Shown here: positions 1 to 64,000 of the stretch, one piece after another
How the letters are laid out: every line of letters starts with the position of its first letter
How positions within the stretch are numbered: position 1 is the first letter of the stretch
Assembly: GCA_003211695.1 (NCBI GenBank)
Contig: QCSA01000001.1
Location: 99,116 to 163,115, forward strand
Reading direction: 5' to 3'
Origin: Pelagibacteraceae bacterium AG-464-P07
GTDB taxonomy: Bacteria; Pseudomonadota; Alphaproteobacteria; Pelagibacterales; Pelagibacteraceae
DNA: 64,000 nt
Translations under genes and position numbers: made by a program
The notes under the pieces: generated by a model
Databases searched by the model: none
The model's input: only the letters and a program-made list of their open reading frames with translations
Told to the model about the DNA's origin: nothing

Positions 1-494
1 CTTTTGAAATGGAAAAAAAGGGTTGGGTATTAGTTGACCCAGGTTCTGCAGCAGGACTTGATGGTTCAATCGCTAAAGCAGCAGAAGGAGACAAAAACTG
101 GTTTGGTTACTATTGGAGCCCAACTTCAATTATTGGTAAATATAATATGCAACCAGTAGATTTTGGTGTGGAATTTGCAGGAAGTGAAAATTGGGATGGT
201 TGCATAGTTAAACCTGAACAAGAGTGTGCAGATCCAAAACCATCTGCTTGGACAAAATCAGAGGTAAATACAGTGGTTACAGATAATTTCAAAAAAACTG
301 CTGGAAAAAAAGCTATGAAATATTTGAAGAAGCGTACATATCCTGGAGATGTGATGAATGCTATGCTTGTTTACATGGCTGATAACCAAGCTGACGGCGC
401 AGATACAGCTATTGAATTTTTGAAAACACAAGAGTCTGTTTGGACTAAATGGGTCCCTTCTAGTGTTGCAAAAAAAGTCAAAGCAGCTCTATAA
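1..494 (+). CDS. proX: Glycine betaine/proline betaine ABC transporter, substrate-binding protein (3' part only)
   Basis: The reading frame is open from the left edge (F-E precede the first Met at position 9), so this is the C-terminal ~163 residues of a longer protein. The remaining part looks like the second lobe of an OpuAC/ProX-type periplasmic binding protein: a Trp/Tyr-rich GYYWSPTS stretch that would line a quaternary-ammonium pocket, and a C-terminal helix ending in KKVKAAL. The permease and ATPase genes follow directly, which supports the transporter assignment. A strong hairpin lies just after the stop, as expected for a binding-protein gene expressed above its permease. The substrate (glycine betaine versus proline betaine, choline or DMSP) is inferred from family and context. 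Confidence 0.85.
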   Translation, partial: FEMEKKGWVLVDPGSAAGLDGSIAKAAEGDKNWFGYYWSPTSIIGKYNMQPVDFGVEFAGSENWDGCIVKPEQECADPKPSAWTKSEVNTVVTDNFKKTAGKKAMKYLKKRTYPGDVMNAMLVYMADNQADGADTAIEFLKTQESVWTKWVPSSVAKKVKAAL

Positions 495-507
495 TCTAAA
501 TTAATTA

Positions 508-540
508 AACGAGCCTACTTTTGAGTAGGCTCGTTTTAGT
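508..540 (+). terminator. Rho-independent terminator/attenuator after proX
   Basis: An 11-bp perfect stem, AACGAGCCTAC / GTAGGCTCGTT, closes a 6-nt loop and is followed by TTTAG. It sits 14 nt after the proX stop and 23 nt before the permease gene. It probably terminates or stabilises most proX transcripts while letting some read through into proWV. Confidence 0.75.
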
Positions 541-562
541 TTAGGATTTTACCAGTTATAAA

Positions 563-1450
563 ATGGATTTTTTTGATCAGTTTCCCGTAATGGAGCAACA
601 AGAGTTGCGAGATTTTAAAAAAGGAATAGATCTAGCATTTAGAACTTTTGCTCGAACATACGGAGAAGCAATCGAAAATTTTTTTGAACCCCTATTATTC
701 TTTTTAGTATGGTTGGAAAAATTATTAACTAACTCACCTTGGCCGATGATAATTCTAGTACTAGCTGGTTTAGCTTGGATAGCTTCAAGAAGTATATTGC
801 TTGTTATTGGTACAATTATTTCTTTTTTGTTGATTGGCTACTTTGGAATGTGGAAAGACACAATGTCCACGGTTGCCATTATTACCGTAGCAACTCTAGT
901 ATGTTTAGCTGCTGGGATACCGATGGGAATATTGATGGCCCGTTCAAATAGAATACAGGCAGCACTTTTACCAATTTTAGATATGATGCAAACTATTCCA
1001 AGCTTTGTATATTTAATACCTATTTTAATGTTGCTTGGCATAGGTAAAGTGCCTGGTTTAATCGCTGTTTGCATTTATGCTATTCCACCAATTATACGTT
1101 TAACTAATCTAGGAATCCGTGAAGTAGACAAAGAAGCTTTAGAAGCCATAGATTCTTTTGGAGCTACAACTTGGCAAAGATTAACCAAAGTACAAATTCC
1201 ACTGGCACTTCCAACTATTTTTGCTGGAGTAAACCAAACTATTATGATGGCGCTAGCGATGGTTGTAATTGCTTCTATGATAGGCGTCAGAGGACTTGGT
1301 GTTCCTATTTTGCGAGCTATTTCAAATCAATATCTTGCACTCGGTTTAATGAATGGTTTAGCCATAGTAGCATTAGCTATTATTTTTGACAGAATTTCCC
1401 AACATTACGGCAAAAGAATTCAAAAACACCGTGAAGGAAAAAATTTATGA
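563..1450 (+). CDS. proW: Glycine betaine ABC transporter permease
   Basis: The 295-aa inner-membrane protein has an amphipathic N-terminal region and at least six hydrophobic segments. The BPD-type permease loop (EAIDSFGATTWQRLTKVQIPLALP, about residues 193-216) is where the ATPase docks. The segments DMMQTIPSFVYLIP and GVNQTIMMALAMVV are characteristic of ProW/OpuAB. It overlaps proV by ATGA, so translation is coupled. Length and motifs are normal for the family. Confidence 0.92.
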   Translation: MDFFDQFPVMEQQELRDFKKGIDLAFRTFARTYGEAIENFFEPLLFFLVWLEKLLTNSPWPMIILVLAGLAWIASRSILLVIGTIISFLLIGYFGMWKDTMSTVAIITVATLVCLAAGIPMGILMARSNRIQAALLPILDMMQTIPSFVYLIPILMLLGIGKVPGLIAVCIYAIPPIIRLTNLGIREVDKEALEAIDSFGATTWQRLTKVQIPLALPTIFAGVNQTIMMALAMVVIASMIGVRGLGVPILRAISNQYLALGLMNGLAIVALAIIFDRISQHYGKRIQKHREGKNL

Positions 1451-2469
1451 GTGTTGTCAAAATTAAAATTGAGTCCTTATATAAAATTTTTGGAACAAAT
1501 CCTAAAATGGGATTGGAACACGTCAAGAATGGCGTTGGTAAAGATGAATTACTATCGAAATATTCCCATGTTCTTGGACTACAAGATATAAATTTGAATG
1601 TTCAGGAAAAAAGTATTCAAGTAATTATGGGTTTATCTGGATCTGGAAAATCAACTTTGATTAGGCACATCAATAGACTTATAGAACCTACTGCTGGAAA
1701 AATCACAGTCGAAGATCAAGATGTAATGGCTTACGATAAAAATGCTTTAAGAAATTTTAGAAGACAAAAAACTGCAATGGTTTTTCAAAGATTTGCTTTA
1801 ATGCCACATATGACCGTTATTAAAAATGTTTCTCTGGGATTAGACATGCAGGGTTTTAAACCAGAAGAAGCAAAAGAAAAAGCATCTAAATGGATTGAAA
1901 AAGTAGGTTTAAATGGTTACGAAGAAAAGTATCCTCAGCATTTATCAGGAGGAATGCAGCAACGAGTGGGACTTGCTAGAGCTCTTACTAATGATGCTGA
2001 TATTTTGTTAATGGATGAGGCGTTCAGTGCTTTGGATCCATTAATAAGAAAAGATATGCAGGATATTCTGTTAGGACTACAATCAGAATTGCACAAAACT
2101 GTAGTGTTCATAACGCACGATTTAGACGAAGCTCTTAAAATTGGCGATAGAATAGCTATTCTTAAAGACGGCAAAATGGATCAAGATGATCTACCAGCTG
2201 ACATTTTGTTAAATCCAAAAACTGATTACGTAAAAAAATTTGTGGAAGACGTTAACCGATCACGTGTTTTAAAAGCAAAGCATATTATGCAAAAATTAAA
2301 TGGAAAAGATATATCTAAAGCAATTAAAGTTAACGAAAATGATTTTATTGAAAAGTTCATAGATAGAGTAGTTGAAGAAAAACCAGAAATGATTGTTGTT
2401 CAAGATAAACAAAATAAAAATGTTGGCTGTATTTCTTCAAAAAGACTTTCCGAAATTCTAAAAAAATAG
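1447..2469 (+). CDS. proV: Glycine betaine ABC transporter ATP-binding protein
   Basis: The 340-aa ATPase powers ProXW import. Walker A is GLSGSGKST (about residues 61-69), the signature is LSGGMQQRVGLARAL, and Walker B is ILLMDEAFSALDP. The N-terminal leader before Walker A (IESLYKIFG..NP) is typical of ProV/OpuAA. The C-terminal ~80 residues form a shortened CBS-like region, which in relatives senses ionic strength. Only about one degenerate CBS repeat seems to remain, so osmotic gating may differ from that of E. coli ProV. The start overlaps the proW stop. Confidence 0.93.
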   Translation: MSVVKIKIESLYKIFGTNPKMGLEHVKNGVGKDELLSKYSHVLGLQDINLNVQEKSIQVIMGLSGSGKSTLIRHINRLIEPTAGKITVEDQDVMAYDKNALRNFRRQKTAMVFQRFALMPHMTVIKNVSLGLDMQGFKPEEAKEKASKWIEKVGLNGYEEKYPQHLSGGMQQRVGLARALTNDADILLMDEAFSALDPLIRKDMQDILLGLQSELHKTVVFITHDLDEALKIGDRIAILKDGKMDQDDLPADILLNPKTDYVKKFVEDVNRSRVLKAKHIMQKLNGKDISKAIKVNENDFIEKFIDRVVEEKPEMIVVQDKQNKNVGCISSKRLSEILKK

Positions 2470-2485
2470 TTTATATTCATTTAAA

Positions 2486-3469
2486 ATGAAGCAAACGACT
2501 AATTATCGAATTGATAATCTGCAATATTGTAATTGGTCTAGAGAAATATTTCAGATTAATAGTGAAGCAAAATTAGATGCCGTTCATGTAACCATAGCTT
2601 ACCATGAAGACTTTAATGAAGTTAAGAAGAATGTAGAAACATGGAATAAACACTTTCAAGAGTATAAAAATTTAATTATTCATGGAAAAACATTTCAAGA
2701 TATTGAAAAAGCTCATCAAGAAAAGAAAACGGCAATCTTTTTTGGTTTCCAAAACTGTTCCCCAATAGAAGATGATATTGGCTTGGTTGAATCCGTTCAT
2801 AAAATGGGAGCAAGATTTATGCAACTTACTTATAATAATCAATCATTATTGGCGACAGGTTGTTACGAAAAAACTGATAGCGGAGTCACAAGAATGGGTA
2901 AAGAAGTTATCAAAGAGATGAATAGACTAGGAGTGGTTATTGACATGTCCCATTCCGCAGAAAAATCTACACTAGATGCAATTGAATTATCATCTAAACC
3001 TATTGCAATTACTCATGCAAATCCGTCATTTTGGTTTGCGGCTAAAAGAAATAAATCAAATGAAGTCTTAAAAGAGTTGGCAAAATCTGAGGGAATGCTT
3101 GGACTTTCTTTGTATCCTCATCATTTAAAAGATACTTCAAATTGTACTTTAGAAAGTTTTTGTGAAATGGCCGCACAAACTGCAGAACTCATGGGGATTA
3201 AACATATAGGGATTGGATCCGATCTTTGTTTAAAACAACCCAACAATGTTGTCGAGTGGATGAGAAATGGTACTTGGACAAAAACAAAAGATTATGGAGA
3301 AGGTAGCTCAAGCAATCCGCATTTTCCAAAACAGCCAAACTGGTTTGAAGATGCTCGTGGTTTTAATAATTTAGAAAAAGGTTTAAAGAAGGCTGGGTTT
3401 CAAGAAACCGAGGTAAATGACATACTGGGGAATAATTGGTATAATTTTTACCGAGGTATAAACAATTGA
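2486..3469 (+). CDS. M19 (membrane dipeptidase)-like protein
   Basis: The 327-aa protein resembles renal-dipeptidase (peptidase M19) TIM barrels: DMSHSAEKS, ITHANPS and GIGSDLCL match the metal and substrate segments of the family. The N-terminal HxD metal motif is not seen; the corresponding place appears to read HVT (residues 34-36), so metal binding may be altered. M19-like genes are known inside glycine-betaine/dimethylglycine catabolic clusters (for example in Pseudomonas), which fits its place 16 nt after proV. The real substrate is unknown. The stop overlaps the next gene (TTGA). Confidence 0.72.
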   Translation: MKQTTNYRIDNLQYCNWSREIFQINSEAKLDAVHVTIAYHEDFNEVKKNVETWNKHFQEYKNLIIHGKTFQDIEKAHQEKKTAIFFGFQNCSPIEDDIGLVESVHKMGARFMQLTYNNQSLLATGCYEKTDSGVTRMGKEVIKEMNRLGVVIDMSHSAEKSTLDAIELSSKPIAITHANPSFWFAAKRNKSNEVLKELAKSEGMLGLSLYPHHLKDTSNCTLESFCEMAAQTAELMGIKHIGIGSDLCLKQPNNVVEWMRNGTWTKTKDYGEGSSSNPHFPKQPNWFEDARGFNNLEKGLKKAGFQETEVNDILGNNWYNFYRGINN

Positions 3470-5136
3470 ATAAACCTAATATAAAACTTCGTGATCCTTC
3501 AATCGTGATGAAGTTATCTAGACTTGGTTCATTCCATCAATCTAAATTATCATTTCTTAGAAGTTTTATAAGAGAATTTAAAAAGTGGAATTATAAAAGA
3601 AATTTATTTGATCTTGATAAAAATGGTTATGGTACTGCGGTATACTCATTTGAAAAAAATGGAAGAAATTATTCATTAATTTGTTTTGCACAACATATCG
3701 AGCCTTATGAAAGGTCAGACAGGGTGATTGCCACAAAATGGGATGCGGCATTTGTTTTACATGATGGACTTCCTACAGAGGAAGATATTGATCGTCTTCG
3801 AGACAACGTTCCTAAACAAGAAATAGGGAGAGTATCTTGTAAGGAACTTACTTTATCTAGGGCAAATAAATCAATAAGAGCATTTGAACACGTAGTTGAT
3901 TCATTAAGCCAAGGCAATCAGCCTAATAAAGATTTATTAAGTAAGGTTGGATACTTATATCGAACAACAGCAGTTTATGGATCAGGAAAATTTGGACTTG
4001 CTGACCGCTTTAGAATTAAAGATAGAAAAGAAATTTACGGACCTTTTAGATTGGAAATGATGTTGGTTTATTTGGTTCGCCAGTTTACTTTTGATCAAGT
4101 AAATCATATTGCAAAATCCAAGAATCCAGACAAAGCGATTACGCTTGATGAAGATATTGCAAGAAACCTAGGAATTGGAAATTCAACAGGCTTAGGGATG
4201 GCACCTTTTTTAGTTAATCATCCGACACTATTACATAATTGGATTTATTGTAGAGAAAAAGCATTGAAAGATATTAGATCTATTAAAGACGTTAAAATTG
4301 ATGATTTTAATCTTTTTAAAGAGTGTTTTAATAAATCAAAACTGAGCATAGATACATGGATAACAGACAGCCAGTACCAGATTAATAAAATTAAAGCCTT
4401 AAAATCTGATTTAAGTAAATTTACTCAATATCTAGAAAATGAATGTTCGATTAAAATTAATTATTTGTGGAATAAAATTTATGTTTGGAATGCCGATAAT
4501 CTTGGAGAAGAATGTATTGAATATATTGTATCCATGATGATGGAACCTTATGACAAAATTATTGATCCATTAATTAATGAAATGAGTTCGGAAGAAGAGA
4601 AGTACTTCAATATTCCTACAGATAGAAAAGTTTCAGATCTTAAAGTAATTCTAGAAAATAATTATAAATCAATTATCAAAATTGATTTCAAAGAAAAAAG
4701 TAATACTGCAAATTTTTGGTTTATATCCAAAAACAAAGAAGAACCTAGAGTGGCCAACAGATATGAGGAGCATGGTTCAGAATTGGAACAACCATTAGCA
4801 ATAGCAAGAGATACTAAATTACTTTATGAAAGATTAGTAAAAGCAAAACCAACAGATACTGTTGCTGAATTTTTATTTAGTAATGAGGATGTAAGGCACG
4901 TTGTTAGGAGAGCTTTTATTGTTGAAAAATTTCCATATTCCGAAATTCAAGACAATACGATTGGTACTTCATTAGTACCAATAGATATGCTTCGTCTGAA
5001 ACTTTCTTTTTTTGGAGCTGTCAAATTTGATCCTAGATCCGATAAGTGGCTTAGGATAAACATGTATCAAGGGGCACCACTGCCTCATGAAATGAAATTT
5101 TCAAGTGATACCTGGGTTTATAATTCACTTCATTAA
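3466..5136 (+). CDS. Unrecognised 556-aa cytosolic protein, translationally coupled to the M19 gene
   Basis: No family is recognised with confidence. The protein is soluble, has no signal peptide or membrane segment, and is rich in charged residues. An Arg-rich start (residues 15-45, LSRLGSFHQSKLSFLRSF) and a central segment around GSGKFGLADRF (about 165-180) look conserved-type but are not a classical P-loop. The TTG start at 3466 overlaps the preceding TGA. An ATG at 3508 is the alternative start. The next gene begins 2 nt after its stop, so the two very likely act together. Base and codon use match the neighbours. Confidence 0.7.
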   Translation: MNKPNIKLRDPSIVMKLSRLGSFHQSKLSFLRSFIREFKKWNYKRNLFDLDKNGYGTAVYSFEKNGRNYSLICFAQHIEPYERSDRVIATKWDAAFVLHDGLPTEEDIDRLRDNVPKQEIGRVSCKELTLSRANKSIRAFEHVVDSLSQGNQPNKDLLSKVGYLYRTTAVYGSGKFGLADRFRIKDRKEIYGPFRLEMMLVYLVRQFTFDQVNHIAKSKNPDKAITLDEDIARNLGIGNSTGLGMAPFLVNHPTLLHNWIYCREKALKDIRSIKDVKIDDFNLFKECFNKSKLSIDTWITDSQYQINKIKALKSDLSKFTQYLENECSIKINYLWNKIYVWNADNLGEECIEYIVSMMMEPYDKIIDPLINEMSSEEEKYFNIPTDRKVSDLKVILENNYKSIIKIDFKEKSNTANFWFISKNKEEPRVANRYEEHGSELEQPLAIARDTKLLYERLVKAKPTDTVAEFLFSNEDVRHVVRRAFIVEKFPYSEIQDNTIGTSLVPIDMLRLKLSFFGAVKFDPRSDKWLRINMYQGAPLPHEMKFSSDTWVYNSLH

Positions 5137-5138
5137 TT

Positions 5139-5753
5139 ATGCAGTCGTTCAGCGAAATTGACACAACATCTAAACGGGCTTCTAAAGCAGCAGGATTTGC
5201 TTGGGGTATAGCCGAAGAAGTTGGAAAAAACATGAGAAATTTAGAGATGTTCGGATTACCAGGTGTGAAGAATTTAAATTTGTATTTTCAAAAAATTAAA
5301 GAAAATCCTACAGAAAAACCCAAAAAAATAGAAAAAGAAAACAAACCTCAAGAGAAAGAATTTTGCCCAATTCACTGTGGTACTATTTTTTTAGATAATT
5401 GCAAAGTATTGGAGAGTTTAAAAACGATTAAATTTAAAAATGTAAGCTATCCTTTGTTGTTTTTACCATTTATTAGTAGAGCTTCTGAGATAGTTGGAAA
5501 AAAAATATCAGTTCAATATGGGGAAAACAATTTTTTACTAAATTTTGATAAAACTATTTTTTTTAAAAATATTAAAAATAATGAAGTAGTTTCTTTAGCC
5601 AAAGAAGTTTCAATCGAGTTTTTAGAAAACAGTAATTCATTTTCAATTCAAGAATGGAAAGAGCTTTACAAGCTTTCAGAAAAAACATTTGTTGAAGAAA
5701 CAGAAAGCTCTAAAAAGGTTGGGGCAGGAGCAGGTTTAACGGATAACGATTGA
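5139..5753 (+). CDS. DUF3726-type protein
   Basis: The 204-aa soluble protein begins with a helix of the type EIDTTSKRASKAAGFAWGIAEEVGKNMRNLE (about residues 5-35). This resembles the start of DUF3726 proteins, of unknown function. A CPIHCG motif near residue 74 could be a redox or metal site. The C-terminal tail (GAGAGLTDND) matches the flexible Gly/Asp-rich ends of the family. It is the last gene of the proWV-M19-unknown run. The family call is from memory of sequence pattern and is moderately sure. Confidence 0.6.
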   Translation: MQSFSEIDTTSKRASKAAGFAWGIAEEVGKNMRNLEMFGLPGVKNLNLYFQKIKENPTEKPKKIEKENKPQEKEFCPIHCGTIFLDNCKVLESLKTIKFKNVSYPLLFLPFISRASEIVGKKISVQYGENNFLLNFDKTIFFKNIKNNEVVSLAKEVSIEFLENSNSFSIQEWKELYKLSEKTFVEETESSKKVGAGAGLTDND

Positions 5754-5795
5754 ATCTTATTAATTTAAATTTTAAACTATGAAAAAGGATAGTAG

Positions 5796-7280
5796 ATGGA
5801 GTTTCTAAATTATTTTTCAAATGTATTCACTTTTGCAAATATTTTAATTCTTATATTAGGTACTGTTGGAGGTTTATTGATGGGAGCAGCCCCTGGTCTG
5901 AGCCCAACTATGGCAGTTGCATTATTAATTCCTTTTACTTTTCAAATGACTCCAGAGCAAGGTTTAATAATGTTAGGTGCTGTATATACATCAACTGTAG
6001 CCGGAGGAGCAATAAGTGCAATATTATTGAGAATTCCCGGAGCTCCAGCAAATATTGCAACTGTTATGGACGGGTATCCTATGGCAAAAAATGGAAGATC
6101 AACAGAAGCTCTCCATTATTGTTTTATAAGCTCCTTTATAGGAGGCGTTATTGGTATCTTAGTTTTAATTTTTTTTACACCAGTTTTAGCTGATTTTGCT
6201 TTGAAGTTTGGTCCTTCTCATATGTTCTGGATTGCAATTCTTGGAGTTACAGTTATTTCCTCACTGGACTCAAAATCGATAATCAAAGGACTTTTCTCTG
6301 GAGCAATAGGTTTGTGGTTAGCCACAATTGGCTATGACGCGGTTCTTGGTGTAGAAAGATTTGTTTTTAATCCAATTTTTTCTGGTGGCATAAATATAAT
6401 TGCAGCTTTGGTAGGATTGTTTGCAATACCTCAAGTTCTTTCAATGTTAGAGGGCAAACAAAGCCAAGCTGATCAATTTCAGATGGAAAAGAAAAGTCTA
6501 CTTGAGTCTTTTAAATATAATATTTCCAGAATCAAAGCCTTGATAGTAGGAAGTGTGACTGGAACAATTATTGGACTTATACCAGGAGCCGGAGGTCAAA
6601 TTGCTGGTCTAGTCTCTTATGCTCAAATAAAAAAAACAAGTACTAACAAGGAAAATTTTGGCAAAGGTGAACCCGATGGAATAATCGCAGCTGAATCTGC
6701 AAATAATGCGATGGTTGGTCCGTCTTTAGTGCCTTTACTTACTCTGGGTATACCAGGAAGCCCGACTGCTGCGGTATTATTAGGAGGGCTTTTAATTCAC
6801 GGTTTATTTCCAGGATCAAACTTATTTACTGTTTATGCTGAAACTACCTGGACATTTATAAACTCTCTTTTAGTTGCCCAGTTTATGATGTTAATTTTTG
6901 GATTATATATAAGTGGTTTAGCAAAATATGTAATGAAAACTCCAACTCACTATATGGCTGCTGCAATTACCATACTTGCAATTTTTGGCACATATAGTGT
7001 CCAACACAATTTTGCAGACGTAATAGTAATGCTTTTTTTGGGAACTACTATGTTTTTTTTATCTAAATTTGGTTTTACTGCGGCACCTGTAGTTTTGGGA
7101 ATTATACTTGGACCTATTGCTGAGACAAACTTTAATCAAGCCAAAATTATTGCTGACACACAAAATGGAATTTTTGATTATTTAACAGCGGGCCCATTAA
7201 ATTTAACCATAATAGCACTCTGTTTAATTTCTATATTGTATGGAGCTTATGGGGATAAAGCAAAAAAGGAAAAGAAATGA
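5796..7280 (+). CDS. tctA: Tripartite tricarboxylate transporter (TTT) large permease, TctA family
   Basis: The 494-aa polytopic protein carries TctA hallmarks: GAAPGLSPTMAVALLIPFTF near residue 29, RIPGAPANIATVMDGYPMA near 77, and the second-repeat counterpart GLIPGAGGQIAGLVSY near 260 followed by LLTLGIPGSPTAAVLLGGL. These two inverted repeats are the usual TctA architecture. The SD AAGGAT precedes the start. It overlaps tctB by 4 nt. TTT systems import carboxylates. Adjacent SauS/SauT-like genes suggest sulfoacetate or another C2-C3 acid rather than citrate. Confidence 0.93.
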   Translation: MEFLNYFSNVFTFANILILILGTVGGLLMGAAPGLSPTMAVALLIPFTFQMTPEQGLIMLGAVYTSTVAGGAISAILLRIPGAPANIATVMDGYPMAKNGRSTEALHYCFISSFIGGVIGILVLIFFTPVLADFALKFGPSHMFWIAILGVTVISSLDSKSIIKGLFSGAIGLWLATIGYDAVLGVERFVFNPIFSGGINIIAALVGLFAIPQVLSMLEGKQSQADQFQMEKKSLLESFKYNISRIKALIVGSVTGTIIGLIPGAGGQIAGLVSYAQIKKTSTNKENFGKGEPDGIIAAESANNAMVGPSLVPLLTLGIPGSPTAAVLLGGLLIHGLFPGSNLFTVYAETTWTFINSLLVAQFMMLIFGLYISGLAKYVMKTPTHYMAAAITILAIFGTYSVQHNFADVIVMLFLGTTMFFLSKFGFTAAPVVLGIILGPIAETNFNQAKIIADTQNGIFDYLTAGPLNLTIIALCLISILYGAYGDKAKKEKK

Positions 7281-7717
7281 TTGAAATAAAAAATTTAGCA
7301 ATTGTTATTTTTGTAATGATATTATCAATATTGTTAGCTATTGCATCCTTTGGTGCAGGAAGTCCAGAAGCTTATCTTTTTCCAAGAATAATAACCTCAA
7401 CAATGTTGCTGCTATCACTTTTATTATTAGTGTTTCACTTCTATGAAAAAAATTATCAAACAGAGACAATAAATATTTCAAAACTTTCGCCAATATTAAT
7501 ATTAATTATTTTCTTCATTTTTACTGGTGAATATTTAGGGTTTTATTTCTCTACATCGATAATTTTTTTAACTGCATGTTACTTCTATTTTCCTCAAAAA
7601 AAAGATGTTAAAAAACTTCTTTTCTTTCTGCTAATTGGAACATGTTTTATGACAACAATTTATTTTCTATTTTCATTTTTATTAAAAGTTCAGGTTCCAA
7701 GATTCTTTTTATTTTAG
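7277..7717 (+). CDS. tctB: TTT transporter small permease, TctB family
   Basis: The 146-aa protein has four hydrophobic segments (about residues 7-28, 40-58, 73-100 and 110-140), and PEAYLFPRII follows the first. That is the TctB pattern (small subunit of the TTT permease). The ATG overlaps the tctA stop (ATGA). Sequence conservation in this family is low, so the call leans on topology and position. Confidence 0.85.
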   Translation: MIEIKNLAIVIFVMILSILLAIASFGAGSPEAYLFPRIITSTMLLLSLLLLVFHFYEKNYQTETINISKLSPILILIIFFIFTGEYLGFYFSTSIIFLTACYFYFPQKKDVKKLLFFLLIGTCFMTTIYFLFSFLLKVQVPRFFLF

Positions 7718-7786
7718 ATTAAATTACTTATTCTTAATTTTTAAGCCCAGTATGACTTTTATTACTATTCAAAGCATTGATTAAAC

Positions 7787-7840
7787 TTGATTGCTACATA
7801 AATTAAAAGCTATACTTACCTTTTAATCTAATAAGGGGGG
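7787..7840 (+). promoter_or_regulatory. Probable own promoter and strong ribosome-binding site of tctC
   Basis: TTGATT (7787-7792) and TATACT (7811-7816), 18 nt apart, fit a vegetative promoter. A very G-rich SD (AAGGGGGG, 7833-7840) lies 4 nt before the ATG at 7845, stronger than almost any other in the window. Together they would give the binding protein its own high expression. Confidence 0.4.
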
Positions 7841-7844
7841 ATTA

Positions 7845-8843
7845 ATGAATATGAAATCTAGTTTAATAAAAAAATTATTATTAAGCTTAACGTTTATTTT
7901 ATCATTCTTTCTAGGAAATATGGCTGTGCAAGCCGGAGATTATCCTGATAGACCGATAAGTGTAGTTGTTGCATATAATCCAGGTGGTGCGACTGACTTT
8001 CAAGCAAGACTAGTTACAATGATGGCTGCTCATCCAAAAAAAGATTATTTGGGCCAGCCTATTGTTATTATTAATAAGCCTGGAGCTGGAGGCAAAGTAG
8101 GTTGGAACTGGTTTGCTTCAAAAGCTAGAAATGATGGATACGATTTAGCAGCTTATAACGTTCCGCATTTTATTTCTCAATCTATAGTATTTGATGATAC
8201 CAAATATAACATTGATAACTTAGAACCAATTGCTAACTGGGGTGCTGATCCAGCTGTATTAATAGTTGGTCCAGATAGTCAATTTAATTCTGTTGCTGAC
8301 CTTTTAAAATTTGCAAAAGCAAATCCTGGAAAAGTTACATTTTCTGGTGCAGGAAAATTTGTCGGTCACCACATTGCTTTTTTACAATTTCAAAAAGCTA
8401 GCGGTGTAAAAATAACTTATGTACCGCACACAGGTGGTGTACCCGCTTTAGCAGCTGTAAAAGGTGGACAAGTTATGGCAGGATTTAATAATCTTTCAGA
8501 TGCTTATAGAAGTCAAAAAGACATTAAGATTTTAGCTATAGCTGATCTTCAAAGAGAAGAAACTTTTTTACCTGATGTTCCAACACTTAAAGAAGAAGGT
8601 GTTGATGTTGATAATTCTAGTGTTAACTTTAGAGGCATAATGGCTCCTAAAGGTACGGATCCTAAAATTATTGAACTCTTGGCAGCTAAAGTACCTTTGA
8701 TGTTTAATGACAAGAAAACATTAGGGCAGATGAAAAAAGGTGGCTCACCTATGAGAATAATGAACAGAGCCGAAGTTCAAGCTATGTGGAAAGAAAGAAA
8801 GAAAAGCTTAACCAAACTTCTTGCTGGACTAAAAGCAGAATAA
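7845..8843 (+). CDS. tctC: TTT transporter periplasmic substrate-binding protein, TctC/Bug family
   Basis: The 332-aa protein has a cleavable signal peptide (residues ~1-30, ending VQA-GDYPDRPI). The Bug/TctC signatures are present: YPDRPISVVVAYNPGGATD at the N-terminus of the mature protein, IVIINKPGAGGKVGW, and VPHTGGVPALAAVKGGQV. The family clamps a carboxylate between two lobes and hands it to TctAB. The gene order A-B-C is the reverse of the common C-B-A. A long hairpin follows the gene. The ligand is inferred from downstream enzymes as sulfoacetate or a similar acid. Confidence 0.92.
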   Translation: MNMKSSLIKKLLLSLTFILSFFLGNMAVQAGDYPDRPISVVVAYNPGGATDFQARLVTMMAAHPKKDYLGQPIVIINKPGAGGKVGWNWFASKARNDGYDLAAYNVPHFISQSIVFDDTKYNIDNLEPIANWGADPAVLIVGPDSQFNSVADLLKFAKANPGKVTFSGAGKFVGHHIAFLQFQKASGVKITYVPHTGGVPALAAVKGGQVMAGFNNLSDAYRSQKDIKILAIADLQREETFLPDVPTLKEEGVDVDNSSVNFRGIMAPKGTDPKIIELLAAKVPLMFNDKKTLGQMKKGGSPMRIMNRAEVQAMWKERKKSLTKLLAGLKAE

Positions 8844-8866
8844 TAATTAGATAATTAAAGTAATAA

Positions 8867-8903
8867 TTTCACCCCTTTTTTGTTATATAAAAAAGGGGTG
8901 AAA
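8867..8903 (+). terminator. Long hairpin between tctC and the dehydrogenase gene
   Basis: A 15-bp perfect stem (TTTCACCCCTTTTTT / AAAAAAGGGGTGAAA) closes a 7-nt loop, GTTATAT. The T run is in the 5' arm and no U-tract follows, so it is not a textbook terminator. It more likely limits read-through or protects the 3' end of the tctC message. Confidence 0.6.
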
Positions 8904-8927
8904 GCTAATTATTAACATTAAAAATAA

Positions 8928-10361
8928 ATGAACAATAATACTTCTACAACAGAAATAATCGATAATATTGTTCAAAAAGCAAAAATAGCACAATTAGAAT
9001 TTGAAAAATATAATCAAGAACAAGTAGATGAAGTGGTAACGGCAGTAGCATGGTCCATCTGCAATCCTACTCACAACAAATTAATTTCTGATCTAGCGGT
9101 GAGTACAACTAACCTAGGGAAAGCAGATGATAAAATAGTTAAAAATAAAAGAAAAACATTAGGACTACTCAGGGATTTAAAAAATGCAAAAACTGTTGGT
9201 GTTATTAAAGAAGATAAAGAAAAAGGAATCGTTGAGATTGCAAAACCAGTGGGAGTGGTTGCTGCTGTTACGCCATCGACAAATCCTGCAGCAACGCCAA
9301 TCAATAATATTTTAAATGCCATCAAGGGAAGAAACTCAATTATCGTTTCACCATCACCATCAGGCTTAAAAGTATTTCAGGAACTATTACATTATATAAA
9401 TCAAGAACTAAACAAAATTAAAGCACCTAAAAATTTAATACAAACCTTACCTTCACCAGTGAGTAAAGACCTTACTAAAGAATTAATGAAACAGGTTGAT
9501 CTTGTAATTGTTACAGGTTCTCAAAGTAATGTTAGAGAAGCATATTCAAGTGGTACTCCGGCAATTGGTGTTGGTCAAGGCAATGTAACTGTAATTGTTG
9601 ATGAAACCTGTGATTTAAAAGATGCTGCAAAAAAAATTAAATTATCAAAAACTTTTGATCATGCCACAAGCTGTTCATCGGAAAATAATCTAGTTGTAAT
9701 CAAAAGCATTTATGATGAATTCACCAAGTTATTGGAATTAGAGGGTGGAATATTGCTTAACGAAGATCAAAAAAATTCCCTTCAAAAAATCTTATGGAGC
9801 AATGGAAAATTAAATAGAAACATTTTAGCTAAGTCTGCTTATAAAATTTGTAAGGAATTTAATTTAAATAGAGAATATTCTGAAAAATCTCAATTTTTAA
9901 TAGTCGAAGAGAGTGGAGTTGGAAGCAAATACCCATTTTCTGGAGAAAAACTTTCTCCAGTATTATCAATCTATAGAGCCGAAGATTTTAATCACGCAAA
10001 GGATATTTCAAATAAAATTTTGAATTATCAGGGCAAAGGGCATTCCATAGGAATTCATACTAAAAATTTAGCAAGAAGTAACGAACTTGGTATGGAACTA
10101 CCGGTTTGCAGAGTCATTGTTAATCAAGCTCACGCTTTTGCAACAGGAGGAAGTTTTACAAATGGTTTGCCATTTTCCTTATCTATGGGATGTGGTACGT
10201 GGGGAAAAAATAGTATTGATGACAATTTAAATTATAAACATTTTATTAATATAACTAAAATTTCAACAGTCATTCCAGGTATAGAACCAAAACTCAAAGA
10301 TTTCTTTGAAGAATATTGTAATAAATATCATCCCAAGGAATTAAAAATTATCGATCAATGA
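8928..10361 (+). CDS. sauS: CoA-acylating aldehyde dehydrogenase, probable sulfoacetaldehyde dehydrogenase
   Basis: The 477-aa protein belongs to the CoA-acylating aldehyde dehydrogenases (AdhE/EutE/SauS type). The nucleotide-binding PVGVVAAVTPSTNPAATPINN lies near residue 102 and the catalytic Cys is in ATSCSSENN (about residue 248). A C-terminal HAFATGGSFTNGLPFSLSMGCGTWG region follows, as in SauS-like enzymes. In Cupriavidus, SauS reduces sulfoacetyl-CoA to sulfoacetaldehyde. It is coupled to a CoA ligase (ATGA overlap) and downstream of a TTT transporter; xsc is elsewhere in this window. Substrate is inferred: another acyl-CoA, such as acetyl- or malonyl-type, cannot be excluded. Confidence 0.7.
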   Translation: MNNNTSTTEIIDNIVQKAKIAQLEFEKYNQEQVDEVVTAVAWSICNPTHNKLISDLAVSTTNLGKADDKIVKNKRKTLGLLRDLKNAKTVGVIKEDKEKGIVEIAKPVGVVAAVTPSTNPAATPINNILNAIKGRNSIIVSPSPSGLKVFQELLHYINQELNKIKAPKNLIQTLPSPVSKDLTKELMKQVDLVIVTGSQSNVREAYSSGTPAIGVGQGNVTVIVDETCDLKDAAKKIKLSKTFDHATSCSSENNLVVIKSIYDEFTKLLELEGGILLNEDQKNSLQKILWSNGKLNRNILAKSAYKICKEFNLNREYSEKSQFLIVEESGVGSKYPFSGEKLSPVLSIYRAEDFNHAKDISNKILNYQGKGHSIGIHTKNLARSNELGMELPVCRVIVNQAHAFATGGSFTNGLPFSLSMGCGTWGKNSIDDNLNYKHFINITKISTVIPGIEPKLKDFFEEYCNKYHPKELKIIDQ

Positions 10362-11887
10362 TAGTTAAATCATTAAAGACGGTAAAGGATTACATTAAAT
10401 TTAATGAGTCACAAAAACCCAAAGATCATTTTGTCATTTGTCCTTATACCAACATAAATATTTCAAATGAAAATTTTAGGAAAAATTTAGACAAAATTAA
10501 TTACTACTTAACTGTCAAAAAAAAACAAAAAAAAAGTTCTATTCTTTGTACTTTAATTGAAAATTCCTTAAGCAGTGTACAACTCATGTTAGGAATCATG
10601 TATTCCGGTATGATTCAAGTTCCATTAAACATTGTTGCAGGGGAAGAGCAGCTTTCTTATGTAGTTAATCACTCTGCTGCTAAAATTATTTTTGTGTCAT
10701 CGAAATATCTAAATTTAGCTCAGAAAATTACAGCAAATATTCCACATGATATTGAAATTATTGAAATCAATAAAGATTCTTTTGTAGATCAACTTGAAAT
10801 ATCTTATGAGGAAATTAAAATTGATATTGATCAACACGATCCAGCTTTTCTTATTTATACATCAGGTACTACAGGTAAACCTAAAGGGGTAATGCTCTCT
10901 CATAGCAATATACTTGCAGGCGGCAAGAATGTGATGCTTTCTCATAAGATCAACACCAATGATAGAGCTTTATGTGTATTGCCTCTTTTTCATATAAATG
11001 GGGCGATAGTTACAATTATGGGACCTTTGGTTAGTCAGAGTTCATTGGTTTTGTGCGAACGTTTTTCGGTAACGAACTTTTGGAAATTTATTAGTAAATT
11101 TAAATGTACCTGGTTTAGTGTAGTACCTACTATTATTAGCGCTTTATTGAACAAATTTTCAGAGGATGAAATAAATAGTTTAGATTTATCTAGTCTAAGA
11201 TTTGGAAGGACTGCATCTGCAGCTCTAGCACCTGAAACTCATAAAAAATTTGAAGAAAAATTTAAAACAACAATGATTGAAACCATGGGTTTAACCGAAA
11301 CTTGCGCACCTATACTATCAAATCCCTTACCACCAGATAAAATAAAATATGGTTCACCCGGAATTCCATATGGAAATGAAGTTAAAATCGTTGATGAAAA
11401 ATTAAGAGATGTACCTAGAAACACTATTGGTCAAATTTGCGTAAAAGGACCAAATGTTATGAAGGAATATTATAAAAATTCAGAAGAAACCAAAAAAAGT
11501 TTTATTGATGATTGGTTTTTAACCGGTGATCTAGGTTTTATGGATGAAGAAAATTATGTTTTTGTTCGAGGAAGAATAAAAGAATTAATTATTAAAGGAG
11601 GTGAAAATATTTCACCTCGCGAAATTGACGATGTTTTGTATCAACATCCAAACGTAGTTGAGGCAGCAGCATTTGCTATGCCGTGCAATCATTATGGTGA
11701 AAGAGTAGAAGCTGGAGTAGTTTTAAATAAAGAAAAATCATTAAAAGAGAATGAACTTATTTCACATTGTAAAAAATTTTTAGGCGATTTTAAATCGCCA
11801 AGCAAAATACATTTTTTTAATAAATTGCCCAAAGGTTCTTCAGGAAAAATACAAAGGCTTAAAATTAAAGACCTGATACACAAATAA
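10358..11887 (+). CDS. sauT: AMP-forming acyl-CoA synthetase, probable sulfoacetate-CoA ligase
   Basis: The 509-aa ANL-superfamily ligase has the P-loop LIYTSGTTGKPKG (about residues 165-177) and the adenylate motif ETMGLTETCAP. The hinge WFLTGDLGFMDEENYVFVRGRIKELIIKGGENISP lies near residue 386, and a C-terminal catalytic Lys is in PKGSSGKIQR. Its start overlaps the sauS-like stop by 4 nt, so activation and reduction of one acid are translationally coupled. In sulfoacetate degraders SauT makes sulfoacetyl-CoA at the cost of ATP to AMP. Malonyl-CoA synthetase-type ligases are the main alternative. Confidence 0.65.
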   Translation: MIVKSLKTVKDYIKFNESQKPKDHFVICPYTNINISNENFRKNLDKINYYLTVKKKQKKSSILCTLIENSLSSVQLMLGIMYSGMIQVPLNIVAGEEQLSYVVNHSAAKIIFVSSKYLNLAQKITANIPHDIEIIEINKDSFVDQLEISYEEIKIDIDQHDPAFLIYTSGTTGKPKGVMLSHSNILAGGKNVMLSHKINTNDRALCVLPLFHINGAIVTIMGPLVSQSSLVLCERFSVTNFWKFISKFKCTWFSVVPTIISALLNKFSEDEINSLDLSSLRFGRTASAALAPETHKKFEEKFKTTMIETMGLTETCAPILSNPLPPDKIKYGSPGIPYGNEVKIVDEKLRDVPRNTIGQICVKGPNVMKEYYKNSEETKKSFIDDWFLTGDLGFMDEENYVFVRGRIKELIIKGGENISPREIDDVLYQHPNVVEAAAFAMPCNHYGERVEAGVVLNKEKSLKENELISHCKKFLGDFKSPSKIHFFNKLPKGSSGKIQRLKIKDLIHK

Positions 11888-11930
11888 AAATTATATGCAT
11901 AATGTTCTTCTATTTTTTGATAGCTAAATT

Positions 11931-13217
11931 TTAGAACTGTTCGGTTTCGGTTGAATCTTTCATTGCTGTTGTGGAACTTTCACCGGAGCTAATTGTATTT
12001 GATACAGCGTCAAAGTATGTGGTGCCGACTTCTTTTTGATGTTTAGTAGCGGTATAACCATCACTTTCACTTGCAAACTCTTGTTGCTGTAAAGCTGAGT
12101 AAGCAGTCATTCCACTTTTCTTATATTTTCTTGCTAAATCAAAAACCGCATAATTTTGAGCATGAAATCCCGCCAAGGTTATAAATTGAAACTTATAACC
12201 CATCTTACCCATTTCTACTTGGAAGTTTTTTATTTCATTGTCTGATAAATTTTTTTTCCAATTAAATGATGGCGAACAGTTATAAGCTAGTAGTTTACCT
12301 GGAAACTTACCATGAATTGCTTCCGCAAAAGTAAAAGCTTCTTTCAAGTCAGGTTTAGCTGTTTCGCACCAAATCAAATCACTGTAAGGAGCATAAGCTA
12401 GACCTCTAGAAATAGCTTGGTCTAAACCTTCCTTCACATAATGAAATCCTTCAGGTGATCGTTTTCCAGTTAAAAAAGGTTTATCATTCTTATCAAAATC
12501 ATTGGTAATTAATTTTGCAGCATTCGCATCAGTTCTGGCTAAAATTATTAGAGGAACACCCATCACATCTGCTGCAAGTCTTGCAGATTTTAAATTTCTG
12601 ATCATTGTTTGTGTTGGCACTAAAACTTTTCCACCCATATGACCACATTTTTTTTCCGAAGCAAGTTGATCTTCGAAGTGAACCCCAGCAGTTCCGGCTT
12701 TTATAAATTTTTTTGTTAATTCAAATACATTTAGTGGTCCACCAAATCCGGCCTCTCCATCAGCGATAATTGGCATATGAAAATCCATTTTATCTTTATT
12801 ATCAATTTTTCCTTCGACAATTTCCATATGTTGAATTTGATCCGCTCTTATCAAAGCATTGTTCATTGCTTCAACTAATTTAGGAGCACTATCATAAGGA
12901 TATAAACTTTGATCAGGATACATTTCACCTGCGCTATTTGCATCTGCGGCAACCTGCCATCCACTTAAATAAATTGCTTTCAATCCTGCTTTAGCATGTT
13001 GAACAGCTTGATTTCCCGACAGTGATCCTAGCGTATTTACGTAAGGTTCGGTATTTAATAACTTCCAGAGTTTTTGCGATTGATTCTTACAAAGAGTATA
13101 TTCAATATTAAAAGTACCTCTTAACTTTTCTACCTCTTGTTCTGTATAATCTCTTTTAATTCCAGCAAATCTTTTTAGGTCATACGAAACATTACCAGTG
13201 CTAGTTTTGGTTCCCAT
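11931..13217 (-). CDS. aceA: Isocitrate lyase
   Basis: The 428-aa enzyme of the glyoxylate shunt cleaves isocitrate to succinate and glyoxylate. The catalytic KKCGHMGGK is at about residues 186-194. [17 protein letters not shown] near the C-terminus and the Mg2+-binding [11 protein letters not shown] are also intact. Length is normal for proteobacterial AceA. It lies downstream of a 49-aa gene on the same strand and divergent from an ScfR-type regulator. The shared intergenic region carries repeated TTTGTAAAT sites, so acetyl-CoA/short-chain-acid control is likely. Malate synthase is not in the window. Confidence 0.96.
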
Positions 13218-13271
13218 AATTATGAAACTATATTATATTATGAAACTCGTAAAATATTATCGATTAACTTA

Positions 13272-13421
13272 TTAGCTTTGATTTGACTCTTCTTCGATGT
13301 TATTCATGCCTGCGCTTCCCCAATCCTGGTCATCTTCGCGGACATATACGCCATGTTCTGAAAACTGACTATTTTGCTGCGTTTTTTCCTTACTGTTGTA
13401 TGGACTTGATTTATTGCTCAT
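13272..13421 (-). CDS. Small 49-aa hydrophilic protein upstream of aceA
   Basis: An ATG-TAA frame of 49 codons runs on the aceA strand and ends 54 nt before aceA. The peptide starts MSNKSSPYNSKEKTQQNSQ, has a central EHGVYVREDDQDWG segment and an acidic EEESNQS tail. It is soluble, with no signal or membrane segment. The amino-acid mix is not the Lys/Asn/Ile/Phe pattern of random AT-rich sequence, and the Trp/Asp/Gly core looks selected. It would be the first gene of the aceA transcript under the TTTGTAAAT operator. No function recognised. Confidence 0.5.
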   Translation of the reverse strand: MSNKSSPYNSKEKTQQNSQFSEHGVYVREDDQDWGSAGMNNIEEESNQS

Positions 13422-13423
13422 AA

Positions 13424-13531
13424 ATTTACTATATTTACAAAAAAATATGTATTCAATATTTTTCTTGATTTTGGCAATAAATTAGTAAATATTTGTAAAT
13501 AAATTATTTACTATTTGTAAATACTGTAAAT
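13424..13531. promoter_or_regulatory. Operator array between aceA transcript and ScfR-type regulator
   Basis: This 108-bp divergent region holds several copies of one motif: TATTTACAAA (13432-13441, reverse orientation), ATTTGTAAAT (13491-13500), ATTTGTAAAT (13513-13522) and a partial TACTGTAAAT (13522-13531). Two are preceded by AGTAAAT or ATTTACT half-sites (484-490 and 506-512 of this 13-kb block). RamB/PccR/ScfR-family regulators bind TTTGCAAA-like sites, so this is the expected operator for the adjacent regulator. The last copy touches its start codon. Confidence 0.6.
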
Positions 13532-14956
13532 ATGTCTCAAATAGACTTACAAATTGGCTACAAAATTAAGACCAGGAGAAGAAAACTTGGTGTGTCACAA
13601 GCCGATTTAGCAAAAAAATTATCTATTTCTCCAAGTTATCTGAATTTAATTGAAAGTGGAAAGCGTAAAATTAACGTAGATCTCCTATTAAAACTAGCCA
13701 ACGAATTGAATATTGAAATATCAGATATTTCAAAAAAAACAGATACCAATCTTTATCAAAATTTAATGGACTTATTAGGAGATAATTTGTTTGAAGATTT
13801 AGACATTACAAATTTTGATATTAAGGAAATTGTTAATACGAGCCCTTTAATTGCTAAGGCGTTAGTAAAACTTGGCGATAATTATAAGAAAAAAAATCAA
13901 GACATAGTTAGTAAAGTAGAAAACATATCAGGCAAATTCATCGACAATCAAAAAAATTCATTTCCTGGAGAAGTTGTTTCAGATTTTATACAGGAAAATG
14001 AAAATTACTTTCCAAAATTAGAAGAATTTGCAAATAAAATATTCTCTGAAATTCAAAACAATAATCGAACTAGTTATTTATCCATATGCGAATACCTATT
14101 AAGAAGGCATAAGATTGAAGTTAAGGATGTAATCCCAGATGAAAAAAAACCTTTTACAAAAAAATTTGATCCAATTAAAAAAACTTTTCTTCTGTCAGAT
14201 TATTTGACATTTGCAACAAAAAAACTTCATGCAGCTGCACAAATTGCTCATTTGGAGGCAGATGATATTCTTGACAAATATTTAGATACTTTCAAATTTC
14301 CTTCTGAAGAATCTAGAAAATTGTCAAAGGTTGCGTTACTCAATTATACTGCGGCTGCAATATTAATGCCTTATAAACTTTTTTACAAAGAATGTAAGGA
14401 ACAACGATATGATTTTGAACTTTTACAAAATACTTTTGCTACTTCTTTTGAGCAAGTGGCTCATCGAGCAACATGTTTACAAGATCCTAACATGAAGGGA
14501 ATTCCTTTTCATATGTTAAGGGCAGATATAGCCGGAAACATATCAAAACGTTTTTCTTTATCAGGAATTGAAATTCCACGTTACGGAGGTGCTTGCCCTA
14601 GATGGAATATTTATTCAGCTTTTACTGCACCAGGAAAGATTCATGCGGCAGTATCAAAAATGCCCGATGGAGAAAAATATGTTTGTATTGCGAGAACGGT
14701 TGAAAAAGGAGTTGCAAAACATGGAATGTTTAAAAGCTTATTATCAATAGGATTAGGTTGTCAGATGAAATACGCAAAAGATTTTGTTTATACTGACTCT
14801 TTAAACTTAAATGACGAAAACACCGTAACTCCTATTGGTGTCAATTGTAGAACCTGCGATCGCATGGATTGCCAGCAAAGGGCATTTCCTCCTCTTCACA
14901 AAAAATTTGATATTGATCTTAATAAGAGAGGCATATCAGTTTATGTTGCGGATTAA
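13532..14956 (+). CDS. ScfR-family (RamB/PccR-like) transcriptional regulator
   Basis: The 474-aa protein has an N-terminal XRE helix-turn-helix (residues ~8-62, RRKLGVSQADLAKKLSISPSYL). An IrrE/ImmA-like middle region and the C-terminal ScfR signature with clustered cysteines follow (CRTCDRMDCQQRAFPPL, about 439-455). These short-chain fatty-acyl-CoA regulators control glyoxylate-shunt, propionyl-CoA or methylcitrate genes. Divergence from aceA and the repeated operator argue that it controls isocitrate lyase and itself. No SD is seen and an operator copy abuts the ATG, so the mRNA may be leaderless or nearly so. Confidence 0.88.
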   Translation: MSQIDLQIGYKIKTRRRKLGVSQADLAKKLSISPSYLNLIESGKRKINVDLLLKLANELNIEISDISKKTDTNLYQNLMDLLGDNLFEDLDITNFDIKEIVNTSPLIAKALVKLGDNYKKKNQDIVSKVENISGKFIDNQKNSFPGEVVSDFIQENENYFPKLEEFANKIFSEIQNNNRTSYLSICEYLLRRHKIEVKDVIPDEKKPFTKKFDPIKKTFLLSDYLTFATKKLHAAAQIAHLEADDILDKYLDTFKFPSEESRKLSKVALLNYTAAAILMPYKLFYKECKEQRYDFELLQNTFATSFEQVAHRATCLQDPNMKGIPFHMLRADIAGNISKRFSLSGIEIPRYGGACPRWNIYSAFTAPGKIHAAVSKMPDGEKYVCIARTVEKGVAKHGMFKSLLSIGLGCQMKYAKDFVYTDSLNLNDENTVTPIGVNCRTCDRMDCQQRAFPPLHKKFDIDLNKRGISVYVAD

Positions 14957-14997
14957 TTTTTGTTTGCAAAAGTTAAAAGAAAGGATATTTTCATACT

Positions 14998-16437
14998 GTG
15001 TTAGATAAAAAAAAATTTTATATTAATGGACAATGGGTCGCTCCAAAAAACTCGGGAGAAATCCAAGTAATAGATCCTGCTACTGAGAAAAATTGCGCAG
15101 TTATATCATTAGGAAGTGCTGATGATGTTAATGCAGCAGTTATTGCTGCAAAAAAAGCTTTTGAAAGTTGGGGATTTTCGTCAAAAGAAGAAAGAGTTGA
15201 ATTGTTGGAAAAACTTTATGTGGTTTACAAAAAAAGATGGGCTGAAATAGCGGAAGCCATTACTTTAGAAATGGGAGCTCCAAAAGACTTTTCATCACAA
15301 CTCCAGACAGGAACTGGAGCAAGTCATATAAAATCTTTTACTGGATATTTAAAGGAATTTAAATTTGAGAAAATCCTTGGTGAACATGCAAAAAACCAAA
15401 ATATTTTATATGAACCAAAAGGAGTATGTGCGCTTATTACTCCTTGGAATTGGCCAATGAACCAGGTTTGCCTTAAAGTAATACCAGCGCTTGCAGCAGG
15501 TTGCACAATGGTATTAAAACCATCGGAATTAGCACCTTTGTCATCCATGATACTTGCTGAAATGATTGATGAAGTGAAATTTCCAGCAGGTGTATTTAAT
15601 TTAGTTAATGGAGATGGAGCAACAACAGGTGATGCACTAACTAGTCATCCAGACGTAAATATGATTTCATTTACAGGCTCTACTAGAGCGGGAGCTTTAA
15701 TTTCTCAAAATGCAGCAAAAGACTTTAAAAGAATAAGTCTAGAACTAGGGGGAAAAGGAGCAAATATTATTTTCAAAGATGCAGATCCAGAGGCAATTGA
15801 AAGAGGAGCTTTAAGATGTTTTAGAAATTCTGGGCAATCTTGTAACGCACCAACCCGAATGTTGGTTGAAAAATCAATTTATGATGAAGCGGTAGAAAGA
15901 GCAAAAAATTTTGCTAACAAAACGAAAGTTAATGTTCCTGCAAAAGAAGGTGATCATATTGGTCCAGTAGTATCAGAAACACAATTTAATAAAATTCAAA
16001 CATTAATTAAAAAAGGAATAGACGAAGGTGCAAAATTAGTCGCCGGAGGAGTTGGAAAACCAGATGGGTTAGAAAAAGGTTATTTTGTTAAACCTACAGT
16101 ATTTGCTGATGTAAATAACCAAATGGAAATTGCTAGAACAGAAATATTTGGACCAGTATTATCTATAATGCCTTTTGAAACAGAAGAAGAGGCAATCTCG
16201 ATTGCAAATGATACCCCTTATGGTCTTACAAATTATATTCAAACCCAAGATCAAACAAAAGCAAATAGAGTTGCAAGAAAATTAAGATCGGGCATGGTGG
16301 ATGTTAATGGAGCAGGCATAGCCGTAGATGCTCCATTTGGAGGATACAAACACTCTGGTATTGGTAGAGAAGCTGGAGCCCAAGGTTTGGAAGAATTTTT
16401 AGAAGTCAAAACTGTTGGTGGCTGGAAAGATAATTAA
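14998..16437 (+). CDS. NAD(P)-dependent aldehyde dehydrogenase
   Basis: The 479-aa classical aldehyde dehydrogenase has LELGGKGANII (general-base Glu near 248), catalytic Cys in NSGQSCNAPTR (about 282) and PWNWPMNQ of the cofactor fold. GTG is the best start, preceded by AAAGGA. The aldehyde is not predictable from sequence; succinate-semialdehyde, betaine-aldehyde and other aliphatic aldehydes are possible. A TTTGCAAA site (14963-14970) in the 41-nt gap after the ScfR-type gene suggests that regulator may control it. The 3' end overlaps msrA tail to tail. Confidence 0.85.
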   Translation: MLDKKKFYINGQWVAPKNSGEIQVIDPATEKNCAVISLGSADDVNAAVIAAKKAFESWGFSSKEERVELLEKLYVVYKKRWAEIAEAITLEMGAPKDFSSQLQTGTGASHIKSFTGYLKEFKFEKILGEHAKNQNILYEPKGVCALITPWNWPMNQVCLKVIPALAAGCTMVLKPSELAPLSSMILAEMIDEVKFPAGVFNLVNGDGATTGDALTSHPDVNMISFTGSTRAGALISQNAAKDFKRISLELGGKGANIIFKDADPEAIERGALRCFRNSGQSCNAPTRMLVEKSIYDEAVERAKNFANKTKVNVPAKEGDHIGPVVSETQFNKIQTLIKKGIDEGAKLVAGGVGKPDGLEKGYFVKPTVFADVNNQMEIARTEIFGPVLSIMPFETEEEAISIANDTPYGLTNYIQTQDQTKANRVARKLRSGMVDVNGAGIAVDAPFGGYKHSGIGREAGAQGLEEFLEVKTVGGWKDN

Positions 16438-17021
16438 TTTTTTTTTATTCTTTTTAATTGTTCTTCTCTACCGCAAGCCTTTTTATACATTAAATAATTA
16501 ATAAAATTTTTCTGATAATAATCTTGGTGATAGTTTTCTGCTGGATAAAACTTTTCAAATTTTCTTACAAATGTCACAACTTTCTTTTCATCAAATTTTT
16601 TTTCAATTTTATTGATAGATTTTTCTATTAATTGTTTCTGTAAATTATTTTGATAGAATATAACTGTCCTATAACTAGGACCTTTATCGCAAAATTGACC
16701 TGCGGCATCAAAGGGATCTATGTTTGACCAATATAAATTTAGCAAGTGTTCAAAATTAATTTCACTTTGGTCATAGATTATTTTCACTGTTTCAAAATGA
16801 CCAGTATTTTTATAAGTAACTTCTTTATAGGTTGGGTTAGGTAGTTTTCCTCCGGAATAGCCTGAAATGACTTCTTGTATACCGCTTGCCTTTTCAAAAG
16901 ATTCTTCCATACACCAAAAACATCCTCCAGCAAAATATGCATGCCTTATATTTTCAGCATTAACAAATTTTATATTGAAAAAAAATAAAACTAAAATCAC
17001 GTATAGGAATAATTTTTTCAT
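16434..17021 (-). CDS. msrA: Exported peptide methionine sulfoxide reductase A
   Basis: The 195-aa MsrA has the catalytic GGCFWCMEE (GCFWC at residues 33-37), SGYSGG and a YHQDYYQKN C-terminal segment. An N-terminal hydrophobic stretch of ~22 residues ending VNA predicts export to the periplasm. It would reduce Met-S-sulfoxide in exported proteins. It is the last gene of the eight-gene minus-strand operon and starts on the base where the preceding small gene ends. Its presence beside several iron oxygenases may reflect oxidative damage repair, which is inference. Confidence 0.93.
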   Translation of the reverse strand: MKKLFLYVILVLFFFNIKFVNAENIRHAYFAGGCFWCMEESFEKASGIQEVISGYSGGKLPNPTYKEVTYKNTGHFETVKIIYDQSEINFEHLLNLYWSNIDPFDAAGQFCDKGPSYRTVIFYQNNLQKQLIEKSINKIEKKFDEKKVVTFVRKFEKFYPAENYHQDYYQKNFINYLMYKKACGREEQLKRIKKN

Positions 17022-17215
17022 TACTCATCAGACATAGGACTATTAATCGGTGATGATATAATAGGTTCTAATTCGTCTTGTGATTGTTCCAATACCGTTT
17101 TTCTTTGCTTTTCCAAATGCTTTGGAAATTTCACGTATTTTTTCTTTTTATTTTTCATTTTTCTTCGATGATGAGGATGACTCCCCCTAGTTTTCCCACT
17201 TGATACACTTTTCAT
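17021..17215 (-). CDS. Small basic protein (64 aa)
   Basis: The first half is strongly basic (MKSVSSGKTRGSHPHHRRK, then a Lys run), the second half acidic/polar (ELEPIISSPINSP). It overlaps the FrhB-like gene by 4 nt at its start and shares one base with msrA at its end, so it fits exactly in the operon. That exact fit is the main evidence that it is real. The His/Arg-rich N-terminus could bind nucleic acid or metal. No family recognised. Confidence 0.55.
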   Translation of the reverse strand: MKSVSSGKTRGSHPHHRRKMKNKKKKYVKFPKHLEKQRKTVLEQSQDELEPIISSPINSPMSDE

Positions 17216-18435
17216 TTTATTTTTTTAATTCTGCTTGTAACTCCGCTTTCCTCTTTTTGATTAAATTCATTGCTGTTTAATTTAAACAATTCTTCAATTC
17301 TAAGCCCATTAGTATTAATGGTTGGTGAATTGTTTTTTTTCATACCTTGATGCCTAGCATAAACTGCCTTTTTTTTGTTTACCTGATGGGGTTGAAAATC
17401 ACTTATATCTTCAATTTTTAATTTGTCTCCAATATGAATAAAACCAGCTTTAGCTGCGTTATTCATCAATTCCAATCCTTTTTTTGTTCTAACAATAGCA
17501 GCATTAAAACCTTCATCTTCTCCTTTAGGTGAACCACCTCTCCAAGTATCTAAAGCAGCCACGTCTGAACTTTCGCCAATGGCATCGGGACATATTTTAC
17601 ATCTGAAAGGAACTCTCCAAGTTGATTCTTCTCCCCAAAAAGAATTGTACTCTCTGTCATATTCACGGCCATCTTTTGTTTTAATATACATTCTTCCAGG
17701 ATTTCCATATCCCCTATATCTGAAGATAGATAATTCATCTTCGTTAACCTTAAAACTTTCAATAAAATCTTGCGCTTTTGTAAATTCAGCAAATCCTCCG
17801 CATACTAAAGTTAATAAATATTTGCACTGCTTGTTAACTCTCGAGTCGCTTTTTGATAATTGTCTAATTGCACTGATATCACAGGGTTTACCAACAAAAG
17901 CGAAAGGTTTATTTAAATCAAGAGCTTCATGAAATCTTTCTAATGTTGCTGCTGGACCATATCTCGATCTACTTTCACCACTTAAAAGTTCTTTTTTGTT
18001 ATAACTAAACTTTGGTAAACTCCTCATTGGTCTTTTTGGATCAGCGGCAGTATGCATAATAAAATTTACTTTTTTTGACTCGAGCAAATAAATAGATAGT
18101 CCATTTAACAAACCACCTGTTGAACTTTCAAACCTTATTTTTTTGTCAGTAGACCAGGTATAACAAAGAGATAAATAATAACCCCATATGAGATTATGCT
18201 TAGCATCAGATGTAACTTCTTCTTTAGGAAGCCCTTCTACAATCGTTCCGGGGCAAATATTTAATATTTTATTAAAAACTTCTGGACTAATTTTGCTGAT
18301 TTCTTTTGGTTCAAGCCTTCCTTTTGGAGACATTGAAATTTTAATCTTATCTTTTCCAGCTATACTTTGACAAAGTCCACAACCAATACATAAACCGTTG
18401 TCGACAATATCCGACAGTTTTTCTATGGAGCTCAT
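17212..18435 (-). CDS. FrhB-like flavin/iron-sulfur oxidoreductase (coenzyme F420 hydrogenase beta-subunit family)
   Basis: The 407-aa protein has a CIGCGLC cluster motif (residues 16-22) with CPG near 60. The FrhB/FdhB core follows: ESSTGGLLNGL near 88, FVGKPCDISAIRQL near 178, and CKICPDAIGESSDVAALDTW near 275. The family carries FAD and Fe-S centres and exchanges electrons with F420, ferredoxin or NAD(P)H. No F420 genes are seen here. In this operon it is the only plausible electron-transfer partner for the Rieske oxygenase, but that role is inference. Overlaps the small downstream gene by 4 nt. Confidence 0.8.
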   Translation of the reverse strand: MSSIEKLSDIVDNGLCIGCGLCQSIAGKDKIKISMSPKGRLEPKEISKISPEVFNKILNICPGTIVEGLPKEEVTSDAKHNLIWGYYLSLCYTWSTDKKIRFESSTGGLLNGLSIYLLESKKVNFIMHTAADPKRPMRSLPKFSYNKKELLSGESRSRYGPAATLERFHEALDLNKPFAFVGKPCDISAIRQLSKSDSRVNKQCKYLLTLVCGGFAEFTKAQDFIESFKVNEDELSIFRYRGYGNPGRMYIKTKDGREYDREYNSFWGEESTWRVPFRCKICPDAIGESSDVAALDTWRGGSPKGEDEGFNAAIVRTKKGLELMNNAAKAGFIHIGDKLKIEDISDFQPHQVNKKKAVYARHQGMKKNNSPTINTNGLRIEELFKLNSNEFNQKEESGVTSRIKKIK

Positions 18436-18439
18436 TTAT

Positions 18440-19171
18440 TTATTCTTTATAGGAAGGGTCTATTGCATCACATCTTCTGAGTAAGGCAGGCCATTCACTT
18501 ACGCCTGGAAAAAAAGCATCATATTGTTTTTGAGATTTTTCCCATAATTCTTTACTAGCAGACTTTAATTCCAAACCAAAACTTTGAGCTTGAACTGCAA
18601 CTTCGCACATTCTTACTGCGTAATACATATTCATAAACGACTCTCCTGCGGTCTCCCCAACAGTTAATAATCCGTGATTTCTCATTATTAAAACTTTATT
18701 TTCTCCAAGATTTTCAGCTATTCTAAATCTCTCATCTTTATCAACAGATAATCCTTCCCATTCATGATAACCAACCTTTCCATAAAGCATTGAGGAGTCT
18801 TGGACTAAATGAGGGATCCCATTTTTTAATGATGTAGCAGCCAAGGCTTTTGGAGGATGAGCATGAAAAACAAATTTATTTTTTGGATGATTTAAATGGA
18901 TTGCACTATGAATTACAAAACCTGCTGTATTAACATCGGGAGGTCCTTCTAGAACTTTACCATTTTCATCTACTTTAATTAAATTAGAGGCTTTTACTTC
19001 TTCGTAAACAAGCCCAAATGGATGCATAAAAAAAGTATGATCTGTTCCAGGTGTTCTTGCGGTTATATGATTCCAAATAGTATCATCCCAACCCATCATA
19101 TGAGTTAGTCTAAACATAGCTGCAAGATCTACTCTTACCTTCCACTCAGCTTCATTAATATTTTTTCTCAT
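18440..19171 (-). CDS. Class II aldolase/adducin-family protein
   Basis: The 243-aa protein has class II aldolase metal-site motifs: HAHPPKALA (about 100-108) and MRNHGLLTVGE (about 159-169), with MHPFGLVYEEV upstream. Members cleave or epimerise phosphorylated or free hydroxy-acids using Zn2+ or Mn2+; some only decarboxylate. The start overlaps the preceding oxygenase stop (TGATG). In this operon it may cleave a hydroxylated intermediate into smaller carbonyl units. The substrate is unknown. Confidence 0.85.
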   Translation of the reverse strand: MRKNINEAEWKVRVDLAAMFRLTHMMGWDDTIWNHITARTPGTDHTFFMHPFGLVYEEVKASNLIKVDENGKVLEGPPDVNTAGFVIHSAIHLNHPKNKFVFHAHPPKALAATSLKNGIPHLVQDSSMLYGKVGYHEWEGLSVDKDERFRIAENLGENKVLIMRNHGLLTVGETAGESFMNMYYAVRMCEVAVQAQSFGLELKSASKELWEKSQKQYDAFFPGVSEWPALLRRCDAIDPSYKE

Positions 19172-20016
19172 CAGTCTATTAATCCATCTCCTTGAATATT
19201 CTCTCTTTCAAAATGAATAGGCAAGGCTTTTCCATAAACTTGTTTAGAATGTTCAGGTTTATTAATCTTTAAAGGGTCTTTTACATAACACGGTAATGCA
19301 ATATATCTGGATATTTTCCCTTCAATTTTTGTTACTCGGTGCATTGAAAATCTCCCTTTAAAAATTTGTAGATCACCAGATTTTAAATCTAAAGATTTAA
19401 CTTTTTTTCTGTCACCTTTTAAAACTTTACTAACTTCTTCAAAGCTTTCATTATCTTTACTTCTTATATCTGGAGCGTACTCAAAAAATCCTCCTTTTTC
19501 TGTTTTTTGCACTAAAATACTTAATGTGAATTCATTTCCATCAAAATGCCAAGGAAAATAGTGATTAGTATGCATAACGCTGTATGGATTTTTTCCCAAA
19601 GGATCTGCCCATGTGTAAAGAGGAAATACTTCAAGACTATCTGATACAAATTTTAGCATTTCTTCTAAATCATAAAACTTATTTAGATCTGAATCTTTTT
19701 CTAAGACATCTGAATTTAAGTAACCACTTTGTCTAACAGTAAATATTCTTTTTGGATGATCTTCAGGAAGAGTTTTATCGTCTTTTGTAAAGTAGGGATT
19801 ATGTTTATCACTTGTAAAATAAATTTTATTTAATTTTTTATCCACTTCATCTTTCATTCTTTTAATAGAATCTGGTTTAACAAAATTAGGAAGAACACAA
19901 CAACCATCCTCATTAAGTTGTTTTCTAGTATAATTGGTTAATTCCCTATACTCTAAAGATCCAATATCGTTTATTGGATATTTTTCTAAATTTATTATCT
20001 CGTTTATATTAAGCAT
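19171..20016 (-). CDS. Fe(II)/2-oxoglutarate-dependent oxygenase, paralogue 2
   Basis: The 281-aa non-heme iron oxygenase has the iron-binding HxD in PWHFDGNEF (about residues 154-162) and the distal His in FSMHRVTKIEG (about 225). The 2OG-binding Arg is probably in KISRYIALP, about nine residues later. The aspartate is present, so it is of hydroxylase rather than halogenase (HxG) type. It is clearly a tandem duplicate of the next gene; both share GDLQIFKGRF and a HSK..YGK.LPIH ending. Two copies imply two successive oxidations or a heteromer. Substrate unknown. Confidence 0.8.
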   Translation of the reverse strand: MLNINEIINLEKYPINDIGSLEYRELTNYTRKQLNEDGCCVLPNFVKPDSIKRMKDEVDKKLNKIYFTSDKHNPYFTKDDKTLPEDHPKRIFTVRQSGYLNSDVLEKDSDLNKFYDLEEMLKFVSDSLEVFPLYTWADPLGKNPYSVMHTNHYFPWHFDGNEFTLSILVQKTEKGGFFEYAPDIRSKDNESFEEVSKVLKGDRKKVKSLDLKSGDLQIFKGRFSMHRVTKIEGKISRYIALPCYVKDPLKINKPEHSKQVYGKALPIHFERENIQGDGLID

Positions 20017-20018
20017 AA

Positions 20019-20870
20019 TTAATCTGCCAAACCATCCGACCTAGGTTTGTTTCTTTCAATATGAATTGGCAACACTTTTCCATATATAGCTTTTGAATGT
20101 TCTGGAGTATTTACTCTCCAAGGGTCAAGAACGTAAGCTGGTATACACAGATATCTGGAACGATTTCCCTCTATTTTTGTAACACGATGAAGAGCAAAAC
20201 GTCCTTTAAATATTTGAAGGTCACCTGGTTCTAAATCTAATTGGCGAACTCTTTTACGGTCTCCATCAAGTACTTTTTTAACTTCTTCTAATTTTTCATT
20301 TCCTGGTTCGCGTATGTTTGGGCAATACTCAAATATTCCACCTTTCTCAGGTTTTTGTATCATGAAACTTAAAGTAAATTCGCAGCTATCGAAATGCCAA
20401 GGAAGAATACCGTCTGGCTTCATAACATTGTAAGCATGACAAGCTAAAGGATCGGCCCATCGATAAATTGGGGATATACCAAGACAAGCAGACACAAACT
20501 TTAAAATTTCATCTTGTTCATAAAGAAATTTCATTTCCGAATCTTTTGCAAAAACATCTGAGTTTAAATATCCATTGTAACGATCCATAAATATTCGTTT
20601 TGGATGATCTTTAGGTAAAGAAGGATCATCCTCAGAATACAAATATGCATTGATACTTTGTTTTGACATATAAACTTCATCGAGTTGTTTTTCTAACTCT
20701 GTATTCATTATTTTTAAAGATTTGGGTAAAATAAAATTGGGAATAGTAGCGCAACTAAACTGATCTAAATCACTTTTACATTTTTTTATTAATTCTTTTA
20801 TTAATGGAGAATTTAAATCTTGGATTGGATATTTTTTAAGATCGACAATAGTTTCTAATCTATTATTCAT
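20019..20870 (-). CDS. Fe(II)/2-oxoglutarate-dependent oxygenase, paralogue 1
   Basis: This 283-aa protein has the same architecture as its neighbour. HxD is in PWHFDSCEFTL (about residues 156-166) and the distal His in FALHRVTKIEG (about 227). The Arg is in NRSRYLCIP. A conserved N-terminal pattern (LKKYPIQDLNSP, then DHPKRIF near 88) is shared with paralogue 2. Its stop is 2 nt before the second copy starts and its start is 6 nt after the DddP-like stop, so all are co-translated. Phytanoyl-CoA-dioxygenase/HalD-like folds are the nearest remembered relatives. Confidence 0.8.
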   Translation of the reverse strand: MNNRLETIVDLKKYPIQDLNSPLIKELIKKCKSDLDQFSCATIPNFILPKSLKIMNTELEKQLDEVYMSKQSINAYLYSEDDPSLPKDHPKRIFMDRYNGYLNSDVFAKDSEMKFLYEQDEILKFVSACLGISPIYRWADPLACHAYNVMKPDGILPWHFDSCEFTLSFMIQKPEKGGIFEYCPNIREPGNEKLEEVKKVLDGDRKRVRQLDLEPGDLQIFKGRFALHRVTKIEGNRSRYLCIPAYVLDPWRVNTPEHSKAIYGKVLPIHIERNKPRSDGLAD

Positions 20871-20876
20871 TTTTAA

Positions 20877-22115
20877 TTATAAATCCTCTAATGGATGGTG
20901 GGACATTAACTCAAGTCCATTTTCGTCGATTAAGTATTGTTGCTCTAATTTTATCCCTTCCTTACCACCAACTTCACCTATGTATGATTCAACTGTTACA
21001 GTCATATCTTTTTCAAATTGTCCACTTTGTTGGCCGCCGTCTGTAGGATATTTAATCATTGGCCATTCATCACACAAACCAATTCCATGCACCATACAGC
21101 TATAACGATTACCATAATAAGGTTCTGGAAGTTTCCAGGATTTTTTTACAAATTCTTTAAATGATAAACCAGGTTTAATTAATTCTGCATTATGATTTAT
21201 TTGATCGGTAGCCATTTGATATAATTTTTTTTGTTCAGAGCTGAATTTATGGCCTTCAACAAAAGCTCTTGAGATATCAGCGCAATATCCGTAAAGACCA
21301 ACCATGTCAGTATCGAAAGAAACTATATCTCCTTGTTGAATAACTTTATTGCTGCTTTCTTGCATCCATGGATTAGTTCTTTGTCCAGAAGTTAACATTC
21401 TACACTCAATCCATTCACCTCCATGCTCTATGTTTGTTTTATGAAATAGAGCCCAGAGTTCATCTTCTGTAATGCCAGCTTTCAACTCGTTTCTCATCAA
21501 CTGAACTCCTTTTTCACAAACTTCAAGAGAAGCTTGCATGCATTGAATTTCTTCTTTAGATTTAATAACTCTTGCTTGCTCAACTATTTCCTTTGCATCA
21601 ATAATTTTTAATCCAATTTTATTAAGAGCCAAAACACCAGGTCCATTACATACATCAATAGCTAGTCTTTTATTTTTTCCGCAACTTTGATTCATTAAAT
21701 GCTGGATTTCATTAGTCCATTTATTAATTTGCTTTTCGGCCTGATCTCCATGAGAGAAATAATCCCAGGATATACCAGGTCTTATTTCATTAATTAATTT
21801 CAGATGTTTTGATAAATGTTCACAATTGAAATATTCAAAGAGAATTACAGGGCCATCTACTGGAATGAAACAATATCGATCTAAATTATGCATATTAAAT
21901 ATGCTCATGTTTACCGAATCTAAAGCATATCGAATATTTACAGGATCAAATAAAATGCATGCACCGATATCTCTTTTGGCTAATTCTTTTTTTACTCTGT
22001 CTAGCCGATATGACCTTAATCGATCAAAATCAATTTCATCTTCGTGCAATCTTTTTTTTGTAATAAAGTTTGGAGTATAATTAGTGTCAGGTAAGATTTT
22101 CCGACTGAACTTCAT
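20877..22115 (-). CDS. dddP: DddP-like M24-fold protein (possible DMSP lyase)
   Basis: The 412-aa creatinase/M24-fold protein strongly resembles Roseobacter DddP, which splits DMSP to dimethyl sulfide and acrylate. Shared segments include FDPVNIRYALDSVNM, GGEWIECRMLTSGQRTNPW, SFDTDMVGLYGYCADISR and MVHGIGLCDEWP. Putative metal ligands are all kept: two Asp near 267-280, His near 343, Glu near 373 and Glu near 391. The start at 22115 (ATGA overlap with the Rieske stop) is preferred to an upstream in-frame start at 22136. Its operon partners are not known DMSP genes, so a related C-X bond cleavage on another substrate is quite possible. AcuI is encoded at 34799. Confidence 0.65.
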   Translation of the reverse strand: MKFSRKILPDTNYTPNFITKKRLHEDEIDFDRLRSYRLDRVKKELAKRDIGACILFDPVNIRYALDSVNMSIFNMHNLDRYCFIPVDGPVILFEYFNCEHLSKHLKLINEIRPGISWDYFSHGDQAEKQINKWTNEIQHLMNQSCGKNKRLAIDVCNGPGVLALNKIGLKIIDAKEIVEQARVIKSKEEIQCMQASLEVCEKGVQLMRNELKAGITEDELWALFHKTNIEHGGEWIECRMLTSGQRTNPWMQESSNKVIQQGDIVSFDTDMVGLYGYCADISRAFVEGHKFSSEQKKLYQMATDQINHNAELIKPGLSFKEFVKKSWKLPEPYYGNRYSCMVHGIGLCDEWPMIKYPTDGGQQSGQFEKDMTVTVESYIGEVGGKEGIKLEQQYLIDENGLELMSHHPLEDL

Positions 22116-23308
22116 ACTAAATTTGTTGCCACCCATTTATGAAAATGGTGAGTTGGATTATCCATAATTGGAGAAAAATTACCGCCGTTATAAGCAGGCG
22201 AATTTCTTCCTTCTTGCATGCCTTCTATAATACCAACATCTTCGGATTGCACTCCATACCATAATTTCAAATTTTGTTTTCTAAGATTTTTAAATTTTTT
22301 TGAATTTGCAGCTTCATTTCCTACATAATAAATTTCCATATGTTCTATAGTAAGTTCATGATTTACAGGTTCTAACCAATAAGCGTAATAGTGATCCTTA
22401 TGTATCCCCAACATAACATTAGGAAAGAGAGCAACATATTCAGCAATACTTATTTTATTTTTTGGCCAATTAGGAAAACATGGAAATTTATTTTTGCCTT
22501 TTAGCCTCGGATTGTAAACAACAGTTCCCTGACCAGCAAATCTATTCGGTAAGCCTTGTATATGGTAATGATCACTGATTTTAGAGTAAGTGTTTAATCC
22601 TGGATGAACCCAAGGTAAGTGATAACTTTCACAATAATTTTCTATTGCAAATTTCCAATTACACTTTGCTTTTAATTTAAAATAACCCAAATCTTTTGAG
22701 TGTTTGATTAGTTTTTGATCTTTTTCCGACCAAAATTTAGACCAGCGATCATTCAGTGGCTTAATGTATTCTTGGAAAGATGTTTCATTATTAGAAATAT
22801 TTACGATGATCAAATCAAGCCAAACATAAGAACGAACTTCTTTAAGACCGCTAGAAGACTTATCAAAACCTTCTGCCTCATGTTTATCCATTCCTCCAAG
22901 ATTAGGTGTTGCAACAAGTGTACCATCTAAATCATATGACCAAGAATGGTAGGGGCAACGCAAAACATTTTTTATACTGCATTTCTTTTGTAAAATTTTA
23001 TACCCTCTGTGACTGCAAACATTATGATAAACTTTAATTTGCTTTTTTTTATTTCGTAAAATAATTAGGGGAATTCCTAGTAAGTCAAAAGGTTTTGCAT
23101 CTCCAGGATTAGGAACCGAACTTGCAACACCAATGACTACCCATTTATCTTCGAATAATTTTTTTCTTTCTATTTTTGTGTATTCTTTACTGTTGTAGCA
23201 CTCATTTGGCAAGCCATGAGCCTCAGCAATAGGATTGTTGACTACATCCAATTTTTCTTTATTTACAATATCGTAGATGTTTTTTTGTCCATTAAGTTTG
23301 TAATCCAT
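22112..23308 (-). CDS. Rieske non-heme iron oxygenase, alpha subunit
   Basis: The 398-aa protein has the Rieske [2Fe-2S] motif CSHRGY...CPYHSWSYD (about residues 98-126) and the mononuclear-iron motif NYCESYHLPWVHPG (about 221-234). The pattern is that of single-component-type alpha subunits such as betaine, carnitine or choline monooxygenases and aromatic-ring hydroxylases. No beta subunit or classical reductase gene is adjacent. It heads the eight-gene minus-strand operon. A perfect 12-bp inverted repeat lies 19 nt upstream of its start. The substrate is unknown; a methylated or aromatic compound fits the neighbourhood. Confidence 0.88.
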   Translation of the reverse strand: MDYKLNGQKNIYDIVNKEKLDVVNNPIAEAHGLPNECYNSKEYTKIERKKLFEDKWVVIGVASSVPNPGDAKPFDLLGIPLIILRNKKKQIKVYHNVCSHRGYKILQKKCSIKNVLRCPYHSWSYDLDGTLVATPNLGGMDKHEAEGFDKSSSGLKEVRSYVWLDLIIVNISNNETSFQEYIKPLNDRWSKFWSEKDQKLIKHSKDLGYFKLKAKCNWKFAIENYCESYHLPWVHPGLNTYSKISDHYHIQGLPNRFAGQGTVVYNPRLKGKNKFPCFPNWPKNKISIAEYVALFPNVMLGIHKDHYYAYWLEPVNHELTIEHMEIYYVGNEAANSKKFKNLRKQNLKLWYGVQSEDVGIIEGMQEGRNSPAYNGGNFSPIMDNPTHHFHKWVATNLV

Positions 23309-23326
23309 CTTAAAAATCCTAGCATT

Positions 23327-23358
23327 TTAATACAAATTGGCAATATAATTTGTATTAA
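23327..23358. promoter_or_regulatory. Perfect inverted repeat in the divergent Rieske/MetF promoter region
   Basis: TTAATACAAATT (23327-23338) and AATTTGTATTAA (23347-23358) are exact 12-bp complements separated by 8 nt (GGCAATAT). The repeat lies in the 129-bp gap between the divergent operons, nearest the Rieske gene. Size and position fit a dimeric repressor operator (GntR/TetR/LysR scale). There is no T-tract, so a terminator is unlikely. Confidence 0.55.
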
Positions 23359-23437
23359 TAGAGTTAGTAAAACCTTCCTGCTAAGTTGATGAAATTCTCT
23401 AGACACATTGTAAGTCGACTGATATATCCCGAAAATT

Positions 23438-24166
23438 ATGAATTTCTCCCTAGAAATTGGTTTAAAGACCAATCTGAAAAACCTTCCAAAAGTTAAAGAT
23501 GTTTATATAACTTTGCTTCCTGGTGAAGATTTTAGACAAGTTGCTGAGAAAGCAAAGGAACTAGCAAATTTGAGTTTTAATCCAGTACCTCATTTTCCAG
23601 CCAGATCAATTAAAAACCTGGATATTTTAAAGGACTATGTAATGAGATGTAAAGATGGTGGAGTTAAACAAGCATTAGTTATAGGAGGGAGCGCCCAACC
23701 AGTCGGAGATTTTCATTGTTCTTTACAACTATTAGAGACAGGATTATTCGAGGGTTTTAGAATAGGAATTGCTGGACATCCCGACGGCTCTCCTGATATA
23801 TCCATCTCGGATTTAGAAAAAGCTATGAGGGAAAAAAAGCCTTATGCAGATTATATTGTAACCCAGTGGCTAATGGAATATGATCCAATAATAAAATTCG
23901 TTTCTAAACAAACAATACCAGTGCATGTTGGAATCACAGGGCCAATGAAAGTTAGCGGTTTGCTAAAATTTGCCAATACTGTTGGAGCAAAAAATTCAAT
24001 AAATTTTATAAAATCAAATCTAGGTAAAACATTTGATTTATTAAGACCTAAGGATCCCAATGATTTAATCGAGAAAGTTAAAAGTGTAACGAGTAACTTT
24101 CATATTTATACATTCGGTGGACTTAAGGAAACAAACACATGGTTGACGGAGAATAATTATGCCTAA
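23438..24166 (+). CDS. Methylenetetrahydrofolate reductase-like protein
   Basis: The 242-aa protein resembles MetF TIM-barrel flavoproteins but is shorter than E. coli MetF (~296 aa). PHFPARSIKN near 45, ALVIGGSAQPVGDF near 77, FRIGIAGHPDGSP near 110 and DYIVTQWLMEYD near 137 correspond to MetF flavin/folate segments. It overlaps the GcvT-like gene by 8 nt. MetF next to a folate-dependent demethylase is known from the vanillate/syringate pathway (LigM). Here it likely processes the methyl-THF or methylene-THF released by its partner. Confidence 0.8.
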   Translation: MNFSLEIGLKTNLKNLPKVKDVYITLLPGEDFRQVAEKAKELANLSFNPVPHFPARSIKNLDILKDYVMRCKDGGVKQALVIGGSAQPVGDFHCSLQLLETGLFEGFRIGIAGHPDGSPDISISDLEKAMREKKPYADYIVTQWLMEYDPIIKFVSKQTIPVHVGITGPMKVSGLLKFANTVGAKNSINFIKSNLGKTFDLLRPKDPNDLIEKVKSVTSNFHIYTFGGLKETNTWLTENNYA

Positions 24167-25568
24167 AAAGAAAAAAGCTAAAAAAATTAAATCAGTTTCA
24201 TTCAAACCTGAAAAAGTAAATTACGACAAGTTAAAACATACAACTTCAGTAGATCAATCAGACAGACATGTTCCTTATAATCTTAGACAAAGCGGATCTA
24301 CAAAAGTTGAAATGTTAATTTCAACACGGGTTAGAAAATCTCCTTATTGGCATCTATCAATGAAAGCTGGATGCTGGAGAGCTACAGTTTATAATCGTGT
24401 TTATCATCCAAGAGGTTATGTAAAACCTGAAAAAGGTGGGGCAATGGTTGAGTACGCAGCGATTAAAAATCACGTAACGATGTGGAATGTAGCTGTTGAA
24501 AGACAAATACGTGTTAAAGGATCTGATGCAGAAAAATTTACAGATTATGTAATTACGCGCGATGCAACTAAAATTTCAACAATGAGAGGTCGTTACGTTA
24601 TTCTTTGCAATAATAAAGGTGGCGTATTAAACGACCCAGTTTTATTAAGAGTAGCTGATGATGAATTTTGGTTTAGTTTATCAGATTCTGATATTGGAAT
24701 GTACTTACAAGGTGTTAATGCCGATAAAAGATTCAATGTAGAAATAGACGAAATAGATGCAAGTCCGGTTCAGATACAAGGTCCTAAATCAAAAGCATTA
24801 ATGAATGATTTAATAGGAGATCAAGTTGATCTAGATAACATGCCTTTTTATGGTTTAGCGGAAGCTAAAATAGGAGGCAGAAGCTGTGTGATTTCTCAAT
24901 CAGGATTTTCTGGGGAAGCAGGCTACGAAATTTATCTTCGTAATGCTACTTTATATGCAGAAGACATGTGGAATACTGTGCTTAAAGCAGGAAAAAAACA
25001 TAAGTTAATGGTTATAGCACCCGCACACCACAGAAGAATTCAAGCTGGAATTTTATCTTGGGGCCAGGATATGGATAATGAGCACAATCCTTTTCAGTGT
25101 AATTTAGGCTATCAAGTTTCTTTATCTGGAAAAGGTGAATGGAATAAAACAACTGATTATGTCGGTAAAGAAGCTTTAGAGAAAATGAAGGATCAAATTA
25201 GCAATGGTAGCAAACCTTACAAACTTCAACTTGTAGGCTTAGAATTAGGTGGAAAACCTATCGAGGAATATGCTCCCGACTTCTGGTTAATATCAGATGC
25301 CAAAGGTGGTAAACCAATTGGCTACATTACTTCACCTTGGTACCACCCAGAAAAGAAAAAAAATATTGCTATGGGTTACGTTCCTTATGAAGGACACAAA
25401 AACGCTAAAGGGTTTCCAACTGGAAATTTTGGCAAGAAATATAAAGTCTATTTACCAAAAAAATATTCTAAAAGTCCTGTGAAAGCCGTAGTTGTTCCTA
25501 TACCATTTACACAGTCCTTTAATGCAAATACACGGGAATCGGAAGTTTTAGCTGCTTTAAATAAATAA
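24159..25568 (+). CDS. GcvT-family tetrahydrofolate-dependent demethylase
   Basis: The 469-aa GcvT/aminomethyltransferase-fold protein has HVTMWNVAVERQIRVKG (about 105-121), SPVQIQGPKS near 203 and SGFSGEAGYEIYLRN near 247. The C-terminal OB-like domain ends VKAVVVPIPFTQS. At ~470 aa it is longer than DmdA (~370) and glycine-cleavage T protein, and similar in length and C-terminal ending to LigM/DesA O-demethylases. The first ~20 residues are Lys-rich. With the coupled MetF-like gene it should move a methyl group from an O-, N- or S-methyl compound to THF. DMSP is possible but not indicated by length. Confidence 0.75.
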   Translation: MPKKKKAKKIKSVSFKPEKVNYDKLKHTTSVDQSDRHVPYNLRQSGSTKVEMLISTRVRKSPYWHLSMKAGCWRATVYNRVYHPRGYVKPEKGGAMVEYAAIKNHVTMWNVAVERQIRVKGSDAEKFTDYVITRDATKISTMRGRYVILCNNKGGVLNDPVLLRVADDEFWFSLSDSDIGMYLQGVNADKRFNVEIDEIDASPVQIQGPKSKALMNDLIGDQVDLDNMPFYGLAEAKIGGRSCVISQSGFSGEAGYEIYLRNATLYAEDMWNTVLKAGKKHKLMVIAPAHHRRIQAGILSWGQDMDNEHNPFQCNLGYQVSLSGKGEWNKTTDYVGKEALEKMKDQISNGSKPYKLQLVGLELGGKPIEEYAPDFWLISDAKGGKPIGYITSPWYHPEKKKNIAMGYVPYEGHKNAKGFPTGNFGKKYKVYLPKKYSKSPVKAVVVPIPFTQSFNANTRESEVLAALNK

Positions 25569-25584
25569 TTAGTTATAGGAGTTT

Positions 25585-26121
25585 ATGTTTGAAAATTTTA
25601 CAAAAATTATTTTTAGGTCAATTAAGCTAGACAAAAATCTTTACAAAGATCCAAATTCTTTTGGAGAATCATCTCTGTATTATGCTGGATTGATCATGGT
25701 ATTGGATGGAATGGCAGGAGCCATAGCCTTAAGTACATTCTATAAAACTAACATTATCTTTTCTGGAGTTACTGCACTTTTAAGCTGGATGGTATGGGGA
25801 GTATTGATTTATGTAATCGGAATAAAATTATTTCCTGATCCAAGCACAAATGCAAATTTTAAAAAAATCTTAATAACAGTGGGTTTTGCCCACGCCCCAG
25901 GCTTGTTCAGATTTTTTGTATTTATGCCTAGTTTATTGGTACCAATTGTATTTCTTACTCAGTTTTGGATTTTCGCATCTTTAATCATAGGAGTTAGAGA
26001 AACCTTGAATTTTAAGAGCAATTATAAGTCAGCAGGTGTAATTATAATTGCTTTTTTAATTATTTCCATAGTTTCACTCTCCTTTGTGATGGATAAGATA
26101 AATACAATGCCTATAAATTAA
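25585..26121 (+). CDS. Yip1-family integral membrane protein
   Basis: The 178-aa protein has a short cytosolic N-terminus and about five membrane segments starting near residue 35. The stretch FKKILITVGFAHAPGLFRF (about 92-110) matches the Yip1/DUF1282-type bacterial proteins. A good SD (ATAGGAG) precedes the ATG. It follows the GcvT-like gene by 16 nt. Function in bacteria is unknown; association with the demethylase may only be positional. Confidence 0.7.
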   Translation: MFENFTKIIFRSIKLDKNLYKDPNSFGESSLYYAGLIMVLDGMAGAIALSTFYKTNIIFSGVTALLSWMVWGVLIYVIGIKLFPDPSTNANFKKILITVGFAHAPGLFRFFVFMPSLLVPIVFLTQFWIFASLIIGVRETLNFKSNYKSAGVIIIAFLIISIVSLSFVMDKINTMPIN

Positions 26122-26186
26122 GTGAAAAAGATAGCAGGATATTTTTTTGTATTAATTTTTTTTTCTCTTTTGGAAGTTCAGTTTAA

Positions 26187-26429
26187 CTATTTATTTTCAG
26201 CAGGAACAACTTTCCCATCTTCTACCTTGGGAGGATAGTATTTCGTATCAGGTGAAATATGGCTAAAATATCTAAAAAATATTAGCGTCGATACAAGTAA
26301 AACTAAACTCAAAATAGACAGTTTTAAAACAGGAATCTTTTTCTTCTCAAATTTTAAAAGATAAATGGTGAAGTAATATCCTACAAAAGGAGAAATGATT
26401 GCAAGTAGAAGTATAATTTTTTTAATCAT
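26187..26429 (-). CDS. DUF6111-type small membrane protein
   Basis: The protein (80 aa from the preferred ATG at 26429) has two hydrophobic helices and a C-terminal YYPPKVEDGKVVPAE motif. That ending is the hallmark of the alphaproteobacterial DUF6111 family as remembered. A GTG six codons further upstream (26447) is the longer alternative. The ATG overlaps the preceding stop by 8 nt, supporting coupling to the BtuF-like gene. Function unknown. Confidence 0.65.
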   Translation of the reverse strand: MIKKIILLLAIISPFVGYYFTIYLLKFEKKKIPVLKLSILSLVLLVSTLIFFRYFSHISPDTKYYPPKVEDGKVVPAENK

Positions 26430-27360
26430 TATAATTAATCCAACCACTTCCTTCGTGTTTAAAATTAAAAATATCGGGGTGTATTATTTCCGCAAATATT
26501 TCTAGAGATTCAACTAATCGTGGTCCCGGTCTATTAAAAAATTGATTTCCATCGACTACAAAAAATTTATGATTTTTATAGGCTTTTAATGAGCGGATAT
26601 TATTGTTTTTTTTAATATAGTTATTTAGCTCTTCTTTTGTTTTTTTTATATTGAAACCACATGGTAGAAAAATAATTATTTCAGGATTTTGATCTACAAT
26701 TTCTTCAAATTTTATCCAGTGGGAATTATCACCAGATTTTCCTAATATGTTAGTTCCTCCAGCGATCTCTGCCATTTCTGGTATCCAGTTACCTGCAATC
26801 ATGAGAGGATCAATCCATTCTATGCAAGCTACTAATGGTCTTTGTTTTTTTGTAGCAGCTAAATTTTTTATTTTTTCTATTCTTATTTTTAAATTATTAA
26901 TAAGTTTATTGTTAGTTTCATTTTCTATATTAAGATCCTTTGCAACTCTTTTAATATCATTAAAAACATCATTTAAAGTATTAGGTTCTAGGGATATAAT
27001 TTTAGTTTCTCGTTTAAAATATTTACTTACTATATTTTTTACCTCTGAAAAACTTACGGCACATACATCACAATGTGCTTGAGTTATTATAAAATCTGGA
27101 TCTAATTCTTTAAGTTTTTCTATATTAACTTTGTAAACGGATAATGAATTTTCTAATATAGTATTAATTTGTTTATTGATTTCACCGCTTGTTCCTTCAA
27201 CATTTATTTTTGGTGATGTTAATTTTATTATATTATTTAAATCATTTGGGTAGTCACATTCATGGGAACATCCAACAATTGAATTTTTTTGTCCCAAAAA
27301 AGCAACGATCTCGGTTGCGCTAGGTATTAAAGTTACAATTTTATTTAGATTATTATTCAT
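26422..27360 (-). CDS. BtuF-like cobalamin/metal-chelate-binding protein without signal peptide
   Basis: The 312-aa class III binding-protein fold (BtuF/FhuD type) begins VTLIPSATEIVAFLG, contains LDPDFIITQAHCDVCAVS near 86 and CIEWIDPLMIAGNWIPEMAEIAGG near 178. It starts directly with the mature domain and has no signal peptide or lipobox, and no BtuCD genes flank it. A cytosolic corrinoid- or chelate-binding role is therefore likely. The Cys-rich QAHCDVC segment could bind cobalt or iron. Confidence 0.75.
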   Translation of the reverse strand: MNNNLNKIVTLIPSATEIVAFLGQKNSIVGCSHECDYPNDLNNIIKLTSPKINVEGTSGEINKQINTILENSLSVYKVNIEKLKELDPDFIITQAHCDVCAVSFSEVKNIVSKYFKRETKIISLEPNTLNDVFNDIKRVAKDLNIENETNNKLINNLKIRIEKIKNLAATKKQRPLVACIEWIDPLMIAGNWIPEMAEIAGGTNILGKSGDNSHWIKFEEIVDQNPEIIIFLPCGFNIKKTKEELNNYIKKNNNIRSLKAYKNHKFFVVDGNQFFNRPGPRLVESLEIFAEIIHPDIFNFKHEGSGWINYND

Positions 27361-27432
27361 CTTTTTTAGAACTAACTTGACCTATTATATTCTTCCATTT
27401 AGAAATTGGTAAAATTAAATCATATTTATTTT

Positions 27433-29865
27433 ATGAAATCAAAAGCCAAAGTTGTTGTCATCGGAGGAGGAGCTGTTGGAGTTAGCATGCTCTATCACTT
27501 AGCGAAAAAAGGATGGTCAGAGGTTGTTTTAGTTGAAAGGAAAGAATTAACATCAGGGTCAACTTGGCACGCAGCGGGATTATTGCCACTTTTCAATATG
27601 AGTTATTCTGTGGGTCAACTACACAAATATGCAGTTGATTTATATAAAACTTTAGAAAAAGAGACCGGAAAAAACGTTGGTTTTAGTGTCGTTTCAAATA
27701 TTCGTTTAGCGCAGACCCAGGAACGCATGGATGAATATCATCAGTACGCCGGTGTTGCAAAAACAATTGGAGTAAATGTAAAATTTTTAAAACCTGAGGA
27801 AGTAAAAAAGATTTGGCCGTTATGTAATATTGAAGGTTTAGTCGGAGCTATTCAGCATCCGGAAGACGGATATATTCAACCTGCCGATGTTACACAAGCG
27901 CTGGCAACAGGCGCGAGAAATCGTGGTGCAGAAATTTATCGTAACACTACCGTTACAGAAATCAAACAGACAAAAGATGGCTGGGTTGTTATTACAGATC
28001 AAGGTGAAATTTCTTGTGAGCATGTAGTTTCATGTAGCGGAAATTTTGCCCGCCAAACTGGCCATATGGTAGGATTAGAAATTCCAGTTATTCCTGTTCA
28101 ACATCAATATATTGTTACCGAACCTCACCCAGAAATTCAAAAAAGAAAAAAAGAAGGTAAACCAGAAATGGGTGTACTTCGAGATAGCGACTATTCTTGG
28201 TATATGAGAGAAGAGGCTGGAGGATTAATTTTGGGACCTTACGAACCTGGAGCACCTTGTTGTTATGTTGATGGTCCATCAAAAGAAAGTGAATACGAAT
28301 TATTTCAAGAAGACCTAGACCGAATAGCTCCTCATATTGAATCAGCAATTAAAAGAGTACCTGCTTTTGGAGAAGTGGGTGTTAAGAAAGTTTACAATGG
28401 AGCTATTTGTTATACTCCGGATGGAAATCCAATAGTTGGACCTGCATGGGGACTAAAAAATTTTTGGATCAATGAAGGACATAGTTTTGGAATAACAGCA
28501 GCTGGTGGTGCCGGCTGGCAACTTGCAGAATGGATTATTGAAGGGGAACCTACTGTTGATATGTTAGGTGTCGAACCTAGGAGATACGGTTCCTATGCAA
28601 CAAAATCCTATTTAATTGAGAAAAATGAAGAAGCTTATAGAAATGTTTTTATTATTCATTATCCAGATGAAGAACGAGAAGCAGGCAGACCTTTAAGACA
28701 AGCACCCTGTTATGATCGCTTGAAAAAATTAGGTGCAGTTTTTGGTCAAAAATTTGGCTGGGAACGAGCAAACTTTTTTGCAACCGATGGAGCTAAACAA
28801 GAAGATGACTGGTCTTTTAGAAGATCAAATTGGTTTAAGTCTGTTGAAAAAGAATGCAAAAATGTAAAAGAAAATGTTGGTCTATTAGATATGACAGCTT
28901 TTGCGAAATGCAGAATTAAAGGACCTAAGGCAGAAGAATTTTTGGATAAATTAGTAGCTAATAAGCTTCCAAAAAAAATAGGAAGAATTAATCTTTGTCA
29001 CGCCTTAAATACAAAAGGAGGAGTCCATTCTGAATTTACAATTATGAAAGAATCAGAAAATAGTTTTTATTTAGTATCTGCTGGAGCATTTCAAAGACTG
29101 GATCATGATTGGATTTACAAATGGATGCCAAAAGACGGATCAGTTCAGTTTGAAAATTTAACAAATAGTATCGGCGTGTTGGTTGTTTCTGGACCGAAAG
29201 CTAGACAGTTAATGCAAAAGGTTTCAAAGACTGACTTTTCTAGTGAAAAATTTAAGTGGCTAAGTGCTCAAAACATCAATATTGGCCTAGCTCCATGCAA
29301 TGCAATGAGAGTAAATTTTGTTGGAGAACTAGGTTGGGAATTACATCATCCAATTGAATATCAAAATCATATTTTTGATAAGTTAATAGAGTTTGGAAAA
29401 AGTTTAAATTTGAAACCATATGGCATTAGGGCAATGAACAGTTTAAGAGTTGAAAAATCTTATAAACTGGTTGGCACTGAACTCTCTATAGAATATTCAC
29501 CTTATGAGTCTGGACTTGATAGGTTTGTTCATCCAAATAAGGGAGATTTTATTGGTCTTGCGTCATTAAACCGTTGGAGAGAAAAAGGTTTTTCCAATAA
29601 ATTAGTTACCATGGAAGTTCATGGCGTAACTAATGCAGACGTTTTAGGCAACAATCCAATATATAGTAATGATTCTGTTGTGGGTAGAGCAACGGGAGGA
29701 GATTTTGGTTTTCGTTTAAACAAATCTATAGCTTTAGGAATGGTTAAACCTGATCTTGCAAATGTTGGGCAAAATTTAAAAATTGATATTTTAGGAAAAA
29801 TGCACAAAGTTTCAATTATTGAAGACAGTCCCTACGATCCAGAAAATAAATTGTTAAGAGCCTGA
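27433..29865 (+). CDS. Dimethylglycine/sarcosine dehydrogenase-like FAD-GcvT fusion
   Basis: The protein has two parts. The N-terminal FAD-dependent oxidoreductase has VVVIGGGAVGVSMLYHL at residues ~6-22 and GSTWHAAGLLP, whose His is the covalent-FAD site in DMGDH. From about residue 440 a GcvT folate-binding half follows. It would oxidatively demethylate dimethylglycine or sarcosine, pass electrons to ETF and the one-carbon unit to THF. The ATG at 27433 is preferred to a TTG at 27406. etfB starts on the base after the stop, so electron acceptor and enzyme are co-expressed. Dimethylglycine and sarcosine cannot be distinguished by eye. Confidence 0.85.
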   Translation: MKSKAKVVVIGGGAVGVSMLYHLAKKGWSEVVLVERKELTSGSTWHAAGLLPLFNMSYSVGQLHKYAVDLYKTLEKETGKNVGFSVVSNIRLAQTQERMDEYHQYAGVAKTIGVNVKFLKPEEVKKIWPLCNIEGLVGAIQHPEDGYIQPADVTQALATGARNRGAEIYRNTTVTEIKQTKDGWVVITDQGEISCEHVVSCSGNFARQTGHMVGLEIPVIPVQHQYIVTEPHPEIQKRKKEGKPEMGVLRDSDYSWYMREEAGGLILGPYEPGAPCCYVDGPSKESEYELFQEDLDRIAPHIESAIKRVPAFGEVGVKKVYNGAICYTPDGNPIVGPAWGLKNFWINEGHSFGITAAGGAGWQLAEWIIEGEPTVDMLGVEPRRYGSYATKSYLIEKNEEAYRNVFIIHYPDEEREAGRPLRQAPCYDRLKKLGAVFGQKFGWERANFFATDGAKQEDDWSFRRSNWFKSVEKECKNVKENVGLLDMTAFAKCRIKGPKAEEFLDKLVANKLPKKIGRINLCHALNTKGGVHSEFTIMKESENSFYLVSAGAFQRLDHDWIYKWMPKDGSVQFENLTNSIGVLVVSGPKARQLMQKVSKTDFSSEKFKWLSAQNINIGLAPCNAMRVNFVGELGWELHHPIEYQNHIFDKLIEFGKSLNLKPYGIRAMNSLRVEKSYKLVGTELSIEYSPYESGLDRFVHPNKGDFIGLASLNRWREKGFSNKLVTMEVHGVTNADVLGNNPIYSNDSVVGRATGGDFGFRLNKSIALGMVKPDLANVGQNLKIDILGKMHKVSIIEDSPYDPENKLLRA

Positions 29866-30615
29866 ATGAAAATATTGGTCGCTGTTAAAAGGGTTATTGA
29901 TTATAACGTTCAAGTTAGAGTGAAAGAGGATGGAACAGGCGTACATACTGAAAATGTCAAAATGGCAACAAATCCTCCTGACGATAATGCGGTTGAAGAA
30001 GCAGTAAAAATTAAAGAATCTGGAAAAGCAAAGGAAGTCATTGCTGTTACAATTGGAGAGGAAAAAACTCAAGAAACAGTAAGAAAAGCTTTAGCCGTGG
30101 GTGCTGACAGAGGCATTCATATCAAATCAGACAGTTATTTAGAACCCCTAGGTGTAGCTAAAATTTTAAAAAAAATTGTTGAAAAAGAAAAACCAGATCT
30201 AGTTTTTATGGGCAAACAAGCCATAGATGATGATTGTAACCAAACTGGTCAAATGTTGGCAGCCATGTTGGGTTGGGCACAAGGCACATTTATTTCAAAA
30301 ATTGAATTAAAAGATAAAGTTATAGAGGTAATCCGAGAAGTAGATGAAGGTTTAGAAACCGTAGAGATGAATTTGCCAGCCGTTGTTACCTGTGATTTAA
30401 GACTAAATGAACCACGCTATGCATCATTGCCAAATATTATGAAAGCAAAGAAAAAACCACTAGAACAATTAATAGCCAAAGATCTTGGAGTGGATATATC
30501 AAATAGAATTGAGCAGTTAAAAGTTGAAGAACCACCAAAGAGAAAAGGTGGTATTAAAGTTTCTAGCGTAGCAGAGTTGGTAAGCAAGCTTAAAAATGAG
30601 GCTAAAGTAATATAG
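29866..30615 (+). CDS. etfB: Electron transfer flavoprotein beta subunit
   Basis: The 249-aa EtfB has [18 protein letters not shown] at the start, the AMP-binding [26 protein letters not shown] (near 116) and the ETF-beta signature [33 protein letters not shown]. It accepts electrons from the upstream dehydrogenase and other acyl-CoA/amine dehydrogenases. It starts directly after the dehydrogenase stop and overlaps etfA by one base. Confidence 0.96.
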
Positions 30616-31568
30616 TGTCCGTTTTAGTAATTGCAGAGCACGATAATTCAAACTTAAAAGTGTTTACGTTAAATGCAATTAGTGCCGCATCACAAATAGA
30701 TGCGGATATTCATGTTTTGGTTGCTGGAAATAAATGTGAAAATGCAGCAAAAGAAGTAGCAGCAGTTCCTATTGTAAAAAAAGTTTTGCATTCAGATTCT
30801 TTAAACTATGAAAATTATTTGGCTGAAAATTTAACTCCACTGATTGTTAAATTGGCAGAAAGTTATACTCATATAATTAGCTCAGCCAATACATTTGGAA
30901 AAAATTTTATGCCACGAGTTGCAGCTTTGTTAGATACTTCTCAGATAAGTGATATTATTAAAATTAATAGCGCGGATACTTTTATTCGTCCAATTTATGC
31001 TGGAAATGCTTTTGCGACTGTAAAAAGTAATGATAAAAAAAAATGCGTGACAATAAGACCTACATCTTTTGATCCAGCACCGAACTCTGGAGGATCATCT
31101 TCAATCGAAAAAATTGAACCGATAGACATACCCAATGTTTCAAAATTTATTAAAAGGGAAGAGGCTAAAACAGAAAGGCCTGAACTTGGTACAGCTCGTG
31201 TAGTAATTTCAGGGGGAAGAGGTCTACAAAGTGGAGAAAACTTTAAATTAATAAATGCCATTGCTGATAAATTAAATGCTGCAGTAGGAGCATCACGTGC
31301 TGCAGTAGATGCTGGATACATCAGTAATGATCATCAAGTTGGACAGACAGGAAAAGTGGTTGTTCCAGAATTATATATTGCAGTGGGTATATCAGGAGCA
31401 ATTCAACATTTGGCCGGAATGAAAGAAAGTAAAGTGATTGTAGCAATTAATAAAGATGGTGAGGCTCCTATTTTTAGTATTGCAGACTATGGTCTCGAAG
31501 CTGATTTATTTGAAGCGCTGCCACAATTTTTAGAAGAGTTGAACAAACTCAATACTATTCAAAAATAA
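30615..31568 (+). CDS. etfA: Electron transfer flavoprotein alpha subunit
   Basis: The 317-aa EtfA has its C-terminal FAD domain intact: VISGGRGLQSGENF, GASRAAVDAGYI, VGQTGKVVVPELYIAVGISGAIQHLAGM and VAINKDGEAPIF. Translation starts at a GTG whose first base is the last base of the etfB stop, so synthesis of the two subunits is coupled. Confidence 0.96.
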   Translation: MSVLVIAEHDNSNLKVFTLNAISAASQIDADIHVLVAGNKCENAAKEVAAVPIVKKVLHSDSLNYENYLAENLTPLIVKLAESYTHIISSANTFGKNFMPRVAALLDTSQISDIIKINSADTFIRPIYAGNAFATVKSNDKKKCVTIRPTSFDPAPNSGGSSSIEKIEPIDIPNVSKFIKREEAKTERPELGTARVVISGGRGLQSGENFKLINAIADKLNAAVGASRAAVDAGYISNDHQVGQTGKVVVPELYIAVGISGAIQHLAGMKESKVIVAINKDGEAPIFSIADYGLEADLFEALPQFLEELNKLNTIQK

Positions 31569-31589
31569 GAGGTCTGATATAGTTCTTTC

Positions 31590-33215
31590 ATGGCCAGAGA
31601 AGCAATGGAATACGATGTTGTTATCGTTGGAGCTGGACCTTCAGGTTTGGCAACAGCAATTAAATTAAAACAATTAGACTCAAATTTAAATGTTTGCATT
31701 TTAGAAAAGGGAGCAGAGGTTGGAGCACATATTTTAAGTGGAAACGTTTTTGAAACAAAAGCGCTCGATGAACTATTACCTAAATGGAGAGAAGAAGGGG
31801 CACCAGTAAAAACAAAAGTTTCTAAAGAAAAATTTTTGTTTCTTAGCAAAAATAAATCATTAAGCTGGCCAACCTGGCTATTACCTTCAGTTCAAAAAAA
31901 TCATAACAATTATATTATTAGCCTCGCAAACCTATGTAGATGGCTGGCTGAACAAGCAGAAAAATTAGGTGTAGACATATTTCCGGGTTTTCCCGCAAGT
32001 GAAATTTTATACAAAGAAGATGGTTCTGTTAAAGGGGTTGTAACTTTAGATATGGGTTTAGATAAAGATGGAAATAAAAAAGACACTTACGAGCAAGGAA
32101 TGGAATTGCATGCAAAAGTTACGGTTTTTGCAGAAGGTTGTAGAGGTCATCTAGGAAAACTTTTAATTAACAAATACCAGCTTGACCAAGGAAAGGATCC
32201 TCAGCAATATGGAATTGGTTTTAAAGAAATTTGGGAGGTGAGCGAAAACCAACACCAAGAAGGCTTAGTAATGCATACAGCTGGATGGCCGCTTGATAAT
32301 AAAACTTATGGAGGAAGTTTTGTTTATCATGCTGAAAAAAAACAGATTTATATTGGCTATGTAATTGGTCTTGATTATCAAAATCCTCATCTATCACCTT
32401 TTGACGAATTTCAAAGATTTAAAACACATCCAGCAATCAGAAAAATGTTGGAAGGAGGAAAAAGAATTTCCTATGGTGCCAGAGCTTTAATTGAAGGAGG
32501 TATTCAAAGTTTACCCAAAATGTCCATGCCCGGCGCATTATTAATTGGTTGTAACGCGGGTACTTTAAACATGCCAAAGATAAAAGGTTCCCATACCGCT
32601 ATGAAAAGTGGAATAATAGCTGCCGAAAGCACAGCGGAGCATATAAAAAATAATTCTGATTTATCCATTTACGAAACAAAATTTAAAAAAAGTTGGGCTT
32701 TTAAAGAACTTCATGCTGCAAGAAATGTAAAACCAAGTTTTGGTTGGGGATTATTTTTAGCTATTCTGTTTACAGGACTGGATCAAATTTTGTTTAGAGG
32801 TAAGCTTCCCTTTACCTTAAGACATAAACATTCAGATCACGAAACCCTAAAACCTGCAAACCAAATGCCAAAAATTAATTATCCAAATCCTGATAGAAAA
32901 ATTACTTTTGATAAAACCAGCTCAGTTTATTTGACAGGTACCACCCATACTGAAAATCAGCCTGTTCACCTAAAACTAAAAGACCAAGAATTGCCAATTA
33001 AGTATACACTTGATAAATTTGATGAACCTGCCCAAAGATATTGTCCGGTTGGAGTCTATGAGGTTCAAAGAGATCAACAAAATTCAAATCCAAAGTTTGT
33101 AATTAATTCTCAAAATTGCATTCACTGCAAAACATGTGATATTAAAGAACCTTCACAAAATATTACCTGGGTTACTCCCGAAGGAAGCGGAGGCCCTCGC
33201 TACGGTAATATGTAA
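31590..33215 (+). CDS. Electron transfer flavoprotein-ubiquinone oxidoreductase
   Basis: The 541-aa ETF-QO has N-terminal FAD motif VVIVGAGPSGLATAI (residues ~10-24), a mid-protein quinone/membrane-binding region and a C-terminal [4Fe-4S] ferredoxin segment (CIHCKTCDIKEPSQNITWVTPEGSGGP). It moves electrons from EtfBA to the quinone pool. It ends the four-gene run dehydrogenase-EtfB-EtfA-ETF-QO, which together form a complete route from a methylated amine to ubiquinone. Confidence 0.95.
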   Translation: MAREAMEYDVVIVGAGPSGLATAIKLKQLDSNLNVCILEKGAEVGAHILSGNVFETKALDELLPKWREEGAPVKTKVSKEKFLFLSKNKSLSWPTWLLPSVQKNHNNYIISLANLCRWLAEQAEKLGVDIFPGFPASEILYKEDGSVKGVVTLDMGLDKDGNKKDTYEQGMELHAKVTVFAEGCRGHLGKLLINKYQLDQGKDPQQYGIGFKEIWEVSENQHQEGLVMHTAGWPLDNKTYGGSFVYHAEKKQIYIGYVIGLDYQNPHLSPFDEFQRFKTHPAIRKMLEGGKRISYGARALIEGGIQSLPKMSMPGALLIGCNAGTLNMPKIKGSHTAMKSGIIAAESTAEHIKNNSDLSIYETKFKKSWAFKELHAARNVKPSFGWGLFLAILFTGLDQILFRGKLPFTLRHKHSDHETLKPANQMPKINYPNPDRKITFDKTSSVYLTGTTHTENQPVHLKLKDQELPIKYTLDKFDEPAQRYCPVGVYEVQRDQQNSNPKFVINSQNCIHCKTCDIKEPSQNITWVTPEGSGGPRYGNM

Positions 33216-33216
33216 T

Positions 33217-33597
33217 TTAAGATAAATCGATTGCGTGTTTTTTCAATTTTTCAATTGGAATTAACCGTAAAGTTTTTTCGTTAGTTTTTTTTAAAAAAAT
33301 GGGACACGCGGTATCCTCTTCAATTGACCTTGCATACCAAGAGGCACATACACACCAACTATCACCTTCTTTTAGACCCGGAAAACCAAATTCAGGGTGC
33401 GGTGTAATTAAATCATTACCAACCACTTTACCCCATTCTAAAAATTTTGTCGTTACTTTCACGCAAACAGTATGTAATCCACTATCAGTATTGTCGGTGT
33501 TACAACAACCATCTCTGAAATAACCTGTTAAAGGATTGTTTGAACATTCCTCAAGTTTTTCACCCAATACATTTTTTTGAAATTCTTCCTCCGGCAT
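33217..33597 (-). CDS. DUF2237 family protein
   Basis: The 126-aa soluble protein matches DUF2237: NVLGEKLEECSNNPLTGYFRDGCC at the N-terminus, HTVCVKVTTKFLEWGKVVGNDL in the middle and FPGLKEGDSWCVCASWYARS. The many conserved Cys and Asp residues suggest metal binding. Function unknown. It is coupled to hisI (shared base at 33597). Confidence 0.85.
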   Translation of the reverse strand: MPEEEFQKNVLGEKLEECSNNPLTGYFRDGCCNTDNTDSGLHTVCVKVTTKFLEWGKVVGNDLITPHPEFGFPGLKEGDSWCVCASWYARSIEEDTACPIFLKKTNEKTLRLIPIEKLKKHAIDLS

Positions 33598-34064
33598 TAA
33601 ATTTTTGTAGGATTTGGTTCGTCTTTATATATTTTTTTTGGATCAAAAATTTTCTTTTTTTCTTTAAAATTCATTTCTATTTTTTGTGAATCATTTATTT
33701 TACCTAATGGGATGTTACGGTAAAAACAAGAGAGATATCCTACGTGGCAACTACTACCATCTCCAATATCAACGGTGACCCAAACAGCATCTTGATCATC
33801 ATCAATTCTCATTTCGATTACTTTCTGCCTAAATCCACTAATTTCTCCTTTATGCCAAATTTTATTTTTTGATCTACTCCAATAATGTACTTCTTTTGTT
33901 TCGATTGTTTTTTTTAAAGCTTCATCATTCATATATCCATGCATCAAAATTTCTTTAGTTTTTACATCCATGGTGATAACAGGAATTAGGCCTTTTTCAT
34001 TGAATTTGGGAGACAAATATTTACCTTCCTCCACCTCTGTTACATTTTCTCTTTTTTTAAACAT
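33597..34064 (-). CDS. hisI: Phosphoribosyl-AMP cyclohydrolase
   Basis: The 155-aa enzyme of histidine biosynthesis opens the purine ring of phosphoribosyl-AMP. Seen: GYMNDEALKKTIETKEVHYWSRSKNKIWHKGEISG, the Mg2+ motif DDDQDAVWV and the Zn2+ ligands in CHVGYLSCFYR. It is a stand-alone HisI without a HisE domain, the usual alphaproteobacterial form. The rest of the his operon is not here. It diverges from folE. Confidence 0.95.
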   Translation of the reverse strand: MFKKRENVTEVEEGKYLSPKFNEKGLIPVITMDVKTKEILMHGYMNDEALKKTIETKEVHYWSRSKNKIWHKGEISGFRQKVIEMRIDDDQDAVWVTVDIGDGSSCHVGYLSCFYRNIPLGKINDSQKIEMNFKEKKKIFDPKKIYKDEPNPTKI

Positions 34065-34148
34065 AATTTTTTTAGATATTTATATAATAATGTATGGAAT
34101 TATCATTTTACAATACCTAAATAAAATATATAAATCTCAATACAAATT

Positions 34149-34760
34149 ATGAAATTAGTAAGAAATATTGAAGAAAGCAAAAACAAATTAAACAAGGTTT
34201 CTGATAAGGAAGCTGAACAAGCCTTTAGGACTATAATTGAATGGATAGGTGAAGATCCGAATAGGGAAGGTTTAAAAGGAACGCCTAAGAGGCTTATTAA
34301 AGCTTTCAAAGAATATTTTCAAGGTTACTCTCAAGACGCTAAAAGTTTTTTAAGTAAAACATTTAGTCAAGTAGAAGGATATGACGATATGGTAGTAGAA
34401 AAAAATATTACAGTTGAGAGTCATTGTGAACACCACATGGCGCCTATAATAGGAGTTGCTCATATAGCTTATATTCCAACAAAAAATATTGTAGGACTTA
34501 GTAAGTTAGCAAGAGTAGTTGAAGCTTTTTCTAAACGCCTACAAACGCAGGAAAAATTAACAATACAAATTGCTAAAACCCTAATGGATACACTGGAAGC
34601 CAGAGGAGTTGCTGTTACGATCGATGCTGCTCATCAATGTATGACTATGAGAGGAGTTAAAAAAGCTAAAGCTTCGACGGTTACCAACCATTATTTAGGT
34701 CTGTTAAAAGAAGACTTAAGTTATCAAAATCGTTACTTGAGATTCATAAGCAACAAATAA
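34149..34760 (+). CDS. folE: GTP cyclohydrolase I
   Basis: The 203-aa FolE makes dihydroneopterin triphosphate for folate. The motifs EDPNREGLKGTPKRLIKAF (near 37), ESHCEHHMAPIIGVAHIAYIP with Zn ligands Cys/His (near 93) and DAAHQCMTMRGVKK are intact. Length is normal. Folate supply matters here because several encoded enzymes (GcvT-like, MetF-like, DMGDH-like) use THF. Confidence 0.97.
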   Translation: MKLVRNIEESKNKLNKVSDKEAEQAFRTIIEWIGEDPNREGLKGTPKRLIKAFKEYFQGYSQDAKSFLSKTFSQVEGYDDMVVEKNITVESHCEHHMAPIIGVAHIAYIPTKNIVGLSKLARVVEAFSKRLQTQEKLTIQIAKTLMDTLEARGVAVTIDAAHQCMTMRGVKKAKASTVTNHYLGLLKEDLSYQNRYLRFISNK

Positions 34761-34798
34761 TTTGATCTAATACTTCAAAATAGTTATTTTGAATTACA

Positions 34799-35800
34799 AT
34801 GGATGATCAATTCAAAGCTATAGTAATTAATCAGACTGAAAATAATTTTACTCGAGAATTAAAAATTTTAGATAAAAGTTTTCTTAAAGGCGGAGATGTA
34901 TTAGTTAATATTGAATATTCAAGTTTAAATTACAAAGATGCACTAATTTTAAAAAATGGAGGAAAACTTGTTAAAGAATATCCTCACATACCAGGGATCG
35001 ATTTTTCTGGAAAAATAATAGAAAGCAGCAACCCAAAATATATAGTTGGAGAGGATGTCATTATAACAGGATCGCGGGTAGGGGAGTTATATCATGGGGG
35101 TTACGCTCAACTTGCAAGAGTAAAGGGAGAATTTTTAGTAAAAAAGCCAAAAATACTTTCCAATAAAAATGCTATGGTATTAGGAACAGCTGGATTTACA
35201 GCAATGCTCTGTTCTTTTGCAATAAAGGCAAGAGAAGAGTTGTTGTTAGGAGAAAAAGTAAACGATGTACTGGTGACAGGTGCAACAGGAGGAGTAGGTT
35301 CTATTGCTGTAATGATCTTATCAAAGTTTGGATATAAGGTTACCGCACTTACCGGAAAAAAAGATAAAAAAGAATTTTTAAAAGAATTAGGAGCATCAAA
35401 TATATTAGAGAGAAAAGAGCTAGAAGGAGAACATCGGAATTTAGATAAAGGTTTATGGGATGGGGTAGTCGATACAGTTGGTGGAAAAATATTAGCAAAT
35501 GCCATTTCACAAACTAAACCTGCTGGAATTATTGCTGCATGCGGTTTAGCGGCTAGCCACAAGTTAGAAACAACTGTTATGCCCTTTATAATTAGGGGAG
35601 TTAAACTTTGGGGTATTGATTGTGTTATGTGTAGTAAAAAGAGGAGAGAATTTATATGGAATGAAGCAGCAAACTTGATTAATTTTAAAATTCTTGAAAA
35701 ATATATAAAAGTTGTCGGTTTGGCAGAACTGATAAATATTTTTCCTGGTATTCTTCAAGGGAAAATTGCTGGGAGAGTTTTAGTAGACGTAAATAAATAA
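34799..35800 (+). CDS. acuI: Acryloyl-CoA reductase-type zinc-less MDR protein (AcuI/YhdH family)
   Basis: The 333-aa medium-chain reductase closely follows YhdH/AcuI: SSLNYKDALILKNGGK, YPHIPGIDFSGK, MVLGTAGFTAMLC, VTGATGGVGSIAVMIL for NADPH, and ETTVMPFIIRGVKLWGIDCVM. It reduces acryloyl-CoA to propionyl-CoA, removing the toxic acrylate product of DMSP cleavage. This gives the DddP-like gene at 20877 a metabolic partner, though they are 12 kb apart. A LysR gene follows after one base. Confidence 0.9.
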   Translation: MDDQFKAIVINQTENNFTRELKILDKSFLKGGDVLVNIEYSSLNYKDALILKNGGKLVKEYPHIPGIDFSGKIIESSNPKYIVGEDVIITGSRVGELYHGGYAQLARVKGEFLVKKPKILSNKNAMVLGTAGFTAMLCSFAIKAREELLLGEKVNDVLVTGATGGVGSIAVMILSKFGYKVTALTGKKDKKEFLKELGASNILERKELEGEHRNLDKGLWDGVVDTVGGKILANAISQTKPAGIIAACGLAASHKLETTVMPFIIRGVKLWGIDCVMCSKKRREFIWNEAANLINFKILEKYIKVVGLAELINIFPGILQGKIAGRVLVDVNK

Positions 35801-35801
35801 T

Positions 35802-36692
35802 ATGGACTGGGACAAGCTTAAAATTTTTCATGCAGTGGCTGAGGCAGGCAGTTTTACCAAAGCAACAATAAATTTAAATTTAAGTCAGTCTGCAATTAGT
35901 AGACAGATTCAATCTTTGGAACGCAATTTAAAAGTACAACTTTTTGAAAGACATGCAAGAGGATTAGCATTAACTGAAAATGGAGGATATTTATTCAAAA
36001 CTGCGCACGAAGTAATTTCTAAACTTAAGGAGGTAGAAACTACTTTGGGAGACCAAAAAGATAAACCTAGAGGAAAATTAACAGTAACGACTGTTGTAAG
36101 TTTTGGTACAACTTGGCTAACACCAAGAATACAAGAGTTCATGCAATTAAATCCTGAAATGGAAATTGAACTTATTTTTGATGATAAAGAATTGGATTTA
36201 AGTATTAGGCAGGCCGATGTAGGAATTTGGATGCGGAGACCTAAACAATTAAATTATATTCAAAAAAAATTAATAGATATTAATTATCACATTTATGGAT
36301 CTACAAAATATCTAGAAAAAAATGGATATCCAAAATCAATCAACGATCTAAATAAACATAAATTTATTTCTTATGGGAAGGGCACACCTTCGCCAGTATT
36401 TAACCCCGATTGGGTATTAAGATTGGGATTGAAAGATCAAAAAAAAAGAAAACCAATTATGAAAGTGAATAGTGTTTATGGGTTACTACTAGCTGTTCAG
36501 AGCGGTGTTGGATTGGCTGCCCTTCCCGATTATATAACTGTATCTGTTCCAAATATTGTTAAAGTTTTACCTCAAATTGAAGGGCCAAGAACAGAAGCTC
36601 ATTTTGTTTATCCGCAGTCACTCAAAAATGTTGTTAGAGTGCAAGCATTTAGAAATTTTTTGTATAGTAAAATTAGTGAATGGAAGTTTTAA
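35802..36692 (+). CDS. LysR-family transcriptional regulator
   Basis: The 296-aa protein has an N-terminal winged HTH (DWDKLKIFHAVAEAGSFTKATINLNLSQSAISRQIQSLE) and a periplasmic-binding-protein-like effector domain. It lies one base after acuI on the same strand, so it may be co-transcribed with and regulate acuI. LysR genes are more often divergent from their targets, so another target is possible. Its stop is adjacent to the convergent bactofilin stop. Confidence 0.9.
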   Translation: MDWDKLKIFHAVAEAGSFTKATINLNLSQSAISRQIQSLERNLKVQLFERHARGLALTENGGYLFKTAHEVISKLKEVETTLGDQKDKPRGKLTVTTVVSFGTTWLTPRIQEFMQLNPEMEIELIFDDKELDLSIRQADVGIWMRRPKQLNYIQKKLIDINYHIYGSTKYLEKNGYPKSINDLNKHKFISYGKGTPSPVFNPDWVLRLGLKDQKKRKPIMKVNSVYGLLLAVQSGVGLAALPDYITVSVPNIVKVLPQIEGPRTEAHFVYPQSLKNVVRVQAFRNFLYSKISEWKF

Positions 36693-37010
36693 TTATTTTT
36701 TTATTTCGGTTTTAATTTTTAAAATTGAACCTTCCTCTATTGATAATGTTTTCTGCTTAATTGATCCTTCCACATCGGCTGTCTTTCTTATGTGAACTCT
36801 ATCCGAATTGATGTCACCTTTTAATTTACCACCAATAAATACGTTTTTTGATGTGATGTTCCCTTTAATATTTGAACTTTCAAAGGTTTCAACAAATTCT
36901 GCATTAATATTTCCGTCAATTTCTCCGTCAATGGTAATGCTTTCTTTTTCAGTAACATTGCCCTTTATTTTTGTATCTGAAACGAGCACTGATTTAGTTT
37001 TATTAACCAT
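36693..37010 (-). CDS. Bactofilin (polymer-forming cytoskeletal protein)
   Basis: The 105-aa protein is a short beta-helix of repeated turns: KIKGNVTEKESITIDGEID, then GNITSKNVFIGGKLKGDIN and ADVEGSIKQKTL, alternating V/I with G-D/N-I. This is the bactofilin (DUF583) pattern with almost no tails. Bactofilins polymerise without nucleotide under the membrane. It diverges from the iron transporter, sharing the Fur-box region, which may be accidental. Confidence 0.9.
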   Translation of the reverse strand: MVNKTKSVLVSDTKIKGNVTEKESITIDGEIDGNINAEFVETFESSNIKGNITSKNVFIGGKLKGDINSDRVHIRKTADVEGSIKQKTLSIEEGSILKIKTEIKK

Positions 37011-37093
37011 AATTAACCGTTATTAATTGGCACAACTATAAAGTTGAATTCTAACAAATAATATACAAGATATAGTTGAAATTGCTACATTTT

Positions 37094-37134
37094 GTTAATG
37101 ATAATCATTCTCATTGATAATGATTATCATTTGC
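37094..37134. promoter_or_regulatory. Two tandem Fur boxes
   Basis: GTTAATGATAATCATTCTC (37094-37112) matches the 19-bp consensus Fur box at 17 positions. GATAATGATTATCATTTGC (37116-37134) matches at 16. They are 22 bp apart start to start, two helical turns, and 40 bp before fbpA. This predicts iron repression of the fbpABC operon by a Fur-type regulator rather than only Irr/RirA. Confidence 0.88.
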
Positions 37135-37174
37135 ATTATAGATAAATTCAATTTTAAACACACATAGGAGTTTT

Positions 37175-38194
37175 ATGGGAAGAATAGTTATTTTTGTATT
37201 TTTTTTACTTACAATATCAGGCATCGTTTCCGCCAACGAGGTGAATATTTTTAGTGCCAGACACTACGATACTGATATTCAATTATATGAGAAATTTACT
37301 GCGAAAACAGGCATTAAGGTAAATGTAGTATCAGGAAAAGATAAAGCTCTTCAAAAAAGAATAATCGAAGAAGGTAAAGATTGTACAGGAGACCTGTACA
37401 TCACAGCTGATGCTGGAAGATTGGGTGCTTTTCAAGAGAAAGGCATGTTTCAAAAAGTAAATTCTAAAGTTTTGAAAAATCTAATTCCATCTAATTTCAG
37501 ATCTCCCTATTGGTTTGGCATAGCCAAAAGAGCAAGAGTTATTTACTACGCTACGGATAGATTAAGTAAATCAGACTTAAAAGGTTTGTCTTATGAAGAT
37601 CTTGCAGATTCTAAGTGGGAAGGCAAAGTATTAATTAGAAAGTCAAATAATGTTTATAATCAGTCTCTTGTTGCATCTTTAATTGCTAATAATGGAAAAA
37701 AGAAAACAACAGAATGGGCAAAGGGACTTGTTAGTAACATGGCAAGAAAACCAAAAGGTAATGATAGGGCTCAAATATTAGCAGTAGCAGCTGGTGAAGC
37801 AGAACTTGCAGTAGCAAATACATATTATATTGCTTTAATGTTGTCAGGAAAAAAAGGACCTGAGCAACAAGCCGCAGCTAAAAAAGTTAAACCATTTTTT
37901 CCTAATCAAGATAATAGAGGAACTCATATGAACATTAGTGGAGGAGGCGTATTAAAACACGCACCGAACAAGGCTAATGCAATTAAGTTGCTCGAGTTTT
38001 TATTAACTAAAGAAGCTCAAGAACATATCGTTAACAATACATTTGAATATCCGATAATCGAGGGTGTTCAACCAAACAAATTGATAGCTCAGTTTGGTCT
38101 TGATTTTAAACAAGATCTAAAAACTAAAGTATCAAAGTATGGAAAAAATCAAGCAGAAGCATTGAAGATAATGACCGAAGCTGATTGGGAATAA
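37175..38194 (+). CDS. fbpA: Ferric-iron ABC transporter, periplasmic binding protein
   Basis: The 339-aa FbpA/FutA/IdiA-type protein has a signal peptide (to about residue 20, VSA). The mature start NEVNIFSARHYDTDIQLYEKF is classical for the family, and GGGVLKHAPNKANAIKLLEFL lies near the end. The pair of tyrosines in VANTYYIAL (about 211-219) are Fe3+ ligands in relatives. A SD (TAGGAG) precedes the ATG. Regulated by the two Fur boxes upstream. Confidence 0.94.
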   Translation: MGRIVIFVFFLLTISGIVSANEVNIFSARHYDTDIQLYEKFTAKTGIKVNVVSGKDKALQKRIIEEGKDCTGDLYITADAGRLGAFQEKGMFQKVNSKVLKNLIPSNFRSPYWFGIAKRARVIYYATDRLSKSDLKGLSYEDLADSKWEGKVLIRKSNNVYNQSLVASLIANNGKKKTTEWAKGLVSNMARKPKGNDRAQILAVAAGEAELAVANTYYIALMLSGKKGPEQQAAAKKVKPFFPNQDNRGTHMNISGGGVLKHAPNKANAIKLLEFLLTKEAQEHIVNNTFEYPIIEGVQPNKLIAQFGLDFKQDLKTKVSKYGKNQAEALKIMTEADWE

Positions 38195-38202
38195 ATATTA
38201 AA

Positions 38203-39810
38203 GTGAATGTAAAAAAAATAAATTTATGGTACATAAGTTCCCTTTTTGTGTCGTTATTAGTGATGCTACCAATAGCGACAGTTTTTTTTGGTTTTTTTGA
38301 AACAACATCAGATTATTTTTCACTATTAATAAATACATTTTTATTAAAATATATTTCTAATTCTATTCTACTTTTGGTCGGAGTATTATTTTTATCATTT
38401 TTGTTTGGAGTAGGAGCTGCATATTGTGTTTCGTTTTATGAATTTCCTGGAGTGAGTTTTTTTAAGTGGGCCCTAATATTATCATTTGCTGTACCAGCTT
38501 ATATTTATGCATATTCACTTACTGCTTTTTTTGAAAATTATGGTACCGCATTTTCAATTCTTACTTATTTATTTGGTCCTTATGAATATAATGTTTTCAT
38601 ACCCAAAGTTGATGGTTTATTTGGCTCAATAATATCTATCTCTTTTTCATTATTTGGGTACGTATACGTTTTATCAAGAGCTTCATTTTATTATCAGTCA
38701 CAGAATTTAATAGATGTAGGAAAAAATCTTGGATTATCCTCTAAAAAAACATTTTTTAAAATTATCCTGCCCTCTGCAAGACCAGCTATTGTTGTTGGTT
38801 TATCTTTAGTTGCAATGGAAACATTGTCAGATTTTGGAACAGTTTCGTTTTTTAGTATATCTACATTTACCACAGCAATTTATAATGCATGGATTTCTTT
38901 TGATGATTTAGCTTCAGCAAACCAACTTTCGTTCATACTATTACTATTTATTTTATTTTTATTTTTTGTTGAAAATTTTTCAAGAAAAAAAGCAAAATAC
39001 CATTCTCCATCGAAGGGTGGATTTGTAAATAGATCAAAAATTAAACTTATTGGTAAAAAATCATTTTATGCAACATGTTTTTGTAGCATATTATTTTTTT
39101 GCAGTTTCTTATTTCCTGTTTTACAGATGTTGTATTGGACTTTTAAATTTCCAAAATATTTACAAGACTTAAATTTTTTTAGCTTAGGAATTAATACGCT
39201 CCTACTAGTTTTTTTATCTTGTATTATGATGATTGTTTTTTCTTTTGTTTCAAACTATGGAAATAGAGTAACAAAAAGCAAATTTCTTGAAATTTTAACG
39301 ACTATTTCGATATCCGGTTATGCTATTCCAGGTGTTATATTAGCGGTAGCTTTCATTACTTTAGTTTCTTATTTAGATAGTTTGATATTTATTAATTTTA
39401 AAACAATGTTTATAGGTTCAATATTTGGTTTAGTTATTGTTTACTTTGTCAGATTTTTTGCTTTATCCTCTAATGGTATTAAATCTGGTTATGTGAAAAT
39501 TAATCAATCCATGGACGAAAGCGCTTATCTTTTAGGATATTCAAAGTTTAAAACTTTTACCAAAGTTCACATTCCATATCTCAAAAATAGCGTATTTTTG
39601 ATAAGTATTTTAATTGCAATTGAAATAATTAAAGAATTACCAATAACCTTAATTCTTCGACCATTTAATTTTGAAACTTTTGCCACGACTGCGTACATTT
39701 ACGCTTCACAAGATCTGTTAGAAGCTGCAGCTGCACCTTCTCTGTTTCTCATTTTAATTGCTAGTGTATTTATTTTATTTGTTTCGAAATATATATTATC
39801 TGAAAATTAA
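38203..39810 (+). CDS. fbpB: Ferric-iron ABC transporter permease
   Basis: The ~535-aa fused permease has about 12 membrane segments and two BPD loops (GLSSKKTFFKIILPSARPAI near 175 and GYSKFKTFTKVHIPYLKNS near 445), typical of FbpB/SfuB. The GTG at 38203 is the better start; an upstream TTG at 38185 lies inside fbpA. Extremely AT-rich, with Phe-rich helices. Confidence 0.92.
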   Translation: MNVKKINLWYISSLFVSLLVMLPIATVFFGFFETTSDYFSLLINTFLLKYISNSILLLVGVLFLSFLFGVGAAYCVSFYEFPGVSFFKWALILSFAVPAYIYAYSLTAFFENYGTAFSILTYLFGPYEYNVFIPKVDGLFGSIISISFSLFGYVYVLSRASFYYQSQNLIDVGKNLGLSSKKTFFKIILPSARPAIVVGLSLVAMETLSDFGTVSFFSISTFTTAIYNAWISFDDLASANQLSFILLLFILFLFFVENFSRKKAKYHSPSKGGFVNRSKIKLIGKKSFYATCFCSILFFCSFLFPVLQMLYWTFKFPKYLQDLNFFSLGINTLLLVFLSCIMMIVFSFVSNYGNRVTKSKFLEILTTISISGYAIPGVILAVAFITLVSYLDSLIFINFKTMFIGSIFGLVIVYFVRFFALSSNGIKSGYVKINQSMDESAYLLGYSKFKTFTKVHIPYLKNSVFLISILIAIEIIKELPITLILRPFNFETFATTAYIYASQDLLEAAAAPSLFLILIASVFILFVSKYILSEN

Positions 39811-39818
39811 TAAATTAT

Positions 39819-40877
39819 ATGAATAATAACTTTTTAGAAATTCAAGATGTAACTTTTGCTGCAAGCAAGAAAAATAAAGTTAATAATGTTACCTTTGGTG
39901 TAGAAAAAGAAGGTGAAATTATTTGTTTATTGGGGCCTTCAGGAATAGGTAAAACTACAATACTTAGATCTATTGCGGGTTTAGAAAAAATTCAATCTGG
40001 AAAAATTATTTTAAAGGATAAAATTGTTTCATCATCTACTTTTCATATGGAACCAGAAAAAAGAAATATAGCACTTTCTTTTCAAGAAAATTGTTTGTTT
40101 CCACATTACAATGTCATAGATAATATTAAATTTGGTGCAGATAGAAACAAAAACAAAAAATTTAACTTTTCAGTATATGATTTTATTAATTTATTACGTT
40201 TAGAAGAAATTCAACAAAAATATCCACACGAAATTAGTGCAGGGGAGGCCCAAAGGGTTTCTTTAGCACGTTCTCTAATGTCCAAACCAGATTTGCTTCT
40301 CTTAGATGAACCATTTTCTAATATAGATCAAAGTTTAAAGGAAGAATTGCAATTGAAAATTAAGAAAATTTTGAATGAAGTTAATATTACAACGATAATA
40401 GTTACTCATGATTCTTACGAAGCTTTTTATATGGGAAATAAATGTGGCATTATTCTTGACCAATCTTTAAAACAATTTGATATCCCTTATAACATCTATC
40501 ACTATCCAAATTCAGTAGAAGTAGTCAATTTTTTAAACAGAGGAATTTTAATAGAAGCTAAGATAACAGGAGAAGATAGTTTAGAAAATACAGAATTGGG
40601 AACAATAAAAGGTAATTTTATTAAAAAGCAATCTCTTGGTTCTTCAGTTCAACTTTTAATTCAACCAGAAGATTTAGAGCATGATGATAAAAGTAATTTA
40701 AAGTTAGAAGTAGTGGATAGAAAATTTAGAGGAACAAATTTTATATATACACTTAAAACAATGAACAACCAGCTTATTCCAGTATTTGTTCACTCTCATC
40801 ACGAACATCAACATAAAATAAAAGATAAATTTGGAATTAAAAAACCGATCTATATTGATCATTTAGTTTGCTTTTAG
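39819..40877 (+). CDS. fbpC: Ferric-iron ABC transporter ATPase
   Basis: The 352-aa ATPase has Walker A LLGPSGIGKTT (about residues 41-51), signature ISAGEAQRVSLARSL and Walker B LLLLDEPFSNID. The C-terminal ~110 residues form a TOBE-like domain ending in a His-rich segment (HSHHEHQH), which could sense metal. The signature has A in place of the second G (SAGE), unusual but known. Ends the Fur-controlled operon. Confidence 0.93.
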   Translation: MNNNFLEIQDVTFAASKKNKVNNVTFGVEKEGEIICLLGPSGIGKTTILRSIAGLEKIQSGKIILKDKIVSSSTFHMEPEKRNIALSFQENCLFPHYNVIDNIKFGADRNKNKKFNFSVYDFINLLRLEEIQQKYPHEISAGEAQRVSLARSLMSKPDLLLLDEPFSNIDQSLKEELQLKIKKILNEVNITTIIVTHDSYEAFYMGNKCGIILDQSLKQFDIPYNIYHYPNSVEVVNFLNRGILIEAKITGEDSLENTELGTIKGNFIKKQSLGSSVQLLIQPEDLEHDDKSNLKLEVVDRKFRGTNFIYTLKTMNNQLIPVFVHSHHEHQHKIKDKFGIKKPIYIDHLVCF

Positions 40878-40904
40878 AATAATGTCATTATATTTTTTAA
40901 TATA

Positions 40905-40972
40905 AAAAATTGGGGGTGTCTTTATAGACTGAGATTAAACCCTTTGAACCTGACCGGTAATTCAGTAAGGAA
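40905..40972 (+). promoter_or_regulatory. TPP (thi-box) riboswitch
   Basis: The conserved TPP-riboswitch elements occur in order: GGGGGTG (40912-40918), CTGAGA (40929-40934), ACCCTTTGAACCTGA (40939-40953) and GGTAATTC (40956-40963). The P1 3' side, AGTAAGGA (40964-40971), is also the only SD for the ATG at 40976. No terminator hairpin fits between aptamer and gene, so control should be by hiding the SD when TPP is bound. Confidence 0.95.
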
Positions 40973-40975
40973 AAA

Positions 40976-42433
40976 ATGATAAATCAAGTTTATTTCTTAG
41001 ATCAGAATGTAGCACTTGTAGTAACAATTTTAATAAGTGTTATTTTTGTAACAATAGGAATTTTATATTCTGCAAAACATCAAGGTTTACAAAACTATCT
41101 TACAGCAAATAGAAACATTGGCCTACTATCCTTAACTACAAGTTTGGTTGCTTCTGCCTTAGGTGCTTGGATTCTTTTTGGTCCATCTTCCGCAGCAACT
41201 TGGGGAGGAATAGGATCGGTAATAGGTTATTCATTGGGTACTGCTTTTCCAATGATTGCACTTATTTTTTTTGGACCAAAACTAAGAAAATTTTTTCCTA
41301 AAGGAAAAACTCTTACAGAATTTGTTCAGCACAAATTTGGAAAGAAATTATTTAAATTAATTTTAGTTTTAATGATTTTTTATATGTTTATATTTTTATG
41401 CGCTGAAGTAACAGCAATTTCTACATTGATAAATTATATTTCGGGAACATCATTGTGGATTACTTCATTATTAGTAATAGTCGCGACATTAACCTATACA
41501 CTTTATGGAGGGTTAAGAGCCTCAATTTTAACAGATAGTTTTCAGTTTTTTATTGTTCTCATTTTTTTATTCATCTGTTTAATTTACATTTTTTCTTTAA
41601 ATGACAATGAAATTTCTTTAGAACTTATTAAAAATAACTCCAGTCATTTAATTAGTAGTAAATATTTACCAAACTACACTGCAGGTTTAACTTTTTTTGT
41701 TGCAGTTGCTGCCACTAATCTTTTTCATCAAGGTAACTGGCAAAGAGTTTTTGCAGCTAAAAATGAAAAAATATTAAAACAAAGTCTTTGGCTATCTTTT
41801 TTTATTATTATACCAATCGTTTTTTTTATGGGTGTCTGTGGATTAATTGCTATATCACTAGATAGCAAGGTGAATCCAGATCTTGCTTTTTTTTCAATTC
41901 TTTTAAAACAAAACATTCCTTTGTTATCTGTATTAATTATTATTATGGCCTTATCATTGACCATCAGTACAGTAGATACATTAGTCAATGCTATATCAAG
42001 CTTAATTATAGTAGAGGGAAAATATTTTTTTGTTGATTACAAAAATAAGAATTTTTTAAAATTATCAAAAACTTTTATAATTATATTATCTTTTATTTCG
42101 TTCATTATAGCTTCAAAGGGTTTTGGTATTTTATACTTATTTTTATTAGCAGATCTTTTTTGCTGTGCAGCAGTTTTTACCGTTTTTTTTGGTTTTTATA
42201 AAAAGAAAATTAAAGAAACAAATGCACTTATATCAATTTTAGTAGGACTATCATTAGGTTTAGTCGTATTTCCTAATACTGATTTCTCTCAAAGTATTTT
42301 GGTAGGAATTTTATTGCCAAAGGATCTATTTCCTCAAATTATAACCAATTACTTATTATTCTGGTCATTTTTGCTAGCAACTCTTTCTCCAGTAATTGCT
42401 ATAATTAGTTATGATTCCTTTAAAAGACGATAA
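40976..42433 (+). CDS. thiV: Sodium/solute symporter, probable thiamine-precursor (HMP) transporter
   Basis: The 485-aa SSS-family protein has about 13 membrane segments. SSS features include LTANRNIGLLSLTTSLVASALGAWILFGPS near 41 and LTYTLYGGLRASILTDSFQFF near 165. The TPP riboswitch directly upstream shows that its substrate belongs to thiamine metabolism. SAR11 bacteria lack ThiC and need exogenous 4-amino-5-hydroxymethyl-2-methylpyrimidine, and ThiV is the proposed carrier. That substrate is inferred. Confidence 0.88.
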   Translation: MINQVYFLDQNVALVVTILISVIFVTIGILYSAKHQGLQNYLTANRNIGLLSLTTSLVASALGAWILFGPSSAATWGGIGSVIGYSLGTAFPMIALIFFGPKLRKFFPKGKTLTEFVQHKFGKKLFKLILVLMIFYMFIFLCAEVTAISTLINYISGTSLWITSLLVIVATLTYTLYGGLRASILTDSFQFFIVLIFLFICLIYIFSLNDNEISLELIKNNSSHLISSKYLPNYTAGLTFFVAVAATNLFHQGNWQRVFAAKNEKILKQSLWLSFFIIIPIVFFMGVCGLIAISLDSKVNPDLAFFSILLKQNIPLLSVLIIIMALSLTISTVDTLVNAISSLIIVEGKYFFVDYKNKNFLKLSKTFIIILSFISFIIASKGFGILYLFLLADLFCCAAVFTVFFGFYKKKIKETNALISILVGLSLGLVVFPNTDFSQSILVGILLPKDLFPQIITNYLLFWSFLLATLSPVIAIISYDSFKRR

Positions 42434-43115
42434 CCCTACCGAAGGTAAACCTATCGTTACTTATTTTTTAATAGGTTTATGTGTTCTAGTTTTTCTAATG
42501 GAGCTTGGGTCACAATCCTACAGAACGGGTGAGCTATTTTATTCTTACGGACTAATCCCATCAGTTTTAATGGGACACAATCAATTGCCCCAAGATCTTT
42601 ATGTGTTACCAGCTTATTTAACAATTTTTTCATCTATGTTTATGCATGGCGGTTTTATGCATTTAATAGGGAATATGCTGTATATGTGGATCTTCGCAGA
42701 CAATATTGAAGATGCGCTTGGTCAAAAAAAATTTATAATTTTTTATTTATTATCAGGAGTTGGGGCAGCCATGGCTCAAGTATTAATGGATACAAGTTCC
42801 CAAGTTCCAATGGTTGGTGCTAGCGGTGCAATAGGAGGAGTATTGGGTGCATACTTGATTAATCATCCAAACGCCAAGGTGCTTGTTTTAATTCCTTTTG
42901 GTTTTTTTAGTCAGTTAATTAAGATAAAAGCCCTGTATGTTTTGGGTTTTTGGTTTGTTTTACAATTTATTAATTCAAGCATGATGTCCTCGCAAGGAGG
43001 TGGTGTAGCCTATGCTGCTCATATTGGAGGTTTTGCTTCTGGAATAATTTTGATATTATTTTTTAATAAAACAGCAAAAAGAAAAACGAAAATTATGAAA
43101 GGACCTTGGAGTTAA
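42411..43115 (+). CDS. Rhomboid-family intramembrane serine protease
   Basis: The 234-aa protein begins IPLKDDNPTEGKPIVTY. It has HGGFMHLIGNMLYMWIFADNIED near 85, the catalytic Ser in VGASGAIGGVLGAY (about residue 138) and the catalytic His in AYAAHIGGFASG (about 204). Six or seven membrane segments. It overlaps thiV by 23 nt and the next protease by one base. Two intramembrane proteases in tandem suggest a shared envelope-signalling role. Confidence 0.93.
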   Translation: MIPLKDDNPTEGKPIVTYFLIGLCVLVFLMELGSQSYRTGELFYSYGLIPSVLMGHNQLPQDLYVLPAYLTIFSSMFMHGGFMHLIGNMLYMWIFADNIEDALGQKKFIIFYLLSGVGAAMAQVLMDTSSQVPMVGASGAIGGVLGAYLINHPNAKVLVLIPFGFFSQLIKIKALYVLGFWFVLQFINSSMMSSQGGGVAYAAHIGGFASGIILILFFNKTAKRKTKIMKGPWS

Positions 43116-44221
43116 TGAACTATTTAATACCATTTATCATTTTAATTACTGTTGTCGTATTTATTCATGAATACGGTCACTATTATTTTGCAAAAAAATA
43201 TAATGTTGGAGTAACTGACTTTTCAATTGGTTTTGGAAAAGAAATTTTTGGCTGGAATGATAAATCTGGTACTAGGTGGAAAATTTGCTGGATACCGCTT
43301 GGTGGATATGTAAAATTTTTTGGTGATCGAAATGTATTTAGTCAATCAGAACAAAACGAGATTTTAAAAGAATATAATACAGCAGATCAAAAAAAACTTT
43401 TTATTTTAAAACCATTATACCAAAGATCTTTAATTGTTGCGGCAGGACCTATTGCCAACTTTATTTTAGCACTATTGATTTTCATTTTTATTTACATGTT
43501 TGTAGGCAAAGACATGACTCCTGCGATTGTAAATGAAGTTCAAAAAGATAGTCCAGCGTATATCTCTGGAATTAAAAAAAATGATCGAATTATTTCGATT
43601 GATAATAATAAAGTTAATAGTATTTTAGAGGTATCAACTTTTATTTCTACATCTACTTCGGAAATTATAGAGTTTTTCATTTTAAGAAATGACCAGGAAT
43701 TAATTTTCAATATTAAACCGGATTTAGTTGAAAGTGAAGACCAATTAGGAAATAAAATTAAAAAAAGAATGATTGGAATAAAACTTGGTCCATTTAATAA
43801 TGAATTTAACAATGTAAAGTTAGGACCAACAAAAGCTATATTTTATTCTGTAAAAGAGGTGTGGTTTGTAAGTATAACTTCTCTAAAATATATAGGAAGC
43901 ATGATAACTGGTTCAGGAGATTCTTCTCAATTAGGAGGGCCAATTAGAATAGCGAAAATCACCGGACAAGTTGCTGAATATGGTATAATTCCTTTTTTAA
44001 GTGTAATGGCTTATATATCAATAAGCCTAGGTTTGATTAATCTATTTCCTATTCCAATGTTAGACGGAGGTCATCTAATGTTTTACTTATTTGAGAAACT
44101 ATTAGGTCGTCCTTTACAGCAAAAAACACAAGAAGGATTCTTTCGAATCGGTTTATTTTTGCTATTTTCATTAATGTTTTTTGCAACTTTTAATGATTTG
44201 AAATATCTTGGGTTATTTTAA
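43115..44221 (+). CDS. rseP: RseP-like site-2 zinc metalloprotease (M50B)
   Basis: The 368-aa protease has HEYGH (residues ~18-22) as the zinc motif in the first helix and PLGGYVKFFGD. One PDZ domain (about 125-210) and the third ligand in PIPMLDGGHLMFYLFE (about 313-328) complete the fold. One PDZ domain instead of the two of E. coli RseP. The ATG at 43115 (TAATG overlap) is preferred to a TTG at 43106. It is not beside bamA/lpx genes, the common location. Confidence 0.9.
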   Translation: MNYLIPFIILITVVVFIHEYGHYYFAKKYNVGVTDFSIGFGKEIFGWNDKSGTRWKICWIPLGGYVKFFGDRNVFSQSEQNEILKEYNTADQKKLFILKPLYQRSLIVAAGPIANFILALLIFIFIYMFVGKDMTPAIVNEVQKDSPAYISGIKKNDRIISIDNNKVNSILEVSTFISTSTSEIIEFFILRNDQELIFNIKPDLVESEDQLGNKIKKRMIGIKLGPFNNEFNNVKLGPTKAIFYSVKEVWFVSITSLKYIGSMITGSGDSSQLGGPIRIAKITGQVAEYGIIPFLSVMAYISISLGLINLFPIPMLDGGHLMFYLFEKLLGRPLQQKTQEGFFRIGLFLLFSLMFFATFNDLKYLGLF

Positions 44222-44375
44222 ATAAAAGATTTAACTTTCAAAAAAAACAATAAAAATAAGGGTTTTTTTGATAAATCCAAATATTGTATGTATTATTATA
44301 AAATACACTAAAAAAACCATTGATTTCCTGAGTTTTTATGACAAGAGTAAATATACCAATAAAAATGAGGCTAAT

Positions 44376-44651
44376 ATGAATAAAAAACAGTTAATTAACA
44401 AAATAGCTACGACGCTAAACCAAAGCAAAGCGGATGCTGAAAGGACTTTTGATAGTATACTCAACTTGATCCTGGATAGTCTAAAAAATGATGAGCAAGT
44501 TAAAATAGCTGGTTTTGGTACTTACAAAGTTGCAAAAAGAAAGGCAAGGATTGGTAGAAATCCAAGAACTGGCGAACAAATTCAAATTGCAGCTTCACAA
44601 AAAGTCAAGTTTTTGCCTGCTAAAGCATTAAAAGAAATGTTCAATAAATAA
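44376..44651 (+). CDS. hup: HU-family DNA-binding protein
   Basis: The 91-aa histone-like protein starts MNKKQLINKIATTLNQSKADAE. It has VKIAGFGTYKVAKRKARIGRNPRTGEQIQIAASQKVKF, including the RNPRTGE arm that bends DNA. The ATG at 44376, with GAGG at 44367-44370, is chosen; an upstream in-frame start at 44268 would add an unlikely tail. A strong terminator follows. Confidence 0.95.
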   Translation: MNKKQLINKIATTLNQSKADAERTFDSILNLILDSLKNDEQVKIAGFGTYKVAKRKARIGRNPRTGEQIQIAASQKVKFLPAKALKEMFNK

Positions 44652-44658
44652 GTTTATT

Positions 44659-44700
44659 AAAACAGCCTTTAATAAATAATTTAAAGGCTGTTTTACATTT
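44659..44700 (+). terminator. Rho-independent terminator of hup
   Basis: A 14-bp perfect stem AAAACAGCCTTTAA / TTAAAGGCTGTTTT (44659-44672, 44681-44694) closes an 8-nt loop, with U-rich sequence in the 3' arm and after it. Confidence 0.85.
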
Positions 44701-44801
44701 CTAAAAAAGTGGGTTATTTTTTAAAAGTAACTTCCATAAGCAGAGTTGTTTATAGTGACAAATAATCCTTAATATAAAATTTAGTTTATTGAAATTATTA
44801 A

Positions 44802-45851
44802 TCAGTTTTCATTTTCTTCCCATATCTTTTTCCATCTAAAGTTGGGGGGAAGACCATAAACTGAGTTAATATTGGTGCAATGCATTGTCAATGAAGGAAT
44901 AGGTGATAAACAATATTCATTTTCATAAATTTTATGCAAAGCTTTTTCCATAGGATGATGTCTTAAAGTGCACATTAATTTTAATTCATCCCAATATTTA
45001 AGAATCATTTGTCTACTTGTCATAAAGGTAATCAGAGACTCATTTACAGTTCTCCAGTGTCTTTTCGATCCAATAAATATTTTAGAATTTTCCACTTTAT
45101 TATATAAATAAGGATAATCAGCAGGACATAAAAAAAGCTCTTTATTTAACTGGGAAGAAATTCTTTCATAAGTAAAAAGCATTTCTTTAATAGCTTCCCT
45201 CTCATGAATATAATCGTCTTCAAGAAAATAAACCAAATCTTTTGCTTTTTCTTTAGTTAAAAGAAGAGATTTATAAATATTCATCATATTTGAAATCATA
45301 TTATCTGAAATAGGATTGTTATATTCATCTTTTTTATTAATATTATTTATAATTTCAGTTTCATCTAAATTAATTATTAATGTTTTAAATTTTGCTTTAT
45401 TTAAACAACTTTTAATTTTTTGCAGAGTCTCAATTTCAGAATTATGATCTGTAATAATCAAATTTATATCCAAATAATTAAATTCTTTTAAAGCTTCATT
45501 ACAAGAATGAATCACAGAATTTATCGTTCTTAATGTGTATTCACTTTTTGGAAATTCGAAAATTCTTTTTTTATTCTGATCTAGCAAATTCAGGCTTTTT
45601 TTGATTTTAGTACTGGTATATGATCTTACAATTATAGTTAATCCTGAAATTTTTCTAACAACATCAAGCTTTCCGAGAGGTATAGAAACTGAAGATGTCC
45701 CGGGTTGACTTAAATTTTGAAAAATAGTCTTATTTTGAGTCGGTATGGTTAAGCTGCTCTGATCAATAATTTCATAACCGACTAATCTTGCTAATTTAAT
45801 GAATAATCTCTTTACTAACTTTTTTTTTTTACTTTTATTATTTTGTTTCAT
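44802..45851 (-). CDS. Putative glycosyltransferase-like protein (GT-A-like)
   Basis: The 349-aa soluble protein has a basic N-terminus. LTIIVRSYTS near 71 and LNLIITDHNSE near 124 match a GT-A nucleotide-binding fold. DLVYFLEDDYIHEREAIKEML near 210 carries a DDY acidic metal motif. The C-terminus is rich in conserved-type His/Trp/Cys residues (LRHHPMEKALHKIYE). Sugar donor and acceptor are unknown. It stands alone on the minus strand, 19 nt after the isomerase gene. Confidence 0.55.
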   Translation of the reverse strand: MKQNNKSKKKKLVKRLFIKLARLVGYEIIDQSSLTIPTQNKTIFQNLSQPGTSSVSIPLGKLDVVRKISGLTIIVRSYTSTKIKKSLNLLDQNKKRIFEFPKSEYTLRTINSVIHSCNEALKEFNYLDINLIITDHNSEIETLQKIKSCLNKAKFKTLIINLDETEIINNINKKDEYNNPISDNMISNMMNIYKSLLLTKEKAKDLVYFLEDDYIHEREAIKEMLFTYERISSQLNKELFLCPADYPYLYNKVENSKIFIGSKRHWRTVNESLITFMTSRQMILKYWDELKLMCTLRHHPMEKALHKIYENEYCLSPIPSLTMHCTNINSVYGLPPNFRWKKIWEENEN

Positions 45852-45869
45852 TTATAAAAATAAACTAGT

Positions 45870-46460
45870 TCAATTTTTTTGAGCCTCTTTTAAAACAAAT
45901 TCTAGACGATCCTGTCCCCAAAAGATTTTGTTGTTTATTATAAAAGAGGGGGCTCCAAACACTCCTTTTAAAAAAGCATCCTTAGTTCTCATTTTTAATT
46001 CTTTTTTAATCCCTTGTTTAGATATTTCTAATTTAAAAGTTTCCGAATTATAATTTAAATCTTCTAAGATCTTATCAACTATCTTTTGATCATTTAAGTT
46101 TAATCCATCTTTCCAACAAACTTCAAAAAATTTATCTATATATGATTTTGCTTTATTTTTCTTTTCAGCCACTAACACTCCTCTCATTAAGTTTAAAGAT
46201 TGTATGGGAAAGTAAGAGTTAAACTTGAATTTGAAATTAAATTTTTCTGCAAATAATTTACAGTCCTTAATTATAAACTTAGCTTTTACTGGAATAAAAG
46301 CTGGAGCCTTAATTTCTGCAAGATTTAGTAATTCACTCAATAAGATAGGCATATAATTTATCTTAATTTTATATTGGTATTCAATATTTCTAATTTGTTT
46401 ATGAGCCAAATAGGAATAAGGACTTATGAAATCAAAAAAAAAATCAAACGACTTAATCAT
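45870..46460 (-). CDS. 2-hydroxychromene-2-carboxylate isomerase/DsbA-like (GST-kappa) protein
   Basis: The 196-aa thioredoxin-fold protein starts FDFFFDFISPYSYLAHKQI and ends FGAPSFIINNKIFWGQDRLEFVL, as in HCCA isomerases/kappa GSTs. The active Ser in SPYSY replaces a Cys pair, so it would use glutathione rather than disulfide exchange. No aromatic-degradation genes are adjacent, so the true substrate is open. It overlaps the ABA4-like gene by 8 nt. Confidence 0.85.
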   Translation of the reverse strand: MIKSFDFFFDFISPYSYLAHKQIRNIEYQYKIKINYMPILLSELLNLAEIKAPAFIPVKAKFIIKDCKLFAEKFNFKFKFNSYFPIQSLNLMRGVLVAEKKNKAKSYIDKFFEVCWKDGLNLNDQKIVDKILEDLNYNSETFKLEISKQGIKKELKMRTKDAFLKGVFGAPSFIINNKIFWGQDRLEFVLKEAQKN

Positions 46461-46926
46461 GCAAAGAAATTTTTTTTGAATAAAAGATTCTGATAAACCA
46501 GTATAAAACTAAACCCAATGGACCAGTAAAATAAATTGAAATTAAAGAAATCCCAGACAAAAATTTTGGAACACTGTACCGCAATGCGTCCCTAGATGCC
46601 CAAGAACCTAAAAATAAGCCTATACCTAAAAAATGTATCCAAAAAATTAATAAAAGAATATCATTTGCAAATAATGAATGAAGATTTTCTATTCCCAAAT
46701 ATAAATCAAAACTTTCAAAAATATTTTCACCATTAATTATTAGTTGATAGATCATATAAACATATATTAATGAAAATATTATTGGTAAAAATATTGAACT
46801 AATAAAAATTAGACTTACCCTTGAGTTTGGAAAAAAAATTAATGTTAACCAAAAAGGCAATACTCCAAAACTAAGCCAAAGATAAATAATTTCAGGGCCA
46901 AAATAATTTTGTAAATTTATAAGCAT
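46453..46926 (-). CDS. ABA4-like (DUF4281) membrane protein
   Basis: The 157-aa protein has four membrane segments. LLIFWIHFLGIGLFLGSWASRDALRYSVPK near 93 and YFTGPLGLVLYWFIRIF near 132 are hallmarks of the ABA4/DUF4281 family. Plant ABA4 is needed for neoxanthin formation; bacterial members have no assigned role. Divergent from recX. Confidence 0.75.
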   Translation of the reverse strand: MLINLQNYFGPEIIYLWLSFGVLPFWLTLIFFPNSRVSLIFISSIFLPIIFSLIYVYMIYQLIINGENIFESFDLYLGIENLHSLFANDILLLIFWIHFLGIGLFLGSWASRDALRYSVPKFLSGISLISIYFTGPLGLVLYWFIRIFYSKKISLHD

Positions 46927-46965
46927 GAATAATTTGTTATATTTTGTATTATAGTATATTTAGTT

Positions 46966-47526
46966 ATGATTCCCAGAAAAAGCAAAAAAAATCTTGAAGC
47001 AACCATAGAAGAAATAAGAAAATTTTCATTTTCTTACTTAGAGAAGTATGCTCCGTCCAGACAACAACTTAGAACTTATTTGTTAAAGAAATTTTTTAAC
47101 TCTCCAAATTTTTATGTTGCAAAAAGTGAATTATTAACTTTGATAGATTTAGTTGTTTCTGATTTAGAAAAGCGTAAATTTATAAATGATAAATTTTATT
47201 CGCAATTAAAAACAAAAAAATTTCTAAAAAAAGGTTACTCATTAAATAAAATTCGAAACTATTTAATTAATAAAGGCATTAATGAAGAATATATAAAAGA
47301 TAGTATTACAAAAATAAACTTAGATGAAATTGATCAAGATTTTTTTTCAGCAATTAAAACTTGTAAAAAAAGAAGAATTGGACCAAATAGGGAAGAAGAT
47401 AATCGTATTATTTTTTATAAAAAAGACATGTCAATTTTAGCCAGGTCAGGTTTTAACTACGAAACGTCAAAAAAAGTATTAGATTTATCAAAAAAAGACT
47501 ATGAAAAATTACTTAAGTTGTTCTAA
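46966..47526 (+). CDS. recX: Regulatory protein RecX
   Basis: The 186-aa protein has helical repeats typical of RecX: YLEKYAPSRQQLRTYLLKK, then VSDLEKRKFINDKFYSQLKTKKFLKKGYSLNKIRNYLINKGI near 62-104. A basic region follows with GFNYETSKKVLDL. RecX limits RecA filament growth. recA is not in the window. Converges on a tiny minus-strand gene with a short overlap. Confidence 0.88.
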   Translation: MIPRKSKKNLEATIEEIRKFSFSYLEKYAPSRQQLRTYLLKKFFNSPNFYVAKSELLTLIDLVVSDLEKRKFINDKFYSQLKTKKFLKKGYSLNKIRNYLINKGINEEYIKDSITKINLDEIDQDFFSAIKTCKKRRIGPNREEDNRIIFYKKDMSILARSGFNYETSKKVLDLSKKDYEKLLKLF

Positions 47527-47654
47527 CGCTTTTTTTTTGTTTTTTCTTGTAAGTAAAAATTAATTCTTTTTTTAATTTGATTTCTAACATAAGCAAATAA
47601 TAATAAGCCAAAAATTGAAACTGAAACAATAATTATCAAAATTTTTTGAATCAT
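47523..47654 (-). CDS. Tiny single-pass membrane protein (43 aa)
   Basis: The ATG-TAG frame begins with a hydrophobic helix (MIQKILIIIVSVSIFGLLL) and ends with a basic tail (NQIKKR, KTKKKR), a clean N-out/C-in topology. It lies 27 nt after cysQ on the same strand. Strong AT bias makes chance hydrophobic frames common, so it is only moderately supported. Confidence 0.4.
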   Translation of the reverse strand: MIQKILIIIVSVSIFGLLLFAYVRNQIKKRINFYLQEKTKKKR

Positions 47655-47681
47655 TATTTTTTATTATATTTATAAATTAAA

Positions 47682-48461
47682 TTATATCTCCAGATTTTCT
47701 GCTCTTTTTACTAATAAAGTTAAATTTTTATAATCTGTTTTTCCATACTTAAATTCTTTTTCATCAAGTGTAGTAACTATCCCTCCTGCATGTTTTACAA
47801 TTGCGTGTCCTGCAGCAATATCCCATTCGTAAGCTCGAGCTTTAGCAGCATATAAGTCAAATTCACCTGTAGCAATAACACAAAACTTATAAGAGCTTCT
47901 CATGTTAATAAAATTTTTTACATTAAACTTTTTATGAGTTTCCAACACTTCTGGAGAAGGTTTGAATGAATTGGATACAGCATGTACTTCTCCCTTTTTT
48001 GTTTTTTTTTTACATTCTAATTGTGTTTTTTTTTGTTCAAATTTTTCAAATGAATATCCGTTTCCATAAGAATAGAATAATCTTTTTTTTGCTGGAGCAT
48101 AAATTACACCAATGGCTGGTTCCAAATCAATTACTAAAGAAGCATTTAATGTAAATTCATCTTTGTTATTTATGTATTCTTTAGTTCCATCTATTGGATC
48201 AACTAACCAAAAATTTTTATATTCATTGTTTTTATTTAAATTAACTGTTTCTTCTGAAATTAAAGGAATATTAGGTGTAGTTTGAATTATTCTTTCTCTA
48301 AGCAATTTATCTACTTCCAAATCTCCATTAGTTACAGGAGAATTATCTGACTTGAATGTTGTCTTTAGACCTTTGTTTCTCAATTCAATCGCTTTTTGAC
48401 CAGCATTAAGAAATGTTTCCAACAGACTTTCAGTTAAATTTTTTAATTCATTGATATTCAA
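47682..48461 (-). CDS. cysQ: 3'(2'),5'-bisphosphate nucleotidase
   Basis: The 259-aa inositol-monophosphatase-fold enzyme has SEETVNLN, DPIDGTKEYINNKDEF (metal motif, about residues 86-101) and WDIAAGHAIVKHAGG (about 208). CysQ hydrolyses PAP to AMP and is needed where PAPS or CoA-derived PAP arises. TTG is the start, overlapping the stop of the DUF3553 gene (TTGA). Confidence 0.92.
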   Translation of the reverse strand: MNINELKNLTESLLETFLNAGQKAIELRNKGLKTTFKSDNSPVTNGDLEVDKLLRERIIQTTPNIPLISEETVNLNKNNEYKNFWLVDPIDGTKEYINNKDEFTLNASLVIDLEPAIGVIYAPAKKRLFYSYGNGYSFEKFEQKKTQLECKKKTKKGEVHAVSNSFKPSPEVLETHKKFNVKNFINMRSSYKFCVIATGEFDLYAAKARAYEWDIAAGHAIVKHAGGIVTTLDEKEFKYGKTDYKNLTLLVKRAENLEI

Positions 48462-48628
48462 ATTTTTACTTTCTCTAATATGATTTCTTCAATGTTTATA
48501 ACGAGCTTTCCTTTGTTTTCAAAGTTAACTGTAGCTTTATTTTTAATTATTGATTGTATTTGTCCTATCCCCCAACTTTTATTTAATGGATTAATCACAA
48601 AATCACCTGGCTCAAGATCTAAATTCAT
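48458..48628 (-). CDS. DUF3553 family small protein (56 aa)
   Basis: The small beta-rich domain reads LEPGDFVINPLNKSWGIGQIQ, then KATVNFENKGKLVIN. The W-G-x-G-Q-x-Q plus VNFEN-GK core matches DUF3553, related to the CarD/UvrD C-terminal Tudor-like folds. It is translationally coupled to cysQ (TTGA). Function unknown. Confidence 0.75.
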   Translation of the reverse strand: MNLDLEPGDFVINPLNKSWGIGQIQSIIKNKATVNFENKGKLVINIEEIILEKVKI

Positions 48629-48683
48629 TTGTGGAAAATAGTTTATTTTTATATTAAAACATTTTTAGAAAATACTAAACTAC

Positions 48684-49814
48684 ATGAATTCAAAATTTAC
48701 AAATTCCTTAGGAATTGCTAAGTCAGAAAAGGATACAAAAATTGTTGTTGCAATGTCTGGAGGAGTTGATTCTTCAACGGTTGCAGGATTAATGAAAAAA
48801 GAAGGCTATAATGTAATTGGAGTTACTCTAAAGTTATATGATGATGCCAAAACTTCGGTAAAATCAAGACAGTGCTGTGCAGGTCAAGATATAATGGATG
48901 CAAAAAAAGTTGCAAATCAATTAAATATTGATCATAAAATCCTTTATTATCAAAAGAAATTTAAAAAAGATGTAATCGATAATTTCGTTGAAAGCTACAT
49001 GGCTGGTGAAACACCAATTCCCTGTGTGCAATGTAATCAAACTGTTAAATTTAGAGACCTTTATGAATATTCAAAAGAATTAGGGGCAGATGCATTAATC
49101 ACAGGACATTATGTAAATAGCACACATAACGATGGAATTTCAGAGATGTATCGAGCAAAAGATCATGAAAGAGATCAAAGTTATTTTTTATTCAACACTA
49201 GTAAGGATCAATTGAATTTTTTAAGATTTCCACTTGGAAAATTTACAAAAAAAGAAACAAGAGAGATTGCAAAAAAACTAAAGTTAAATGTAGCTGATAA
49301 ACCTGATAGCCAAGATATTTGTTTTGTGTCAAATGGAGACTATGCGTCGGTAATTAAAAAGTTTAAACCCGAGTCTTTTAAAAAAGGAAATATCAAAGAT
49401 CTAAATGATAATATTCTCGGAACTCACGAAGGTATAATCAATTTTACTATAGGTCAGAGAAAAGGAATTAGGATAGCTGATAAAAAACCATTGTATGTTG
49501 TAAAAATTAACTCAAACGATAATGAAATAGTGGTTGGACCAAAATCTGCTCTTGGAGTAGACAAAATCAAATTAAGAAATTTAAACCAGCTTTGTAACAA
49601 TATGGAAGACTGTAATTCTAATTTATTTGTAAAAGTTAGATCAACTGGTAAATTATTAAAGGCTAAAGTTAAAGTTAATGGTATTAATGCTGAAGTTAAA
49701 TTAGAAAATAAAGAGGTCGGCATATCTCCTGGACAAGCATGTGTTTTTTATTCTAAAAATAAAATTGGGGATAAAGTACTGGGAGGTGGTTGGATAGATA
49801 GTAATTGTCTTTGA
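48684..49814 (+). CDS. mnmA: tRNA-specific 2-thiouridylase
   Basis: The 376-aa enzyme makes s2U34 in Lys/Glu/Gln tRNAs. PP-loop [16 protein letters not shown] lies at about 22-37. Catalytic Cys are in [13 protein letters not shown] (about 114) and [12 protein letters not shown] (about 213). The C-terminal beta-barrel is complete. Length normal. Confidence 0.96.
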
Positions 49815-49861
49815 GATTAATTCACAGTATTCACACAACTATAAATATACAATAAAAAACA

Positions 49862-50090
49862 ACCATTAAGTGATGGTAACTCATTAACAGTAGTGATCTA
49901 ATGACATTAATTAAGAGGCAACTCTTAACTGGCCAGTTGAGGAAAAACCGAGAGGTTCAAGCTTAGCGGGCAGAAAGTCCTACGGAGTAGTGCTAAAATG
50001 GTAGGACGGAAGGCTTGGCAGTAGCACGAAAATGACGAGCCAAACTTTCGTTCACATACCGAAAGGTATGTGAACAGAGGGTTTCACTGT
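49862..50090 (+). ncRNA. Structured RNA candidate of unassigned class
   Basis: A ~230-nt non-coding stretch with a dense set of perfect helices: ACCAT/ATGGT (49862-49877); TTAAGAG-GCAA-CTCTTAA (49911-49928); AACC-GAGA-GGTT (49946-49957); GTCCTAC/GTAGGAC (49977-49983, 50001-50007); GGCTTG/CGAGCC (50012-50017, 50036-50041); and GTTCACATACC-GAAA-GGTATGTGAAC (50050-50075). GTGCTA (49990-49995), inside the GTCCTAC loop, pairs with TAGCAC (50022-50027), a pseudoknot. Three hairpins have GNRA loops only when read on the + strand, fixing orientation. GC content is well above the surroundings. No known RNA (RNase P, tmRNA, SRP, 6S) fits. Confidence 0.75.
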
Positions 50091-50767
50091 TTTTTCCAGA
50101 AAAAGAAAGTTAACAAGTAAAAGCTGATTACTCCCATAAAATAATTCCATTCGAGAGCGTGCTTAAATGAATTATATCCTTCAGCAGCTAAGAAGGGGAT
50201 ACTTACAAATGCCACGATAACTAAAATTGAAACTAAAATAATTTTTATAAATAAAATTCTACTATTTGTAATTTTTTTGATTTGTTTTTTGATTTTGTAA
50301 TAATTAATTACCAAAATTGCTTGAGCTATAATTTCAAAAATTATAAAAGCCAGCACAACCACTCTTCTAAACAATTTGTAGAAATCATTATCAAACTTAA
50401 CTCCTAAAAATATAGAATGTAAAACTAGAAATATGGCTGAACCAATGCCAAAAAAAAGAAAAATTTTTTTATAGTTTAAATGTGTGCTTATTTTTCCCAT
50501 CAGATCAAAGTTAAAACGCCAGTATTGAATTAAAAAAAAAGCAGTAATGAACATTGCCGGTTTAAATATTAGGTACGTTGGAAAAACTCTAGCAGTTCTG
50601 CTTATTGATACTCCGCCATCTATATAAGGAATTGTTGGAAGCACTACATGTTCTAAGTTAAAAAACTGGTGAAAATTAGTGATTAGTATAAGGCAAGCAT
50701 TAAGTGCAATAAACGGAAGAACGAAGATCCAGATGCTCAACTTCTTAATTTTATTAATATTTTCCAC
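50084..50767 (-). CDS. Six-TM membrane protein, possibly Frag1/DRAM/Sfk1-like
   Basis: The 227-aa protein has six hydrophobic segments. PYIDGGVSISRTARVFPTYLIFKPAMF (about 46-72), after the first helix, recalls the P-x-IS..G....P...IF pattern of Frag1/DRAM/Sfk1 proteins. The ending HALEWNYFMGVISFYLLTFFFWKKQ also fits that family. Role in bacteria unknown. It ends against the structured RNA candidate. Confidence 0.6.
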   Translation of the reverse strand: MENINKIKKLSIWIFVLPFIALNACLILITNFHQFFNLEHVVLPTIPYIDGGVSISRTARVFPTYLIFKPAMFITAFFLIQYWRFNFDLMGKISTHLNYKKIFLFFGIGSAIFLVLHSIFLGVKFDNDFYKLFRRVVVLAFIIFEIIAQAILVINYYKIKKQIKKITNSRILFIKIILVSILVIVAFVSIPFLAAEGYNSFKHALEWNYFMGVISFYLLTFFFWKKQ

Positions 50768-50778
50768 TTAAAAAATTA

Positions 50779-50862
50779 TTATTTTTTCTTATTTCTTTTC
50801 TTAGCTCTTCTTTTTTTTGAGCCCATTTTGCGTCTACCTCTGTGTTTTTTGGGATATCCCAT
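50779..50862 (-). CDS. Tiny highly basic protein (27 aa)
   Basis: An ATG-TAA frame of 27 codons begins MGYPKKHRGRRKMGSKKRR; 17 of its residues are Lys, Arg or His. A very good SD, GAAAGGAG (50878-50871), lies 8 nt upstream, one of the strongest in the window, which makes a chance frame unlikely. Composition and size resemble minimal ribosome-associated proteins such as Thx or the AURKAIP1/COX24 tail, but no family is established. Confidence 0.65.
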   Translation of the reverse strand: MGYPKKHRGRRKMGSKKRRAKKRNKKK

Positions 50863-50947
50863 AAAATTTACTCCTTTCTAGTTTTATTATTTTATTGATG
50901 TTGAAATTTGGATATAACATTGTGTATGTTGGTAATCAAATTTTTTT

Positions 50948-52129
50948 ATGGCTAACTCACCCAAAACTTTTTTAAAACATGCTGCCAAAGGTATCCAATC
51001 TAGGTCAGTAAATCCTGCAATTATAAGGGCATCTACAATTCTTTTTAAGACAATACAAGAATTGCGAAAACATCAAAAAGATATAGCAAAAGGTAAAAGC
51101 GTTGCTTTCTGGGATTATGGTAGGCAGGGAAGTCAAACAACAATTTTACTTCAAAATTTACTTAAAAAATTGGAACTAGCTCATCATGTATTTTTAACTC
51201 AAACTGGATTTGCCTCAGTAGCATTGGCTATCATGAGCGTATGTAGACCAGGGGATGAAATTGTAATATCGGATTGTGTTTACCGTCCTACACGAAAACT
51301 TGTCAATCAATTACTTGCAGAATTTAATATTAAAGGTATTTGGTACGATCCAAATAGTTTTGAGGATCTAAAAAATAAAGTTACAAAAAAAACAAAACTT
51401 ATTTATGTAGAAAATCCAGGAAGTAATACTTTTGAATTTCAGGATTTAGGAAAGATAGTAGCCCTTGCTAAAAGAAAACAAATTTATACTGCTATCGATA
51501 ATACTTGGGGTACCGCATATTATTTGAAACCGATAAAATTAGGTTTCGATATGTCGATTGTTTCTGCTACCAAATATTATTCGGGTCATTCAGATGTTAT
51601 GGCAGGAACATTAGCGGTAAGTAAAAAAGTTTATAAAAAAGTTTGGTGGTATAACCATGTTTCAGGACACCGTCTATCCGCCGATGATGCTTATCTAGTT
51701 GTTCGAGGATTGCGAACTTTAGATTTAAGATTAGAAAAACATCAACAGAATACAAAAATAATATTAAAATGGTTAGCCCAACAAAAAAAAATAACAAAAA
51801 TTTTATATCCCTACAAAACATCATCTACTAGTTATAAGTTATGGAAAAAATACTATTCTGGAGCCTCAGGCTTGCTAGGGATCGTTATTAAAAGCAAAAG
51901 CAAAACTTCTGTGTACAAGTTTGTAAATTCATTAGAACTTTTTGGCATTGGTTATAGCTGGGGAGGCTTTGAAAGTTTAGCAGTTTATAATGATCACATC
52001 ATTGAAATGGGAAAAAGATTATTTTTTAAACTTGAAAAAGATCAACATCTTATTCGTTTGCATATTGGCCTTGAAGATCCGAAAGATTTAATAAATGATC
52101 TAAAAAAATCTTTAAAGTTCGTTAAGTGA
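50948..52129 (+). CDS. metC: Cystathionine beta-lyase (Cys/Met metabolism PLP enzyme)
   Basis: The 393-aa PLP enzyme has the Schiff-base Lys in SATKYYSGHSDVMAGTL (about 208). ENPGSNTFEFQDL near 157, YTAIDNTWGTAYY near 183 and SWGGFESLAVYN near 337 are as in proteobacterial MetC. It cleaves cystathionine to homocysteine. It overlaps the MFS gene by GTGA, suggesting a sulfur-compound or amino-acid link for that transporter. Confidence 0.88.
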   Translation: MANSPKTFLKHAAKGIQSRSVNPAIIRASTILFKTIQELRKHQKDIAKGKSVAFWDYGRQGSQTTILLQNLLKKLELAHHVFLTQTGFASVALAIMSVCRPGDEIVISDCVYRPTRKLVNQLLAEFNIKGIWYDPNSFEDLKNKVTKKTKLIYVENPGSNTFEFQDLGKIVALAKRKQIYTAIDNTWGTAYYLKPIKLGFDMSIVSATKYYSGHSDVMAGTLAVSKKVYKKVWWYNHVSGHRLSADDAYLVVRGLRTLDLRLEKHQQNTKIILKWLAQQKKITKILYPYKTSSTSYKLWKKYYSGASGLLGIVIKSKSKTSVYKFVNSLELFGIGYSWGGFESLAVYNDHIIEMGKRLFFKLEKDQHLIRLHIGLEDPKDLINDLKKSLKFVK

Positions 52130-53346
52130 TAAAAGAAAAATTTATAAAAAATAGAGCAGCTTTAATAACTCTAATTGCGGCTTCTTTAGTAGTTTTACTT
52201 TCTTTAGGTGTAAGACAAACTTTTGGATTATTTTTTATGGATTTTAATAGCAGTCTCAGTATTTCAAATACAGAGTTTGGTTTAGCAATCGGTATTCAAA
52301 TGCTAATGTGGGGAATTTCTGGTCCAATATTTGGGGCTATCGCCGACAAATATGGAGGGCCTAAAGCTATAACTATTGCTTTTGTTTTTTTTATACTTGG
52401 TGTTTATCTTTTATATACGGGTCCAAACACTGGTATTTTTTTTCAAATTAATTTAGGACTTTTAGTAGGTATTGGTCTAGGTGGTACAGCGATTAGTATT
52501 CCAATGTCGATTGTGGGTAAGCATTTTCCACTATCTAATAGAACTATAGCAATGAGCATAGTTACTGCGGTTGGTTCATTTGGGTATTTTCTATCACCAC
52601 TATTCACTACATATTCATTGTCAAATGAAGGTTGGGAAAGCACTTTATTTGTATTTACAATATTTTTGTTAATTGGTTTTTTTATTGCCTTTTTTGTAAG
52701 GTCACCTTTATCAACTCAATCAATTGAAAAACCTAACGACCAAACCACATTTGCTGCTATTAAAGAAGCTTTTAAAAATAAAAGCTATGTTCTTTTAACG
52801 TCAGGTTTCTTTGTATGCGGTTTTCATATTACTTTAGTAGGAACACATGTGCCAAAATATGTGATTGATAGAGGCTTAGAAAGTTGGACAGCCGCTACAA
52901 TTTTATCTTTAATTGGTTTGTTTAATATATTTGGTTCACTTACAAGCGGTTACCTATCTTCAATTATGAGTAAAAAAATTATCTTAAGTTCAATTTATTT
53001 TCTTAGAGGAGTCTCAATAGTCTTTTTTATTTTTTTACCACCTAGCAATATTAGTGCATTTATTTTTGGTGCAAGTTTTGGTTTCTTATGGCTTTCAACT
53101 GTGCCTGCTACAAGCGGAATTGTTGCCCACATATTTGGAACTAAATATTTAGCTCTATTGTATGGAATTGTTTTTTTAAGCCATCAAATAGGCTCTTTTT
53201 TTGGAGCATATCTCGGAGGTTTATTTTATGATCTTTATGGTTCATATGATTATGCCTGGTATTTGGCTATTGCATTATCAGTTTTTGCTGGCATTATACA
53301 TTTACCAATTATTGAAAAGCCTGTTACTAGACTAGCCGCAATTTAA
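52126..53346 (+). CDS. MFS transporter (monocarboxylate/OFA-like)
   Basis: The 406-aa protein has 12 membrane segments. The cytosolic loop motif GAIADKYGGPKAI near 68 is the MFS A-motif. RQTFGLFFMDF in helix 1 and GLGGTAISIPMSIVGKHFP near 116 recall the monocarboxylate/oxalate-formate antiporter group. GTG start coupled to metC. Substrate unknown. Confidence 0.85.
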   Translation: MIKEKFIKNRAALITLIAASLVVLLSLGVRQTFGLFFMDFNSSLSISNTEFGLAIGIQMLMWGISGPIFGAIADKYGGPKAITIAFVFFILGVYLLYTGPNTGIFFQINLGLLVGIGLGGTAISIPMSIVGKHFPLSNRTIAMSIVTAVGSFGYFLSPLFTTYSLSNEGWESTLFVFTIFLLIGFFIAFFVRSPLSTQSIEKPNDQTTFAAIKEAFKNKSYVLLTSGFFVCGFHITLVGTHVPKYVIDRGLESWTAATILSLIGLFNIFGSLTSGYLSSIMSKKIILSSIYFLRGVSIVFFIFLPPSNISAFIFGASFGFLWLSTVPATSGIVAHIFGTKYLALLYGIVFLSHQIGSFFGAYLGGLFYDLYGSYDYAWYLAIALSVFAGIIHLPIIEKPVTRLAAI

Positions 53347-53354
53347 AAAAGTTT

Positions 53355-54131
53355 ATGAAAAAGATATTAATAATGGGTTTGCCGGGTTCTGGTAAAACAA
53401 CTTTGGCTTCAAAATTGGTACCCTTGTTAAATGCAAAAAGGCTTAATAACGATGAAGTAAGGAAAGCAGCTAATGACTGGGATTTTTCTGAAGAAGCAAG
53501 AACAAGACAAGCAAAACGCATGGGTGATTTTGCTGAGAAATATAAACAAGAAGGTCATTATGTAGTTGCGGATTTTATTTGCCCAACACCAAAAACAAGA
53601 AAATTATTTAATGCAGATTATGTTGTTTGGATAGATACAATTGAGAAAGGTAGATTTGAAGATACAAATAAAATGTTTGTAAAACCTGAAAAATTTGATT
53701 TTCAAGTTACAACACAAAATGCAGAAGTTTGGGCATATCAAATAGCAGATCAATTAATTCCATATGCATGGGATAATAAAAAACCAACGGCACAAATGTT
53801 AGGAAGATGGCAACCTTTTCATGAGGGTCATTACGCATTATTTGAAGAAATAATAAAAAAAACTGGTCAAGTTTGCATTCAAATCAGAGATGTTCAAGGG
53901 GTCGATGATAATCCATTTGATTTTGAAACAGTTAAGAAAAATATCGAACAAAAACTTTTACCAAATTTTAAGAATAGATTTAAAATAGTTCTGGTTCCCA
54001 ATATTACTAATATTTCTTATGGAAGAGGTGTGGGTTATACGATAGAGGAAGTGGTTCTTCCTGAAAAAATTCAGAATATATCAGCTACAAAAATTAGAAA
54101 AGAAATGAGAAAGAAGGGAAAGATTAAATAA
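53355..54131 (+). CDS. Fusion of APS-kinase-like P-loop domain and HxGH nucleotidyltransferase domain
   Basis: The 258-aa protein has two domains. Residues 1-145 form a kinase with P-loop GLPGSGKTT (8-16) and an RLNNDEVRKAANDWDFS segment like adenylylsulfate kinases. Residues ~146-258 form a small nucleotidyltransferase with GRWQPFHEGH (about 149-158) and ISATKIRKEMR (about 241), as in NMN/cytidylyl transferases. The order is opposite to NadR. Substrate uncertain: APS, NMN/nicotinamide riboside or a phospho-alcohol are options. It lies 2.5 kb before aprM. Confidence 0.7.
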   Translation: MKKILIMGLPGSGKTTLASKLVPLLNAKRLNNDEVRKAANDWDFSEEARTRQAKRMGDFAEKYKQEGHYVVADFICPTPKTRKLFNADYVVWIDTIEKGRFEDTNKMFVKPEKFDFQVTTQNAEVWAYQIADQLIPYAWDNKKPTAQMLGRWQPFHEGHYALFEEIIKKTGQVCIQIRDVQGVDDNPFDFETVKKNIEQKLLPNFKNRFKIVLVPNITNISYGRGVGYTIEEVVLPEKIQNISATKIRKEMRKKGKIK

Positions 54132-54238
54132 TTTTTCTACAACTTAGAGTTGATAATTATTTTATTTTGCTACATTAATCTGTCTTGATAAAATATTTGA
54201 AAAGGGTAATTATCTTCAAAGTTAACAACGGAGGAAAC

Positions 54239-54910
54239 ATGTTTTCAAAAGAACTAAATGAAAAACTTGATGAATATCATTTACTTAAACATCCTTTTTA
54301 TAAATCTTGGAATGAAGGTAAGTTGACAAGAGAGATTATTAAAGATTACGCAGAACAATATTACCAACATGTAAAAGCATTTCCTCGTTATATCAGTGCA
54401 ACACATTCTTTGTGTGAAGATATAGAAAAGAGAAAAATTTTACTGGAAAATCTTCAGGACGAAGAAAATAAAGAAAAAGATCATCCAAAATTATGGAGAA
54501 ACTTTGCTGCTGCTATGGGAGCTAAAAAAGAAAAAATTGATTCAGTAAAACAAGAAAAATTTACAAAAGAATTAATTGACAATTTTTTTAAAAATGGAAA
54601 AACAAGTTATGCAGAAGGTCTAGCTTCTCTCTACTCTTATGAAAGACAAATTCCTGAAATAGCTGAAACAAAGATCAGAGGTTTAAAAAATCATTACGGG
54701 GTAACTTCAAAAGAAGGTTTGGAATTTTTTGAAGTCCATAAAAAAGCAGATATATATCACAGAGCTGCATGTGAAAAATTACTTGATGGTTTATCTAAGG
54801 AAGAGCAAATAAAAGCAGAGAAATCAGCTCTATCTACAGCTAAATATTTGTGGAATTTCTTAACTGGTATGTCAATTAAACATAACATACCATCACAGAT
54901 CGCAGCCTAG
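54239..54910 (+). CDS. CADD-family heme-oxygenase-like di-iron protein (putative p-aminobenzoate synthase)
   Basis: The protein is 223 aa from the ATG at 54239, which has an ideal SD (GGAGG). A longer in-frame start at 54185 lacks one. LLKHPFYKSWNEGKLTREIIKDYAEQYYQHVKAFPRYISATHS matches Chlamydia CADD and relatives of TenA/PqqC. Acid/His ligand residues recur in LYSYERQIPEIAETKI and EVHKKADIYHRAA. CADD makes p-aminobenzoate by sacrificing its own Tyr and Lys. Here that would replace pabABC. Confidence 0.75.
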   Translation: MFSKELNEKLDEYHLLKHPFYKSWNEGKLTREIIKDYAEQYYQHVKAFPRYISATHSLCEDIEKRKILLENLQDEENKEKDHPKLWRNFAAAMGAKKEKIDSVKQEKFTKELIDNFFKNGKTSYAEGLASLYSYERQIPEIAETKIRGLKNHYGVTSKEGLEFFEVHKKADIYHRAACEKLLDGLSKEEQIKAEKSALSTAKYLWNFLTGMSIKHNIPSQIAA

Positions 54911-54971
54911 TTTTAATATATAAAATTATAGACGGTTTTGAAAAAGATTGTCTATAGTTGGTATTATTAAA

Positions 54972-55334
54972 GTGAAAAAAATATTTTTAGTTTTAATCTT
55001 TTTAATTTTTTCTGTCTCATCTTGTACTGATCCTAAGGAAGTTGCTGAGTCCGGATCACAGGAAGCTGTAGCATCTGTAGCGTTTGCAGCACAAATGGAA
55101 TTGGGTTTAGAAGTTTATAATAACAAAGCACAATGTGGCATGTGTCATACTTTGCAAGCTGCAAGCTCAGAGGGACAAATAGGAACTAACCTTGATCAAT
55201 TAAAACCCTCGATGCTACAAGTTGTATCAACAGTAACAAATGGAATCGGTGTTATGCCTTCTTTTGAAGGAACGCTTAGTTCTGAAGAAATTGACGCAGT
55301 TGCTTATTATGTATTTGAAAGTACAAACAAGTAA
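54972..55334 (+). CDS. Lipoprotein-type class I cytochrome c
   Basis: The protein is 120 aa from the GTG at 54972. The signal ends in a lipobox-like VSSC (about 16-19). One heme site, CGMCH (about 55-59), and a likely axial Met in GVMPSFEG (about 95) follow. A membrane-tethered periplasmic mono-heme electron carrier. A TTG at 54948 is the longer alternative. It precedes the SET and aprMBA genes on the same strand; a role as electron acceptor there is only suggestive because Apr is cytosolic. Confidence 0.8.
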   Translation: MKKIFLVLIFLIFSVSSCTDPKEVAESGSQEAVASVAFAAQMELGLEVYNNKAQCGMCHTLQAASSEGQIGTNLDQLKPSMLQVVSTVTNGIGVMPSFEGTLSSEEIDAVAYYVFESTNK

Positions 55335-55336
55335 GT

Positions 55337-55807
55337 ATGAAATTATACAAAACAAAAAAATCTAACATACATAGATACGGACTTTCTGCTGCCAAAGATA
55401 TAAAAGAGGGCACAAAAATTATTCAATATAAAGGAAAAAAAATAACCAACAAAGAATCAGAAGAAAATAAAAAATATGGATATGATATTACTTATTTATT
55501 TACGCTTAACAAAAAATATCTTTTAGATGGTGATTTTAAATATAATACAGCAAGACTTGTAAATCATTCTTGTAACCCAAATTGTGAGGTTATTGATAAC
55601 AATGGACCGGAAATATGGATTTCTGCGATTCGAAATATTAAAAAAAATGAAGAACTTACTTATGATTATGGTTTTAGTTTCGATAGTTACTACAAAGACC
55701 ATGTATGCAAATGTGGTTCAGATAATTGTGTTGGATATATTATCAGAGAAGGATCTAGATGGAGGATACAAAAGCCTATTAAGCTAACTAAAAATATATT
55801 AAAATAA
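55337..55807 (+). CDS. SET-domain protein-lysine methyltransferase
   Basis: The 156-aa protein is a minimal SET domain. HRYGLSAAKDIKEGTKIIQYKG comes first, then ARLVNHSCNPNCEV (about 72-85, the SET knot). ELTYDYGFSF lies near 112, and a post-SET zinc site CKCGSDNCVGYI near 122. All catalytic elements (NHSCNPN, Tyr of YDYG) are present. It would methylate a lysine, on an unknown protein, using SAM. It begins 2 nt after the cytochrome stop, so co-expression is likely. Confidence 0.9.
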   Translation: MKLYKTKKSNIHRYGLSAAKDIKEGTKIIQYKGKKITNKESEENKKYGYDITYLFTLNKKYLLDGDFKYNTARLVNHSCNPNCEVIDNNGPEIWISAIRNIKKNEELTYDYGFSFDSYYKDHVCKCGSDNCVGYIIREGSRWRIQKPIKLTKNILK

Positions 55808-55841
55808 TTTGAGATTCATTAAACCTAGATAGAAACGTACT

Positions 55842-56633
55842 ATGATTACTATTAATCCATTTTCCGAACTTTCGGAATTTATACCGTCCATTGCAATGCA
55901 GGCTTTTGTTGTTGCGATGATCATTTTGGTGGTAGCAGGAACGGTGGTTGATATGATTCATAAGAAAAATGTTAAGTACTTCTTTGAAAATGCAAAAAAG
56001 GCGAAGAAACAAGCAACTAGAACTGTTAGCACTGGAAACAAAGTATCAATTGTAATTAAAACCGTTGCAAGTGATGTTCTAACCACTTCGGAATTAGCTG
56101 GCAAACGTAGAATCGCCCATCTTCTCGGCATGTACGGTACTATAATATTCTGGGTCACTTCATCTATTATGATTTTTTGCTACTCAACAACTAAATCCGT
56201 AACGCCTCCTATCTTTCCACTACTATGGCATTTAGGAGCAATAATGACTTGTCTTGGTGGTTATTGGTTTTGGTTCTTTCTCAGAGTCGACGTTGCAGCA
56301 GAAGGTAATCCTTGGTATCGGGTTATTAAGGCAGATTTATTTGTCCTATCGCTTGTTGTGACCACTACCTTCGGTCTAGTCTGGTCTTATTTACAAGCTG
56401 CAAGCATATCTGGATGGGATACCTTGTTATTAGTTTTGTTTATTCTTTCTAACCTTGTGTTATTTGGAGGAGTGTATTGGTCTAAATTTGCTCACATGTT
56501 CTACAAGCCAGGGGCGGCTATACAGAAACACTTAGCCGAAGCAGATGGTTCAAACGAAAATTTGCCAGAACCAAGTGATAAGCCCAAACAATTTGGTCCT
56601 GGTATAAAGCGCGAAGCGCCACGACACTATTAA
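55842..56633 (+). CDS. aprM: AprM-like membrane anchor of APS reductase
   Basis: The 263-aa protein has about five membrane segments (first at ~17-38) with His residues in GKRRIAHLLGMYG and PLLWHLGA. It fits the AprM/QmoC-related membrane protein that precedes aprBA in sulfite-oxidising bacteria and would pass electrons from APS formation to quinone. The C-terminal tail is cytosolic and basic. It is the first gene of aprMBA; codon use differs from the neighbours (CGN arginine, GGY glycine). Confidence 0.85.
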   Translation: MITINPFSELSEFIPSIAMQAFVVAMIILVVAGTVVDMIHKKNVKYFFENAKKAKKQATRTVSTGNKVSIVIKTVASDVLTTSELAGKRRIAHLLGMYGTIIFWVTSSIMIFCYSTTKSVTPPIFPLLWHLGAIMTCLGGYWFWFFLRVDVAAEGNPWYRVIKADLFVLSLVVTTTFGLVWSYLQAASISGWDTLLLVLFILSNLVLFGGVYWSKFAHMFYKPGAAIQKHLAEADGSNENLPEPSDKPKQFGPGIKREAPRHY

Positions 56634-56669
56634 TTATGATTAACAATTTAAAGAAAGAGAGAAAATAAT

Positions 56670-57140
56670 ATGTCAACTTTTGTATATATGACTCGTTGTG
56701 ATGGTTGCGGACACTGTGTTGATATCTGCCCATCTGACATTATGCACATTGATGAGACTATTCGACGTGCTGTTAATATTGAACCTAATTTTTGTTGGGA
56801 GTGTTACTCCTGTGTAAAGGCTTGTCCCCAAAATGCAATTGATGTACGTGGGTATGCAGACTTTGCTCCTATGGGTCATAGTGTTCGAGTACTTCGTGAA
56901 GAAGAAAAAGGAACAATTTCTTGGAAGATTAAATTCAGAAATGGTACAACAAAAGACTTTGTCTCACCAATTACAACTAAGCCATGGGGCAAACATATTC
57001 CAAAGCTTGCAGAAAAAGAAAAACCTAGTAAAGAAGCACTCGACTCACAACTCCTCTACTCTGAGCCAAAAGGACTTAATATTGATACCGGGTTGCCTGA
57101 AATGAAAAAAGAAAAATTTAAACAGGGCGTCTATTATTAA
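56670..57140 (+). CDS. aprB: Adenylylsulfate reductase beta subunit
   Basis: The 156-aa ferredoxin-like subunit has two [4Fe-4S] motifs: RCDGCGHCVDICPSD (Cys 10, 13, 16, 20) and CWECYSCVKACPQNA (Cys ~42, 45, 48, 52). A typical C-terminal tail wraps AprA in the family. In this direction it carries electrons released by sulfite oxidation to AprM. It overlaps aprA at one base. Confidence 0.95.
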   Translation: MSTFVYMTRCDGCGHCVDICPSDIMHIDETIRRAVNIEPNFCWECYSCVKACPQNAIDVRGYADFAPMGHSVRVLREEEKGTISWKIKFRNGTTKDFVSPITTKPWGKHIPKLAEKEKPSKEALDSQLLYSEPKGLNIDTGLPEMKKEKFKQGVYY

Positions 57141-58996
57141 TGGGAAAAATTAAAACAGTTTACGAAGATTGCGACATACTCGTTGTTGGAGGTGGTATGG
57201 CAGGTACTGGTGCTACATTTGAAGCTAGATACTGGGGTCGAGATTTGAAAATTGTTTGTGTTGAAAAAGCTAATATTGATCGTAGTGGTGCAGTGGCTCA
57301 AGGGCTATACGCTATTAATTGTTACATGGGTATGCAGTGGAATGAGAACCAACCAGAGGACCATGTGCGTTACGCACGTAATGACCTAATGGGTTTGGTA
57401 CGTGAAGATCTTGGTTATGATATGGCTCGTCATGTTGATTCTACAGTACACATGTTCGACGAGTGGGGTTTACCTATGATGCGTGATGAAAAAACTGGAC
57501 GTTACCTACGTGAAGGTAAATGGCAGATAATGATTCATGGAGAGAGTTACAAACCAATTGTTGCTGAAGCTGCTAAAAAGTCTGCTGACAAAATATATAA
57601 TCGAATTATGATAACTCACCTACTTATGGACGAAAGCAATCAAAATCGAGTTGGTGGTGCGGTGGGCTTTAACATGCGTACAGGTGACTACCATGTCTTT
57701 CGTGCCAAATCTGTTATTGTAGCTGCAGGAGGCGCCTCGCATATTTTTAAACCTCGAGCTGTGGGTGAAGGTATGGGCAGAACTTGGTATGCGCCATGGA
57801 GTAACGGTTCAGCTTATGCATTACCAATTGCTGTTGGTGCGAAAATGACCCAAATGGAAAACCGTATCGTTCTAACAAGATTTAAGGATGGTTATGGTCC
57901 AGTTGGTGCTTACTTCCTTCATCTTAAGACTTATACTCGAAATGGCAAAGGAGAGAATTACGAAAAAAAATGGTATGAGCAAACCAAAAAACTGGTAGGA
58001 GAGTATATCGATCACCATCCAGTACCAACATGCTTGCGTAATCATGCTTTCATTGAGGAGGTTAAAGCTGGTGGAGGCCCAATTCATATGGTTACAACAG
58101 AGGCTTTCCAAGATCCTCATTTGGAGGTAATTGGATGGGAGAATTTCCTTGGTATGACTATTGGACAAGCGGTTGTTTGGGCATCTCAAAACATTGATCC
58201 AAAATATGAGGATCCTGAGTTAACTACATCTGAACCATATGTTATGGGTTCTCATGCCACTTGTTCGGGTGCTTGGGTAAGTGGTCCAGAAGATCTTTCA
58301 CCACCTGAATATTTTTGGGGGTATAACCGAATGCTGACAGTTAAGGGGCTTTTTGGAGCAGGAGATACCGTTGGTGGTAGTGCTCACAAATTCTCTTCGG
58401 GTTCTTTTACAGAAGGTCGTCTTGCTGCAAAAGCTGCAGTTAAATATATACAAGATCTGGGCAATGAAAAAATTGAGGTCAATAATAAACAGTGCGAAGA
58501 TTTTAAGAAGATCATATACCAACCTTTGGAGAACTACAAAATAGGGCGCAACGAGATTACTGCCGGAACAGTTTCACCAAGTTATATTTTACCTATTCAA
58601 GGTCTTCAACGCTTGCAGAAGATTATGGACGAATACTGTGGCGGTATCGGCGTAAACTATATGACGAACGAGAATTTACTTAAAAAAGGTATAGAATTAT
58701 TAGATATGCTTCAAGAAGATCTCGAACATATTGGTGCAGAAGATTATCACCAGCTTATGCGTGCATGGGAGTTAAAACATCGTGCACTTACCTCACAGTG
58801 TGTGGCAGAACATACACTGTTCCGAGAGGAGACTCGTTGGCCGGGCTACTATTATCGAGGTGATCATATGAAATTGGATGATGAAAATTGGCATTGCTTA
58901 ACTTTATCTCGTCGTGATCCTAAAACTGGTAAATTTACCATGGAAAAAGCTCCTCTTTATCACATCGTTGATGAGAAGAAGAATGAAGCTTCTTGA
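57140..58996 (+). CDS. aprA: Adenylylsulfate reductase alpha subunit
   Basis: The 618-aa flavoprotein has FAD motif ILVVGGGMAGTGATFEARYW (from residue 13), NCYMGMQWNENQPEDHVRYARNDLMGL and a full AprA C-terminus. It interconverts sulfite + AMP and APS; in an aerobic sulfonate degrader the oxidative direction is expected. Arginine is nearly always CGT/CGA here, whereas the nearby xsc uses mainly AGA, a sign of transfer or of different expression. The small next gene overlaps by 14 nt. Confidence 0.96.
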   Translation: MGKIKTVYEDCDILVVGGGMAGTGATFEARYWGRDLKIVCVEKANIDRSGAVAQGLYAINCYMGMQWNENQPEDHVRYARNDLMGLVREDLGYDMARHVDSTVHMFDEWGLPMMRDEKTGRYLREGKWQIMIHGESYKPIVAEAAKKSADKIYNRIMITHLLMDESNQNRVGGAVGFNMRTGDYHVFRAKSVIVAAGGASHIFKPRAVGEGMGRTWYAPWSNGSAYALPIAVGAKMTQMENRIVLTRFKDGYGPVGAYFLHLKTYTRNGKGENYEKKWYEQTKKLVGEYIDHHPVPTCLRNHAFIEEVKAGGGPIHMVTTEAFQDPHLEVIGWENFLGMTIGQAVVWASQNIDPKYEDPELTTSEPYVMGSHATCSGAWVSGPEDLSPPEYFWGYNRMLTVKGLFGAGDTVGGSAHKFSSGSFTEGRLAAKAAVKYIQDLGNEKIEVNNKQCEDFKKIIYQPLENYKIGRNEITAGTVSPSYILPIQGLQRLQKIMDEYCGGIGVNYMTNENLLKKGIELLDMLQEDLEHIGAEDYHQLMRAWELKHRALTSQCVAEHTLFREETRWPGYYYRGDHMKLDDENWHCLTLSRRDPKTGKFTMEKAPLYHIVDEKKNEAS

Positions 58997-59333
58997 GAAA
59001 ACAGACGAAGAAATATTAGAGATAGCAAATCCTATTTGGGATGATCTTGTTAAATATTCTAACAACAAGGATTACAGTGGTTTTACAAAGCATTTTTCAG
59101 CGCAAATGCTGTACGGCGCAAATGAGGTAGAAATAGGTAAACAGTGGGCAAATAACAAATTATTAACAAGCTTATCAAAACAAAGAAAGTTTTTTGGCTG
59201 CTTGAGACGAAACAACTTTGTAACAGTTATTTATAAACAGACGAGTGATACAGTTCCAGGAGAATTTTTAGGTCGTTTAGTACTGGGTGTTGAAGATGAT
59301 AAGGTTAAAGTCTTCGGTGCAACAATCTTCTAA
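58983..59333 (+). CDS. Small protein coupled to aprA (116 aa)
   Basis: A start at ATG 58983 lies inside the aprA end. The sequence begins [38 protein letters not shown] and has the helix-then-sheet look of NTF2/SnoaL-like small folds ([20 protein letters not shown] end). No catalytic motif is recognised. Position argues for a role in Apr assembly or in handling APS/sulfite. Longer starts overlap aprA further and are unlikely. Confidence 0.65.
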
Positions 59334-60499
59334 GCACTTCTATAAAGTTTGGTTATTACAAACTCTTTATGTCCTAAAGCTTCTGCACAAGTAATTCTTC
59401 CGTTTGCAGTTTTAACAGTGGTATCAATTAATGCATCACCCGCTTGACTTAAATTCATTTCTCTTTTTAAAATTTTTGAAACATCAAGATCAATATGTTC
59501 ACTCATGGTAGAAGCAGTTTTTGGATTTGCTGTTAGTTTAATTACCGGTTCAATAGGATTACCAATAATATTTCCTTGTCCTGTAGGAAATAAATGAACT
59601 GTAAATCCTGCGGCTGCTTGCAACGTAACACATTCAGCAGCGGCAGAAGAAGTGTCCATGAAGTATAAACCTCCACCATTTTTTGGTTCTTCGGCGGGCT
59701 CCAAAACATCGATGTATTTAATTTTTTTTCCAATTTTTTGTAAATTTCCAAAAGCTTTTTCTTCAATAGTGGTAAGACCACCCTTAATATTTCCAGCGGT
59801 AGGCTGGCTTTCTGATAAATCATTTGTTTTATTTTCTAATATGAAATTGTTGTAACTATTCCAAGTATCCAAAAATTTTTTTTTTACTTTTTCATTTTTC
59901 GCTCTTTTTGCGCAAACCAGTTCTGCACCAGTGATTTCTGAGGTTTCACCAAAGCAAAGATGAACACCATTAGGTTCTAATTTATCCATTAAATCTCCAA
60001 CAGCTGGATTAGAAGCTAAACCTGATGTTGTATCGGACTCACCACATTTAACAGAAATCCATAAGTCGCTTAATGGACACTCTTCTCTTTGTTTCTCACT
60101 AGCCCATTGAACAAATTCTCGGGCTTTCTTTGATGCTTTCATGGTTGTTGTAATATCTCCTGAGCCTTCGATACTAAATCCCTCTACTGGTTTCCCAGTT
60201 TTTGCAACTTCATCTACAACTTTCTTTGTCCATTTAGGTTCAATCCCTATTACAATAACTGCAGCAACATTAGGGTTTTTTCCTGTGCCAATTATAGTTT
60301 TAAAAAATAATTCTAAGTCTTTACCAAATTGCAATCTTCCATAAGAGTGGGGAATTGCCATGGTACCTTTAATATTATTGCCTATGGCTTCAGCGCAGGC
60401 ATTGGAAATATCATCAACTGGCAAAATAATTACATGGTTTCTAACACCAACTCTTCCGTTCTCGCGTTTATAACCCATAAATGTTTTTGGAATAGTCAT
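59330..60499 (-). CDS. suyB: (2R)-sulfolactate sulfo-lyase large subunit
   Basis: The ~389-aa UxaA-family protein has [31 protein letters not shown] at the start and [43 protein letters not shown] near 155 follows; CGESD and a later Cys pair are expected iron-sulfur/metal ligands. It closely follows SuyB, which splits sulfolactate to pyruvate and sulfite. Altronate/galactarate dehydratases are the wider family, but xsc and apr next door favour SuyB. ATG 60499 is preferred to GTG 60511. Confidence 0.85.
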
Positions 60500-60504
60500 C
60501 TTAG

Positions 60505-60792
60505 TTACCACTTCTTAGTTTTAACATTATGAACATGTACGTGATCTCCTTTTTTAATCGAGGCAACAACTTTTCCAATATCATGACCATATTTCAAAAT
60601 AGTATCTCCTTCTTTAAAATCTTTAAGAGCAATTTTATGACCCAGAGGTATATTGTTGATTGATTGAATTTTTACGGTTTTATTACTTTCCATAATCCAA
60701 CAACTGTATTCGTGATTTCTTTTTGTTGAATCAATTACAACGACTCCAACATTGTCTTTATCATCGTGTATAATAATGTCTGTATTACTCAT
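60505..60792 (-). CDS. suyA: (2R)-sulfolactate sulfo-lyase small subunit
   Basis: The 95-aa SAF-domain protein has [48 protein letters not shown] (about 48-95), the same N-terminal domain found in UxaA/GarD enzymes. It precedes suyB by 5 nt (12-nt shorter start) on the minus strand and diverges from xsc with a 77-bp gap, a likely shared control region. Confidence 0.88.
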
Positions 60793-60869
60793 TGTTTATT
60801 ATTTCTTGCTAGAAATTATGTTAGAATTTATATATTAATCTTTAAATTTTAAAGTAAATTATTATTAAC

Positions 60870-62654
60870 ATGACAAAAATGACCACAGAAGAGGCCTTCG
60901 TAAAGGTCTTACAAAAGCATGGAATAGAAAATGCATTTGGAATTATTGGTTCAGCATTTATGCCAATTTCTGATTTGTTTCCAAAAGCAGGAATTACATT
61001 TTGGGATGTTGCACACGAATCCAATGGTGGTTTGATTGCCGATGGTTATACAAGATCCACAGGAAAAATCGCAATGTGTATTGCACAAAATGGACCTGGC
61101 GTTACTGGTCTTGTGACACCAATTAAAACAGCTTACTGGAATCACACACCTATGCTTCTAGTTACTCCACAAGCCGCAAATAAAACAATGGGCCAAGGTG
61201 GTTTTCAAGAAGTTGAGCAAATGAATTTATTTAAAGACATGGTTTGTTACCAGGAAGAAGTCAGGGATCCATCACGAATAGCTGAAGTTTTAAATAGAGT
61301 AATTGAAAAATCTATTCGAGGTTCAGCTCCCGCACAAATAAATGTTCCAAGAGATTATTGGACGCAAATTATAGATATCGAACTTCCACCAATTGTAAGA
61401 TTGGAGCGTTCAACTGGTGGTGTATCTGCTGTAACAGAAGCAGCAAAATTACTATCCAATGCAAAATTTCCAGTTATTTTATCCGGAGCAGGTGTTGTAT
61501 TAGGAAATGCTATAGAAGATTGTAAAAAAATAGCTGAAAAATTAGATGCACCTGTTTGTAGCGGTTATCAACACAACGATAGTTTTCCAGGTAGACATCC
61601 ATTAGCTGTTGGACCGCTAGGATATAATGGATCAAAAGCAGCAATGGAATTAATTTCTAAAGCGGATGTAGTTCTAGCGTTAGGGACAAGATTAAATCCA
61701 TTTTCAACACTTCCAGGATATGGAATTGACTACTGGCCGAAGAAAGCAAGCATTATTCAAGTGGATATAAACTCTGATAGAATTGGTTTAACAAAAAAAG
61801 TAACTGTTGGAATTTGTGGAGATGCAAAATTAGTTACACAACAGATATTAGCTAAATTATCTTCTAAGGCAGGTGATACTGATAGAGAAAAAAGAAAATC
61901 ACTAATCCATCAAACAAAATCGGCATGGTTGCAAATGCTATCAAGTTTGGATCACGAAGAAGATGATCCAGGCACTGTTTGGAATAAAGAGGCAAGAGAA
62001 AGAGATAAAGATAGAATGTCACCAAGGATGGCATGGAGAGCAATACAAGCTGGTCTTCCTGATGATGTCATTATTTCAAGCGATATTGGAAACAATTGTG
62101 CAATTGGAAATGCTTATCCAACTTTTGAAAAGGGAAGAAAATATTTAGCACCAGGACTTTTTGGACCGTGTGGCTATGGCTTTCCAGCAATTTTAGGAGC
62201 AAAAATTGGATGCCCTAATACTCCTGTTGTAGGATTTGCAGGCGATGGTGCATTTGGCATTAGTATGAGTGAAATGTCATCTATCAATAGAAAAGAATGG
62301 CCAGGAATAACTATGGTTGTATTTAGAAATTATCAGTGGGGTGCAGAAAAAAGAAATTCTATTCTTTGGTTCAATGACAATTTTGTTGGAACGGAATTAG
62401 ATCCTGAATTAAGTTTTGCAAAAGTAGCGGAAGGTTGCGGTTTAAAAGGAGTTCAAGTTAAAACGCAGGAAGAATTAACTAAAGCATTAAAAGAATCATG
62501 CAAAGCTCAAAAGGATGGAGTCACCACTTTTATTGAAGTTATTTTAAACCAGGAACTTGGTGAACCTTTTAGACGTGATGCCATGAAAAAACCAGTTAAA
62601 GTGGCAGGAATAAGTTCTAATGATATGCGTCCCCAAAAAACAAATAGTAATTAA
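60870..62654 (+). CDS. xsc: Sulfoacetaldehyde acetyltransferase
   Basis: The 594-aa ThDP enzyme starts MTTEEAFVKVLQKHGIENAFGIIGSAFMPISDLFP. The catalytic Glu is in DVAHESNGGLIADGY (about 50) and the ThDP/Mg motif is GFAGDGAFGISMSEM (about 455-469). It cleaves sulfoacetaldehyde with phosphate to acetyl phosphate and sulfite, the hub of taurine, isethionate and sulfoacetate degradation. Its neighbours suyAB and aprMBA confirm the sulfonate assignment over acetolactate synthase. Confidence 0.95.
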   Translation: MTKMTTEEAFVKVLQKHGIENAFGIIGSAFMPISDLFPKAGITFWDVAHESNGGLIADGYTRSTGKIAMCIAQNGPGVTGLVTPIKTAYWNHTPMLLVTPQAANKTMGQGGFQEVEQMNLFKDMVCYQEEVRDPSRIAEVLNRVIEKSIRGSAPAQINVPRDYWTQIIDIELPPIVRLERSTGGVSAVTEAAKLLSNAKFPVILSGAGVVLGNAIEDCKKIAEKLDAPVCSGYQHNDSFPGRHPLAVGPLGYNGSKAAMELISKADVVLALGTRLNPFSTLPGYGIDYWPKKASIIQVDINSDRIGLTKKVTVGICGDAKLVTQQILAKLSSKAGDTDREKRKSLIHQTKSAWLQMLSSLDHEEDDPGTVWNKEARERDKDRMSPRMAWRAIQAGLPDDVIISSDIGNNCAIGNAYPTFEKGRKYLAPGLFGPCGYGFPAILGAKIGCPNTPVVGFAGDGAFGISMSEMSSINRKEWPGITMVVFRNYQWGAEKRNSILWFNDNFVGTELDPELSFAKVAEGCGLKGVQVKTQEELTKALKESCKAQKDGVTTFIEVILNQELGEPFRRDAMKKPVKVAGISSNDMRPQKTNSN

Positions 62655-62775
62655 ATTTTTATTTAATAACCAAGTCCAATTTTTTTTTATCTATTCTTTG
62701 ATTTCCTGAATTGGTTACCAAATATGTTTCACCCAGATTCATTGCAAGTTGATTTTAACTAAAGACAAATCCCAA

Positions 62776-63516
62776 TCATTTTGTATCAATTTTTTTATTT
62801 TTAAAATTAATTTCAGATTTTTTTATTGCATCAATTATTAATTGTTCTTTACAATAATATTTATCTGTTCCATGTAAACCAACAGCCTTTTCTGGATTCC
62901 CAAATGATTCAATAGCAAAATCATTACATGCAGACATTTTTGGTAATAGTTTGGGATAATGTTGCCTTATAAGTTTTGTAAAAAAAATATCTTCTACTAT
63001 ATTTTGATCAAAATCTTTTTTATATTTACATAAATCTAACATTAAATTTCTATTTCTTAAACTGAATCCTCCATTCATAATGAATTCTTTTTCATTAAAG
63101 AATTGGCATACGGGACCTATCATTCCATGATTAAAATTATCAAAATCTATTGATCTAAAAATTAAGCAGTCACTTTGAAATATAAGAATTTTTTCTTCAT
63201 TCATTGATGACCAAAATTTAAAATCAGTAAGCAAATTATTATATTGAATGGCATTTAGTCTATAATTTTCAATTTTAATTTTAAAAAAGTCATTTCCAAT
63301 AAATTTTTTGATTAAATTAAAGACTCTTTCATTTCCACCCACTAATAAATTATGATCTCTAAAAAAATATAGAGCATTTTTAATTACCTGTATTAAAGCT
63401 AGAGATGGCCTATTATCTACAATAAGAATTGATTTATTTCTATTAGAGTCATATGTTAAATTTACTTTTAAATTGGTAAAATTGTTTAAATAATTTTGAC
63501 AATGAAATTCAATCAT
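62776..63516 (-). CDS. DUF5672-like glycosyltransferase-fold protein
   Basis: The 246-aa protein has KSILIVDNRPSLALIQVIKNALYFFRDHNLLVGG near 28 and KILIFQSDCLIFRSIDFDNFNHGMIG near 108 (QSD as the acidic motif). FIMNGGFSLRNRNLM near 146 and VGLHGTDKYY near 215 complete a pattern typical of DUF5672 glycan enzymes. Its ATG overlaps the stop of a 25-codon frame (TAATG). Surface-glycan function is inferred; it lies at a variable-looking boundary. Confidence 0.65.
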   Translation of the reverse strand: MIEFHCQNYLNNFTNLKVNLTYDSNRNKSILIVDNRPSLALIQVIKNALYFFRDHNLLVGGNERVFNLIKKFIGNDFFKIKIENYRLNAIQYNNLLTDFKFWSSMNEEKILIFQSDCLIFRSIDFDNFNHGMIGPVCQFFNEKEFIMNGGFSLRNRNLMLDLCKYKKDFDQNIVEDIFFTKLIRQHYPKLLPKMSACNDFAIESFGNPEKAVGLHGTDKYYCKEQLIIDAIKKSEINFKNKKIDTK

Positions 63517-63593
63517 TAAATATATTTTTTTTTAATTTGATAATGATGTTGTTCATAGCTAAAGAGACGTTCTGCTGCCCAGTGCCCAGACAT
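63516..63593 (-). pseudogene. 25-codon frame, possibly a truncated gene tail
   Basis: The frame MSGHWAAERLFSYEQHHYQI plus five residues ends TAATG at the glycosyltransferase start. Six in-frame codons (FRLKEE) extend upstream to a stop. Its Trp/His/Arg-rich composition and higher GC are unlike random local DNA, so it may be the left-over C-terminus of a deleted gene or a small leader peptide. Confidence 0.35.
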
Positions 63594-63856
63594 TTCTTCT
63601 TTTAACCTGAATCAAACAGCGTTTCAATACAACCGAAAGTCTAATAGTGGTTGTTCACTGTGACTGTATTAATGTGCTAGTTGACCCAAAAAGATAAGAT
63701 AAAATTTATTTATGAAAAAACTATCTTTATATGTGTTTCTATCTATTCAAACTCCAACTGACTCATCAAGTAATCTGGTGTAGGATTTATGTGACATGAA
63801 GAAAGTTATAGTAGCAGTATTTTCGAGTTTGATGTTTTACGATTCCAAAAATTGAA
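63594..63856. other. Non-coding, degraded-looking stretch
   Basis: No intact gene is seen over ~260 bp. A frame at 63712-63783 begins MKKLSLYVFLS, like the signal-peptide starts common in SAR11 exported proteins, but stops after 24 codons. A second, MKKVIVAVFSSLMF, starts at 63796 and stops soon after. These look like fragments of exported-protein genes. GC is higher than in flanking genes. Confidence 0.4.
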
Positions 63857-64000
63857 ATGAATAAAAAAAAAAATCTAACTACAGAAGAAAAGTTTGCTTT
63901 AGCTTTTCAAAATCACCAAAAAAATAATCTTAAAGTTGCTGAGAACCTTTACAAAGAAACATTAAAGGAAAATCCCAATTATTTTGAATCAATTTTTTAT
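63857..64000 (+). CDS. TPR-repeat protein, 5' part
   Basis: The gene runs off the right edge after 48 codons. AFQNHQKNNLKVAENLYKETLKENPNYFES (about 16-45) is one tetratricopeptide repeat. SAR11 TPR proteins of this start are often fused to sulfotransferase or glycosyltransferase domains and lie in variable surface islands, so the partner domain is beyond the window. Confidence 0.75.
   Translation, partial: MNKKKNLTTEEKFALAFQNHQKNNLKVAENLYKETLKENPNYFESIFY

Follow-up and report, generated by a model that had tools for sequence, protein, structure and literature searches.

The question raised by this locus is whether a very short open reading frame (ORF), located on the minus strand of a 64-kb window (the whole stretch of 64,000 nucleotides that was analysed), is a real gene, and what kind of protein it would encode. 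A sequence-only reading of the window had proposed a gene for a Lys/Arg-rich protein of 27 aa, and the ORF, its coordinates, its strand and its product all proved to be as described (Table 1). On the minus strand the frame reads ATG GGA TAT CCC AAA ... TAA. The product contains 16 Lys or Arg among its 27 residues (59%), one His and no acidic residue, has a pI of about 12, and includes the stretch MGYPKKHRGRRK..GS. Its description as almost pure basic residues masks the non-basic positions that are best conserved, namely Y3, P4, G9, G14 and S15.

Table 1. Coordinates of the 27-aa gene, its upstream signals and its neighbours in the window.
Feature	Position	Strand	Basis or remark
mnmA (tRNA 2-thiouridylase), convergent	48684..49814	+	constant neighbour in Pelagibacteraceae only
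227-aa membrane protein gene, co-directional, downstream	50084..50767	-	weak match to Frag1/DRAM; many relatives keep the linkage, others lack the gene
27-aa basic protein gene, product MGYPKKHRGRRKMGSKKRRAKKRNKKK	50779..50862 (stop included)	-	kept at 27 aa in 189/189 copies
Shine-Dalgarno sequence GAAAGGAG, 8-nt spacer to ATG	50871..50878	-	sequence; 94/123 distinct upstream regions from Pelagibacteraceae contain AGGA/GGAG or a longer match
Candidate extended -10 element TGTTATATC inside conserved block GACAATGCTATATCC	50911..50919 (block: window 50905-50925)	-	conservation in relatives
Divergent Cys/Met-metabolism PLP enzyme (metC of the sequence-only reading)	50948..52129	+	swapped for accC or other genes in relatives

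The window comes from a Pelagibacteraceae (SAR11) genome, and conservation of the frame in close relatives had been named as the check on the proposed gene. The gene was found once in each of the five genomes of the genus to which the window belongs, and in 163 of 197 Pelagibacteraceae genomes, including 71 of the 77 of good quality. Among the matches listed for this family, nearly all showed identities of about 78-100% over all 27 residues. Two matches in one genome were seen only in G013, which is 8% contaminated. Retention inside the clade is therefore near-universal and single-copy, as would be expected of a ribosomal protein. The mnmA gene was also sought in seven Pelagibacteraceae genomes without the 27-aa gene, of which six have a completeness of 90% or more, and was found in none; in an eighth, mnmA lies close to a contig end. 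In the tested genomes, then, the gene is apparently absent either because sequence is missing or because the region was lost as a whole.

All 189 copies that were read are exactly 27 aa long. They comprise 157 distinct DNA sequences and encode only 25 distinct proteins, with a mean synonymous difference of 0.62 and a mean non-synonymous difference of 0.077 (pN/pS 0.12). Frame and length are thus kept under an excess of synonymous change, as in a conserved protein-coding gene. Residues 1, 3-12, 14, 15, 18, 19 and 25 are invariant in the bacterial copies, and residue 2 is confined to Gly, Ser or Ala; given this restriction, the start Met is probably removed, which would leave a mature peptide of 26 residues and about 3.2 kDa. 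The 27-aa protein evolves far slower than the neighbouring enzyme: HTCC1062-type and HIMB59-type copies are 85% identical, whereas MnmA of the window genome and that of HIMB59 share 49%.

A chance ORF in AT-rich DNA, in which an A/G-rich strand happens to be read as Lys and Arg, was considered, because AAA and AGA codons are common within A/G-rich stretches. However, the Lys/Arg content of 59% compares with at most 36% in every other short ORF of the window and with a maximum of 43% in 20 Markov-simulated windows, and the frame, length and sequence are kept in the 189 copies at the low pN/pS given above. A chance origin therefore has a negligible probability, and we excluded it. An RNA element in place of a protein was also dropped, since Rfam gave no match near the gathering score. 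We conclude that the ORF is a true micro-protein gene under selection, with frame, length and protein sequence conserved over two bacterial orders and in phages.

The near-perfect Shine-Dalgarno (SD) sequence 8 nt before the ATG, which had been reported as rare in this genome, is indeed exceptional. The 64 kb contain a single GAAAGGAG, both strands counted, and only one of the 2158 ATGs in the window is preceded by it at the right spacing. For comparison, matches to the anti-SD complement were sought within 20 nt of the start in the 58 window ORFs of at least 100 aa. The longest was 7 nt, in one ORF, and 32 of the 58 had none of 4 nt or more. The SD sequence is not universal among the copies: of 123 distinct upstream regions from Pelagibacteraceae, 94 contain AGGA, GGAG or a longer match, and no HIMB59-type genome has one. 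The strong SD sequence in the window and in most of the Pelagibacteraceae suggests high expression. In the HIMB59-type copies (L156, L157, L198-L225), a conserved -10-like hexamer, TATAGT or TATTAT, instead precedes the ATG by about 8 nt, which suggests a leaderless mRNA. In the copies of a further family, f25, TATAAT or a similar hexamer lies about 24 nt upstream of the ATG.

Farther upstream, at about 45-60 nt, the GACAATGCTATATCC block is kept in many Pelagibacteraceae that share the upstream neighbour of the window and is absent where this neighbour differs. Within it, TGTTATATC is a candidate extended -10 element, which may also, or instead, serve the divergent Cys/Met enzyme gene; a sigma-70 scan did not detect it. 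The block lies between the two genes and is -10-like on both strands, so that a bidirectional promoter is possible.

The short distance to the downstream gene raises the possibility of a leader peptide that controls the membrane-protein gene, the start of which is within about 30 nt of the 27-aa stop codon in many relatives. This gene, the Frag1/DRAM match of which is below threshold (20.7 bits against a cut-off of 30.3), is present at this position in only part of the Pelagibacteraceae; between the 27-aa gene and mnmA, it is found in some genera only. Several genera of the Pelagibacteraceae lack it, as do the other families read, yet their peptide is unchanged, and the phage copies stand beside other genes. 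The membrane-protein gene is therefore not required for the 27-aa gene. In the Pelagibacteraceae loci read, mnmA is convergent on the 3' side wherever the locus extends far enough, and on the 5' side stands the gene of the Cys/Met PLP enzyme, accC or some other gene; families f32, f142 and f25 have neighbours unlike these. Since the neighbours change while the 27-aa gene stays, the gene is independent of them. A leader peptide is accordingly refuted as a general role, and we consider it very improbable for this gene.

Outside the Pelagibacteraceae, the gene was found in three families: f32 and f142, which belong to one order (HIMB59), and f25. In the HIMB59 order it was present in 126 of 162 genomes and in all 20 of good quality. 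The f25 carriers have small genomes (0.8-1.0 Mb, 25% GC). The gene was not found in f2, the sister family in the same GTDB order as the Pelagibacteraceae, where the regions of weak matches (13 bits) were read and contained no homologous ORF. Nor did a sample of roughly 150 further families of Alphaproteobacteria contain it; the other matches at class level (E 0.003-0.5) were taken as chance, as they covered the motif partially and mostly fell within longer frames. A phylum-wide sample gave the gene in the Pelagibacteraceae only. The membership of HIMB59 in SAR11 is disputed (PMC3815206, PMC10308909), and the presence of the gene in SAR11 and HIMB59-type bacteria, and not in the GTDB sister family or the roughly 150 others, bears on this relationship.

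Viral contigs were scanned with a profile and with a degenerate DNA pattern, and about 30 of them (L247-L270, L276-L304) carry homologues. Their GC content is 0.31-0.49, so most of them are not stray SAR11 chromosome. The phage proteins follow the pattern M-[G/A/S/P]-YPKKHRGRRK-x-GS-[K/A]-x-R-[R/K] and continue into a variable basic tail, with a total length of about 28-40 aa. Residues 1, 3-12, 14, 15 and 18 are identical between phage and bacterial copies, a GTG start being counted as Met.

The homologues stand in five or more phage gene settings that are unrelated to one another, and their N-terminal core is nearly intact. In the first, the gene lies between a structural module and the GroES, scaffold and capsid genes, with the portal gene upstream; the capsid proteins of these phages are 66-68% identical to those of pelagiphages HTVC023P and HTVC027P and of phage DSL-LC04. 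In the second, it adjoins endonuclease I and HNH genes, and an integrase is present. In the third, it is near a gene for a dCMP deaminase whose closest counterpart is from a Bradyrhizobium phage and whose best matches include other alphaproteobacterial phages. In the fourth, it adjoins a DNA ligase gene on a contig with a baseplate-wedge gene, and has a GTG start and a strong SD sequence. The fifth is a small fragment (L288), again with a GTG start. The motif was not found in the regions around the capsid genes of the cultured pelagiphages HTVC023P and HTVC027P, and a tblastn search against phage records gave no match, the 27-aa query being probably masked by the low-complexity filter. Several other very basic small proteins are encoded just upstream of the GroES and capsid genes in pelagiphage HTVC027P (L272:5306-5957) and phage 023Pt_psg01 (L273:5409-6145), at the site where related phages hold the 27-aa homologue.

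The extreme basicity of the protein, together with the setting between portal, GroES and capsid genes in one phage group, would also suit a nucleic-acid condensing peptide, similar to a protamine or a nucleoid protein, that would neutralise the DNA of small-genome cells and of phage heads. Condensing tails, however, usually drift, whereas Y3, P4, G9, G14, S15 and also H7 are invariant in phages and bacteria, and the other phage groups have the gene beside endonuclease I/HNH, dCMP deaminase or DNA ligase genes. We consider a condensing role unlikely. The phage copies also raise the possibility of a host-takeover peptide, domesticated in an ancestor of SAR11 and the HIMB59-type bacteria, that has come to control some part of the core machinery, for instance RNA polymerase, an RNase or the ribosome. 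The gene is carried by several unrelated phage types, the tails of which are more diverse than the bacterial ones, and it is patchy among alphaproteobacterial families and absent from the sister family. On the other hand, near-universal single-copy retention in two orders looks like that of a housekeeping gene, and 27 residues cannot tell the direction of transfer. Such an origin is likewise improbable in our judgment. Both explanations are nevertheless serious rivals to a ribosomal reading.

The product had also been compared with tiny ribosomal proteins. This comparison fits as to the kind of protein, but no homology beyond composition, which was judged by composition-preserving shuffles, was found to any of those tested. 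No entry in Pfam, NCBIfam, PHROGs or PDB matches the 27-aa protein; the family has no model in these libraries, and it is therefore plausible that the usual gene callers overlook it.

The ribosomal protein bTHX (Thx, S31; TIGR04560) is similar in being 26-27 aa long and very basic, in starting with Met-Gly, and in being encoded by a separate gene that usually lies outside the ribosomal operons (PMC3353972). The 27-aa protein, however, lacks the GD..T..GK..GS.G pattern and does not reach the curated cut-off of the bTHX profile. The relatives gave no match to the profile, nor did a match in any of 289 alphaproteobacterial genomes exceed the cut-off, and alignments with Thermus, chloroplast and plant mitochondrial Thx were not above shuffled controls (P 0.19-0.97, three queries). 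A G....GS spacing seemingly shared with bTHX was lost in the shuffle test. The second protein, bS22/mS38 (AURKAIP1/COX24 domain, PF08213), is a Lys/Arg-rich small-subunit protein of mycobacteria, where it has about 33 aa, and of mitochondria. Here the PF08213 (COX24_C) profile gave no match in 21 relatives, and the shuffle test was negative (P 0.40-1.00). The third, eL41, is a ribosomal protein of 25 aa that is nearly all Lys and Arg, but it is archaeal and eukaryotic, and the similarity is wholly accounted for by composition (shuffle P 0.54-0.82). Homology to these three was thus ruled out by the profiles and shuffle tests, and the 27-aa protein was not filed in any of them.

A further parallel is bS21, which is small and basic, acts in translation, and is common to Pelagibacter and its phages. 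The viral bS21 of pelagiphage HTVC008M was acquired from its Pelagibacter host and enters E. coli ribosomes (PMC6375957). While bS21 is a recognised ribosomal family, the 27-aa protein is only a candidate for ribosome binding. Among the explanations considered, a tiny RNA-binding component of the ribosome, or a factor on it, is the most probable, and phages carry it as they do bS21. We hold this reading tentatively, at somewhat below an even chance.

Several features argue for the ribosomal reading. The protein is very basic, single-copy and slow-evolving, has Gly, Ser or Ala at residue 2, and is carried by phages. It is constant in sequence and exact in length despite strong synonymous divergence, and is retained in two orders despite changing neighbours and changing translation signals. 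Its N-terminal core is kept in the unrelated phage settings, and the strong SD sequence suggests high expression. Other observations stand against it. No ribosomal protein proved homologous to it; neither rRNA nor ribosomal-protein genes adjoin the gene in the loci read; and one phage group holds it among capsid and portal genes. A 16S rRNA signature common to the carriers was rejected, since it comprised 5 columns, no more than arbitrary groupings yield.

For such a ribosomal protein or factor, we infer RNA binding with the ribosome as the target, and an arm-plus-helix shape. The invariant M-[G/S/A]-YPKKHRGRRK-x-GS-xx-RR would form an extended arm threading into a groove of the rRNA, and a short basic helix would follow. 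The phage versions, with their changed tails, might take the place of the host copy in translation or act alongside it, as viral bS21 does. The narrower claim, that this is a new ribosomal protein specific to SAR11, the HIMB59-type bacteria and one more streamlined alphaproteobacterial group, and shared with phages, is possible but rather doubtful. The ribosomal comparison of the sequence-only reading is accordingly a reasonable lead, as yet unproven, and the phage carriage and the SAR11/HIMB59 distribution are more interesting than what it had claimed.

Few cells in the ocean are as numerous as those of the SAR11 bacteria. The gene seems to be present in essentially all Pelagibacteraceae, yet it has no family in the libraries searched. 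If the protein is ribosomal, the core translation machine of these dominant marine bacteria would have an uncatalogued part that phages carry too. A new ribosomal protein would be an addition to those known from bacteria, and in cells that rank among the most abundant of the sea. It would also be a rare molecular character common to SAR11 and the disputed HIMB59 lineage; since the gene is carried by phages, its transfer could give the same pattern, and the distribution is a lead to this relationship rather than a proof of it.
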